In this document: piece by piece, positions 1-31,712 of the stretch
Position numbering within the stretch: the first letter of the stretch is position 1
Layout of the letters: the number at the start of each line of letters is the position of its first letter
Virus record (IMG/VR): IMGVR_UViG_3300025120_000293
Coordinates: 1-31,712 of that record
DNA: 31,712 nucleotides
Source: a virus
Reading direction: 5' to 3' (one strand)
Made by a program: the position numbers and the translations under genes
Notes under the pieces: generated by a model
What the model saw: only the letters and a program-made list of their open reading frames with translations
Database searches by the model: none
Told to the model about the DNA's origin: nothing

Positions 1-2048
1 CCTGTTTCTATAATCGGTCCATTTGCAGAACCATTACCTGTGTATGAGCCAAACTTTGAAAAGCCATCGACTGAATGGAAAGCATACATTATTCTTGTAT
101 TAGATGTACTCTCGGTTTGATAACCACCTAAATAAACACTTGTTGCATCAGGAATTGCAGTAAAGAAATTAGAACTTGTGGCAACAGCATTAGTTTCTTG
201 TAATCTTAAATATTGAGTACCTGATAAAGCCTCGTGCCATACCATCCAAGATTGAGCTGCATTTAATTTTTTTGTAATTACTAAATCTGGTGCTTGAGAT
301 AATCCGTGAGTTACAGTTGATGTTGATGAACTTCCCTCATTCCATTTAGTTATACTAAACCCTGCTTGTGAATTTACTTGATTTGTTACACTTGACACAC
401 CACCTGTTCCTGAACCTGATGTTGTAGTTCCTCCATTTGCTTTAAAAGCCCAAGCTACATAAGTTTCTCCACTATTATTTACTTCACTACTTGAACCTAC
501 AGTAAAACCACCTGTATCAAATGCAGTTAATCTATCAGCAATAGTGGCTTCTGCATCAGTAGCGTTTGATAATATTTGTTTATTCGCACCTCTTGTTGTG
601 TCATACCAATAATGATTTCTTCCAAAAGACCTTGATTTTATCCAAACTAAATCAGGAGTAAAATTTAGTCCAAACTCATAAGTAACATTTGTATCAGTAC
701 CATTGTAAGTTCTCATATCATCATTACTATTCCCCTCAAATCTATAACTTGCTACTAATGGATTTTCTTGATATAATGTAGTTACTTCACTTGCTGATAC
801 TTCTTTGTTAAATATTCTTACTTGGTCTAATTTACCATAGGCTTGATATATACCAAAACCAAATTCAACATCACCTGTTCCTTGATAATCTGCTGATGCA
901 GTGTCTGAAGCATCTAAACTTCCATTTAAATATATTTTTCTTGCATTTGTAGAAGCATTATAAGTACACACCCAATGTTGCCAAGTTCCATCAGTAGTAA
1001 CATCTGTAGCTGAACTTAAATCATTAGCATAAAAAGCAAAGTTTAGTTTACCATTTGAATCCCTTCTACCTATTAATAATTTGTTGTTTGTTGATTCAGA
1101 ACTGTCTGTACTAATAACATAAGAATTTGTGCTTCCTGTTGCTGAATTAGCAAACCAAAATGAAAAACTAAATGAATTATTAGCAAGACTAAAATTATGT
1201 CCTGTATTCACGTGACCTGATGAAAACTCTATTGCTTGTCCATATCTTCCTGCAGCATATTGAACACCACCACTAATAGTTCCATTGTAGTTACCACTTA
1301 AATCATCTTCATTGTTTTCAAATCTATAAGTAGCAATACAAGATGTATCACCAAGTACTTGTAGTGTGTCTGTTGTATCTACATTTAATGGATCTAATGA
1401 TTCTACTGTTGCTGCTGTTTCTGCATATAGTGTTGCAGCTTGTGATGCTGATATATCTTTAGTAAACATTCTTACTTGGTCTATTTTACCCTTATAACCA
1501 GACCAAACATTTGCTGTACCTAATTTTAAATGACTATCACTTGCACCTATTGTACCAGAAAAAGTTGCTTTAAACGAACCATCATAATATACAGTAGTTG
1601 TACCAGAACCATTGTAACTTAATACAAAATGATGCCAATTATTATTATCACGAGGAGGTTTAGAACCTGTTGCTGCTGCAGGGGTTGAACCATTAATTGC
1701 TAAATCTATTGTAGTTGCACCAATAAGAATTGCCCACCCACTATAAGGACTTGAAGTTTTCATATGGGCAATAGGTGTTTGATTACCTGCTGTACTTGCA
1801 CTTGTGTTTAACCAAAAACTCGCACTCCAAGCTTTATCAGTTGGTAATACAGTACCATTAAGGTTAGATACAAAAATAGTAGAATCAGTACCATTAAAAT
1901 TAGCAGCACCACCAAACTTACCTCCATTAATAGAATGTCCTGCAACACCATCACCCTCGTATAATACGACTCCAAAATGTTCACTTGGTGTTAGTCCACC
2001 TGCACCTGCAGTAGCACCTGCACCAATTAATCTTTTATTTAAACCCAT
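1..2048 (-). CDS. Adhesin / tail fibre with LamG-like and DUF7483-like domains, N-terminal part (runs off the window)
   Basis: The frame is open from the ATG at 2048 to base 1 (682 codons, no stop), so the C-terminus lies outside. The first two-thirds hold two concanavalin-A/LamG-like domains, seen as paired patterns such as NNNWHHFVLSYN with KIDQVRMF and DGTWQHWVCTYN with KLDQVRIF. Then come phage-fibre repeats of the kind grouped as DUF7483: FTPDLVWIKSR...WYDTTRG, APDLVITKKL...WMVWHE and MYAFHSVDGFSKFGSYTGNG. LamG folds bind carbohydrate, so a role in surface-polysaccharide recognition on the virion is likely by family knowledge. It starts 3 bases after the tail-fibre assembly gene stops, so the two are co-transcribed. 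The fragment at 31281..31712 is probably the other end of this gene. Confidence 0.85.
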   Translation of the reverse strand, partial: MGLNKRLIGAGATAGAGGLTPSEHFGVVLYEGDGVAGHSINGGKFGGAANFNGTDSTIFVSNLNGTVLPTDKAWSASFWLNTSASTAGNQTPIAHMKTSSPYSGWAILIGATTIDLAINGSTPAAATGSKPPRDNNNWHHFVLSYNGSGTTTVYYDGSFKATFSGTIGASDSHLKLGTANVWSGYKGKIDQVRMFTKDISASQAATLYAETAATVESLDPLNVDTTDTLQVLGDTSCIATYRFENNEDDLSGNYNGTISGGVQYAAGRYGQAIEFSSGHVNTGHNFSLANNSFSFSFWFANSATGSTNSYVISTDSSESTNNKLLIGRRDSNGKLNFAFYANDLSSATDVTTDGTWQHWVCTYNASTNARKIYLNGSLDASDTASADYQGTGDVEFGFGIYQAYGKLDQVRIFNKEVSASEVTTLYQENPLVASYRFEGNSNDDMRTYNGTDTNVTYEFGLNFTPDLVWIKSRSFGRNHYWYDTTRGANKQILSNATDAEATIADRLTAFDTGGFTVGSSSEVNNSGETYVAWAFKANGGTTTSGSGTGGVSSVTNQVNSQAGFSITKWNEGSSSTSTVTHGLSQAPDLVITKKLNAAQSWMVWHEALSGTQYLRLQETNAVATSSNFFTAIPDATSVYLGGYQTESTSNTRIMYAFHSVDGFSKFGSYTGNGSANGPIIET
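70..92. repeat. 23-nt direct repeat, copy 1 (second copy at 31600..31622)
   Basis: Bases 70..92 and 31600..31622 are identical. On the minus strand both encode the MYAFHSV part of a DUF7483-like repeat. The match shows that the two ends of the window carry paralogous repeats of one adhesin-type protein. An internal repeat like this can break a short-read assembly. Confidence 0.85.
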
Positions 2049-2051
2049 TTA

Positions 2052-2531
2052 TTAAATTGTTGGGAAATCAAATGTAATAACTGCACCTTTTGCACTTAAA
2101 GCATTGATTTCAGTTTCAGTTGTATCAGATAATTCTCTTAAATCTTCTCTTGCATCAGCTATCTCTTGTGGCACTTCTGTTCCATTATCAGCTTTTCTAA
2201 TAATGTACCAATCTGTTTTTGCAAGTTCACCACCTATTCTATGTTTAAAATTAGTAATCGCTTGATCTTTCAATTCGCTTAAAGATTTACTAAATGTTTT
2301 ATTAGATATGTCTTTTCTAAAACAAGTGGCTTCTGTATCCCAATATATTTCACCTAAATCGTGTATTCTCGAATCATAACTATCATCTATGATTACATTA
2401 AAAAGACCATTGTTTTCCATTTCATCTTCACTCCACCCTTTTGTGTTTAAATGCAATCCAGTTGATGATCTAAATGAATTAGGTAATGATTGATAAAATG
2501 TTATTACACCTGCGTTATTTACTGCTTTCAT
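2052..2531 (-). CDS. Tail fibre assembly-like protein
   Basis: This 159-residue protein has no signal peptide or membrane segment. Its C-terminal half contains DWYIIRKADNGTEVP followed by an acidic helix (QEIADAREDLRELSD). That layout is familiar from phage tail-fibre assembly chaperones, where a DW..IR..E.G..vP..i..yR-type segment closes the protein. It lies between a fibre gene (2533..3387) and the large LamG adhesin (from 2048), with gaps of 1 and 3 bases, which is the expected place for a fibre chaperone. It probably assists folding or trimerisation of the adhesin. The family call rests on the C-terminal pattern and position; the N-terminal half is not recognised. Confidence 0.6.
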   Translation of the reverse strand: MKAVNNAGVITFYQSLPNSFRSSTGLHLNTKGWSEDEMENNGLFNVIIDDSYDSRIHDLGEIYWDTEATCFRKDISNKTFSKSLSELKDQAITNFKHRIGGELAKTDWYIIRKADNGTEVPQEIADAREDLRELSDTTETEINALSAKGAVITFDFPTI

Positions 2532-2532
2532 A

Positions 2533-3387
2533 TTATGCTACTTTATTTATTGTTGCGAATTGTTCTGTGTTTCCATTTGTAGAAACTATACTAATTAAAT
2601 TTTCTCCACTTCCATCATACGTAGAAGCATTTGTAAGTTCTTTTACACTTGCAGGTAAAGTTAAAGTGTAGTTACCACTTATAACTAAATTAATCTGCAT
2701 ACCAGTAGAAACATTTGCAAATGTTAAAGTTGTATTTGCACTTATTGTTTTAGTGAAAGTTGTAGCAGTTGCCCAATCTACTGAAGTTCCACTTAATGCT
2801 GCTGCAGTAGTAAACTCTGCACCAAGTTTTGCATATCCTACGGAATCATTTGCAAGTTTTGCTGTTGTAATTCCTAAATCTTTCACTCTAACTGCATCAC
2901 TATTTAATTCTATTGTTGAATCATCAACACCTACTGCTAAAACACCTGATGAATAAGAAAGACCATTACCTGCTGAAGTTGTTGCTAAAGTAATCGTTAC
3001 AGTTCCACTCGTACCACCACCACTAATTCCATCACCTGCCGTAACTCCTGTTATATCTCCACTTGAAGCTGCTATATAACTAAACGATCCATCACCATCT
3101 GATTGTATTAATTGTCCACTTGTACCATTTCCACTAATGTTAAATTGTGTGGCAGTAACGGCATTGTCAGCAATCATTGTTGAACTTACCTCACCAGTTG
3201 AAGAAGTACCAATTAATGTTCCTTTGTTAGTTGAAACAATAATACCTGTATTTGTTAATGTTAAGCCAAGTGCATTACCTGCACCATCGGTTAGTGCTTG
3301 AGCCGAACCATCTATTGCACCATTATCACCTACTTTAAGTAGTGATGTATAAGTATCTTTTATTTTATTACCTGTTAAACTTGCCAT
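2533..3387 (-). CDS. Tail fibre-like structural protein
   Basis: A 284-residue protein rich in Gly, Ser and Thr. The N-terminus (MASLTGNKIKDTYTSLLKVG) resembles attachment regions of marine phage fibres. The centre has short repeated beta-type motifs, such as SSTMIADNAVTATQF and GITTAKLANDSVGYAKLG, which are common in trimeric fibre shafts. A Gly-rich segment (GDGISGGGTSGTV) is followed by a beta-rich C-terminal part with alternating polar and hydrophobic residues. No enzyme motif is visible. It sits just upstream of the fibre chaperone and adhesin, so it probably joins the tail to the adhesin or forms a short fibre. The structural assignment is fairly safe, but the exact position in the virion is not known. 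Confidence 0.7.
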   Translation of the reverse strand: MASLTGNKIKDTYTSLLKVGDNGAIDGSAQALTDGAGNALGLTLTNTGIIVSTNKGTLIGTSSTGEVSSTMIADNAVTATQFNISGNGTSGQLIQSDGDGSFSYIAASSGDITGVTAGDGISGGGTSGTVTITLATTSAGNGLSYSSGVLAVGVDDSTIELNSDAVRVKDLGITTAKLANDSVGYAKLGAEFTTAAALSGTSVDWATATTFTKTISANTTLTFANVSTGMQINLVISGNYTLTLPASVKELTNASTYDGSGENLISIVSTNGNTEQFATINKVA

Positions 3388-3398
3388 ATTTTTTTATT

Positions 3399-3530
3399 TT
3401 ATAATGATTCCCAATTTTTATTTACGTTTTGCCATTGTTGTTGATTCTTGTTCCAATATTGTCTAATTTTTTGAATAGCAATAGAAACCTTGTTCCCCAT
3501 CTTCGCTAAATTAAGTCCAAGTCCTAACAT
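3399..3530 (-). CDS. Small hypothetical protein (43 aa)
   Basis: A short frame starts at ATG 3530, immediately after the stop of the 90-residue gene, and ends 11 bases before the fibre gene start. The product begins MLGLGLNLAKMGNKVSIAIQ and continues with an aromatic and Gln/Asn-rich tail (RQYWNKNQQQWQNVNKNWES). No known domain is recognised. The tight fit between two genes and the lack of any alternative use of these bases support it as a real gene. It has the same general style (short, amphipathic, Asn/Trp-rich) as the 34-residue gene at 31018..31122. A function cannot be given. Confidence 0.55.
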   Translation of the reverse strand: MLGLGLNLAKMGNKVSIAIQKIRQYWNKNQQQWQNVNKNWESL

Positions 3531-3531
3531 A

Positions 3532-3804
3532 CTATTCTATATATGCAATTACTTTTCCTGCTGCACAACTTATTGTATGAAATGTTCCATAAATAATAAT
3601 TCCTGCTGATAATTCTAAACTTGTTATTGCAGTATCTCCACCTGTCGCTGCATTTGTACAAGTTATTGTTGAATCTTCCATTGCTTGAATAGCATTGTAT
3701 TTTTCACCAACTGTACTCGTAGCACCTGAAGCTATTTGTCTTAAACCAAATTCACCGAATGCTGCTTTCTGATAATTTCCTGAATAATATAAATCGTTTG
3801 ACAT
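3532..3804 (-). CDS. Small phage structural protein, hypothetical (90 aa)
   Basis: A 90-residue protein with EKYNAIQAMEDSTITCTN, a central GGDTAITSLELSAGIIIYG and a C-terminal ISCAAGKVIAYIE. The combination of AIQ.MEDS.I, an AG..IYG turn and a terminal G.VIAY strand recurs in small beta-rich proteins beside fibre genes of marine phages (from memory, not searched). It is probably a virion accessory protein such as a fibre or decoration component. The gene has its own candidate -7 box (3821..3828) 16 bases upstream, and the 43-residue gene follows one base after its stop. The specific role is unknown. Confidence 0.6.
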   Translation of the reverse strand: MSNDLYYSGNYQKAAFGEFGLRQIASGATSTVGEKYNAIQAMEDSTITCTNAATGGDTAITSLELSAGIIIYGTFHTISCAAGKVIAYIE

Positions 3805-3820
3805 AAGTAATAATTTACTA

Positions 3821-3828
3821 CAAAAATA
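3821..3828 (-). promoter_or_regulatory. Candidate Bacteroidota -7 box (TATTTTTG)
   Basis: On the minus strand this reads TATTTTTG, a full match to TAnnTTTG. It lies 16 bases before the ATG at 3804, in a short gap after the basic-protein gene. No good TTTG is seen at the -33 distance. Confidence 0.4.
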
Positions 3829-3840
3829 ACAAATTAATTA

Positions 3841-3972
3841 TTAATGGTTTCGACCTTGTCCACGATATTTTTTTTTGTAACCTGATTGACCTTTACTTGC
3901 ATTTTTACTATGGCGACCAGGTCTTTTTTTCTTTGGTTTTTCAACATAAGAAATGAATACTTTTTGTGCCAT
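3841..3972 (-). CDS. Small highly basic protein (43 aa)
   Basis: A 43-residue protein beginning MAQKVFISYVEKP and dominated by Lys, Arg and Gly (KPKKKRPGRHSKN, GYKKKYRGQGRNH). Its start overlaps the holin stop by one base (TAATG), so translation is probably coupled to the holin. Similar KKRPG.H.K...KKYRGQGR peptides are common in marine phage genomes, as far as I recall, with no known function. Nucleic-acid binding is possible from the charge alone. The tail-fibre genes follow downstream. Confidence 0.65.
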   Translation of the reverse strand: MAQKVFISYVEKPKKKRPGRHSKNASKGQSGYKKKYRGQGRNH

Positions 3973-4346
3973 TAGTTTGATTTGTTGTTAAACTTTTCAA
4001 AAGTTCTCATTCCACCAAGACCAAGCATACCTATTAGAACAGTCATAAGATGTTCCATTTGTAATGCAGGTGGTGCTGATTCAACCCCAACCCACCAAAC
4101 AAGTAAATCTCTTATGATAAAGTTATATGCAAGTGCAAATGCACAAACCCAACCTACTGCAGGTCGCCAACCACTTACAAAAATATTTCTGTGCTTTGCT
4201 TCTACTGAATTTATTTGTGCTTGTAATTCAATTAATGTTTGTGGATCAATCTCTTTCCCTTTTATAAGTTCCCTTATTTCAAGACCAAGACCTCCAATAT
4301 CATCTTTGGCTTTAAATCCTAAAAGTTTTTTAAGAATTTGTAACAT
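3972..4346 (-). CDS. Holin, 3TM family type
   Basis: A 124-residue membrane protein. Residues 1 to 55 are soluble and charged. RPAVGWVCAFALAYNFIIRDLLVWW forms the first hydrophobic region, and HLMTVLIGMLGLGGMRTFEK forms another near the C-terminus. The RP.vGWvca.AlaY signature with a following MLGLGG.RT.EK is typical of the GTA-type 3TM holins (PF11351 as I recall it). Holins oligomerise in the inner membrane and open it at the end of infection. The gene overlaps the endolysin gene by 17 bases, which gives a compact lysis pair, and the neighbouring enzyme supports the call. A short basic C-terminus (NNKSN) follows the last helix. Confidence 0.85.
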   Translation of the reverse strand: MLQILKKLLGFKAKDDIGGLGLEIRELIKGKEIDPQTLIELQAQINSVEAKHRNIFVSGWRPAVGWVCAFALAYNFIIRDLLVWWVGVESAPPALQMEHLMTVLIGMLGLGGMRTFEKFNNKSN

Positions 4347-4839
4347 CTTCTTGTTTATCTAAGTTAAATAAGTGATAAGTTGAATATCCTTTACCCTCTT
4401 TTCTTTTTGCTTGGTAACAAAGTTTTCTGTTGTTTCCTTTTACATAAGAAACGTGAATCCAAGCAGGATTATTATCATCACCTAATTCCCAAATAAGTTT
4501 ATCAAAATCCATTTCATTTTTGATAATATAAAACAATTCACAATTAGTAATCCCAGTTGCATCTAAATCTATTGCACAACCTTGTATATGTTGTGATGTT
4601 GCTACTGCACCTGAAATGGCACTATTTAATTCCTGTGATCTAAAAAAACTATTTACGATAATTGGTTCACCCACAATATCTCTTAAAGGTTCAAAAAACT
4701 CCTCTGCCAATATTTTCATATTTGCTAATTGTTCATCGTTAGGTGTGTTTTTGATTTTTAATTTTTTAGCAGTTGCAGAACCAAATGCTTCTTTCCAAGA
4801 TATATTTGTACTAAAGTTTTCTTTTTTAGATTTTGCCAT
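4330..4839 (-). CDS. Endolysin, peptidase M15 family (M15A-like)
   Basis: A 169-residue zinc peptidase expected to cut the peptide cross-links of host peptidoglycan at lysis. The core shows the M15 pattern S-x-H-x-x-G-x-A-x-D at residues 82 to 91 (SQHIQGCAID), giving zinc ligands H84 and D91. The third ligand is H129 in AWIHVSY. Upstream, IIVNSFFRSQELN matches the conserved substrate-side strand and Arg of the family. There is no signal peptide, so release depends on the overlapping holin gene downstream. The N-terminus (MAKSKKENFSTNIS) is basic and the C-terminal 25 residues are a non-conserved extension. Confidence 0.9.
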   Translation of the reverse strand: MAKSKKENFSTNISWKEAFGSATAKKLKIKNTPNDEQLANMKILAEEFFEPLRDIVGEPIIVNSFFRSQELNSAISGAVATSQHIQGCAIDLDATGITNCELFYIIKNEMDFDKLIWELGDDNNPAWIHVSYVKGNNRKLCYQAKRKEGKGYSTYHLFNLDKQEDVTNS

Positions 4840-4844
4840 AATTA

Positions 4845-5282
4845 TTAATTTTGTTGAACTCTGTTTGCAATGTCAATAATTGCCCTGTAATAAGTTTTCT
4901 CATCATCATCATCATTACTATAAGCAACTCCATTAATGTTGCTTGTAAACACATTAAAATTGTTTGATGTAAGGTCAAAGTAATCTGTTGTAGATGTCTT
5001 AATTAGTTCTAAAATTGATTCTACAATATCATTTACTTGTAATTCTCCACCATCATCAGAAAAGAAAGAAGTAACCACCTCGATTCTTGTAATACATTCA
5101 ACTATAAAATCACTTTGATTTTGATTTGTTTGTGCAGAATCAGCAGAATATACAATTATATAAGGTTCGTTTTGTGAAGATGGAACACGATTATATACAG
5201 GTACATTTGCACCACCATAACTTACATTTCCATTTAAGAGTGTAAATATCTTTTGTCTTATAAATCTTATTGGTTCTTTCAT
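4845..5282 (-). CDS. Tail completion / tail terminator-like protein (DUF3168-like)
   Basis: A 145-residue protein with an N-terminal helix (IRFIRQKIFTLLNG), then VPVYNRVPSSQNEPYIIVYSADS, a strand-rich core and a C-terminal DEKTYYRAIIDIANRV. The pattern P.y..vP....PYI.y is characteristic of DUF3168/tail-terminator proteins, which form a ring that ends tail-tube growth and joins the tail to the head. Its place, as the last of four head-tail joining genes and starting 4 bases inside the HK97 gp10-like gene, is the standard place for this protein. The lysis gene follows after a 5-base gap. Confidence 0.75.
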   Translation of the reverse strand: MKEPIRFIRQKIFTLLNGNVSYGGANVPVYNRVPSSQNEPYIIVYSADSAQTNQNQSDFIVECITRIEVVTSFFSDDGGELQVNDIVESILELIKTSTTDYFDLTSNNFNVFTSNINGVAYSNDDDDEKTYYRAIIDIANRVQQN

Positions 5283-5656
5283 CTTAAACTTCTTTTAATT
5301 GCATTGTTTAAATCTAATTTTAATTTAACTAAACCTTTATTAATATTCTTGTAGAAAAATTGATATGCACCCTTAACACTTCCTTTTGATTTTGCACTTG
5401 TCATATCTTCTACTGCAGCACTATATGGTGCTTTTGATTCTATTGATAAATTTTGATGATTATAAACTATATTATTCATAAGATTTCCAGTTTTAACTGG
5501 TGCATCTTTTTTCATATCTCTAACAATAAACGATGCCCTTTTAGCTATTAACATATCAACCCCTTTATTACCAAGTGAAGATAATTTGTCAAAAAGCTGC
5601 TCAACTTTTCTTGCATCAGATTTATTTAATTTTATGCTTATATCTTTTTCTGCCAT
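5279..5656 (-). CDS. HK97 gp10-like head-tail joining protein
   Basis: A 125-residue protein with the HK97 gp10 pattern: an N-terminal amphipathic stretch, then RASFIVRDMKKDAPVKTGNLMNNI, then SKAPYSAAVEDMT, and a basic C-terminal helix. The DAPVKTGNL motif is diagnostic of this family (PF04883 type), which acts in head-tail connection after DNA packaging. The gene shares one base with the stopper gene and overlaps the tail terminator gene by 4 bases, so the group is translationally coupled. The length is normal for the family. Confidence 0.85.
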   Translation of the reverse strand: MAEKDISIKLNKSDARKVEQLFDKLSSLGNKGVDMLIAKRASFIVRDMKKDAPVKTGNLMNNIVYNHQNLSIESKAPYSAAVEDMTSAKSKGSVKGAYQFFYKNINKGLVKLKLDLNNAIKRSLR

Positions 5657-5982
5657 TACTCCCTTTTTGTTGCCGTTATTGTTGTGTAATACTTGTAATT
5701 GCTATTAAACATATTGTTTATTTGAAATTGTCCACTTTCATTTTCTATTTCTAACAGATCTGTCGTTGCAATATCATCAGCAGTTTTTTTCCTAACAGTA
5801 AGTTCAATTACCAAGTTTCTATCTCTTTTGCCATTCTTCGTTGCTATATCACCACCTGTATAATTTACATTTGCCCAAATTGTTGTTTGAGTTGCAAGAG
5901 TAGATGTAAACCCACCAAAACCATCAACAGTTTTAGATTGTCTTTTAATTAAAACTCTTGTATCTAATTTTCCAGAATTCAT
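5656..5982 (-). CDS. Head closure / stopper protein (SPP1 gp16-like)
   Basis: A 108-residue protein that begins MNSGKLDTRVLIKRQ and has TVDGFGGFTSTLATQTTIWANV. This is the expected order for the phage head-tail adaptor family (L..RV.i......D..G..........W..v). Such proteins bind below the connector and close the filled capsid. The neighbours are the gp6-like connector upstream and gp10-like protein downstream, each with a one-base overlap. The residues KNGKRDRNLVIELTVRKKT form the basic middle strand region often seen in the family. Confidence 0.85.
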   Translation of the reverse strand: MNSGKLDTRVLIKRQSKTVDGFGGFTSTLATQTTIWANVNYTGGDIATKNGKRDRNLVIELTVRKKTADDIATTDLLEIENESGQFQINNMFNSNYKYYTTITATKRE

Positions 5983-6527
5983 TATATAAACATCGTTTTA
6001 TAACCACTTAATATTTCTTTTACATTTGTAGGAAGATCATTAACATTTTGACCAATTACAAAATCAGTTCTATTATCGTAAAGTGTTGAAACAAGCTGAA
6101 GGTTTGCTTCAATTAAAAAACTATCATTCATTCCTGCCGTTGTATAGCTAACAATAACTTCTTTAGATGGCAAACTACCTAATTCAATAATTGTATCATC
6201 TAAACCATAAGTGGTATAGTCAGTTGTCGCAGTTCCATCAACAGTTATTGTTTGCACAGAAGCAATCGGTGAAAATGGCAAAACAAACCTTTCATCAACA
6301 TTCGCTAAATATAATTTTCTTGTTTTAGCAGCTATGTCTTTCGTAATGTAGTTTTCAATTATAATCCTGGCTTGTGTTATCATTTGACCAATTAAAGTAT
6401 CATCGGCACTTGTATCTACTCTTAAATATGATTTAGCCGTTGCCGTGTTAATTATCTCTGATCCTGTCGTAGCAGTTATTTTGATCTGTGTATGAAAGCG
6501 ATTTAAAGGATTACTATAATATTTCAT
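5982..6527 (-). CDS. Head-tail connector, gp6-like
   Basis: A 181-residue protein of the phage gp6/connector family (PF05135 type). The helical N-terminal core reads INTATAKSYLRVDTSADDTLIGQMITQARIIIENYI in separate segments, followed by the strand pair FVLPFSPIASVQTITVDG and IELGSLPSKEVIVSYTTAG. The pattern with aK.yLRvd...dD..i...i..A......Y is diagnostic. In the virion it forms the ring attached to the portal. It starts within the stop codon of the 37-residue gene (TAATG), and its own last base is shared with the stopper gene. Confidence 0.85.
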   Translation of the reverse strand: MKYYSNPLNRFHTQIKITATTGSEIINTATAKSYLRVDTSADDTLIGQMITQARIIIENYITKDIAAKTRKLYLANVDERFVLPFSPIASVQTITVDGTATTDYTTYGLDDTIIELGSLPSKEVIVSYTTAGMNDSFLIEANLQLVSTLYDNRTDFVIGQNVNDLPTNVKEILSGYKTMFI

Positions 6528-6640
6528 TACTTATTTTTTTTGATTTTTTTCTTGTATGCTTGTTTTAGTTCCTTTGTTTCTTTTGTCTTTTTAGTATCTC
6601 TTTCAATTATTCCTAAAAACTCTAATATATCTTCTAACAT
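6527..6640 (-). CDS. Small Lys-rich hypothetical protein (37 aa)
   Basis: The ATG at 6640 opens a 37-codon frame ending in a TAA that overlaps the connector start codon by one base (TAATG). The product starts MLEDILEFLGIIERD and ends in a Lys-rich tail (KQAYKKKIKKNK), so it is probably one amphipathic helix followed by a basic end. The overlap and the promoter box 16 bases upstream (6657..6664) suggest that it is the first gene of the head-completion operon. It may act as a leader for translational coupling to the connector. No family is recognised. Confidence 0.6.
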   Translation of the reverse strand: MLEDILEFLGIIERDTKKTKETKELKQAYKKKIKKNK

Positions 6641-6656
6641 AATTTATTATTTAAAA

Positions 6657-6664
6657 CAAAAATA
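6657..6664 (-). promoter_or_regulatory. Candidate Bacteroidota -7 box (TATTTTTG)
   Basis: It reads TATTTTTG on the minus strand, 16 bases before the ATG at 6640 and directly after a terminator hairpin (6666..6699). This would restart transcription of the head-completion operon. No clear -33 TTTG is seen at the right distance because the terminator lies there. Confidence 0.45.
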
Positions 6665-6665
6665 C

Positions 6666-6699
6666 AAAAAAAATGCACCATAAAGAATACAGTGCATTT
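6666..6699 (-). terminator. Rho-independent terminator after the PD-(D/E)XK gene
   Basis: On the minus strand AAATGCAC (6699..6692) pairs perfectly with GTGCATTT (6678..6671) across a 13-base loop. A run of T follows to 6666. It stands 28 bases beyond the stop at 6727 and separates the nuclease gene from the head-completion operon. Confidence 0.75.
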
Positions 6700-6726
6700 A
6701 GTGAAAAAGAATAAAGAAAGAAAAAA

Positions 6727-7089
6727 CTATTTAAAGTCAAAGTTATTAAAAAATTTTGAATAATCATTTGTCAAACTTAATCTCACGGCTAATCTTGTAC
6801 CATCATTTTTAAAAATAAAAAAACCTTCAAATTTTTCTACCCATATGGCAAAATAATCTACATCTACTTTTTCATAAGTTCGTTTCCATTGTATGTGGAC
6901 AGTTTTTCTATTTCTTTGAAAACCTTGAAATGTTGATTTGATTTGAATTCTATAAATATCATCTCCTGTGTCAGCAAGACAATCATATACGGAAGTATGG
7001 AGTAAGGGATAGGATATGTTTATATCTCTTTTAAGACATTCAATACCGAATTTATATTCTGTAATACAACCTTTGGAATTGCTATCCAC
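6727..7089 (-). CDS. PD-(D/E)XK endonuclease-like protein, possible free-standing homing endonuclease
   Basis: The product of 120 codons from GTG 7089 shows the PDDEXK_5 order: G-C-I-T-E-Y-K-F-G-I-E-C-L-K-R, then SYPLLHTSVYDCLAD, then DIYRIQIKST, followed by an aromatic and basic C-terminal half. The conserved acid of TEYKF, the Asp of YDCLAD and the QIK triad (Q-x-K form) would make the active site. Families of this type include intron-associated and stand-alone homing nucleases. A longer frame reaches ATG 7143, but that part lies on a terminator hairpin (7104..7133), so the GTG is preferred. The gene has terminators on both sides and sits between the capsid and connector genes, which suggests a mobile insert. 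Activity is not proven. Confidence 0.7.
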   Translation of the reverse strand: MDSNSKGCITEYKFGIECLKRDINISYPLLHTSVYDCLADTGDDIYRIQIKSTFQGFQRNRKTVHIQWKRTYEKVDVDYFAIWVEKFEGFFIFKNDGTRLAVRLSLTNDYSKFFNNFDFK

Positions 7090-7096
7090 AAAAATA
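7089..7096 (-). promoter_or_regulatory. Candidate -7 box before the PD-(D/E)XK gene
   Basis: It reads TATTTTTG on the minus strand, and its final G is also the first G of the proposed GTG start. If it is used, the transcript would begin inside the proposed start region, so either the true start is different or this match is chance. It lies just below terminator 7104..7133. Confidence 0.3.
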
Positions 7097-7103
7097 AAGT
7101 TAC

Positions 7104-7133
7104 AAAAAAAGTGGCTAACCGAAATTAACCACT
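7104..7133 (-). terminator. Rho-independent terminator after the small membrane-peptide genes
   Basis: The minus strand gives a 9-bp stem, AGTGGTTAA with TTAGCCACT (one G-T pair), a 6-base TTTCGG loop and a run of seven T (7110..7104). It ends transcription of the three small genes at 7164..7590. It also overlaps the 5' end of the long nuclease frame and argues against that start. Confidence 0.8.
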
Positions 7134-7163
7134 CAAAACTCAATTACTATGAAAAAAAACTAA

Positions 7164-7325
7164 TTAACTAAACACTTTATTTTTTTTACTATTTACAACA
7201 GTTTCCTCAATATTATAAACTAAAGCTAAAACCTTAAAATAATCTTCTTGGTTAACATCGTTTATGTCCCAATTAGAAGATATAATCTTCATTATTTTCG
7301 GTGCTATTTTTTTATTTGTCGCCAT
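7164..7325 (-). CDS. Small hypothetical protein (53 aa)
   Basis: A 53-residue protein beginning MATNKKIAPKIMKIISSNWD, followed by INDVNQEDYFKVLALVYNIEE and a basic tail (NSKKNKVFS). It is probably soluble and helical, in contrast to the two membrane peptides before it. Its start overlaps the stop of the 51-residue gene by one base (TAATG), and terminator 7104..7133 lies downstream. No known family is recognised. It may be the cytoplasmic partner of the membrane peptides, but nothing in the sequence proves that. Confidence 0.6.
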   Translation of the reverse strand: MATNKKIAPKIMKIISSNWDINDVNQEDYFKVLALVYNIEETVVNSKKNKVFS

Positions 7326-7480
7326 TATCTAAACAACCAAAATAAAAAGTTTACAAACATAATTGACCAAAATAAAAACATACCCAATCCCCAACACAAA
7401 TATTTAAGCACTCTTTTTTGCAGTTGCTCATCAACTGGCATATTAACATCTTGTTGGGTTGCTTTATATGTTTTTTTCAT
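7325..7480 (-). CDS. Small membrane protein (51 aa)
   Basis: A 51-residue protein with a polar N-terminal half (MKKTYKATQQDVNMPVDEQL) and one long hydrophobic C-terminal segment rich in Trp and Phe (YLCWGLGMFLFWSIMFVNFL), ending FWLFR. It is predicted as a single-pass membrane peptide with the N-terminus inside. Both of its ends share a TAATG junction with the neighbouring genes, so the three small genes form one coupled unit. A function is not recognised. Possible roles are superinfection exclusion, an accessory holin or an antiholin, but none is supported by motifs. Confidence 0.6.
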   Translation of the reverse strand: MKKTYKATQQDVNMPVDEQLQKRVLKYLCWGLGMFLFWSIMFVNFLFWLFR

Positions 7481-7590
7481 TAGACACTAAATATTACAGA
7501 TACTGACCATAAACAAAAGAATATTGCAATACCTAAGATCATAAAACTCGCAAATGTTAAAAATTCTACTATTTCTTTTTTATTCATCAT
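7480..7590 (-). CDS. Very small membrane protein (36 aa)
   Basis: The frame from ATG 7590 (an in-frame ATG follows directly at 7587) gives 36 residues: MMNKKEIVEFLTFASFMILG and then IAIFFCLWSVSVIFSV. Nearly the whole peptide after residue 9 is hydrophobic, so it is a single transmembrane segment. It is the first gene of a three-gene unit with a good -33/-7 promoter (7604..7635) upstream, and its stop overlaps the next start (TAATG). No family is recognised. Confidence 0.55.
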   Translation of the reverse strand: MMNKKEIVEFLTFASFMILGIAIFFCLWSVSVIFSV

Positions 7591-7603
7591 TCTTAATTTT
7601 CCT

Positions 7604-7635
7604 CAAAGTAAAGCAATATGTTTATTATATGCAAA
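7604..7635 (-). promoter_or_regulatory. Candidate Bacteroidota promoter (-33 TTTG, 20-nt spacer, -7 TTACTTTG)
   Basis: On the minus strand, TTTG at 7635..7632 is followed by a 20-base spacer and TTACTTTG at 7611..7604, one mismatch from TAnnTTTG. This is the only site in the window where I see a well-spaced -33 element too. It stands between the capsid terminator and the ATG at 7590 and would drive the small membrane-peptide unit. Confidence 0.5.
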
Positions 7636-7686
7636 TATTTTTTACTTTATTTAATATTCTTTAATTATTATTTAACATTAGGGCAT

Positions 7687-7714
7687 AAAAAAAGGGGGTA
7701 TAAAACCCCCCTTT
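7687..7714 (-). terminator. Rho-independent terminator after the major capsid gene
   Basis: The minus strand shows AAAGGGGGG, a short TTTTATA loop, CCCCC and seven T. It lies 20 bases past the capsid stop at 7735. A strong terminator here would limit transcription from the head operon into the downstream small genes. Confidence 0.9.
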
Positions 7715-7734
7715 AATAATATAATCTCTAATGA

Positions 7735-8940
7735 TTATAGAGCAGCAATCACTGTTGCGAATGAACCTCTACATAGAGCATTTGGAAGATAAGTTGTGAA
7801 ACCTAATCTTTCTTGAACTCTAACTGTTATAAAGTTCTTTTGAACATTATCAGAATCTTGCTCGAAGAATTCAACACTAATGTTCTCTCTCTGCCAAATT
7901 TGTGCAGCTTGACTAAAATTACCAACGATGAATTCACCTTCTGCCATTGCAGTCGAAATTCTTACAGGTACTCCCATAAATGTTGGTTGTAGTCCTTGAT
8001 AAACTTGATCCTTAAGGTATCTGTTGTCAGAATCTTTAAGAGCAAGAATTTTGTGGAAATCAGTTGGGTGTAATAAAATACCATCTGAAGTATAGTTAGC
8101 TTTTGCCACTTGGTTTAATGCAGTTATAAGTACATCAAATTGTTGTGGGTTAGCAAAGTCAGCAGCACCAAAACCTGATGCACCTGTACTCCAAACTGTA
8201 GCTGAATTTCTTAATCCCTCTAAATTTGGTGCAGTACCATTACCACCTAATAACTGGTCATCTTCTACTGCCATAAGTTTACTTGGAACTCTTGCTGAAA
8301 TATATGAACTTAATTGTTCAGTATCTTCCATCATTTGTCTTGATAATCTTAGGTATGTACCAATCGTTTCGACAGGTGCAGTTGATGCAGTTAAGTTAAA
8401 ATCTGTTTGACCTAAAGCAGAACCCTCTGCCGTAGCAGCAGCACCTTGTGTATAAGCACTTTCTTTTACAAATCTGATTAGATCAGAATTTGTAGTTCCC
8501 ACAGGAACAATTTGTCTTATATGTACTGCATTACTTGGATCAAACTTGTATCCAGGTACTCTTGTTGCTGCGATAACCTCACCAGTATAATCTGCACCAG
8601 TTGTCATATCAGCTTTAACTTCAAATGATGAAGCTCTTGATTTACCTTTTTTAAGTGCTTCAATAGCACCACCATCAATCGCATCTTTAATTGCGGATTT
8701 GAAGTTCATTGGCTTACTATCTACGGCATTTTTTTTAGCTGCCATTTCGATAATATCCATTCTCTTTTGCATTTCATCATTCTTTGCAAGATAGTCGTTA
8801 GTTAAGTTTGAAATCTCACTCTTAAGTGATTCTTCAACCTCGCCTTTAGCGTTATCTTGTGCCGAATTAAATGCTTTTTCAATTTTAGAATCAACTAAAT
8901 CTCCGATTTGGTCTAATTCTTTTTTGATTTCATCGTTCAT
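7735..8940 (-). CDS. Major capsid protein, HK97 fold
   Basis: A 401-residue HK97-type capsid protein (PF05065 family). Residues 1 to about 110 are helical and charged (EIKKELDQIGDLVDSKIEKAF and following), which matches the scaffold-like delta domain that the prohead protease removes. The mature part begins around VKADMTTGADYTGEVI. It contains VETIGTYLRLSRQMMEDTEQLSSYI for the spine helix and E-loop region, MAVEDDQLLGGNGTAPNLEG, and a C-terminal KNFITVRVQERLGFTTYLPNA. The length is typical. The protease gene ends 3 bases upstream, and a strong terminator follows. The upstream sequence TAAATTCG, 5 bases before the ATG, is one mismatch from a -7 box. Confidence 0.95.
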   Translation of the reverse strand: MNDEIKKELDQIGDLVDSKIEKAFNSAQDNAKGEVEESLKSEISNLTNDYLAKNDEMQKRMDIIEMAAKKNAVDSKPMNFKSAIKDAIDGGAIEALKKGKSRASSFEVKADMTTGADYTGEVIAATRVPGYKFDPSNAVHIRQIVPVGTTNSDLIRFVKESAYTQGAAATAEGSALGQTDFNLTASTAPVETIGTYLRLSRQMMEDTEQLSSYISARVPSKLMAVEDDQLLGGNGTAPNLEGLRNSATVWSTGASGFGAADFANPQQFDVLITALNQVAKANYTSDGILLHPTDFHKILALKDSDNRYLKDQVYQGLQPTFMGVPVRISTAMAEGEFIVGNFSQAAQIWQRENISVEFFEQDSDNVQKNFITVRVQERLGFTTYLPNALCRGSFATVIAAL

Positions 8941-8943
8941 TTT

Positions 8944-9645
8944 TTACGAATTTAATTTATTAAACAAATAATTATAAATATCACTATTATCAGCTTTTAT
9001 CTGTGTCGGCTCTGTAACTTCAATTTCGGTTGGCAAAGTGGCACTATCGTTAAAAATAGATTTTAGCTTAACGAGTTCTGCTTCGATAGCATAACCCATA
9101 TTGTCAGAAATGTTACCTTTGCGAATTAACTTCACAAGTTTATCAAATCTTTTCAATACTTTTTCCTTATCTACATTCCCTTTTACATCTAATATCATTG
9201 CTTCATCATTTGCAGCAAGTGTAACGGCAGAAATCTCATAGAGTTTTACCTCTGTTAGTTTTCTATTATATCCATCTCCCATTCCTGCTTCTTTCTGAAG
9301 TGGTAATATACCAACACTATTTTCGGTAATCACCCCTGCTTTCATAAGTTCTAATACATCTGTTCCAAGTTGAGTTTTTGGTATTTTCGCTTCAAACATC
9401 AATCCTTTATCATCTTCATATAGGTTTACCATTTTCCCTAAAGGTTGATCCATATTGTGTTGATATAGGTATTTAACACGACTTCCATTCTCCATAATCG
9501 TTTTTGTATATGCACCAGGTGTAATTATATCACCATCACTATCAACATTGTTAAATACAGAACCATACCCTTTTACGATACCACTCTTTTCATCGGCATC
9601 TACTAATTCACCGATTGGACTTGACTTATATATTATATTTTCCAT
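8944..9645 (-). CDS. Prohead maturation protease, HK97/U35 family
   Basis: A 233-residue serine protease that cleaves the capsid delta domain during prohead maturation. The family pattern is clear: GIVKGYGSVFNNVDSDGDIITPGAY, then VKYLYQHNMDQPLGKM with the catalytic His, then LMKAGVITENSVGI with the nucleophile Ser. About 60 charged residues follow as a C-terminal tail. It directly precedes the capsid gene and follows the MuF-like gene, which is the normal HK97 order. A full -7 box (9650..9657) is placed 4 bases before the ATG, so protease and capsid may be expressed separately from the portal genes. Confidence 0.93.
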   Translation of the reverse strand: MENIIYKSSPIGELVDADEKSGIVKGYGSVFNNVDSDGDIITPGAYTKTIMENGSRVKYLYQHNMDQPLGKMVNLYEDDKGLMFEAKIPKTQLGTDVLELMKAGVITENSVGILPLQKEAGMGDGYNRKLTEVKLYEISAVTLAANDEAMILDVKGNVDKEKVLKRFDKLVKLIRKGNISDNMGYAIEAELVKLKSIFNDSATLPTEIEVTEPTQIKADNSDIYNYLFNKLNS

Positions 9646-9649
9646 TTTA

Positions 9650-9657
9650 CAAAGATA
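9650..9657 (-). promoter_or_regulatory. Candidate -7 box (TATCTTTG) 4 nt before the protease ATG
   Basis: It reads TATCTTTG TAAA ATG on the minus strand. A full TAnnTTTG match this close to the start predicts a leaderless or nearly leaderless mRNA for protease and capsid. A -33 TTTG is not obvious. Confidence 0.5.
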
Positions 9658-9663
9658 TTAATT

Positions 9664-10539
9664 TTAATTGTTTTCATTTTCTTGTAGTGCATCGGTAATA
9701 ATTGCAACACTACCTGCTGCAACCAAACTATTTACAACACCACCTTGTCTTTCATTTAAAGTTTCTTCTTTAGGGAAAGGTGCATTTGTGCATCTACAAT
9801 TAATGACATTTGCAGCACTTCCTGAACTATCACCTGGATAACTTAATTCTTCACCACCAACCATAAATTTTTTATCCATATCAACTACTTGACCATTTGC
9901 TTGAATATGATCTATTCTTGTTCTATTATCAAAAGTTGCAATCCATTCTTTTTGAAGATTCTCTTTGCCAAAAACATCAGTAGCACTTTGATTGGTCGCA
10001 TAATTTGCTGCATTAACACTTTCGGTTCTAACGATTCTTTTTGCATTTACAACCGACATATCTTTAAACTTCTTTCTTAATATTCTTCCTGCTTGCACCT
10101 CATTCATTGATTGAAATTCAGGATCTGCCATATATCTTTTTAATGTCTTTATTAATTCTTTTTTACGATTACCACCAACACTCACAACTCTTGCACCTGC
10201 TACTTGACTACCTATATATGCAAACTTTTCATTCCATATATCCTCATATTCGATATGAGTGTTTTTAGTTATGTATTTCTCAAAGTTTTGAGCATACCAC
10301 TTAGCAAACTTATTCCCAACCTCTTGATACAATCCTACATAAAGATTTATTAGATCGCTATCCTTAAATTTAAATTGCAAGTCAGGTATTTGTTTATTGG
10401 CTTTTAAAAACTCATCGATTATTTGATTGTTTTCACTAACAAGATATTTTGTCCATTTCTTGTCTTGTTTTGCTTCTTCAATGTCTAATTGATTAAGCCA
10501 ATCCTTATGATAGTTTTTTTTGAATTTTTTAGTCAGCAT
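9664..10539 (-). CDS. Minor head protein, Mu F-like (head morphogenesis)
   Basis: A 291-residue protein with a charged helical N-terminal 130 residues and the Mu F/SPP1 gp7 domain after that. Diagnostic parts are RIVRTESVNAANYATNQSA, then KEWIATFDNRTRIDHIQANGQ and NVINCRCTNAPFP. These give the R-T-E, the D-R-T-R-x-x-H and the N-C-R-C ends of the domain. Proteins of this family associate with the portal, enter the prohead and are often injected with the DNA. It overlaps the end of the portal gene by 11 bases and precedes the protease. The C-terminal 30 residues include a short hydrophobic segment (VVNSLVAAGSVAIIT). Confidence 0.9.
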   Translation of the reverse strand: MLTKKFKKNYHKDWLNQLDIEEAKQDKKWTKYLVSENNQIIDEFLKANKQIPDLQFKFKDSDLINLYVGLYQEVGNKFAKWYAQNFEKYITKNTHIEYEDIWNEKFAYIGSQVAGARVVSVGGNRKKELIKTLKRYMADPEFQSMNEVQAGRILRKKFKDMSVVNAKRIVRTESVNAANYATNQSATDVFGKENLQKEWIATFDNRTRIDHIQANGQVVDMDKKFMVGGEELSYPGDSSGSAANVINCRCTNAPFPKEETLNERQGGVVNSLVAAGSVAIITDALQENENN

Positions 10540-12739
10540 TTTGAGAAATCCTTTTTGCCCAAGAAATCATTGCTTTACCACCCCAAAGATTATAAGCCAC
10601 ATACCCTTTGTCTTTATAAGGTTGGTTTCTGTAATCCTCTGATATTTTAGCATTATCCTCGTGTCTTGCTAAAAAGCTATTTATTCGTTTTACAGTATCA
10701 AGTGATATTGGTTCTCTATTTGCAAGTTGATTTGCTCGTTTCCAACCAACTTCCGTACCACCCTTAACAACATCACGACCATATTTCTCTCTCCATTCTA
10801 ACATTCTCTTTGCATTGTTAGTAGCACCTTGTGGATAATCATTATAACTTTCGGCTTTAGTTATTGATTTCTTGCTCGACATTGGGTGTCCACTTGGTAA
10901 AAGGTCTGTGTCGTGTTTACCACTTCTAAATTTACCATTACGAAGAACATATAAAAATGAATTTACTCTTGCATAAGCCCATTGATCTTCACTTGTAACA
11001 CTTGGTCTTACTGATGATGGATTGTTTCTATATGCACCTACACCTCTATTGAATACAGTTTGCAAAGTTCTATAAGAAGTTCTTTTTGATTTATTGTCGC
11101 CAACTTTCTCGTTGTGTTCCTCTACCTTGTTTTTAAGACCTGTTTCTACGGCACTTCCAGGTTTTACTGGTTTATCAATATATTCATCTTTAACATCTTG
11201 TCCAATAATCGCAATATAATCTTCGTGTGATGCACACGGCATATAAATAGCATTGCCATTATCATCGTGTGAATGAACACCTGAACAACCAATCGCTTCT
11301 GCTCTTTCACTTGCTTCTGTTTCGGTTGTATAGACATCTCTGCGAACCTCTCTCTTAACATCAAGAAGTTCATCGTAATTTACTTTAACACTTTTAAAAT
11401 CATCTGTAATCACCTCATCTTGTAATGGCATAAGATTCATTGGAATATAGTAATCATTAAGTTTATCATTGTCAGCTTCAACACCATAACTCATTGCTTG
11501 TCTTTTCTCGTTTGGAGTTAGCCACCAAGCTTGACTCATCTGCCCAACAACTTTATCCATTTCTTCTTGCATTTCAGAAATACTTGTGTAATCAAAGTCA
11601 ATGTATAGTTTGTCGCCATAAGCAGGAACTAACCATCTATTTAATTCATCTTTGATTTTATTAAGTTCAGGAATTACTGCATTTTGATACAATGTCTTTT
11701 TAGCTTCGATTACATTGTTGTATGTAGAAGATTCGGTATTGTTTAAAAGAACTGCAGGAACAGAATAAATATTACATAAATCCTTAATACTTGCATTGTA
11801 CTGCTCTATTAGAGATAAATCAGATGCAGACATTCCAAAGTTAATCCAAGATAATTTCTTTGGTGTTATTACAATATCACCTGCACTATTAGAACCTTGA
11901 TAGTTTTGTCTAAACTTCTCTTTTAATTGTTGTGCTTGAACTTCATTAATATCCCCCTCATCACTCATAAGCACACCTCTTGCAGTTTGATTCTGTAAAT
12001 ACTTCGCACCAGTTGTAACTGCTTCGTTATTCGTATCTAATGATCTTAAACCTGCTTTAAGTGGCGACATTCCGTACAAATGACTACCAGTTCCATCATA
12101 ATAAGGGTTAAAATCTTTAATGTGGCAAATATCCTCTGCTGCCATCTTATATTGCCCATTGTACTCTAATGAATATGATTTAATTGGATCAAATATTCCA
12201 CCACTATTAATCTCTACCTTTTGACTTGGTAATACATATAATTCTTTGAATTTACCTTTATTAGCACCTGTATCAGGTTTTAAGCCATAGATATAACGAT
12301 TACCAGTTAGTTTACCAAAAGCTATTATCTCTTGAATCCAAGCATTGTATGATTGTGCAGGATTAGGTCTTGATAGTAAATCGTGTAGTTCTGTATCTGC
12401 TACTTCTTCAAGAGCGTGTTTTCTTAAAACCTCTGCTTTGTGTAATGCAGAACCATTAGCGATACCACTTGTCATTGCTTTGTATCTCTTTAACTCATTC
12501 TCACTTTTAATCTCATATATCTGAAATGGAATTGTTGCTGCCGTTTTCGCAATAAGATTTACAATAGAATAAATAGTTGTGTTGTATTGATACCCTTTTT
12601 CGATGTATGTGCTATCGTTTTCAGGATTCCAAATAATACTATTCCCTATGTAGTTATATATCGCTTTATTAAACTCTGCATTAGTTTGTTGAAAATTTTT
12701 TGATACGAGTTTCTGAAATCTTGATAATATTGATGCCAT
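10529..12739 (-). CDS. Portal protein, HK97 type, with a long C-terminal extension
   Basis: A 736-residue protein. Residues 1 to about 450 are a normal HK97-family portal: GYQYNTTIYSIVNLIAKTAATIPFQIYE, LLSRPNPAQSYNAW, GNRYIYGLKP, GMSPLKAGLRSLD and GRNYQ/GSNSAGDIVITP-type segments, then PNEKRQAMSYG at the end. Residues from about 480 onwards are extra. They include AIGCSGVHSHDDNGNAIYMPCASH (a possible Cys/His metal site) and two globular segments, one with FNRGVGAYRNN...RVNSFLYVLRNG...DLLPSGHP and one with SYNDYPQGATNNAKRMLEW...KRANQLANREPI...YNLWGGKAMISWA. These extra segments also occur in other phage head proteins as far as I recall. The portal forms the DNA gate and packaging ring. The large terminase gene lies upstream with a 30-base gap. 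Confidence 0.92.
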   Translation of the reverse strand: MASILSRFQKLVSKNFQQTNAEFNKAIYNYIGNSIIWNPENDSTYIEKGYQYNTTIYSIVNLIAKTAATIPFQIYEIKSENELKRYKAMTSGIANGSALHKAEVLRKHALEEVADTELHDLLSRPNPAQSYNAWIQEIIAFGKLTGNRYIYGLKPDTGANKGKFKELYVLPSQKVEINSGGIFDPIKSYSLEYNGQYKMAAEDICHIKDFNPYYDGTGSHLYGMSPLKAGLRSLDTNNEAVTTGAKYLQNQTARGVLMSDEGDINEVQAQQLKEKFRQNYQGSNSAGDIVITPKKLSWINFGMSASDLSLIEQYNASIKDLCNIYSVPAVLLNNTESSTYNNVIEAKKTLYQNAVIPELNKIKDELNRWLVPAYGDKLYIDFDYTSISEMQEEMDKVVGQMSQAWWLTPNEKRQAMSYGVEADNDKLNDYYIPMNLMPLQDEVITDDFKSVKVNYDELLDVKREVRRDVYTTETEASERAEAIGCSGVHSHDDNGNAIYMPCASHEDYIAIIGQDVKDEYIDKPVKPGSAVETGLKNKVEEHNEKVGDNKSKRTSYRTLQTVFNRGVGAYRNNPSSVRPSVTSEDQWAYARVNSFLYVLRNGKFRSGKHDTDLLPSGHPMSSKKSITKAESYNDYPQGATNNAKRMLEWREKYGRDVVKGGTEVGWKRANQLANREPISLDTVKRINSFLARHEDNAKISEDYRNQPYKDKGYVAYNLWGGKAMISWAKRISQNAD

Positions 12740-12757
12740 CGAATAACTTTTATTTTA

Positions 12758-12765
12758 CAAAAATA
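12758..12765 (-). promoter_or_regulatory. Candidate -7 box (TATTTTTG) before the portal gene
   Basis: It reads TATTTTTG on the minus strand, 18 bases before the portal ATG at 12739 and just past the terminase stop. A TTTTTTG run lies 12 bases further upstream, too close for a standard -33 element. Confidence 0.4.
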
Positions 12766-12769
12766 CTAA

Positions 12770-13954
12770 TTAAATTACAAAAAAGTTTTCTTTCTTACCA
12801 AAGGAGGAATAAACGGCATAACGAATAGAATCCATTAAGTGATTTTCCTTGTCTTGTGGCTTATTTATTATTGTTCCATCTTTTAATTGTTCCCAATAAT
12901 AGCTTTGATATTCTCGTAATATATTCTTTGATTCGTTGCTTACAATAATATCGTATTCTTTTAATTTAGATATTCCTGCATTTATACTTCCTTGACCTTT
13001 TGTTGCAGGTTTTATATATAACCCTAATCTTCTCATCTCCTCAATAGATTTTGGTTCAGCAGAATCAGCATAAGTAATTACCTCGCCATACCCTTTAGCT
13101 TTGAGTATATCTACAATATCGCTATTGGTTAAACCCTTTTGATACATTATCTCGTGCAGATACACCCTATCGTGCTTTTTAAAGACAAGAACACAAGCAG
13201 TTGGATCATTACTATACCCATAGTCAATTCCGACTATTCCCTCTACATCTAAATCAAATTCAGGAAATTCATCATAATCAATAAAAGTCCAGTTGTTAAA
13301 TATTTGTCTTGCACTAAAGATTGCTTTTAATCCCTCACCATATACTCTCCAGTAATCAGGATCACGAAGTTTCATTCTTTCTATTTCGTGTACTAACTCA
13401 TCTGACAAGAAGTTGTTGTCCTTGTAGGTTGTTACCCAAGTATCGCAATCATCTCTTGGAATAAGGTCGTTATAAATCCAATGGATAGGATCTGATGGGT
13501 TAAAATCAACAATTAACATATCGGTAGTTCTCATATTGATTTGTCTAAAATCCTCTATGTTTAATTCATTGCCCTCATTTAAAAATGCAATGTTTCTTTT
13601 TCGCCCTCTTATTTTTTGTGGTTCATCTACCGATAAGAATTCTATTAAGTGGTTATTGTACTTAAAAGTATTATCAGCTTTATTATGAACTCCTGAATAA
13701 TAGATTCCAGTTTCTTGTAGCACTATCATTATGTCTCGCATCACACTTCCTCTTAATGCAGGTAATGTCTTACGAACGATAGATATTGTCAAAGGTTTCT
13801 TAGATGTTGTAATAAGATAAACCAGGTATTGACAAACGGCTACTGTTTTTCCTGACCTTGTTCCTCCTTGATGGACTTTAAATCTTTTTTCTGATCTAAT
13901 AAGGTCGTAGAATTGTCTATTGCATCTTTGTTCAACTTTCTTGGTGGTGTCCAT
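12770..13954 (-). CDS. Terminase large subunit
   Basis: A 394-residue packaging motor and nuclease. The ATPase has Walker A GGTRSGKT at residues 30 to 37 and Walker B IAFLNEGNE at 122 to 130. The coupling part follows near IVDFNPSDPIHWIYND. The RNase-H-like nuclease has its first Asp in GIDYGYSNDP (D244), a second in ITYADSAEPKS and a third in HLMDSIRYAVYS near the C-terminus. The pattern is that of PBSX-type terminases (Terminase_3/6 group). No other Met occurs before Walker A, so the start at 13954 is favoured even though it lies 115 bases inside the small-subunit gene. The portal gene follows. Confidence 0.95.
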   Translation of the reverse strand: MDTTKKVEQRCNRQFYDLIRSEKRFKVHQGGTRSGKTVAVCQYLVYLITTSKKPLTISIVRKTLPALRGSVMRDIMIVLQETGIYYSGVHNKADNTFKYNNHLIEFLSVDEPQKIRGRKRNIAFLNEGNELNIEDFRQINMRTTDMLIVDFNPSDPIHWIYNDLIPRDDCDTWVTTYKDNNFLSDELVHEIERMKLRDPDYWRVYGEGLKAIFSARQIFNNWTFIDYDEFPEFDLDVEGIVGIDYGYSNDPTACVLVFKKHDRVYLHEIMYQKGLTNSDIVDILKAKGYGEVITYADSAEPKSIEEMRRLGLYIKPATKGQGSINAGISKLKEYDIIVSNESKNILREYQSYYWEQLKDGTIINKPQDKENHLMDSIRYAVYSSFGKKENFFVI

Positions 13955-14283
13955 TCTATAATGGTTGATTTAATTTGATTGTCGTGTACTATCTCTTGTC
14001 TTTCAACATAACCTCTTTTCTTTCCCTTTGTCTTTAGAAGAAAGATTGTTGCAGTTGTATTGCCCTCACTTATTTGTTTGTGTAGTTGTGATTCAGCAAA
14101 ATCAAGTGCAATGTTCTCAATATCTTTTACTTGCTTTGCAAATTTTTCATCTTTGTTAAGATAGTCATAAAATGTAGTTCTGCCAACTCCAACTTTCTTA
14201 CAAGCAGTTGTAACAACTCCAAGAGATTTTTCCAATGCTGCGATAATTGCTTTTTTAGTATGTTCGGTTTTGTTTGTTTTCAC
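13840..14283 (-). CDS. Terminase small subunit
   Basis: The product has an N-terminal helix-turn-helix (AIIAALEKSLGVVTTACKKVGVGRTTFYDYL), then DEKFAKQVKDIENIALDFAESQLHKQISEGNTTATIFLLKTKGKKRGY, the usual oligomerisation pattern of small terminases. It would bind the packaging site and load the large subunit. In-frame starts are ATG 14319, ATG 14298 and GTG 14283. ATG 14319 is inside terminator 14299..14327, and ATG 14298 lies above a -7 box. I therefore prefer the GTG, which stands 4 bases after that box and gives 147 residues. The last 115 bases overlap the large-subunit gene in another frame. Confidence 0.85.
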   Translation of the reverse strand: MKTNKTEHTKKAIIAALEKSLGVVTTACKKVGVGRTTFYDYLNKDEKFAKQVKDIENIALDFAESQLHKQISEGNTTATIFLLKTKGKKRGYVERQEIVHDNQIKSTIIEWTPPRKLNKDAIDNSTTLLDQKKDLKSIKEEQGQEKQ

Positions 14284-14287
14284 TTTA

Positions 14288-14295
14288 CAAAAATA
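14288..14295 (-). promoter_or_regulatory. Candidate -7 box (TATTTTTG) 4 nt before the terminase GTG
   Basis: It reads TATTTTTG TAAA GTG on the minus strand. A CTTG, one mismatch from TTTG, occurs 21 bases upstream within the terminator stem-loop. It would be the promoter of the packaging/head operon, with an almost leaderless start. Confidence 0.5.
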
Positions 14296-14298
14296 CAT

Positions 14299-14327
14299 AA
14301 AAAAACCCCACTTAAACAAGCAGGGTT
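14299..14327 (-). terminator. Rho-independent terminator between early and packaging genes
   Basis: On the minus strand AACCCTGCTT pairs with AAGTGGGGTT (two wobble pairs) around a GTTT loop and is followed by T residues to 14299. It closes the transcript of the gene ending at 14385 and stands directly before the terminase promoter box. Confidence 0.75.
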
Positions 14328-14384
14328 AAAAACCAGGTTTCATAACTTCCTATTATCTTTCACAGTTTATGTCGGAAAGTGGTT

Positions 14385-14720
14385 TTATTCGACACTATAT
14401 TTTTTAATTCTTTGAATCCACTTGGTAATATCATTTTTGGTTTGCCAACCTGAAACATTACCAAACTCATCAGAAAATATATTCAATGACATAAGTTCAT
14501 TAAAACTATCTAATATAGCGATTTCAAAATCTACTATACCATCTCCGTAGAAACCATCACCACCTACAACAGATAATGTTAGCCCATTGTCAAAAGTATA
14601 TTTTGATCTTTTTTCTCCAAACATTCCAGTTTTGAATGTTAGTTCCTCAAATGTATTAACATCTACAGGTTCGTTATTTTTAATTTTATTTACTTCTCTT
14701 AATAATTTTTCAATACTCAT
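14385..14720 (-). CDS. Hypothetical phage protein (111 aa)
   Basis: A 111-residue soluble protein. The N-terminal helix (SIEKLLREVNKIKNNEPVDV) is followed by strand-rich LTLSVVGGDGFYGDGIVDFEIAILDS and a C-terminal GWQTKNDITKWIQRIKKY. The acidic, glycine-rich GGDGFYGDG segment is distinctive and recalls small unannotated proteins of Bacteroidota phages, but I know of no function for them. It lies between a G/C hairpin (14742..14760) and terminator 14299..14327, at the end of the early region. It is likely a real gene because its composition matches its neighbours and the frame is long for the gap. Confidence 0.7.
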   Translation of the reverse strand: MSIEKLLREVNKIKNNEPVDVNTFEELTFKTGMFGEKRSKYTFDNGLTLSVVGGDGFYGDGIVDFEIAILDSFNELMSLNIFSDEFGNVSGWQTKNDITKWIQRIKKYSVE

Positions 14721-14739
14721 CTTTTTTATTTTTAGTTAA

Positions 14740-14762
14740 GTGGGGGTGATTTTCACCCCCTT
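14740..14762. other. Strong G/C hairpin between two small genes
   Basis: GGGGGTGA pairs with TCACCCCC around a TTT loop (14742..14760). On the minus strand the hairpin is followed by ACTTAACT rather than a T run, so it is not a standard minus-strand terminator. It may act as a weak terminator, a processing site or an attenuator between the 74- and 111-residue genes. Its GGGGGTGATT arm matches the terminator at 21261..21270. Confidence 0.45.
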
Positions 14763-14768
14763 GATTTG

Positions 14769-14993
14769 TTAATTATTATTTAAACGATAAGCAGTCATAC
14801 CATTAGGAAATTGTGCATAATCATTTATTAAATCTTTTTTATATAAACTACTTAAAACACCCTTTAATTGACTATGACTTAATTTGCAATCTTCCATTAT
14901 ATTTTCAAAACATTCAGCAGGAACACCCTCAAACCAATCACCATCGGCAATAAAATTTAAAACTTTTGTTTCTAATTCAGTTAAATTTTTCAT
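14769..14993 (-). CDS. Small winged-helix-like protein (74 aa)
   Basis: A 74-residue protein whose order of helices resembles a winged helix: LTELETKVLNFIADG, then FENIMEDCKLSHSQLKGVLSSLYKKDLIND, then a short wing-like AQFPNGMTAYRLN. The SHSQLKGVLSSLYKKDLI part is typical of a recognition helix with the following strand (MarR/IclR-like topology). It could therefore bind DNA as a small regulator. The gap upstream contains a tandem 19-base AT-rich repeat (15015..15052), a reasonable operator for an early or middle gene. The exact family is not recognised. Confidence 0.6.
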   Translation of the reverse strand: MKNLTELETKVLNFIADGDWFEGVPAECFENIMEDCKLSHSQLKGVLSSLYKKDLINDYAQFPNGMTAYRLNNN

Positions 14994-15014
14994 ATTGTTG
15001 TTTTTAATTATACT

Positions 15015-15052
15015 GCAATATAAAGAATATTTTACAATATAAAAAATATTTT
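15015..15052. repeat. Tandem 19-nt AT-rich repeat, putative operator
   Basis: Bases 15015..15033 and 15034..15052 are two direct copies of a 19-base unit that differ at only two positions (CAATATAAA-A/G-AATATTTT pattern). The repeat lies 22 bases upstream of the ATG at 14993. A similar element occurs at 22554..22581, before the first early gene. The placement suggests a protein-binding or promoter site. No full TAnnTTTG box is present in this gap. Confidence 0.6.
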
Positions 15053-15094
15053 ATGTAAATAATTGCTAACTAATTGATAATCAATGAGAATAAT

Positions 15095-15268
15095 TTATTC
15101 TTCTTCGTTAGAAGTATAGTAATTTATGTTGATTATTACAAAGAAAAATATGATTTGTATGGTGTGTCGTAGATCATCGGCTATATATTCCAATCCCTCA
15201 ATATCTTCGTTAGAGTAGTTAAAACCTATTCCAAAACCCCTCATAACCGATATGCTTACATCAAACAT
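15095..15268 (-). CDS. Small hypothetical protein (57 aa)
   Basis: The ATG at 15268 opens a 57-codon frame ending at 15095. The product begins MFDVSISVMRGFGIGFNY, has an acidic SNEDIEGLEYIADDLRH, then a hydrophobic TIQIIFFFVIIN and an acidic end (SNEEE). The hydrophobic stretch could be a buried strand or a short membrane contact. A full -7 box (15273..15280) lies 4 bases before the start, in the same arrangement as at several other genes, which supports a real gene. The methyltransferase gene ends 19 bases upstream. The family is unknown. Confidence 0.6.
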   Translation of the reverse strand: MFDVSISVMRGFGIGFNYSNEDIEGLEYIADDLRHTIQIIFFFVIININYYTSNEEE

Positions 15269-15272
15269 ATTA

Positions 15273-15280
15273 CAAAGTTA
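15273..15280 (-). promoter_or_regulatory. Candidate -7 box (TAACTTTG) 4 nt before ATG 15268
   Basis: It reads TAACTTTG TAAT ATG on the minus strand, a full TAnnTTTG match with the same 4-base spacing as the boxes at 9650, 14288, 23922 and 29810. No -33 TTTG is seen. Confidence 0.45.
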
Positions 15281-15287
15281 AAACAAT

Positions 15288-16142
15288 TTAATTCTTTTTA
15301 AATATTAAAATATTTTGATGAACTTTTACTAATTTTTTAGATTTCATATTACCATTTGCTCTCATAGATGCACTTGCTATTGTGTTAAGCAATATTCCCT
15401 CATTATAATATTTCATTCCACATTCTTGAAATGCTTTAATTGTATCTGGCACAAAACCAACATAATCACCCTTTTTATCTCTATATTCACCAACAACAAA
15501 ACAAGCAAAACCATTATCTTTTAATAAATTGCAACTTTTACTTATTATGCTTTTATATATATTGTAAAATTGATTATAATTCATATTAGAAATATCATCT
15601 TCTAAATCACTATATTTTTCTAAATTACCATAAGGTGGACAAGAAAATACAAAATCAAATTTTTTATTGAATCTATTTAATATTTTATTGCTATCGCCAA
15701 CATACCAATTAGGTTGATTGGTTATTGGTAATATATCTAAACCTTGCTCTCTATTAGAATCAACTTGTTCTTGTCTTAATTCTATTCCAGTATAGTTAAA
15801 ATTTAAATAATTTGCAACAATACCACGAACACTACCACCTGCAAATGGGTCTAAAATACTTCCATTTTTTGGGCAAAACCAATGATAAATAACCTCACAT
15901 AACGCTGGATCAAATATTGATGTGTATTTTGTAGTGTTTTGGCGTTTACTTATGGTGTCCATATTAATAACCGAAGCATCTCTGCCTAATTCACTTTTAA
16001 TACCTAATTTTTTCCATTGGTTTTTTCTTCTTTGCCAATTTCCACTTTTCGTATCTAAAACACTAAATGGTGGTTCAATAAACTTATCCCTTAATATTAC
16101 ATCTTTTATTATAGGATTTCCAAATAAATCTAATTCTTTCAT
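15288..16142 (-). CDS. DNA methyltransferase (amino-methyltransferase, N6-adenine or N4-cytosine)
   Basis: A 284-residue enzyme. The SAM-binding motif I is DPFAGGS at residues 98 to 104, with GIELRQEQVDSN after it. The catalytic motif IV is SCPPY at 167 to 171. Motif I comes before motif IV, as in the alpha/gamma order, and the target-recognition region is probably the N-terminal 75 residues or the segment after SCPPYGNLEKYS. The C-terminal VKVHQNILIFKK is common in these DNA methylases. No cognate restriction gene is adjacent, so it is an orphan methyltransferase. It may protect phage DNA from host restriction or mark it for packaging or regulation. It follows the primase-helicase gene after 9 bases. 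Confidence 0.9.
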   Translation of the reverse strand: MKELDLFGNPIIKDVILRDKFIEPPFSVLDTKSGNWQRRKNQWKKLGIKSELGRDASVINMDTISKRQNTTKYTSIFDPALCEVIYHWFCPKNGSILDPFAGGSVRGIVANYLNFNYTGIELRQEQVDSNREQGLDILPITNQPNWYVGDSNKILNRFNKKFDFVFSCPPYGNLEKYSDLEDDISNMNYNQFYNIYKSIISKSCNLLKDNGFACFVVGEYRDKKGDYVGFVPDTIKAFQECGMKYYNEGILLNTIASASMRANGNMKSKKLVKVHQNILIFKKN

Positions 16143-16151
16143 ATTTTTTTT

Positions 16152-17825
16152 TTAAAAAGGTATATTATCTTTTATTACTTCAAACCTTTGTTTGTCTTTA
16201 TCTATTTCTTTATAAACACCCCCATTGTGAAAGTCGGGTGCTACCATAAAATCGCCTTGTTTACCATTCTCTTTTCTTTTAACCTTTTGCACATATATTT
16301 GAACACTATCGCTATCATATATGGTTTTTTGTCCAAGATTACGATAAACAGTTATACAATTATATGCCTTGTTAAAAAAGTCAGATGATTGAGAAATATC
16401 ATAAGGATTCGGTACTCTATACTTTCCATCAACACTTTCCATCTTTCTTGGGTGTGCTACTAAAAACAAATGAGTATTGGTTTGTTGGCAGAATTGGGTT
16501 ATTTCCGATAATAGTTTTCCTACATAAGTAAAATCTCGTTGAGCAGAATGGTCTAACATATTATAAGGATCAATCACACATACATTTACACCTTTTTGGA
16601 ATACAAGTTGCTTAAAAGCATCTAAAATGCCTTTTAGGGTTAAGTTTTCAATGTCTATTCGAACAAAGAAAAAGTGTTCCTCTATAAATGTTTTTGTATT
16701 GTTTAAATCTTGTGTGGTACATTCTTTCTCATTTATCTTATTTGCTAACCTTTTTATATGCGATTCATAAGGGAATGATTCAGGTGAAAACATTGCTACT
16801 CTAAAGTTTTCTTGTAATGCAAGATTAACACATATTTGGTCGATGACATCTGACTTTCCTGCATTTGGAATCCCTGTGCATACAGTCCATTCTCCGAAGC
16901 TAATGTTATAATACTCATTAGAGTTTCCCAATCGCACATTATAATTCTTGATTCCATTCTCATTAAAGTTTAAAACACTTTCCCAAATATCGTTAATATT
17001 TAGAACACCCTCTATCGGAAAGTTCTTTGCTTTACTAACAACTTCTCGAAGTTCACTTGCACCTTTGTTGATTAATATATCGTTAGCATCTTTATAATCG
17101 CCAAATTCAACATACTTACACCTACCTTGTCCAAATCTTCTTGCAAGTTCACCTCGAAGTGATAATCCTGCTTGGTCATTATCTGTGCATAATATAATCT
17201 CTGTTTTATCCACAAAGTATTCCCAACAGTTATCAAGATATTCTAATCGTTGTGATCCTTTAGATGCACCATTAGGAACTGAACAAACACTATAAAGACC
17301 TGCTTCGTGTAATGATAAAGCATCTATTTCGCCCTCAACAATATAAATCTTTTCCATTTCCTTGATATTATCAAGACCATAAAAGATAAGTTCAGCATCT
17401 TTAAAAAGTTTAAAGTTCTTTTGTCCATCACGATACTTGATGTTTATTAGTTGCTTTTCACGATAGTAATTAAAGTTGATTGCTATTCTTTCTTTTTTGA
17501 CTTGTGGAAAATACTCTATGGATTCGCTAATGTTCCAATTAACGATTGTGGTTTCAGATATACCTCTTTTAGCAAACCACTTTAAAGTTTTCTCCGATAG
17601 TTCAGATTTAACCTCGATTGGTTTTACATATTCTTTTTTTTGTTGAAGATTAACATTACCACTATATCCGCAATGATGACAGTTGAATAAACCTTTTGGT
17701 TCATTTATGGATAAGCACCTTTCTGTTTTCTTTTTTCTTGTGCTACTGCACTTTGGGCAAGTAGTGTGGAACTCCCCTTGCTTGAAACCGATGTCGATTC
17801 CAAAATCTAAAAATTTATCTTTCAT
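16152..17825 (-). CDS. DNA primase-helicase (Toprim plus DnaB-like)
   Basis: A 557-residue bifunctional replication protein similar in layout to T7 gp4. A zinc-binding N-terminus has C23/C26 and C49/C52 (CPKC, CHHC). The Toprim part shows VEGEIDAL at 163 to 170 and TDNDQAG at 214 to 220, the acidic metal sites of primases. The DnaB/RecA-type ATPase has Walker A GIPNAGKS at 318 to 325, Walker B VCVIDP at 415 to 420 and HLFLVAHPRKM as the later sensor motif. It would unwind DNA and make primers at the fork. No DNA polymerase gene is present, so host polymerase is probably used. Its start overlaps the stop of the preceding gene by 11 bases. Confidence 0.95.
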   Translation of the reverse strand: MKDKFLDFGIDIGFKQGEFHTTCPKCSSTRKKKTERCLSINEPKGLFNCHHCGYSGNVNLQQKKEYVKPIEVKSELSEKTLKWFAKRGISETTIVNWNISESIEYFPQVKKERIAINFNYYREKQLINIKYRDGQKNFKLFKDAELIFYGLDNIKEMEKIYIVEGEIDALSLHEAGLYSVCSVPNGASKGSQRLEYLDNCWEYFVDKTEIILCTDNDQAGLSLRGELARRFGQGRCKYVEFGDYKDANDILINKGASELREVVSKAKNFPIEGVLNINDIWESVLNFNENGIKNYNVRLGNSNEYYNISFGEWTVCTGIPNAGKSDVIDQICVNLALQENFRVAMFSPESFPYESHIKRLANKINEKECTTQDLNNTKTFIEEHFFFVRIDIENLTLKGILDAFKQLVFQKGVNVCVIDPYNMLDHSAQRDFTYVGKLLSEITQFCQQTNTHLFLVAHPRKMESVDGKYRVPNPYDISQSSDFFNKAYNCITVYRNLGQKTIYDSDSVQIYVQKVKRKENGKQGDFMVAPDFHNGGVYKEIDKDKQRFEVIKDNIPF

Positions 17826-18126
17826 TATGTGTATTTAAAATATATTTAGGAACTCTTTTTTCAATTATTTCTAATAAAACAATCATTTGCTTTTCACTTA
17901 AACCTTTTTTAGATGTAATTAATCTATAAATGTCTTTAACAAATTTATTAGTAAAGTCATCATAATTATTCCCCAATATGTAGTGGATTTTAAAAAACTC
18001 TTTTTCTTTAATTCTAAAACAACCCATTAAATCAGTTTCGTAATCTAATAGCTTTTTATAACCTTTAGTTTTTTTTAATTCTTTTTTTAAATATTTATTT
18101 TCTCTTTTTAGTGTTTTATCTTTCAT
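17815..18126 (-). CDS. Hypothetical coiled-coil-type protein (103 aa)
   Basis: From ATG 18126 the product begins MKDKTLKRENKYLKKELKKT, a strongly charged helix likely to form a coiled coil. The remainder is helical (FFKIHYILGNNYDDFTNKFVKDIYRLI, SEKQMIVLLEIIEKRV). An earlier in-frame ATG at 18156 would overlap the upstream gene by 41 bases. The later one gives an 11-base overlap identical in form to the junction at 17815..17825, so I chose it. The location before the primase-helicase suggests a replication accessory role, but no family is recognised. Confidence 0.6.
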   Translation of the reverse strand: MKDKTLKRENKYLKKELKKTKGYKKLLDYETDLMGCFRIKEKEFFKIHYILGNNYDDFTNKFVKDIYRLITSKKGLSEKQMIVLLEIIEKRVPKYILNTHNER

Positions 18127-18445
18127 TAAAGTTTTCTTTATAATTATTCCTTTCAACTTCTAATTTATAAAAATTAAATGATTGCATACCAATAATATGG
18201 GCATCGGTTGGTACAAAATATTGCCAACCCTTTGACATACCTCTATTGAGATAGTAGAAAAAGAAAACTGCTTTCTTTCCAGTGTTCTTTTTAAATATTA
18301 CCGAAGCCGTATGATCTGACATTGGAATAACCTCAACAACTTTAAACAGTTCATTGTTAAAATTACCCTCACGATTCTTTTTAGAAAAGTTATCGGCTAC
18401 GACCTCAGCTTTTGCTTTAAGTTCTTTGACAAGAGATTTATTCAT
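18116..18445 (-). CDS. Hypothetical early protein (109 aa)
   Basis: A 109-residue soluble protein. The N-terminal part is charged and helical (LVKELKAKAEVVADNFSKKN), followed by VVEVIPMSDHTASVIFKKNTGKKAVFFFYYLNRG and then GWQYFVPTDAHIIGMQSF. The compact aromatic block W-Q-Y-F-V-P-T-D-x-H looks like a conserved core and is likely functional, but the fold is not known to me. The gene is tightly packed between the dNTP-diphosphohydrolase-like gene (8-base overlap) and the coiled-coil gene, within the replication operon. Confidence 0.65.
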   Translation of the reverse strand: MNKSLVKELKAKAEVVADNFSKKNREGNFNNELFKVVEVIPMSDHTASVIFKKNTGKKAVFFFYYLNRGMSKGWQYFVPTDAHIIGMQSFNFYKLEVERNNYKENFNER

Positions 18446-18743
18446 CGTTCATCTCTAAAAACTTCTCCAATGCACCAAGTGTTCTCCAGGCAGCTTTACC
18501 AAGATGTAATAATCCATCTTCATCTAATGGTTCTTCTGTGTGGTCTATTAAATGCCTTACACAAGCATCTAATTCATCTTTAGATTTTTCCCTATCCCAA
18601 TGAAGTGGTGTTCCTGGATTGTGTTGTTCATTTCCAACATAACTTACTTTAGAAACATATCTGATTGCTTTTGGAAAATATTTTAGAACTCCTGAAAAAA
18701 CAGGAATTTCTTTTCTTTCTTGATGTTTATTCTTTTTACTCAT
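18438..18743 (-). CDS. dATP/dGTP diphosphohydrolase-like protein (DUF5664 type)
   Basis: A 101-residue protein that fits the DUF5664 pattern: GVLKYFPKAIRYVSKVSYVGNEQHNPGTPLHW, then DREKSKDELDACVRHLIDH, then LDEDGLLHLGKAAWRTLGALEKFLE. Key residues are the H-N-P-G, D-R-x-K-S, R-H-x-x-D and D-x-D-G-x-x-H-x-x-x-x-A-W-R groups, which suit a MazG-like all-helical phosphohydrolase with a metal site. From memory, relatives hydrolyse dATP/dGTP, and one branch serves phages with 2-aminoadenine DNA. No PurZ or other partner gene is in this window, so a simple nucleotide-pool role is also possible. It overlaps both neighbours (4 and 8 bases). Confidence 0.75.
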   Translation of the reverse strand: MSKKNKHQERKEIPVFSGVLKYFPKAIRYVSKVSYVGNEQHNPGTPLHWDREKSKDELDACVRHLIDHTEEPLDEDGLLHLGKAAWRTLGALEKFLEMNDE

Positions 18744-19423
18744 ATATTTATTTGTTTTAGATTCTTACCAAATTTGGCTTCGAATAGGTTAATGTATTTC
18801 AAACCATCTTTATTTTTCTTTCTAAGTTTTAAAATGGTCAAAAAATTGTTTTTCCAAAAATCATCTGATCTAACTTTTTGGACTATGTAATAAACTTTTC
18901 TTGGTGAATATCCATCTAACCTTTCAAGTTTATCAATACAATCAATCCAAGCCTTTTTATCGGCTTGTGTTTTGGGTTGGGTTTGAATTGGAAATAACTC
19001 ACATATTGGTTCAAATGATTTTAAAACCATATCTGAAAATTCTTTCTTCTTATATTCTAATGTATTATTATTTATATTAGTATATATATTATCCTGGTGA
19101 TTATCTTCTATAGGGGGTGCATTTTTTTTCACTACCTCACGAAAATTTATGATGTATATTTCACGACTTTCAATTTCCTTTGAATTTTCTTTATAAGTCA
19201 TTTTTAATTTAATATATTTTCTTGTTTTTAATTGTCCAATCCAATCGGTAATTGATCTTGTTTTCACACCATATAAGTCAGCAAAATATTTATTTCTTGC
19301 AAAACAAAAACCTTTCTCATTACATAGGGCAGTAATTTCGCCATATAATAATTTGGCATTAGGGGTTAGTGTTTGGTCATATCTGACAAATGCAGGTATG
19401 ATAGCGTAATAACTTTTTTTCAT
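18740..19423 (-). CDS. Replication initiation / replisome organiser-like HTH protein
   Basis: A 227-residue protein whose N-terminal 100 residues form a winged HTH of the HTH_36 type: YYAIIPAFVRYDQTLTPNAKLLYGEITALCNEKGFCFARNKYFADLYGVKTRSITDWIGQLKTRKYI. A polar linker with many Asn (IYTNINNNTLEY) leads to a C-terminal helical region with KKAWIDCIDKLERLDGYSPRKVYYIVQKVRSDDFWKNNFLTILKLRKKN. This region resembles the C-terminal domains of phage replisome organisers. Such proteins bind the phage origin and recruit the helicase. The primase-helicase gene four places downstream fits this role. It follows the 84-residue gene after 7 bases and overlaps the DUF5664-like gene by 4 bases (ATGA). Confidence 0.8.
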   Translation of the reverse strand: MKKSYYAIIPAFVRYDQTLTPNAKLLYGEITALCNEKGFCFARNKYFADLYGVKTRSITDWIGQLKTRKYIKLKMTYKENSKEIESREIYIINFREVVKKNAPPIEDNHQDNIYTNINNNTLEYKKKEFSDMVLKSFEPICELFPIQTQPKTQADKKAWIDCIDKLERLDGYSPRKVYYIVQKVRSDDFWKNNFLTILKLRKKNKDGLKYINLFEAKFGKNLKQINI

Positions 19424-19430
19424 TTAATCT

Positions 19431-19685
19431 TTACAGGTTTTCGGTAATGTTTTTTATTTCATTACAAAATTTTCTCAATCTATCGTACATAAGCTGCACA
19501 TCTTCGTTTGAGATTTCTTCATCTTCAAACTTTAAAAACAATGCTTCAATTAATAGATCAAACTCAACTTTGGTAAGCGAACCGATATATGTATAGTTTT
19601 CAAAATCCTCAAAATTATGAATAACAGTATATCGAATCCTTTGCTTAGATTCCGACCAATAAACCATTTTATAACTCTGAATCAT
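19431..19685 (-). CDS. Hypothetical early protein (84 aa)
   Basis: An 84-residue acidic protein (KQRIRYTVIHNFEDFENYTYIGSL, then TKVEFDLLIEALFLKFEDEEIS, then VQLMYDRLRKFCNEIKNI). It looks like a short strand pair followed by two or three helices. An alternative start at MVYWSESK (ATG 19667), just after the stop of the DnaA-like/VRR gene, would avoid the 17-base overlap, and the sequence does not decide between the two. It is placed between two replication genes. The family is not recognised. Confidence 0.6.
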   Translation of the reverse strand: MIQSYKMVYWSESKQRIRYTVIHNFEDFENYTYIGSLTKVEFDLLIEALFLKFEDEEISNEDVQLMYDRLRKFCNEIKNITENL

Positions 19686-20343
19686 TGGGTTTTGATAAAT
19701 AAAGGTCTATAATTTCAATAGTTTTATCGTAGTCATTTGTCCAATGACACTCCCAGTTCTCTTTTCTTAATCTATCTAAAGTTTCTTTTTGACTATCGGT
19801 TGGTTTGTTATACCCAATCTTTAATTCGATTGCCAAACCATACCTACCAGTTCCACCACCCCTAAATATTAGTATATCAGGAACTCCTGCTTTACCACCT
19901 AAATATTTAAACTTAAATCTTTCAAATGGACTTCTTTTCCCCTCATTTGCAACGTGAATTGCATAAACATTAGGATATTGAAAAGCTAAATACTCCATTA
20001 CACTATGTTGTAATTTATCTTCTTTACTTAAATATTTATCAAATGGATTTGCCAACTTATCTATATTTTTTAAACATATTGATTTTAAAGTTAAGTAATT
20101 ATTTTGGGTTGATTTATTATATTCAATCAAAAAGTTAAATTGTTTATGTCCATTAACTACTGTGGCGTGATTTAAATTAACAGTTTTTCCTAATTTTTCA
20201 TAAGTTGCACCTGGCACTAATTCTCTTGATAAACTGTAATAAATACCCCTTGCATCAACATAAACTTGTTGCCTTGTTTTTTTAGAAATGTCAATTTGAA
20301 AATATTGATTGACTATATCTTTTATTGTGTTTAAATCTTTCAT
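19669..20343 (-). CDS. DnaA domain IV-like DNA-binding domain fused to a VRR-NUC nuclease
   Basis: The 224-residue product (from ATG 20343, which overlaps the RecE-like stop by 4 bases as ATGA; an ATG at 20355 is also in frame) has two domains. The first 75 residues match DnaA domain IV: IKDIVNQYFQIDI, then VDARGIYYSLSREL and YEKLGKTVNLNHATVVNGH, which corresponds to the DnaA D-H-T-T-V-x-H signature. The second domain is VRR-NUC-like, with NEGKRSPFERFKFKYLGG, KAGVPDILIF and LAIELKIGYNKPTDSQKETL, giving the PD...ExK-type catalytic Asp, Glu and Lys. It could cut DNA at or near DnaA-box-like sites, or trim recombination intermediates. The fusion is unusual to me, so the biochemical role is inference. 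Confidence 0.85.
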   Translation of the reverse strand: MKDLNTIKDIVNQYFQIDISKKTRQQVYVDARGIYYSLSRELVPGATYEKLGKTVNLNHATVVNGHKQFNFLIEYNKSTQNNYLTLKSICLKNIDKLANPFDKYLSKEDKLQHSVMEYLAFQYPNVYAIHVANEGKRSPFERFKFKYLGGKAGVPDILIFRGGGTGRYGLAIELKIGYNKPTDSQKETLDRLRKENWECHWTNDYDKTIEIIDLYLSKPNDSEL

Positions 20344-21134
20344 CTTTTTTTCCAACCTTTTAAAATTATAGTACCATCATCATCAAAATCTTGGGATTGA
20401 TACCCAGTTTGAATACCTTTTTCTTTATATAGTTTCCAAAATGTAAATGCTCTTTCAAAATCTAATTCAGCATTTTCAAGAAATACATCATCTAATTTAT
20501 AAACCTCGACTCCGTATGGGTGATTTGTTTCACAAGCTATAAATCGAAACCTTGATGGATCAATGCCCAACATAAAGCAGTAAAAATATGATTGTAGGTG
20601 GTAATTCCTTGACTTTATATCGAAGATAAATTTTTCAGGTGAACTATCTTGACAAGTTTTTATATCGCTAATCCAATCATCACCCATACAATCAGGTCTT
20701 ACTCGAACTGGTATGCCTTGATAAGTTCCATAATGAGAAACCTCAATTTTACCCTTTGACCATTTTTTAACCTTGTCATTGCTAATAAAGTTTTTGTGGA
20801 TTCCTCGTATGATATTATCCTCATCTTCATCTAAAGCCACCTTGCCTTTGTTCTTTTCGATTAGCATTGCTTTTAATTCTTTGTCATCTTTTTTTCTTAG
20901 ATCAAGTTTTGGAAGAACATAATATTCTTTTTTAAATGCTTCAATGCCCTCATAACAAATTGTGTGTACGGCATTACCCCTTGTCATAAATTTAGTTGTC
21001 TTAATGGGTTTGCGATTGACATAGTGCCAAACTGATTTCTCTGCTATGTATTTTAAACTACTTGCAGATATTGAATCTTTTGAGTGGTACTCCTCAATAC
21101 TATCATTTTTTACTTCTAAGTTTTCTATTTTCAT
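20340..21134 (-). CDS. RecE-like exonuclease (PD-(D/E)XK)
   Basis: A 264-residue nuclease of the RecE/DUF3799 type (PF12684 as I recall). The N-terminus has YHSKDSISASSLKYIAEKS and MTRGNAVHTICYEG, with the family His H57. The active site is made by E131 (KIEVSHYG), D148 (RPDCMG), D157-x-K159 (SDIKT) and Q181/Y183 (NYHLQSYFY). With the ERF annealing protein (21573..22064) and SSB-like protein (21284..21571) it gives a full single-strand annealing recombination set: the nuclease makes 3' overhangs, ERF anneals and SSB protects. The gene overlaps the small coiled-coil gene at its 5' end and the DnaA-like/VRR gene at its 3' end. Confidence 0.9.
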   Translation of the reverse strand: MKIENLEVKNDSIEEYHSKDSISASSLKYIAEKSVWHYVNRKPIKTTKFMTRGNAVHTICYEGIEAFKKEYYVLPKLDLRKKDDKELKAMLIEKNKGKVALDEDEDNIIRGIHKNFISNDKVKKWSKGKIEVSHYGTYQGIPVRVRPDCMGDDWISDIKTCQDSSPEKFIFDIKSRNYHLQSYFYCFMLGIDPSRFRFIACETNHPYGVEVYKLDDVFLENAELDFERAFTFWKLYKEKGIQTGYQSQDFDDDGTIILKGWKKR

Positions 21135-21243
21135 TTTTAAGTTCTTTTATTTCTTTTTCTAATTGTTTATTTTTTTCTTCTTCTAATTTCAGCTTTTCAT
21201 CGTAGTTAGCTAAAATATTGTGATATAATATGTGTTCATTCAT
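21103..21243 (-). CDS. Small coiled-coil protein (46 aa)
   Basis: The ATG at 21243 starts a 46-codon frame that ends in TGA 21103. The product is MNEHILYHNILANYDEKLKL followed by a long run of Glu and Lys (EEEKNKQLEKEIKELKNENR) and a basic end. Hydrophobic residues recur about every seventh position, so it is probably a coiled coil. It overlaps the RecE-like gene by 32 bases and directly follows terminator 21255..21281. It might be an accessory to the nuclease or a small leader. No family is recognised, so the call is moderate. Confidence 0.5.
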   Translation of the reverse strand: MNEHILYHNILANYDEKLKLEEEKNKQLEKEIKELKNENRKLRSKK

Positions 21244-21254
21244 AATATTGTATT

Positions 21255-21281
21255 AAAAAAGGGGGTGATTAACCCCCTTAA
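21255..21281 (-). terminator. Rho-independent terminator after the SSB-like gene
   Basis: On the minus strand AAGGGGGT pairs with ACCCCCTT around TAATC and is followed by TTTT. It lies 3 bases after the SSB-like stop at 21284. It would reduce readthrough into the RecE-like and replication genes, so the SSB/ERF transcript may be more abundant. Confidence 0.85.
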
Positions 21282-21283
21282 AG

Positions 21284-21571
21284 TTAGAATGGTAAGTCAT
21301 CATCTTGCTCTGCAATAACAGGTATAGATTCTGATTTAACTTCTTTTTGCTGCATATCATTTGTCTTGCCATTGCCAAGATAATTTGTTTTTGCACCACC
21401 ATCTCTTTCTTCTTTTGTTTGAGATTGTGCTATTGCAACATTGTTATTGAACTGGTCAGGTTCATCATTTACAAAAAGAACTAAATTTAAATAAGTTCCT
21501 TTTTGACCTTTTATAAGTTTTGATTTATCAATTTTAGATAAATTAATACTTGCAGTAATTGTTCGTGCCAT
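21284..21571 (-). CDS. Single-stranded DNA-binding protein-like
   Basis: A 95-residue protein. ARTITASINLSKIDKSKLIKG and YLNLVLFVNDEPDQFNNNVAIAQ look like the strands of an OB fold, followed by QTKEERDGGAKTNYLGNGK. The end is QDDDLPF, the acidic tail with terminal Phe typical of SSB proteins, which recruits partner enzymes. Direct homologues of this short type are common in Bacteroidota phages. With ERF upstream (gap of 1 base) and the RecE-like nuclease downstream, it completes the recombination set. It is shorter than cellular SSB, so it is likely a phage-specific SSB family. Confidence 0.8.
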   Translation of the reverse strand: MARTITASINLSKIDKSKLIKGQKGTYLNLVLFVNDEPDQFNNNVAIAQSQTKEERDGGAKTNYLGNGKTNDMQQKEVKSESIPVIAEQDDDLPF

Positions 21572-21572
21572 A

Positions 21573-22064
21573 TTATATTTTGTTATGATAAACTTTTTTA
21601 TTTTGATTTACAGAAGTTATTGATCTGCTTTGATTTATTGTTTTTCCCGATGCTTGGTTTGCATCATCATCTTTAGTTCTAATTCCTATCAATCCTTGTA
21701 AAGTAAATCTTCTAAAATAAGTGATTGTGCTTCCAAGTTTTTGAGGATCAGATACAGGTTGTAATTCTAAACTTGATGATTTAGATTGTCCTGTTTCAAC
21801 ACAAGTCAAAATAGTAAAAACTTTACCATCTTTCATTGGTTGTTCAATACACACTTTATATTTATTTAATAAAGGTTGTAATTGTTCTAACATCGCATTG
21901 ATGTCTGCATAATTAGATTTAAAAAAAGGATTATTAGCATCTTTTATAATAGCTTCAATCTCATTTTGAATTCTAAATATTTTAAGATTGATACTCCAAT
22001 TTGGAAAATCCATCTTTTTAACAACTGTCTTTTTAGGAGTTGTCGTAGCTTTCTCTTTATTCAT
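21573..22064 (-). CDS. erf: ERF-family single-strand annealing protein
   Basis: A 163-residue recombinase of the ERF family (PF04404). The diagnostic part is FRIQNEIEAIIKDANNPFFKSNYADINAMLEQLQPLLNKY, then MKDGKVFTILTCVETGQSKSSSLEL, then QKLGSTITYFRRFTLQGLIGIRTKDDDAN. The S-x-Y-A-x-I and ITY.RR..L..L.GI elements are strongly conserved. It anneals complementary single strands during phage recombination and circularisation of terminally redundant DNA. The N-terminal 25 residues (TTTPKKTVVKKM) are a basic unstructured tail. It is the third gene of the early operon. Confidence 0.93.
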   Translation of the reverse strand: MNKEKATTTPKKTVVKKMDFPNWSINLKIFRIQNEIEAIIKDANNPFFKSNYADINAMLEQLQPLLNKYKVCIEQPMKDGKVFTILTCVETGQSKSSSLELQPVSDPQKLGSTITYFRRFTLQGLIGIRTKDDDANQASGKTINQSRSITSVNQNKKVYHNKI

Positions 22065-22066
22065 TA

Positions 22067-22279
22067 TTATATATTAATAGTTTCTAAATTAAATTCTAAT
22101 TCTTTCAAATTACTCAAATCCTTGACAGTTAAAGTGTCGGGGTTTTGAATCTTTGAATTAAGTGTGGGCATAGTCATTTCTAACTTTTCTGCCACATCTT
22201 TCTTTTTAAGACCTAATCGCCTTAAATCATCAATGAATTCGATTTCGAACTCACTAATAAATACTTGTATTTTATCCAT
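22067..22279 (-). CDS. Small HTH regulator (70 aa)
   Basis: A 70-residue protein with a compact HTH: FIDDLRRLGLKKKDVAEKLEMTMPTLNSKIQNPDTLTVKDLSNLKELE. The KKDVAEKLEMTMPTLNSKIQ part is a Cro/C1-type recognition unit, and TVKDLSNL forms the next helix. It is likely a transcription regulator of early promoters. The AT-rich elements at 22554..22581 and 15015..15052 are possible targets. It sits between the Cys-rich gene and ERF with gaps of 2 to 3 bases. There is no divergent repressor pair, which fits a lytic phage. Confidence 0.75.
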   Translation of the reverse strand: MDKIQVFISEFEIEFIDDLRRLGLKKKDVAEKLEMTMPTLNSKIQNPDTLTVKDLSNLKELEFNLETINI

Positions 22280-22282
22280 AAA

Positions 22283-22540
22283 TTACCATTTATCTAAAGG
22301 ACATTTAGAAGATGGGGAAAGTGTCTTGGGTGGTATTGCACAACCACAACCATTTTTTATTTCTTTAGTTTTAACATTTATCCCTTGTTTTGATGGGTTA
22401 CATATATGACCACTTCTAATATCACAAACATCGCAAATAAGTAATCTTATCTTTGACATTTGAACAATATTAGGATCAAGTAATTTAAATTGGCTTAGTG
22501 TCCAATTTGCCCAACCCTCTAAAATATTCTTTAGTAACAT
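22283..22540 (-). CDS. Cys-rich zinc-ribbon-like protein (85 aa)
   Basis: An 85-residue protein with an amphipathic N-terminal helix (LLKNILEGWANWTLSQFKLL) and eight Cys in the remaining part, including LLICDVCDIRSGHICNP, KNGCGCAIPPKTLSP and SSKCPLDKW. The order CDxC, GCGC and CPL.KW is a recurring zinc-ribbon pattern in Bacteroidota phages and hosts, with no defined role. It is the first gene of the early/recombination operon. The upstream gap carries TAACTTTA (one mismatch from a -7 box) 5 bases before the ATG and a conserved AT-rich element (22554..22581). Confidence 0.65.
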   Translation of the reverse strand: MLLKNILEGWANWTLSQFKLLDPNIVQMSKIRLLICDVCDIRSGHICNPSKQGINVKTKEIKNGCGCAIPPKTLSPSSKCPLDKW

Positions 22541-22553
22541 TGTGGTAAAGTTA

Positions 22554-22581
22554 AAAATATTTTCAATATAAAAAAATATTT
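22554..22581. promoter_or_regulatory. AT-rich element shared with 15015..15052
   Basis: The plus strand reads AAATATTTT then CAATATA, a run of A and TATTTA. On the minus strand AAATATTTT and AAAATATTT make a 9-bp inverted repeat around TTTATATTG. Bases 15026..15052 repeat the same order with one extra base on each side of the comparison. It lies about 14 bases before the ATG at 22540 and may be an operator or a weak terminator after the tail operon. Confidence 0.45.
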
Positions 22582-23917
22582 ATTCAAATTTATATAAATC
22601 AAAACTTGCTATATCATCATCTTGATTAGGTAAGTGCATAACAATTCTATATTGATTTTGCTTCACATCATACTCTAAACTATCAATCATAGCACTAACT
22701 GGTTCTTGTAAAACAGTAGTTCCAAAATTAACCCACAATTTGTGATAAAAATATATAGGAACAACATCAGCATCATCTTTATAAAAAGAACCCTCATATT
22801 GTTTTATTGGCAAACGATAATCATTTATTATTTCTTGTAATACACACTTATCTAATGTATTGGTGTTAAAAACATCTAAAGGTCTATCTTTTCTTGTAAA
22901 TGTACCTTGAATTGAATTTGTATCTCCTAAATCGAGTTCATTTGATAATATTGTAGATGGTTGTTTGTATTCACCAGTAACATTATCATCAGCTTCAGTT
23001 ATTGATCCATCAATAATCTTAAATTGATTGCCCCTCCTCCTTGTGTGTAATCTTGTTTTAGTGCTTGATTTTTCACTAATTGAAACACCATCAAAAAAAG
23101 CTGCTGCACCAAAATTTCCAGATGCAGACATAGCGAAAAGTTTAAATTCAATATGTGGATTTGTTTCAGATGCCAGTAAATTAGTTTGTATTATTGTTGA
23201 GTATTTATTCCACGAATTAAATTGAGTATAATCTATTTTTCTAAAGAATCTGTCATCTGTAAATGCAATAGCACCACCACCCTCACCACAAGAGCCACAA
23301 GCTGCTCTAAATTTGTTTTCTTCAAAATCATACATTTTGTTAATCGTTCCATCATTTGTTGAATCAAGACCTAAACTCATATATTGATTAACTCCAACTG
23401 CACCGATTCCAGGTAATGTTTCAACTCTATAATTCCAACTAATTTCTAAATCTTTACCACTGTTAATTCTCGTATCGCTTAATATGTTTTTTAACATATG
23501 TGTAGTTTTTTCTTGAGTACTACTTCCAAATGGAACTACAACTAAAGCACTTTGAAATAAACAGTAAATACCTGATATTGGGTTTACTCTTGAATAAACA
23601 CCACTTGGTATTGCAATGACTGCTTTTGAAGCAGTTATGTTCCAATTAAAACTATTGTATCTAAAATTTGGATTTTTATTAATTAAAGACATCGCTTTAA
23701 TTTTAGTGGTCTTTATTGCATCTCTAAGTGGTCTTATATACTCAACTATTAAATCTGAATTTATAGGTGCTAAATTGCTTGGGATTTGCTTTAAAACATC
23801 TTTGCTTTGTTTTAATGTTGTTTTTGCATTGCCATCTTTATCGTAAACAAAAAACTCTATATTTTCAGTGCCATTTTGTTGAAGTAATCTTGTTTGCTCA
23901 TCTCTAAATATACCCAT
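22580..23917 (-). CDS. Distal tail / baseplate-type structural protein (445 aa)
   Basis: A 445-residue protein at the end of the tail operon. Recognisable parts are SRVNPISGIYCLFQSALVVVPFGSS, then a segment with a Cys/Gly-rich loop (AACGSCGEGGGAIAF), then a beta-rich domain with FKLFAMSASGNFGAAAFFDGVSI that resembles a carbohydrate-binding jelly-roll (a DDGVSI-type end strand), and a C-terminal half with YEGSFYKDDADVVPIYFYHKLWVNFGTTVL. The position after the hub protein and the length suit a receptor-binding or baseplate protein. I cannot name the family. A -7 box (23922..23929) stands 4 bases before the ATG, so it may also be expressed on its own. Confidence 0.6.
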   Translation of the reverse strand: MGIFRDEQTRLLQQNGTENIEFFVYDKDGNAKTTLKQSKDVLKQIPSNLAPINSDLIVEYIRPLRDAIKTTKIKAMSLINKNPNFRYNSFNWNITASKAVIAIPSGVYSRVNPISGIYCLFQSALVVVPFGSSTQEKTTHMLKNILSDTRINSGKDLEISWNYRVETLPGIGAVGVNQYMSLGLDSTNDGTINKMYDFEENKFRAACGSCGEGGGAIAFTDDRFFRKIDYTQFNSWNKYSTIIQTNLLASETNPHIEFKLFAMSASGNFGAAAFFDGVSISEKSSTKTRLHTRRRGNQFKIIDGSITEADDNVTGEYKQPSTILSNELDLGDTNSIQGTFTRKDRPLDVFNTNTLDKCVLQEIINDYRLPIKQYEGSFYKDDADVVPIYFYHKLWVNFGTTVLQEPVSAMIDSLEYDVKQNQYRIVMHLPNQDDDIASFDLYKFE

Positions 23918-23921
23918 AACA

Positions 23922-23929
23922 CAAATTTA
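23922..23929 (-). promoter_or_regulatory. Candidate -7 box (TAAATTTG) 4 nt before ATG 23917
   Basis: It reads TAAATTTG TGTT ATG on the minus strand, partly overlapping the stop region of the glycosyltransferase-like gene (stop at 23927). It would give independent expression of the 445-residue tail protein. Confidence 0.4.
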
Positions 23930-24835
23930 CAATATTTGTTTAACAAGTTCGTAATACTTAAAAGATGCTAAACTTGGATTTATTTCTAAATCCTTTGGTG
24001 GTTTTTTGTTTAAATATTTTGCTTTATAAAACTCCTTGTTTTTATCGTTGTTTATTCCTGCATTATGAAAGATTGAATTAGTACCCCACGAATTCACATT
24101 GTCTGTTGCCCAAGTAAAATCTAATTCTTTAATAACTTCAGTATTAATATCTCTTTTCCAAAGATTCCAAAGAACTGCCCACATATCAGCACACCAAATT
24201 TGTAATGGGTGGTGTCTGTCATCTTTTGCAATTTTTTGTGTATTTAGTGCAACAACTTTTTCAAATAAGTTTTCGCAATCCTTTTCAACTTCTTCCCAAA
24301 ACTCAAAGTCAATGTTTTTTAATATATAATGACAACCACCTGATTTATCTTGATTTTGTTTAACAATCTCTTTATCAATGCTTGCCACATTACACATTAA
24401 ATTTAAAACATCTTCACCTTTAGACAAAATATAATCGTGTCCTATATAGCTTATTGTATCGCTTAAATAACAAGTTGGATTGCAACCACACAAGTAATGA
24501 TCTATTTGCAATGGTTTTGTTAAAGCTATATCGCAATCGTGATACATAAAAGTTCCTTTATATAAATCAGCATATCTGTAAAAGTGTTTTTTTAATATGT
24601 GTGGTCGAACACTTGAAATGTATTTAATGTTTTCTCTTGTATCGGGGTAAAAGTAAAAATTTACATTTGGATATTTTTGAGTTAAATAAAAGCAAGGTAA
24701 ATCGCCATTTGGTTTATCAGAAAAAATAATATCTATTTGTTCAGCTTTTATACCATTATTTAAAAAGCTATGTATCATAACATCAACTTGCCAAGAATAA
24801 TAAATGGTTGATGGTTGGCAACAAATGTATCTCAT
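23927..24835 (-). CDS. Glycosyltransferase-like protein (GT-A type) in the tail operon
   Basis: A 302-residue protein with no signal peptide or membrane segment. The N-terminus (YICCQPSTIYYSWQVDVMIH and SFLNNG) looks like the first nucleotide-sugar-binding strand and helix. MYHDCDIALTKPL contains a D100-C-D102 metal-binding motif in the D-x-D position of GT-A enzymes. DDRHHPLQIWCADMWAVLWNLWK and WGTNSIFHNAGI suit acceptor and pyrophosphate-side elements. From memory, the W-Q...HSF and D-x-D...P pattern recalls peptide O-glycosyltransferases of the GT95/GT96 type, but that needs a search. The gene starts 3 bases after the hub protein stops, whose Thr/Pro-rich linkers are good O-glycosylation substrates. 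Other substrates (host wall, teichoic-type polymer, DNA) are possible. Confidence 0.65.
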   Translation of the reverse strand: MRYICCQPSTIYYSWQVDVMIHSFLNNGIKAEQIDIIFSDKPNGDLPCFYLTQKYPNVNFYFYPDTRENIKYISSVRPHILKKHFYRYADLYKGTFMYHDCDIALTKPLQIDHYLCGCNPTCYLSDTISYIGHDYILSKGEDVLNLMCNVASIDKEIVKQNQDKSGGCHYILKNIDFEFWEEVEKDCENLFEKVVALNTQKIAKDDRHHPLQIWCADMWAVLWNLWKRDINTEVIKELDFTWATDNVNSWGTNSIFHNAGINNDKNKEFYKAKYLNKKPPKDLEINPSLASFKYYELVKQIL

Positions 24836-24838
24836 ATT

Positions 24839-27800
24839 TTATGGACAACCAGGACAAGTTGCAGTTGTTAATGTGTTTCCATTCCAAAAGAATAAATTAC
24901 CACTTGCATTTATGTAATTACCTGCACCAAGAAATACAGTACAATCAGAATTTGTAAACACGGCACTTGCAGTTGCTATAGAGTTTGAATTAATATATAT
25001 TGTTATTGATTTAGAACCACAACAAGCATTAAGTGCAGATGTTGTAACTGCTGCTTGAATTGCAGTACAAGGTGCTTGTGTTGTTGTTGGTGCTTGTGTT
25101 GTTGTTGTGCTAATATATGCATTACAAGCAGCACAGTCATCAGCTAAAACTCCCGTATTAAAACCTAAAAATAAATCTACATCACCATTTGTACCTGCAC
25201 CTCCATCTTGTAGTGATTTGTAACATAATGTTCCATCTGTAATAACTGTTGGAAAACTATTTGTTTGATTTGATACCTCTATTATTGTATCATCTGCACT
25301 ACAATTAGATTGTAAACTTTGATAAATTCTATAAAATATAGATGGTTGTGTTGTAGTGGTTGTCGTTGGCACTTGTGTCGTTGTAGATATACCTAAACAA
25401 TCATCACAAGTTGTAAAACCTGTCGCAAATTTACTTGTAGGGAAACAACCTAAATTAAATTCATTATCACTTTGAATATTTGGTGTTCTGTCAATAAATG
25501 TCCAACAATCGTTATTTGAAATTTGTTTTACAAATTGTGGAAATTCATTTTTATTGTTTCCAATAACCTCTATTCTGTCATCACCACACTTTAAATATCT
25601 TGCAAAAGATGTCATTGTTGGACAAGTTTCACTTGGTGTTGGTTTAACTGTATCACAAGAAACATTAATTGTAATAGTTAAAGTTTCGGTTGTACTTACT
25701 TCTTCAAGTATTGTAAAACAATCATTTGTTTGGACACTTAAAACAACCCTTTGACCAACACTAAAGTTTGCATTATATTGAACTGTTAATCTATCTTGTG
25801 AATTGTCTTTCTCAACTAAAAATCCATTAGGTGTTACAATATCATCATCACAAGGTGAACAACTTGCTGTATTTAAAAGGTTAGTTCCATTAAATTGTCT
25901 ATAATTAATTAAATCCTCTGATAAGAATTGAGCTGATGTAAGTGTTGTACAAGTATCATCAATAAATACTTTTGTTGTGTTAGTGTTATCAGTAAACGAT
26001 TCACCATTTATATAAAATGTTCTTGATGTTGGAGTTTTACAACATAAGTTATCAGCAGTATCTGATCTATATAATGTGATTGCTTTACAAGTTACTGCTA
26101 CTGTTGTAGATGGTTCAGGTTCAGGAGTATCAGCACAAGCACCACTAATTGTTGCAAGACCTGTTAAACTTACCAATGATTGTCCTATTGATATAATATA
26201 ACAATCATTACCTGTTGATGAAATTATAACCTCATCTCCTACTGCTTTAGAAGCATCATAAGGAACTGAAACAGATGTACTATCTACTAATTTTCTTAAT
26301 CTCCAAGAATTCCAAGTATATTGTTCTCTTTGTCCTGCCGTTGGTACACTTTCACCTGTCGTGTTAATTGCATAAGCATTAAAATAGTGTGCAACACCTG
26401 CAGTTAATGTAAGTGATGGACTTGTAACACTTGTTGTGTTTAAACTAAAACTTAAAACACCTGATATATTTTGACCTGTTGCAACTTGTATTTTTCTATT
26501 TTTAGTGTAATCGTTTCCATCAGTTCCAAAGTAAAAACCATATTCAGTAACATTGCTTGTTCCTACATCTGTAATTTTACCTTTTACAGTCATAGATGTA
26601 TTTTTTACATCACTATTAGCAATTAATTCATTTGTTACACTTGGACTTGCAGATGGTGGTTGTGTTGTAGGTGCAACTGCACCTGGTGTATAATTAATTC
26701 TATCACCAACACCCTCAGTAAAAATATTTGTTTTGACATAAGCAGCAATAAAATATGTTTCTCCAGTAATTAAACCTGTTTGATTAGATGAATAACTTGC
26801 ATTTGTGCCTGTTGAAAAAACTTTCGAATTTGATTCTATAATAGGGTTTGTTCCAAAATAAAAACCTTTTTCAATTACATCTAACCCTCTGTCATTTGTT
26901 ATCGTGGCATTTAAAGTTACACTTGTTGATGTTGTATTTGTAACATCATTGGTTGTAACTAAAGGATTTAATATCGTTTGATTTTGATTAGTTTCTCCAG
27001 TTTGACCTGCTGATAATGCTTTGTCATAATAATTACTATTTGAAACAACATACCAACTCGCATTTGCTTGATAAACTCTTGAATTTGTTATTCTTAAAAT
27101 ATTTTCTAAAACTTTTTTTGATGAAAGTTTTGCAAAATTATCAGTAAATGCAAATTCATTAATACTTATATTTTGAAATAAATTATTATCACCTGTAATA
27201 ACTGATCCTGCAAGTGTGGTATAACGTATATTATTTTGTATAAAAATGTCAAAATCTAAGCCAGTAAATGACAATATTTTATGTAAATAATAAAATGCAG
27301 AATCTAAATTAGTTTGATCGGTTGCACCAACTTTAATTGAACCATCTGTATTAGTTTCAATTTTACCATCAGGTACTAAATAAGAATCAAGAGTTCCTAA
27401 GTTATCTATTGCTCTTAAACTTATATCAAATGGTTTTGATTGTATTGCTTCTTGAAATGTGTCAGAAACTAAAAACCCCTCCCAATAAACTTGAAATATT
27501 GTAGATGCTGCCCAATTAAAATCTGTTTCTTGCCAATTTGTATCTGCAAGTTGCCAAAGTGGTGAATTAATATCAGCAGCTTCATCTTCAACTCCAATAT
27601 TAACCCTAACCTTGTATTCTCTTTCATCAAAATTTATAAACTCATCATAAGAAATTGTTTCAGTAGTTTTAATATTTAATATACAAGAAGAACCGATTAT
27701 CGGATTGTAAAAATCCTCATCATTAGTATATGTAATTATAACTGGGTTATCAGTACCTACGATAGCAAGTACATCTCCAACATAATCCTTTTTTAGAATT

Positions 27801-27865
27801 TGGACACTTCTTTTATTTCCCTTGATGTCTGAAAAATCAAGTTCATATTTAACTCCGTAAGCCAT
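24839..27865 (-). CDS. Large tail hub/tip protein with FN3-like repeats and Cys-rich modules (1008 aa)
   Basis: A 1008-residue tail protein next to the tape measure. Residues 1 to about 295 are a compact region (YELDFSDIKGNKRSVQILKK, FQVYWEGFLVSDTFQEAI, KPFDISLRAIDNLGTL) like the hub or tail-tip domains of siphophages. Residues about 298 to 392 and 409 to 510 are two FN3/Ig-like repeats (VTLNATITNDRGLDVIEKGFYFGT and MTVKGKITDVGTSNVTEYGFYFGT). From about 540 to 1008 the protein is a chain of Cys-rich modules with 26 Cys, separated by linkers such as EPEPSTT, KPTPSET, TTTQVPTTTTTTQP (about 826 to 840) and TTTTQAPTTTQAP (about 919 to 931). The first 550 residues have one Cys. It likely recognises the host surface. 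It shares one base with the tape measure gene. Confidence 0.75.
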   Translation of the reverse strand: MAYGVKYELDFSDIKGNKRSVQILKKDYVGDVLAIVGTDNPVIITYTNDEDFYNPIIGSSCILNIKTTETISYDEFINFDEREYKVRVNIGVEDEAADINSPLWQLADTNWQETDFNWAASTIFQVYWEGFLVSDTFQEAIQSKPFDISLRAIDNLGTLDSYLVPDGKIETNTDGSIKVGATDQTNLDSAFYYLHKILSFTGLDFDIFIQNNIRYTTLAGSVITGDNNLFQNISINEFAFTDNFAKLSSKKVLENILRITNSRVYQANASWYVVSNSNYYDKALSAGQTGETNQNQTILNPLVTTNDVTNTTSTSVTLNATITNDRGLDVIEKGFYFGTNPIIESNSKVFSTGTNASYSSNQTGLITGETYFIAAYVKTNIFTEGVGDRINYTPGAVAPTTQPPSASPSVTNELIANSDVKNTSMTVKGKITDVGTSNVTEYGFYFGTDGNDYTKNRKIQVATGQNISGVLSFSLNTTSVTSPSLTLTAGVAHYFNAYAINTTGESVPTAGQREQYTWNSWRLRKLVDSTSVSVPYDASKAVGDEVIISSTGNDCYIISIGQSLVSLTGLATISGACADTPEPEPSTTVAVTCKAITLYRSDTADNLCCKTPTSRTFYINGESFTDNTNTTKVFIDDTCTTLTSAQFLSEDLINYRQFNGTNLLNTASCSPCDDDIVTPNGFLVEKDNSQDRLTVQYNANFSVGQRVVLSVQTNDCFTILEEVSTTETLTITINVSCDTVKPTPSETCPTMTSFARYLKCGDDRIEVIGNNKNEFPQFVKQISNNDCWTFIDRTPNIQSDNEFNLGCFPTSKFATGFTTCDDCLGISTTTQVPTTTTTTQPSIFYRIYQSLQSNCSADDTIIEVSNQTNSFPTVITDGTLCYKSLQDGGAGTNGDVDLFLGFNTGVLADDCAACNAYISTTTTQAPTTTQAPCTAIQAAVTTSALNACCGSKSITIYINSNSIATASAVFTNSDCTVFLGAGNYINASGNLFFWNGNTLTTATCPGCP

Positions 27866-29805
27866 TATTTAAATCTATTTCTGTTTCGTTCTGCTCTTTG
27901 TAAAGCAACTACTAAATCTTGACCTCTTAAAACAAACTCTCCTTGCATTGCACCACCACTGTTCCCTAACATACCTTTTAATTTATTTAATGGTGCTATA
28001 ACCTCAGGGTTTGATCTTGCACCAGGATATTCTCCAACTAAAGCATTTGTTGGACCTGAATAAATCCCTCCTTTTGCATTAGGTACTGGCGACATCATAC
28101 TTCCCATACCACTTAATGCAGCAAAAACTGTTCTAAAATCTAAACCAAAAACTGCACCTATTATAGCTGACAATGCTGCTGCCACTAATAATCTTTTTAT
28201 TAATGCTTCAAGTTGTTGCCCTATTTTTTTGAAAGCATCTTCACCCTCACTTAAATTAGCAAAAGAATCTACTAAAGTTGATCCAATAGTAGTTGCAAAA
28301 GCCATTATCATTTGATTGTTTTTCTTTAATTCTTTACCTAAAGGTATAATGGCAGTTGTTGTCAAATCTCTCATTGAAAAACCTATATCTCCAAATACAG
28401 TAGTAAAATCTAATTCTGTTTTAAACCCCTTAACTGTATCAACAAAACCAATTTTTAATTTATCAGGTAAATCTCTTGTAAAAAACTTGTCAAAATCAAG
28501 CATTTTAGTAAAATCTATCTTACTTCCTGTTGCACCTCCACCACCTCCGTTATCTCCACTTGGCTTACTTGGGATAATTGGCAAAGATTTTGGTTTCATA
28601 CCTAAAAAACCAAGAGGATCTGTAAATGCTTGTGGTGGTATAGTTAATTTATTTACTGTTCTTGTAATTTCATCTTGCAAATCTGTTAATTGCTTTCTTG
28701 CTTCTACAGTTTTTAATTTAAATATCTCAGCAGGTGCAGTTTGTGCTTTACCAATTTGTGTCAATACATCTTTAATTGATACACCAAATGAATCCATAGC
28801 TAATGCTATACCCCCAATAATTCCAACAACCAAAGCACCACCACTTCCAAATATTGCAGCAAGAGTTGCACCTACCCCTTTAATTGCTAATGAAAATCTT
28901 CTCATTAAACCAATACCAATAGCAATTAGACCACCTTTAGCTATTAACTCTATTAAATTAAATGTAGCACCTTTAACTTCAGGGCTTAAATCTTTAAATG
29001 CTTGTGTTGATTTTCTTATTTCACTTGTAAGTTTTGGAATCCCATTTTTTAAATCTAAAATTTCAACTATTTCTTGACCAAGTTCAGCAAGTGCTATATT
29101 AACATTGTCTTTTAATGTAGAAAACAAACCATTAATTGTTTTACTTAATGTTTTCATTCCACCCTCAAACTTACCTCCCTCACTTGTTGCATTTATAAAA
29201 GCATTATTTAATATGTCAAAGGTTATTTTACCCTCTGACGCCATATCCATTATCTCACCCCTTGCAACCCCCATAGAATTGGCTAAAATGTCTAATATAG
29301 GAACTCCGTTGTTTATGAATTGTCTTAAATCCCTTGTCATTACCCTGCCCTCTGCTGCTGCTTGACCAAATGCAATTCCTATACTTTGTAAATCACCACC
29401 AACAATTCCTGCAATATCACCAAGCATTGATAAACTATTAAAAGCATCGTTAGTTGATAAACCAAATCCCATTAACATATTATTCACTTTAACTAATTCA
29501 TCTAATTGAAATGGTGTTTCTGCACTAAATTTAACCAATCTTTCAAATGCTTCTGCACCTGCTTCTACTGATCCTGTTAAAGTATTTAAAGTAGTTTGTA
29601 ATCTTTCAAATTTTGCAGCTTGTCTTACTGCTATACCTCCTGCTGCAACTAAAGGTGCAGTAAATTGCATTGTTATTTGTTTACCTACTTTTCCTGCAGT
29701 TTTTGCAAAGTTATCTAATCTTGTTGATGATTTTTTTAAAGCAATATCAAAATTTCTTGTATTAGCAATAAAGTCGAATCGTAATTTGTGATTTTGGTCT
29801 GCCAT
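27865..29805 (-). CDS. Tail tape measure protein
   Basis: A 646-residue protein that sets tail length and is probably injected with the DNA. The N-terminus has the tape-measure domain pattern ARNFDIALKKSSTRLDNFAKTAGKVGKQITMQFTAPLVAAGG, then LVKVNNMLMGFGLSTNDAFNSLSMLGDIAGIVGGD and GVPILDILANSMGVARGEI, as in TMP_2-type proteins. The middle has hydrophobic segments (GATLAAIFGSGGALVVGIIGGIAL) that could cross the host membrane, and a Gly-rich linker SGDNGGGGGATGS near residues 415 to 430. The C-terminus has GGIYSGPTNALVGEYPGAR. It follows the frameshifting assembly chaperone and has a -7 box 4 bases before its ATG. At 646 residues it predicts a rather short tail (rule of about 1.5 angstrom per residue, roughly 95 nm). 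Confidence 0.93.
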   Translation of the reverse strand: MADQNHKLRFDFIANTRNFDIALKKSSTRLDNFAKTAGKVGKQITMQFTAPLVAAGGIAVRQAAKFERLQTTLNTLTGSVEAGAEAFERLVKFSAETPFQLDELVKVNNMLMGFGLSTNDAFNSLSMLGDIAGIVGGDLQSIGIAFGQAAAEGRVMTRDLRQFINNGVPILDILANSMGVARGEIMDMASEGKITFDILNNAFINATSEGGKFEGGMKTLSKTINGLFSTLKDNVNIALAELGQEIVEILDLKNGIPKLTSEIRKSTQAFKDLSPEVKGATFNLIELIAKGGLIAIGIGLMRRFSLAIKGVGATLAAIFGSGGALVVGIIGGIALAMDSFGVSIKDVLTQIGKAQTAPAEIFKLKTVEARKQLTDLQDEITRTVNKLTIPPQAFTDPLGFLGMKPKSLPIIPSKPSGDNGGGGGATGSKIDFTKMLDFDKFFTRDLPDKLKIGFVDTVKGFKTELDFTTVFGDIGFSMRDLTTTAIIPLGKELKKNNQMIMAFATTIGSTLVDSFANLSEGEDAFKKIGQQLEALIKRLLVAAALSAIIGAVFGLDFRTVFAALSGMGSMMSPVPNAKGGIYSGPTNALVGEYPGARSNPEVIAPLNKLKGMLGNSGGAMQGEFVLRGQDLVVALQRAERNRNRFK

Positions 29806-29809
29806 AGTA

Positions 29810-29817
29810 CAAAAATA
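29810..29817 (-). promoter_or_regulatory. Candidate -7 box (TATTTTTG) 4 nt before the tape measure ATG
   Basis: It reads TATTTTTG TACT ATG on the minus strand. It lies between the stop of the chaperone frameshift extension (29819) and the tape measure start, and predicts a short-leader transcript for tape measure and hub. Confidence 0.45.
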
Positions 29818-29818
29818 A

Positions 29819-30148
29819 CTATTTTTTATTCAACTTACTATTAATGAGTTCTTGATACTTCTCAAAATCTTCTCTTGATGTTTTAGCCGTATTTCTCTTT
29901 ATGTTGTCTTGTGGTAATTCAAAGAGTTGGTGGGGTTTTATCATATCAGATTTCTTGCCGACATTCACATTGTGAATCATTGTCGCTACAAATCGATGTT
30001 GTTCCCAAAGTGCATTTATTTGGATTACATAGGATTCCGACATTAGTTTGTTTTCCTTAAATGTATTTGTCCAAAAATCATTTGGATTTATACCACAATA
30101 ACCAATGTAGAAATCGGTTATATCCTCCCAAGAAGTTTTATCGGTTAT
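29819..30148 (-). CDS. Tail assembly chaperone, C-terminal (gpT-like) part reached by -1 frameshift
   Basis: This frame has no stop from the A run at 30148..30157 to 29819 and lies in the -1 frame of the preceding chaperone gene. Directly above the A run it has a TGA (30161..30163), so it can be entered only within the run or at an internal ATG (30043, 74 residues). The text begins ITDKTSWEDITDFYIGYCG and continues INPNDFWTNTFKENKLM, then an internal segment ESYVIQINALWEQHRF and a Lys-rich C-terminus. DFW..T..E-type motifs are usual in the T part of tail chaperones. With the upstream 123 residues the fusion is 232 residues. It would bind the tape measure during tail assembly. Confidence 0.8.
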   Translation of the reverse strand: MTDKTSWEDITDFYIGYCGINPNDFWTNTFKENKLMSESYVIQINALWEQHRFVATMIHNVNVGKKSDMIKPHQLFELPQDNIKRNTAKTSREDFEKYQELINSKLNKK

Positions 30149-30160
30149 TTTTTTTTTGAA
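30145..30160 (-). other. -1 ribosomal frameshift site (A10 run)
   Basis: The minus strand reads TTCAAAAAAAAAATAA, with ten A at 30157..30148 followed by the zero-frame TAA. A slip of one base back gives ATA ACC GAT in the downstream frame. In that frame TGA lies just above (30163..30161), so the run is the only place for entry. Slippery A heptamers are the known signal type in tail-chaperone genes. I did not identify a downstream stimulatory structure. Confidence 0.8.
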
Positions 30161-30516
30161 TCAGTTTGTGGATTCCTATTCAAACCTGCATTTAAATCAT
30201 TACCCAAGATTCGAGATTCTGTCATTGCTTTGATAATCTTTTCAATATCCTCTGAAGTTATATCTTCAAGCCAATTACCAACATCAAAATTATCATAGTC
30301 AATTTCTTTTTTGTTTTCTTGATCGTAAGTTAAAATACCTGCATATACTATCGTAATGATAGCTTTAAGTGAAACACCTTTTTCAAAAATACCTCCAATT
30401 TCATCAAGAGAAACACCAAGCATATCCGTAAAGGTTGCCCAAAAGTTCATACTAAAGTGAAGTGTACGATTTTTTCCTCCGATTTTAAGAGTGTAATAAC
30501 CTCTTTGTTTTGTCAT
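30145..30516 (-). CDS. Tail assembly chaperone, short form (gpG-like)
   Basis: A 123-residue protein: YTLKIGGKNRTLHFSMNFWATFTDMLGVSLDEIGGIFEKG, then LKAIITIVYAGILTYDQ, then a charged tail ending in TDSKKK. The pattern L.F....f..f....g.sl..i and the A.ityAGl segment are the normal features of tail-assembly chaperones of the TAC family. The stop codon directly follows a run of 10 A, where a -1 slip gives the longer fusion. It lies between the tail-tube and tape-measure genes, the universal place of this pair. Confidence 0.85.
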   Translation of the reverse strand: MTKQRGYYTLKIGGKNRTLHFSMNFWATFTDMLGVSLDEIGGIFEKGVSLKAIITIVYAGILTYDQENKKEIDYDNFDVGNWLEDITSEDIEKIIKAMTESRILGNDLNAGLNRNPQTDSKKK

Positions 30517-30535
30517 TTAAAATAGTTTACAATAA

Positions 30536-30543
30536 CAAATATA
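30536..30543 (-). promoter_or_regulatory. Candidate -7 box (TATATTTG) before the chaperone gene
   Basis: It reads TATATTTG on the minus strand, 19 bases before the ATG at 30516, in the gap after the tail-tube gene. It might allow the chaperone to be expressed apart from the tube protein. Confidence 0.35.
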
Positions 30544-30568
30544 ACAATTACACATTAAAAATCAAGTG

Positions 30569-30988
30569 TTAGTTTGTAGATTCTACTATTGCACCAGTAA
30601 CTGTGATTGTTCCTGAATAAGTAACTGCTTCTTCCATTGCACCACTTATTTCACAAGAAGAAATAAATCCTTCTCCTGTATAAATCGTATCACCTGTAGC
30701 TGCAGTTCCAAATGAGAAATCACATTTTTGTCTTGTAAGTAGTTTGTGTGCTATTTCTTTACCACCATTAGCATCAGTATAATCAACTAAACCATCAAAA
30801 GAAACTTCTGCTGATCTTAATCCTGCGATTGATTCCGAAAACCCTGCTGAATCTTTTGTAGTAGCAGCAGCCATATCGTTAGTAAAGGAAATCGAACAAC
30901 TTGTAGTGTGTCCTATTGTAGCTGGCGAACCTGCATCATCAGCGATTTTGATTAAAAGGTTAGTACCATTGAAAATTGTTGAAGCCAT
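30569..30988 (-). CDS. Major tail (tube) protein
   Basis: A 139-residue protein of the TP901-1/phage_tail_2 type. Features are STIFNGTNLLIKIADDAGSPATIGHTTSCSISFTNDM, then TTKDSAGFSESIAGLRSAEVSFDGLVDYTD, then CDFSFGTAATGDTIYTGEGFISSCEISG and the last strand EEAVTYSGTITVTGAI. The order T.kds.gf.e...g.r..evs.dg.v matches the family strongly. It stacks in rings to make the tail tube. It is the first tail gene after the small genes at 31018..31279, and the chaperone pair follows. Confidence 0.9.
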   Translation of the reverse strand: MASTIFNGTNLLIKIADDAGSPATIGHTTSCSISFTNDMAAATTKDSAGFSESIAGLRSAEVSFDGLVDYTDANGGKEIAHKLLTRQKCDFSFGTAATGDTIYTGEGFISSCEISGAMEEAVTYSGTITVTGAIVESTN

Positions 30989-31008
30989 AACTTATAATTT
31001 TTATACTA

Positions 31009-31016
31009 CAAATATA
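31009..31016 (-). promoter_or_regulatory. Candidate -7 box (TATATTTG) before the tail-tube gene
   Basis: It reads TATATTTG on the minus strand, 20 bases before the ATG at 30988 and just past the stop at 31018. Abundant tube protein would need a strong promoter, so the position is sensible. No standard -33 element is visible. Confidence 0.45.
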
Positions 31017-31017
31017 A

Positions 31018-31122
31018 TTAATTTTTGATTAATAATTTTCTAATGATATTATTCCAACCAGTTGCAAACCAACCATTGAAATTTCTTATCTTCTGTGCTA
31101 AATATTCGAATAATCTTGCCAT
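31018..31122 (-). CDS. Very small hypothetical protein (34 aa)
   Basis: The ATG at 31122 opens a 34-codon frame ending at 31018. The product MARLFEYLAQKIRNFNGWFA, then TGWNNIIRKLLIKN, is an amphipathic, basic helix with Trp and Phe. It starts just before the end of the holin-like gene (31124) with almost no gap. It may be membrane-associated or a small accessory to the holin-like protein. It is short, so the call is tentative. The absence of a gap and the sensible composition are the main support. Confidence 0.45.
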   Translation of the reverse strand: MARLFEYLAQKIRNFNGWFATGWNNIIRKLLIKN

Positions 31123-31123
31123 A

Positions 31124-31279
31124 TTATTTTTTGTTTTGTTTTTGTAATAATTGAATGATCTTAATTATTGTATAAACCAAAGTTGCTATTATTAGAAGTC
31201 CTTGAAGCCAAGAGTTTATTTCATTTATTGTTAAAACTAAAGTAATAATACCTAAAAAACTTGGTTCAAATCCATTCAT
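31124..31279 (-). CDS. Small membrane protein, holin-like (51 aa)
   Basis: The ATG at 31279, one base after the adhesin stop, opens a 51-codon frame. The product has a short N-terminus (MNGFEP), then SFLGIITLVLTINEINSWLQ and GLLIIATLVYTIIKIIQLLQ, then a basic QKQNKK end. Two hydrophobic stretches, or one long one, with a charged C-terminus fit a small holin or holin-like peptide. A main 3TM holin is already present at 3972..4346, so this may be a second holin, an antiholin or an unrelated membrane peptide. It is in a natural place between the adhesin and tail-tube genes. Confidence 0.55.
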   Translation of the reverse strand: MNGFEPSFLGIITLVLTINEINSWLQGLLIIATLVYTIIKIIQLLQKQNKK

Positions 31280-31280
31280 T

Positions 31281-31712
31281 TTAATTTATTTTAAATGCCA
31301 TATATACATAAGTACTTCCACTTCTGTTTAAACCGTGATATGAGCTTTTTAATTGAAAATCATTATCATTAAAATCAATTTTGTAATTAGTTGTATCATT
31401 GTCTTCAGCAGAATTGGAGTTAGCTATTAATGCTTTACTAATAGGATTACTATCACCACGAACACTATCAAATATAAACCAAGGGTTTGTATTATCTGCT
31501 TCTTTAATCATAATCCAATCAGGTCTAAAGCCTAATGTTACGGTTGGTCCTGTTGCATTTCCATTTCCTTGATAGCTTGAAATCTTGCTATATCCAGATA
31601 CTGAATGGAAAGCATACATTATATATTCACTACCTGATGTATTAGTAGCAGATGAAGTTCCAATATTAACAACAGTACTTGTAGGAGCAGTATCATTCCA
31701 AACATTTGTTGC
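31281..31712 (-). CDS. Adhesin / tail fibre with DUF7483-like repeat, C-terminal part (enters from the window edge)
   Basis: The frame is open from base 31712 to a TAA at 31281 (143 codons). It has MYAFHSVSGYSKISSYQGNGNATGP, then GFRPDWIMIKEADNTNPWFIFDSVRG, then a closing YHGLNRSGSTYVYMAFKIN. The same pattern is found at the low-coordinate end of the window. An ATG at 31619 is only an internal Met of the MYAFHSV repeat, because the frame continues upstream of it with matching repeat text (TSGSEYI). It is therefore the end of a longer gene, most likely the one that starts at 2048. It would be exposed at the tail and bind the host surface. Confidence 0.8.
   Translation of the reverse strand, partial: ATNVWNDTAPTSTVVNIGTSSATNTSGSEYIMYAFHSVSGYSKISSYQGNGNATGPTVTLGFRPDWIMIKEADNTNPWFIFDSVRGDSNPISKALIANSNSAEDNDTTNYKIDFNDNDFQLKSSYHGLNRSGSTYVYMAFKIN
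31600..31622. repeat. 23-nt direct repeat, copy 2 (first copy at 70..92)
   Basis: It is identical to bases 70..92 and encodes the same MYAFHSV segment in the paralogous repeat. See the first copy. Confidence 0.85.

Follow-up and report, generated by a model that had tools for sequence, protein, structure and literature searches.

The window, that is, the whole stretch of DNA analyzed here, is a 31.7 kb virus record (31,712 nucleotides) that carries siphovirus-like structural genes (terminase, portal, head, tape measure) and a replication and recombination cluster on the minus strand. The best named relatives of its primase come from flavobacterial and other phages, with Tenacibaculum phage JQ in first place (38% identity), and the host of the phage is probably a marine flavobacterium. 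Near both ends of the record lies a 42-nt repeat (positions 51-92 and 31581-31622; 79% identical), which may be a repeated tail-protein coding sequence.

Within the minus-strand cluster, a gene at positions 19669..20343 (ATG at 20343, stop at 19669; an alternative TTG start at 20355 is possible) encodes a protein of 224 amino acids in which Pfam profiles and a structure model identify a DnaA domain IV followed by a VRR-NUC nuclease domain. Its ATG shares four nucleotides (ATGA, 20340-20343) with the stop codon of the upstream gene (20340..21134, minus strand), the product of which is a RecE/exonuclease VIII-like PD-(D/E)XK nuclease (DUF3799). Further upstream on the same strand are the genes for a small protein with the C-terminus DDDLPF (21284..21571; phrog_24909, a family of unknown function), which its tail and position suggest to be SSB-like, and for an ERF single-strand annealing protein (21573..22064). 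Downstream, again on the minus strand, the fusion gene is followed by a gene for an 84-amino-acid protein of unknown function (19431..19685), which relatives carrying the split form described below also have in this position, and then by those for a replisome organiser or helicase loader-like protein (HTH_36; 18740..19423) and a TOPRIM primase-helicase (16152..17825). The placement of the gene between a recombination set and a replication-initiator gene, as given in a previous reading of this DNA made from the sequence only, is thus correct, with ERF and the RecE-like gene upstream and the replisome organiser-like gene downstream.

Two G/C-rich, terminator-like hairpins (GGGGGT...ACCCCC) are present in the recombination-replication region at positions 21259-21279 and 14742-14760; the former is kept in relatives and precedes a small ORF that encodes a coiled coil. 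The gap ahead of the RecE-like gene was considered as an array of binding sites and rejected as such, since it is occupied by the terminator-like hairpin and the small ORF.

Domain identity and structural model of the fusion protein

The gene combines a genuine DnaA domain IV and a VRR-NUC domain in a single reading frame. Residues 5-67 score 32.7 bits with the Pfam profile Bac_DnaA_C (cut-off 31.5), and positions 348-434 of the NCBIfam DnaA model are matched at 1e-7, well under the cut-off that this model sets for a whole protein. Nearly all other fused or split members scanned pass the Bac_DnaA_C cut-off as well, with one of them (L020) falling short by 0.5 bit. Residues 130-197 score 24.2 bits with Pfam VRR_NUC (cut-off 23.8; family members 25-35 bits), and the C-terminus matches the sequence of the VRR-NUC protein in PDB entry 4qbl at 5e-9.

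An AlphaFold2 model of the fusion monomer built from 44 sequences reached a pLDDT of 88.5 and agrees with an earlier one built from 20 sequences (pLDDT 79); its pTM of 0.55 means that the relative placement of the two domains is not fixed by the model. Residues 2-95 superimpose on the DNA-binding domain of Mycobacterium tuberculosis DnaA bound to box2 DNA (3pvp; Z 16.1, rmsd 1.5, 93 aligned residues) and on Escherichia coli DnaA (1j1v; Z 15.1, rmsd 1.6, 90 aligned), and residues 106-224 on the VRR-NUC structures 4qbl (Z 14.7, rmsd 2.6, 109 aligned), 4qbn (Z 10.2) and 4qbo (Z 10.1). Beyond the VRR-NUC structures, the nuclease half comes closest to archaeal Hjc (about 7.5) and RecU resolvases, with Z scores of 6.5-7.5 that are weak when taken alone. 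Both domain assignments of the sequence-only reading therefore hold, each half matching its assigned fold, and the possibility that the N-terminus is an unrelated helical bundle is excluded by the structural matches; the borders move, with the DnaA part ending at residue 94 instead of 75 and the nuclease beginning at about residue 106 instead of 115.

The DnaA domain IV-like half (residues 1-94; 20062..20343, minus strand) ends in a helix (residues 77-94) that forms the linker. It contains a basic loop (residues 20-26, SKKTRQQ; 20266..20286, minus strand) carrying the arginine that corresponds to R399 of E. coli, as judged from an alignment to 110 Bacteroidota DnaAs and the E. coli protein, and a helix-turn-helix (residues 48-75; 20119..20202, minus strand) in which L57, N58, H59, A60, V63 and N64 correspond to the base-reading residues R432, D433, H434, T435, L438 and H439 of E. 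coli DnaA, according to the base contacts in PMC5043019. The VRR-NUC half (residues 106-217; 19693..20028, minus strand) has the complete set of catalytic motifs on that strand, namely E108 (20020..20022), P155-D156 (19876..19881), E173-L-K175 (19819..19827) and the late glutamine Q185 (19789..19791), a residue whose role in VRR-NUCs is treated in PMC4103454. E108, P155, D156, E173, K175 and Q185 are each found in 59/59 related proteins, in agreement with the core residues picked out in the sequence-only reading (P-D, E-L-K, late Gln). Hence, the nuclease half is a VRR-NUC member by profile, by motif and by fold. No AAA+ ATPase domain is present; Pfam and NCBIfam reveal domain IV only, and the remainder of the protein is VRR-NUC. 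Judged from this domain content, the fusion protein is not a DnaA initiator.

Fused, split and nuclease-only forms

A search with the window protein yielded 41 viral loci, and one with a divergent member yielded 147 relatives, 80 of which were kept; removal of near-copies left 59 non-redundant viral loci. A survey for further proteins combining the two domains, as proposed in the sequence-only reading, is thereby answered: the DnaA-IV and VRR-NUC parts are fused in 18 of the loci, they are encoded by separate genes in 33, and in the remaining eight the nuclease occurs with no detected DnaA domain. In the split loci, the DnaA-IV gene is located directly upstream of the nuclease gene without exception (33/33). 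The open fusion is seen in many viral contigs from different metagenomes (42-100% identity), and in both halves amino-acid changes are far rarer than silent ones; these observations rule out an artefact of assembly or sequencing.

The fused gene is one of the states in which this widespread two-part module exists. Two split loci (L030 and L049) share with the window the order of the genes that surround the pair, the nuclease protein of L030 begins at the fusion junction (MANPYDKWLGKED vs LANPFDKYLSKED), and in many split loci the two genes overlap, the start codon of the nuclease gene lying 76 nt inside the DnaA-IV gene as counted from its end. Trees were calculated from short alignments (110 columns for the nuclease, 79 for the DnaA-IV domain), and both reject a single clade of fusions (p-AU 0.0018 and 0.0039, respectively), which indicates that fusion or fission occurred more than once. 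Two loci inside the main fusion clade, L218 (5917-6408) and L221 (5929-6405), have lost the helix-turn-helix and possess an intact nuclease; of the DnaA part, the end of its last helix (LKEICITKLNNLANPF) is still there, and the two loci represent a natural deletion of the DnaA head. In L055/L056 and L035-L041, a nuclease gene is present and no DnaA-IV gene lies within the fetched flanks. The fusion was not found in 395 Flavobacteriia genomes or in a scan of genome contigs; all matches there were separate or weak.

The pair also occurs in other settings. With the fusion as the query, a Flavobacteriia genome contig was found in which genes for a DnaB-like helicase, a DnaA-IV protein (116 aa) and a VRR-NUC-like protein follow each other, the last being matched by a custom profile and not by Pfam. 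Cellulophaga phage phi46:1 encodes a VRR-NUC protein (gp37) and a DnaA-IV protein (gp40, below the Pfam cut-off), and in phage ctfjg026 a gene for a 97-amino-acid VRR-NUC overlaps the start of a DnaA-IV gene. The phages Harreka and tooticki and Pelagibacter phages have DnaA-IV genes whose fetched flanks lack a VRR-NUC gene. Human-faecal GenBank records labelled 'Bacteriophage sp.' (L185-L192) contain what seem to be complete bacterial dnaA genes (ORFs of 414-500 aa); they are probably bacterial contigs and were set aside as evidence on phages.

Several further arrangements came to light in these searches. A Bacteroidota genome contig (L176:3857-4468) encodes a 203-amino-acid protein in which DUF7768 is followed by Bac_DnaA_C, and a stand-alone DnaA-IV protein (L177:3186-3632) belongs to what appears to be a Mu-like transposable phage, with transposase-like and ATPase genes upstream. 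In Blattabacterium, an endosymbiont of cockroaches, tiny plasmids of 3 kb carry a VRR-NUC gene (L268:1681-2067, L269:1485-1865) between genes for a ribonucleotide reductase and a DUF1599 protein; its product is 36-41% identical to the nuclease half of the window protein.

What the DnaA-derived head can read

The base-specific contacts of E. coli DnaA are made by residues 399, 423, 432-435 and 438-439 (PMC5043019). The head of the fusion was compared at these and neighbouring positions with the DnaA domains of 110 Bacteroidota, 80 of which stem from close Flavobacterium relatives, using a set of 27 fusion loci that includes close copies. With DnaA domain IV (Bac_DnaA_C; 1j1v, 3pvp), the fusions share the fold, the equivalents of R399, R407 and H434 (27/27 each), a basic residue at position 415 (K415 replaced by R in 27/27) and T or S at position 436; the basic-loop arginine and the residues that contact the DNA backbone are thereby retained. 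They differ from DnaA in that no AAA+ or other DnaA domain accompanies domain IV, that the basic loop is three residues shorter than that of the E. coli protein, and that three base-readers are mostly changed: R432 is replaced by L or K in 25/27, D433 by N in 18/27 and H439 by N or F in 22/27. The Bacteroidota DnaAs retain R432 (108/110), D433 (110/110), H434 (110/110) and H439 (105/110). With L, N, H and N at these four positions, the window protein lacks the base-reading set of DnaA proper, and its head, a member of the DnaA-IV fold, is by its residues not a reader of the canonical box. Position 435 is an alanine in the fusions and in 80/110 of the sampled host DnaAs, mostly those of Flavobacterium, so that this particular change is not phage-specific.

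Variation at the base-reading positions is of the same kind in a wider set (18 fused proteins, 33 split ones), which retains the equivalents of R399 and R407 in 16/18 and 17/18 of the fusions and in 33/33 of the split forms. R432, D433 and H439 are kept more often in the split forms (23/33, 24/33 and 28/33) than in the fusions. The sequence-only reading had made contact with DnaA boxes depend on basic-loop and helix-turn-helix residues being kept in homologues, and the outcome is divided: the basic-loop arginine is kept, but the base-readers R432, D433 and H439 of the helix-turn-helix are mostly replaced.

The two halves evolve at different rates. Where silent divergence is comparable (dS mostly 0.5-1.7), the DnaA half typically exceeds the nuclease half 2- to 5-fold in amino-acid divergence, and the ratio of the p-distances of head and nuclease (1.7-1.9) is alike in fused and split forms. 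A faster head is what one would expect if the site that it reads differed between phages, and these divergence values fit such a view; mere relaxed constraint could likewise account for them.

A search for DnaA boxes in the phage, one of the checks proposed in the sequence-only reading, revealed neither enrichment nor conservation. Five exact boxes (TTATNCACA) occur in the window against 3.3 expected, which is no enrichment, and boxes with one mismatch are fewer than in shuffled sequences. A pair of inverted boxes inside the primase gene (17184/17206) was a promising candidate but is not conserved in relatives. Among over-represented 8-10-mers and repeats, none stand out.

Proposed function, rival explanations and known systems

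VRR-NUC proteins that occur on their own form dimers and cleave four-way junctions; proteins of this type are known as structure-selective Holliday junction resolvases and not site-specific cutters (PMC4103454). Given the position of the nuclease gene behind the ERF and RecE-like genes, the simplest role for its product is the resolution of recombination intermediates. The explanation that we favor, with a probability of roughly 0.55, is that of a Holliday-junction-resolvase-type nuclease whose repurposed DnaA-IV head holds it on phage DNA or directs it there. The protein would be a branched-DNA nuclease of the VRR-NUC type equipped with a duplex-DNA-binding head derived from DnaA domain IV, and it would be expressed as part of the recombination operon of the phage, which also encodes the ERF annealase, the SSB-like protein and the RecE-like exonuclease, along with the replication genes. 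By analogy with its VRR-NUC relatives, the nuclease probably forms a homodimer and cleaves the junctions and other branched structures that recombination-dependent replication leaves behind. Each subunit would contribute a DnaA-IV head, and the pair of heads would probably keep the enzyme on duplex phage DNA, most likely at a phage-specific sequence and not at a host DnaA box, and branches near that site may be processed before packaging. The analysis shows the two folds, the full catalytic motifs, the position in the operon, the recurrence as fused or adjacent genes, the repeated change between these forms and the altered base-readers; dimerisation and junction cleavage are transferred from VRR-NUC relatives, and DNA binding by the head, the nature of its site, the role ahead of packaging and the stage of infection concerned are proposals. 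Several observations count against this explanation: no binding site was found in the window by k-mers or DnaA boxes, the head is dispensable in places (L218/L221, L055/L056, L035-L041), and in some phages the fetched flanks of a DnaA-IV gene contain no VRR-NUC gene.

In a more specific version, which we consider possible and put forward tentatively, the protein would be a sequence-addressed Holliday junction resolvase, in which a DnaA-type head with a drifted specificity that varies from phage to phage brings the nuclease to one chosen site on the phage genome. Branch resolution, and perhaps also the initiation of packaging or recombination-dependent replication, would then be tied to a defined place in the genome. 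The DnaA-IV part may instead be an origin-binding or operon-regulating phage protein with a job of its own, its joining to the nuclease securing only their co-production and leaving the nuclease unaimed. Such a separate job agrees with the stand-alone DnaA-IV genes that several phages carry with no VRR-NUC in the fetched flanks and that are annotated as DnaA or replication initiation, with the production of separate proteins from overlapping genes in the split form, and with the loss of the head and persistence of the nuclease in L218/L221. We nevertheless regard it as rather doubtful in view of the strict adjacency in the split loci, the occurrence of the pair in three unrelated settings, and the gain or loss of the fused form more than once; the co-divergence of head and nuclease is also expected from shared ancestry alone.

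The sequence-only reading had envisaged that the head reads DnaA boxes of the phage origin or the host oriC and that the DNA is nicked or cut by the nuclease at these places. The fold is indeed that of DnaA on its box, the equivalents of R399 and H434 are retained, and the alanine at position 435 is common in host DnaAs, but the replacement and variability of R432, D433 and H439, together with phage boxes that are neither enriched nor conserved, speak against such cutting, as do the structure-selective nature of VRR-NUCs of this type (PMC4103454) and the rapid evolution of the head, more in keeping with a phage-specific target than with a fixed host box. We therefore hold box cutting to be unlikely. 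Least probable of all is a homing or site-specific endonuclease with a FokI-like layout of a helix-turn-helix head and a PD-(D/E)XK domain. FokI does appear in the Foldseek list with a weak score, and the catalytic domain of I-Bth0305I in the VIA-align list with a Z of 6.5, yet the VRR-NUC match is far better (Z 14.7), the place in the operon is constant in distant relatives including the split form, and the loci read give no sign of insertion into other genes. A role in anti-phage defence was rejected, as neither the fusion nor the two proteins of the split form have a match in PADLOC.

Among the closest known systems are the stand-alone VRR-NUC resolvases (4qbl psNUC, 4qbn, 4qbo; PMC4103454), which share the fold, the E-PD-ExK motif, the late glutamine and a phage setting with recombination genes; these are single-domain proteins, whereas here a DnaA-IV head precedes the nuclease. 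The fusion is unlike FAN1-type VRR-NUC proteins, which are long and multi-domain and have a helical insertion that blocks dimerisation; its 112-residue nuclease domain aligns along its length with the single-domain 4qbl, and FAN1 chains reach Z scores of 5-7. The TnpA-REP (Y1/HUH) transposases of subclass 2.1.2 also combine a nuclease with a Bac_DnaA_C-like domain (PMC6006769), but theirs is an HUH single-strand nuclease with this domain at the C-terminus, in contrast to the PD-(D/E)XK nuclease and N-terminal domain of the fusion. Most of the elements of this subclass have terminal repeats unlike DnaA boxes (PMC6006769). Stand-alone DnaA-IV proteins (Olleya phage Harreka_1, Cellulophaga phage phi46:1, Flavobacterium phage tooticki, Pelagibacter phages HTVC010P/HTVC204P) likewise have no AAA+ domain and are encoded in early regions of the phage genomes; they differ from the protein studied here in not being fused to a nuclease.

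A description of a DnaA and VRR-NUC fusion or module was not found in the literature searched, a body of work outside which most subscription journals fall, in line with the statement of the sequence-only reading that it knew of no such system. In these marine phages, the DNA-reading part of a bacterial replication initiator is reused, free of its ATPase, as the partner of a recombination nuclease, in fused and two-gene forms that interchange. The module offers a direct way into the role of the many stand-alone phage DnaA-IV proteins, which the records call replication initiators without test, and, should the head have a specific site, a resolvase with an address would be useful for studying how phages process recombination intermediates. 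A 218-amino-acid viral protein, UniProt A0A516L0Z0 (BFVD), is matched over its full length at 42% identity and, by this alignment, is very probably another such fusion that has already been deposited unnamed.

Follow-up and report, generated by a model that had tools for sequence, protein, structure and literature searches.

Glycosylation of virions is considered rare among phages, and most of what is documented concerns mycobacteriophages. In Che8, Corndog, and Myrna (Freeman et al. 2023, as cited in PMC11256854, PMC12619734, and PMC12363180), a phage-encoded glycosyltransferase modifies subunits of the capsid and tail tube with glycans, reportedly at the C termini. In the literature outside subscription papers and preprints, we found nothing relevant that links Thr-rich phage proteins to a glycosyltransferase.

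The locus described here lies in a 31,712-nt stretch of viral DNA (hereafter, the window) and resembles the mycobacteriophage system in linking a predicted phage glycosyltransferase gene to a virion protein with a candidate Ser/Thr acceptor segment. Unlike in the mycobacteriophages, the acceptor tag lies next to the enzyme gene and moves with it, and a tail hub may serve as the partner protein. The 74 records matched by the enzyme in a tblastn search include no mycobacteriophage, so no relationship to the mycobacteriophage glycosyltransferase was detected at the sequence level. We consider it highly likely that the product of this gene is a dedicated peptide O-glycosyltransferase acting on the Thr/Pro linkers of the adjacent hub protein, with both the reaction and the sugar inferred.

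RESULTS

A predicted GT-A-fold glycosyltransferase

The enzyme matches the phrog_4417 HMM over its full length (E value of 1.5e-60, residues 1 to 301), a family annotated as of unknown function and otherwise labeled “prophage pi2 protein 34.” Its AlphaFold2 model (pLDDT of 94) returned 289 Foldseek matches in the PDB at an E value of ≤0.001; of the 50 that were listed, almost every one is a GT-A glycosyltransferase, with UGGT (GT24), XXYLT1, LARGE1, LgtC, and collagen galactosyltransferase among them and a Foldseek probability of 1.00. The enzyme thus resembles the retaining GT-A enzymes of families GT24 (UGGT) and GT8 (LgtC, XXYLT1, and LARGE1) in its predicted fold, its DxD motif, and its C-terminal histidine but differs from them in that TM-scores against the solved structures are only about 0.5 and that a profile search of PDB sequences gave zero matches to any chain. 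Since that search gave nothing, it is the structural model, itself of high confidence, that supports the assignment to the GT-A fold.

Across aligned homologues, D100 is kept in 200 of 200 and D102 in 199 of 200, and position 257 is histidine in all 194 that cover the column; by analogy, H257 is a candidate metal ligand beside D100 and D102. The initial annotation had described a GT-A-like layout, a D100-C-D102 motif, and the absence of a membrane segment (the maximum 19-residue hydropathy is 0.73), and in all three respects it was borne out. Its suggested resemblance to GT95 (hydroxyproline O-arabinosyltransferase, HPAT) was not supported: the Pfam HPAT model (PF23452) gave no match at an E value of ≤10 in a search run without a positive control, and HPAT was likewise not matched in general Pfam searches. 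As to GT96 (peptidyl serine galactosyltransferase), the other family it suggested, those general searches gave no Pfam glycosyltransferase model scoring above its cutoff against the enzyme. PF04488 was also rejected as the enzyme's family, given a weak match in one homologue but none in five phages.

Thr/Pro linkers of the adjacent hub-like protein

The hub and enzyme open reading frames are both on the minus strand, 3 bases apart (Table 1). The label “hub” is our reading of the gene's place immediately behind that of the tape measure protein, together with weak homology (26%) of residues 1 to 161 to gp59 of Cellulophaga phage phi17:1, a structural protein adjacent to the tape measure. The AlphaFold2 model of the hub is poor overall (pLDDT of 66, pTM of 0.28) and was used only for its pattern of order and disorder and for its FN3-like modules, which are predicted to be arranged as beads on a string. 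All five Thr/Pro linkers coincide with gaps of pLDDT below 50 between the folded modules; the initial annotation correctly placed such linkers beside the enzyme gene and overlooked one of the five, AVAPTTQPPSASPSVT (linker 1).

One dense Thr segment of the hub holds 9 Thr in 14 amino acids, a density attained in 20 of 2,000 shuffles; from composition alone, one such segment is only mildly unusual. The linkers are found again in relatives: in an alignment of 20 hub relatives, linker 5 is Thr-rich in every one and has five columns of invariant Thr, and linker 4 has D/E/P in place of Thr/Pro in relatives L014 and L016.

Table 1. Positions of the proposed enzyme, its proposed substrate, and neighboring tail genes in the window
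Feature	Position	Strand	Basis
GT-A-fold glycosyltransferase gene (phrog_4417), 302 aa, predicted	23927..24835	-	phrog_4417 HMM, AlphaFold2, Foldseek
D100-x-D102 metal/nucleotide motif of the enzyme	24530..24538	-	Conservation among homologues
H257, candidate third metal ligand (HNAG motif)	24065..24067	-	Conservation; role by analogy to GT8/GT24
Proposed substrate: tail-hub-like protein (1008 aa) containing the Thr/Pro linkers	24839..27865	-	Tape measure neighbor; AlphaFold2
Linker 1, AVAPTTQPPSASPSVT (aa 396-411)	26633..26680	-	pLDDT<50 at 397-404
Linker 2, TPEPEPSTTVAVT (aa 580-592)	26090..26128	-	pLDDT<50 at 579-591
Linker 3, TVKPTPSET (aa 739-747)	25625..25651	-	pLDDT<50 at 742-746
Linker 4, STTTQVPTTTTTTQPS (aa 827-842)	25340..25387	-	pLDDT<50 at 828-841
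Linker 5, STTTTQAPTTTQAP (aa 919-932)	25070..25111	-	pLDDT<50 at 920-930; kept in relatives
Tape measure protein, marks tail module	27865..29805	-	PF20155, E value of 3.3e-34
Major tail protein, without Thr tag	30569..30988	-	phrog_1407, E value of 2.9e-26; not Thr-rich

The enzyme accompanies Thr tags on unrelated proteins

Across 175 loci with a homologue of the enzyme, its immediate upstream neighbor has a Thr run in 147 of the 170 cases and in 19 of 24 unrelated upstream families, compared with 0 of 32 families for the gene directly downstream (+1) and 5 of 30 at position -2 (Fisher's test, 1e-10 and 5e-6, respectively). The upstream partner varies: tail hubs, major capsid proteins, major tail proteins, and small Thr-rich proteins all occur in this position. 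In the Firmicutes set, 25 of 25 nonredundant upstream proteins have the Thr run at their C-terminal end. The reverse scan, starting from DNA coding for TTTTAAPTTTT, recovered the enzyme in 24 of 120 loci versus 0 of 120 random loci, and the enzyme was the immediate neighbor of the tag in each of the 21 resolvable cases. When only records of at least 40 kb are considered, the enzyme occurs in 12 of 23 Thr-rich records and in 0 of 21 random ones; a GT2 or PF11397 enzyme is present in 5 of the 11 Thr-rich records that lack the phrog_4417 enzyme. Five or six untruncated loci (L056, L059, L063, L071, L075, and perhaps L073) have the enzyme and no Thr-rich gene in view; these loci and the enzyme-free Thr-rich records count against the proposed pairing.

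Because, in hundreds of other phages, the same enzyme gene accompanies the same kind of Thr tag on differing shell and tail proteins, the enzyme very probably coats neighboring Thr tags with sugar across these phages. Consistent with this, two proteins of a single genome can share the ending of the tag (TTTTTTHHD in 1706; TTTTTTSHA and TTTTTSSHA in R3.3). The co-occurrence of enzyme and Thr/Pro segments, far above controls, and the predicted fold also support the initial annotation's proposal that the hub linkers are glycosylated by this enzyme; neither of two outcomes that it had named as refuting, a structure prediction without a GT-A fold and a lack of such co-occurrence, was seen.

Whether the hub is the principal acceptor can be weighed against phages R3.3, CHPC836, 1706, and phiFL1A, each of which has a single enzyme gene and bears the tag on a capsid protein as well as on a tail protein. 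Such double tagging favors a possible, if rather doubtful, reading in which Thr tags are indeed glycosylated by the enzyme but the hub is one target among several virion proteins, or not the chief one, or in which another enzyme, of the host or the phage, lengthens the initial sugar into a longer glycan; a GT2-like protein, so called by sequence appearance, in some of the related cellular clusters points the same way. In the window, however, Thr-dense segments are confined to the hub, whose Thr density is unmatched by any other open reading frame, and no second glycosyltransferase was recognized.

Joint loss and joint movement of tag and enzyme

In nine relatives that lack the enzyme, the tag is missing too: in these phages, whose whole records yielded no enzyme, 15 of 15 capsid and tail proteins have no tag, with capsid protein identity reaching 74%. 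Capsid- and hub-based scans of viral contigs gave mostly close relatives; named phages served as the enzyme-free controls in their place. Joint movement is seen in a pair of prophages (L384 and L385), in which the gene upstream of the enzyme encodes a tail protein in one and a capsid protein in the other, and in which 94% DNA identity begins at the tag and extends through the enzyme gene; with the structural genes differing, tag and enzyme therefore move as a cassette. Another locus (L475) was considered as a case of joint decay and rejected: both genes have single frame breaks, with the tag intact in another frame, which suggest sequencing error, and the locus was left out of the evidence on joint presence and absence.

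These observations bear on the idea that Thr runs and enzyme share a location and not a function, slippage-prone spacers being common in tail genes. AC-rich runs can indeed expand by slippage, and many phages have Thr-rich proteins without this enzyme, but several tags mix their Thr codons, relatives that lack the enzyme also lack the tags, adjacency is strict and on one side only, and capsid proteins bear the same tag as tail proteins; we disfavor this idea and judge it very unlikely. The initial annotation had left, as an alternative, action on a host polymer. A reading of this kind, in which a polymer of the host surface (wall teichoic acid, capsule, or LPS) is modified and the place among tail genes is incidental, is highly unlikely. 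Phage glycosyltransferases that alter host surface antigens are known (they are also mentioned in PMC12619734), but this enzyme has no membrane segment, its gene sits in a late structural operon, it is lost and moved jointly with the tag, and it follows the tag from one unrelated partner to another in phages of both Bacteroidota and Firmicutes, two groups with unlike envelopes.

DISCUSSION

Under the proposed peptide O-glycosylation, the enzyme would act in the cytoplasm of the infected host, where, with a sugar nucleotide and a metal bound through D100, D102, and H257, it would add sugar to threonines of the flexible Thr/Pro linkers before or during tail assembly, and the outcome would be a virion in which sugar-coated spacers separate the folded modules of the hub. 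All five linkers may be used, and the gain to the phage could lie in shielding from proteases or antibodies, in extended spacers, or in adhesion; the initial annotation had put forward stiff spacers, protease resistance, or host mimicry as possible benefits. The family as a whole would behave as a cassette of Thr-rich acceptor tag and enzyme, joined to whichever virion protein lies upstream.

Cellular homologues of the enzyme in Bacteroidota are about 440 to 530 amino acids long and are encoded beside GG-leader Cys-rich precursors, and the Thr runs of some precursors (TTTTTT or TTTT following the GG) support the proposed role. Against it, the Thr/Pro stretch of most cellular RiPP precursors is short. 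These glycocin-like clusters resemble the phage cassette in setting an enzyme homologue beside a partner that sometimes has a Thr run but differ from it in being cellular, in their longer enzyme, and in having a secreted peptide instead of a virion protein.

On balance, we favor the view that phrog_4417 and its Thr tags form a mobile virion-glycosylation cassette of siphophages and some Herelleviridae, in Bacteroidota and Firmicutes (one record names an Arcanobacterium host), whose tag has been grafted onto capsid, tail-tube, or tail-tip proteins, with programmed ribosomal frameshifting limiting the tag to some of the subunits in certain phages, and that the enzyme shares ancestry with the peptide-modifying enzymes of Bacteroidota RiPP-like clusters. 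Virion glycosylation as such is already known from mycobacteriophages; the phrog_4417 enzyme family and its mobile tag look new. Our reading gives a testable function to a large family of unknown function, would explain the Thr-rich runs in many phage proteins, and points to a possible cytoplasmic system for sugar-tagging proteins in bacteria.

The data predict virion glycosylation, and supply both the name of the enzyme and a readable tag for the acceptor, in many phages that are well studied, among them Enterococcus phages phiFL1A and VPE25, Lactococcus phages 1706 and CHPC836, and Lactobacillus phages LpeD and Semele, and they predict it in environmental Bacteroidota phages as well.

The hub protein and its neighboring candidate glycosyltransferase

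The minus strand of the window, a virus record of 31.7 kb, carries a siphophage gene set (terminase, portal, head protease, major head protein, major tail protein, and tape measure), in which the tape measure gene is followed by that of a 1,008-aa protein with Thr/Pro linkers and, after a 3-base gap, by that of a 302-aa candidate enzyme. From its gene position, we infer that the 1,008-aa protein is the tail hub; in Cellulophaga phage phi17:1, a homologue sharing 26% identity over aa 1 to 161 occupies the equivalent place and is annotated as a structural protein. Every motif that the initial annotation described in the two proteins is present, and the hub, the only Thr-dense protein among all ORFs of the window, has a further linker that had been overlooked, for a total of five. 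Its AlphaFold2 model is weak overall, the linkers forming, in the C-terminal two thirds, low-confidence stretches that separate folded, partly FN3-like modules. At its C terminus, the portal protein is extended by a segment that matches DUF3721 and DUF5824. The enzyme gene is followed by a 445-aa gene, as it is by genes of similar length in related marine contigs, and searches of Pfam, PHROGs, and the phage collection with its product found no match.

The enzyme belongs to phrog_4417, a family of unknown function, and has homologues in 74 phage records and many IMG/VR contigs. Its high-confidence model (pLDDT 94, pTM 0.91; 35 aligned homologues as input) drew 289 Foldseek matches in the PDB at an E value of ≤0.001, and among the matches listed, nearly all are GT-A glycosyltransferases. 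The prediction supports the GT-A layout read from the sequence, and the lack of a membrane segment is confirmed, but TM-scores of about 0.5 indicate that the fold, not the family, is shared with PDB structures. A suggested link to GT95 is not supported, the HPAT model giving no match; no Pfam model scored above its cut-off, and a sequence-profile search of PDB chains found nothing. D100, D102, H257, W15, and S125 are conserved in nearly all of 200 aligned homologues.

Features and their positions
Record	Position	Strand	Feature
Window	10529-12739		Portal protein
Window	22580-23917		445-aa gene
Window	23927-24835	-	Candidate enzyme
Window	24839-27865	-	Hub protein
Hub protein	aa 396-411		Additional linker
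L004 (VPE25)	around 7752		Shifted-frame tag
L085 (Planchet)	around 7772		Shifted-frame tag
L381 (TPWB06)	around 3757		Shifted-frame tag
L371	1948-2172		Within apparent RiPP cluster
L372	5609-5854		Within apparent RiPP cluster
L475	around 4840-4990		Frame breaks
L486 (LP65)	225-1107		orf49

Association with threonine-rich proteins

The expected co-occurrence of the enzyme gene with Thr-rich segments in other phages was evident when 175 loci were collected by enzyme alone and their mechanically called neighbors were scored for Thr-richness: the directly upstream gene is Thr-rich in 147 of 170 loci. Because the Firmicutes prophage set, in which 25/25 non-redundant upstream proteins carry a C-terminal Thr run, is clonal, we rely on counts of families (homology groups made after tag masking). 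Unrelated Thr-rich families number 19 of 24 directly upstream versus 0 of 32 directly downstream, with 5/30 at position -2 and 0/33 at +2. Five or six untruncated enzyme-bearing loci have no Thr-rich gene in view.

In the reverse direction, IMG/VR was scanned, blind to the enzyme, for DNA encoding TTTTAAPTTTT. The enzyme is present in 24 of the 120 resulting loci and in none of 120 loci fetched by random 14-mer (Fisher, 1.7e-8), and the Thr-rich gene directly adjoins it in all 21 resolvable cases (upstream of it in 16, downstream in 5). Among records of at least 40 kb, the counts are 12/23 and 0/21. GT2 or PF11397 enzymes occur in 5 of the 11 Thr-rich records of this length that lack phrog_4417 (controls: GT2, 3/21; PF11397, 0/21), and some Thr-rich proteins occur without any detected GT. 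Two Thr-rich phages lacking phrog_4417 (L192 and L195) have a PF11397 (GlcNAc-transferase-like) enzyme, which may fill the role of phrog_4417 there.

The tagged partners are mutually unrelated, comprising the tail hub (window), major tail proteins (phiFL1A and 1706), major capsid proteins of several types (4995_1, R3.3, and CHPC836), and, in Herelleviridae, small Thr-rich proteins (Semele and LpeD, the latter already annotated as a glycoprotein). In R3.3, CHPC836, 1706, and phiFL1A, capsid and tail proteins alike are tagged, often with identical final residues. In VPE25 and Planchet, the capsid stop codon is overlapped by a tag in the -1 frame, the latter with a CCCAAAA slippery heptamer at the overlap, and in Arcanobacterium phage TPWB06 the tag follows the CCC-TAA of the tail protein in the +1 frame. 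These shifted frames suggest that programmed frameshifting, as predicted from sequence, tags only a fraction of subunits in some phages.

In phage LP65, orf49 is a distant enzyme homologue (TM 0.75, 19% identity), and the upstream orf50 and orf51, the second annotated as structural by 2-D gel/MS, both end in TETQTQTQ-type repeats; here, a diverged enzyme appears to go with a different tag.

Joint absence and joint movement

Eight enzyme-free relatives, picked for close kinship and not tag state (Silenus, ATCC8014, phiJL-1, PSA, PK5.2, Javan47, WC29P3, and Javan291), have capsid or tail proteins up to 74% identical to tagged ones; none of these 15 proteins is tagged, and the enzyme is absent from the whole records. 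The phi17:1 hub homologue is likewise untagged, and its record lacks the enzyme.

Of loci L384 and L385, one has a tail protein gene upstream and the other a capsid protein gene, yet their DNA, unalignable 5' of the tag, shares 94% identity from the tag's first bases through the enzyme gene. Tag and enzyme moved together as a single piece. Loci L439 and L431 repeat this pattern, and partners switch inside well-supported clades of the enzyme tree. An apparent decay of both tag and enzyme in locus L475 consists of a single frame break in each gene, probably a sequencing error. The capsid and tail proteins of PV831789.1 (Aeromonas phage AS1) are closest to those of Lactobacillus plantarum phages, and its host label may be wrong.

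Putative activity and cellular homologues

Most likely, the putative enzyme glycosylates threonines of the tag or linker, and it would do so in the host cytoplasm with a sugar nucleotide as donor. Phage enzymes that glycosylate virions are known from mycobacteriophages (Freeman et al. 2023, as cited in PMC11256854, PMC12619734, and PMC12363180); for the link between phrog_4417 and the Thr tag, we found no report in the accessible literature. The prediction reaches common laboratory phages, in which it is directly testable.

Fifteen matches to the enzyme lie in bacterial genomes, mostly Sphingobacterium, Pedobacter, and Chryseobacterium contigs. These homologues, of about 440 to 530 aa, are encoded near small, Cys-rich precursor peptides with GG leaders, a C39-peptidase/VKOR/thioredoxin protein, thioredoxin-like proteins, and, to judge from their sequences, transporters of the C39 type and GT2-like proteins. 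Such peptides beside the cellular homologues point to peptides as a substrate of the wider enzyme family. A RiPP leader model weakly matches two precursors. The core begins with SWTTTTTTSSVP in L372 and VSSTSGTTTTEDC in L371; other precursors have just a short Thr/Pro stretch ahead of the first Cys. Loci L363 to L375 resemble GG-leader, Cys-rich RiPP clusters, some precursors having a Thr run immediately after GG, and could possibly yield undescribed glycopeptides.
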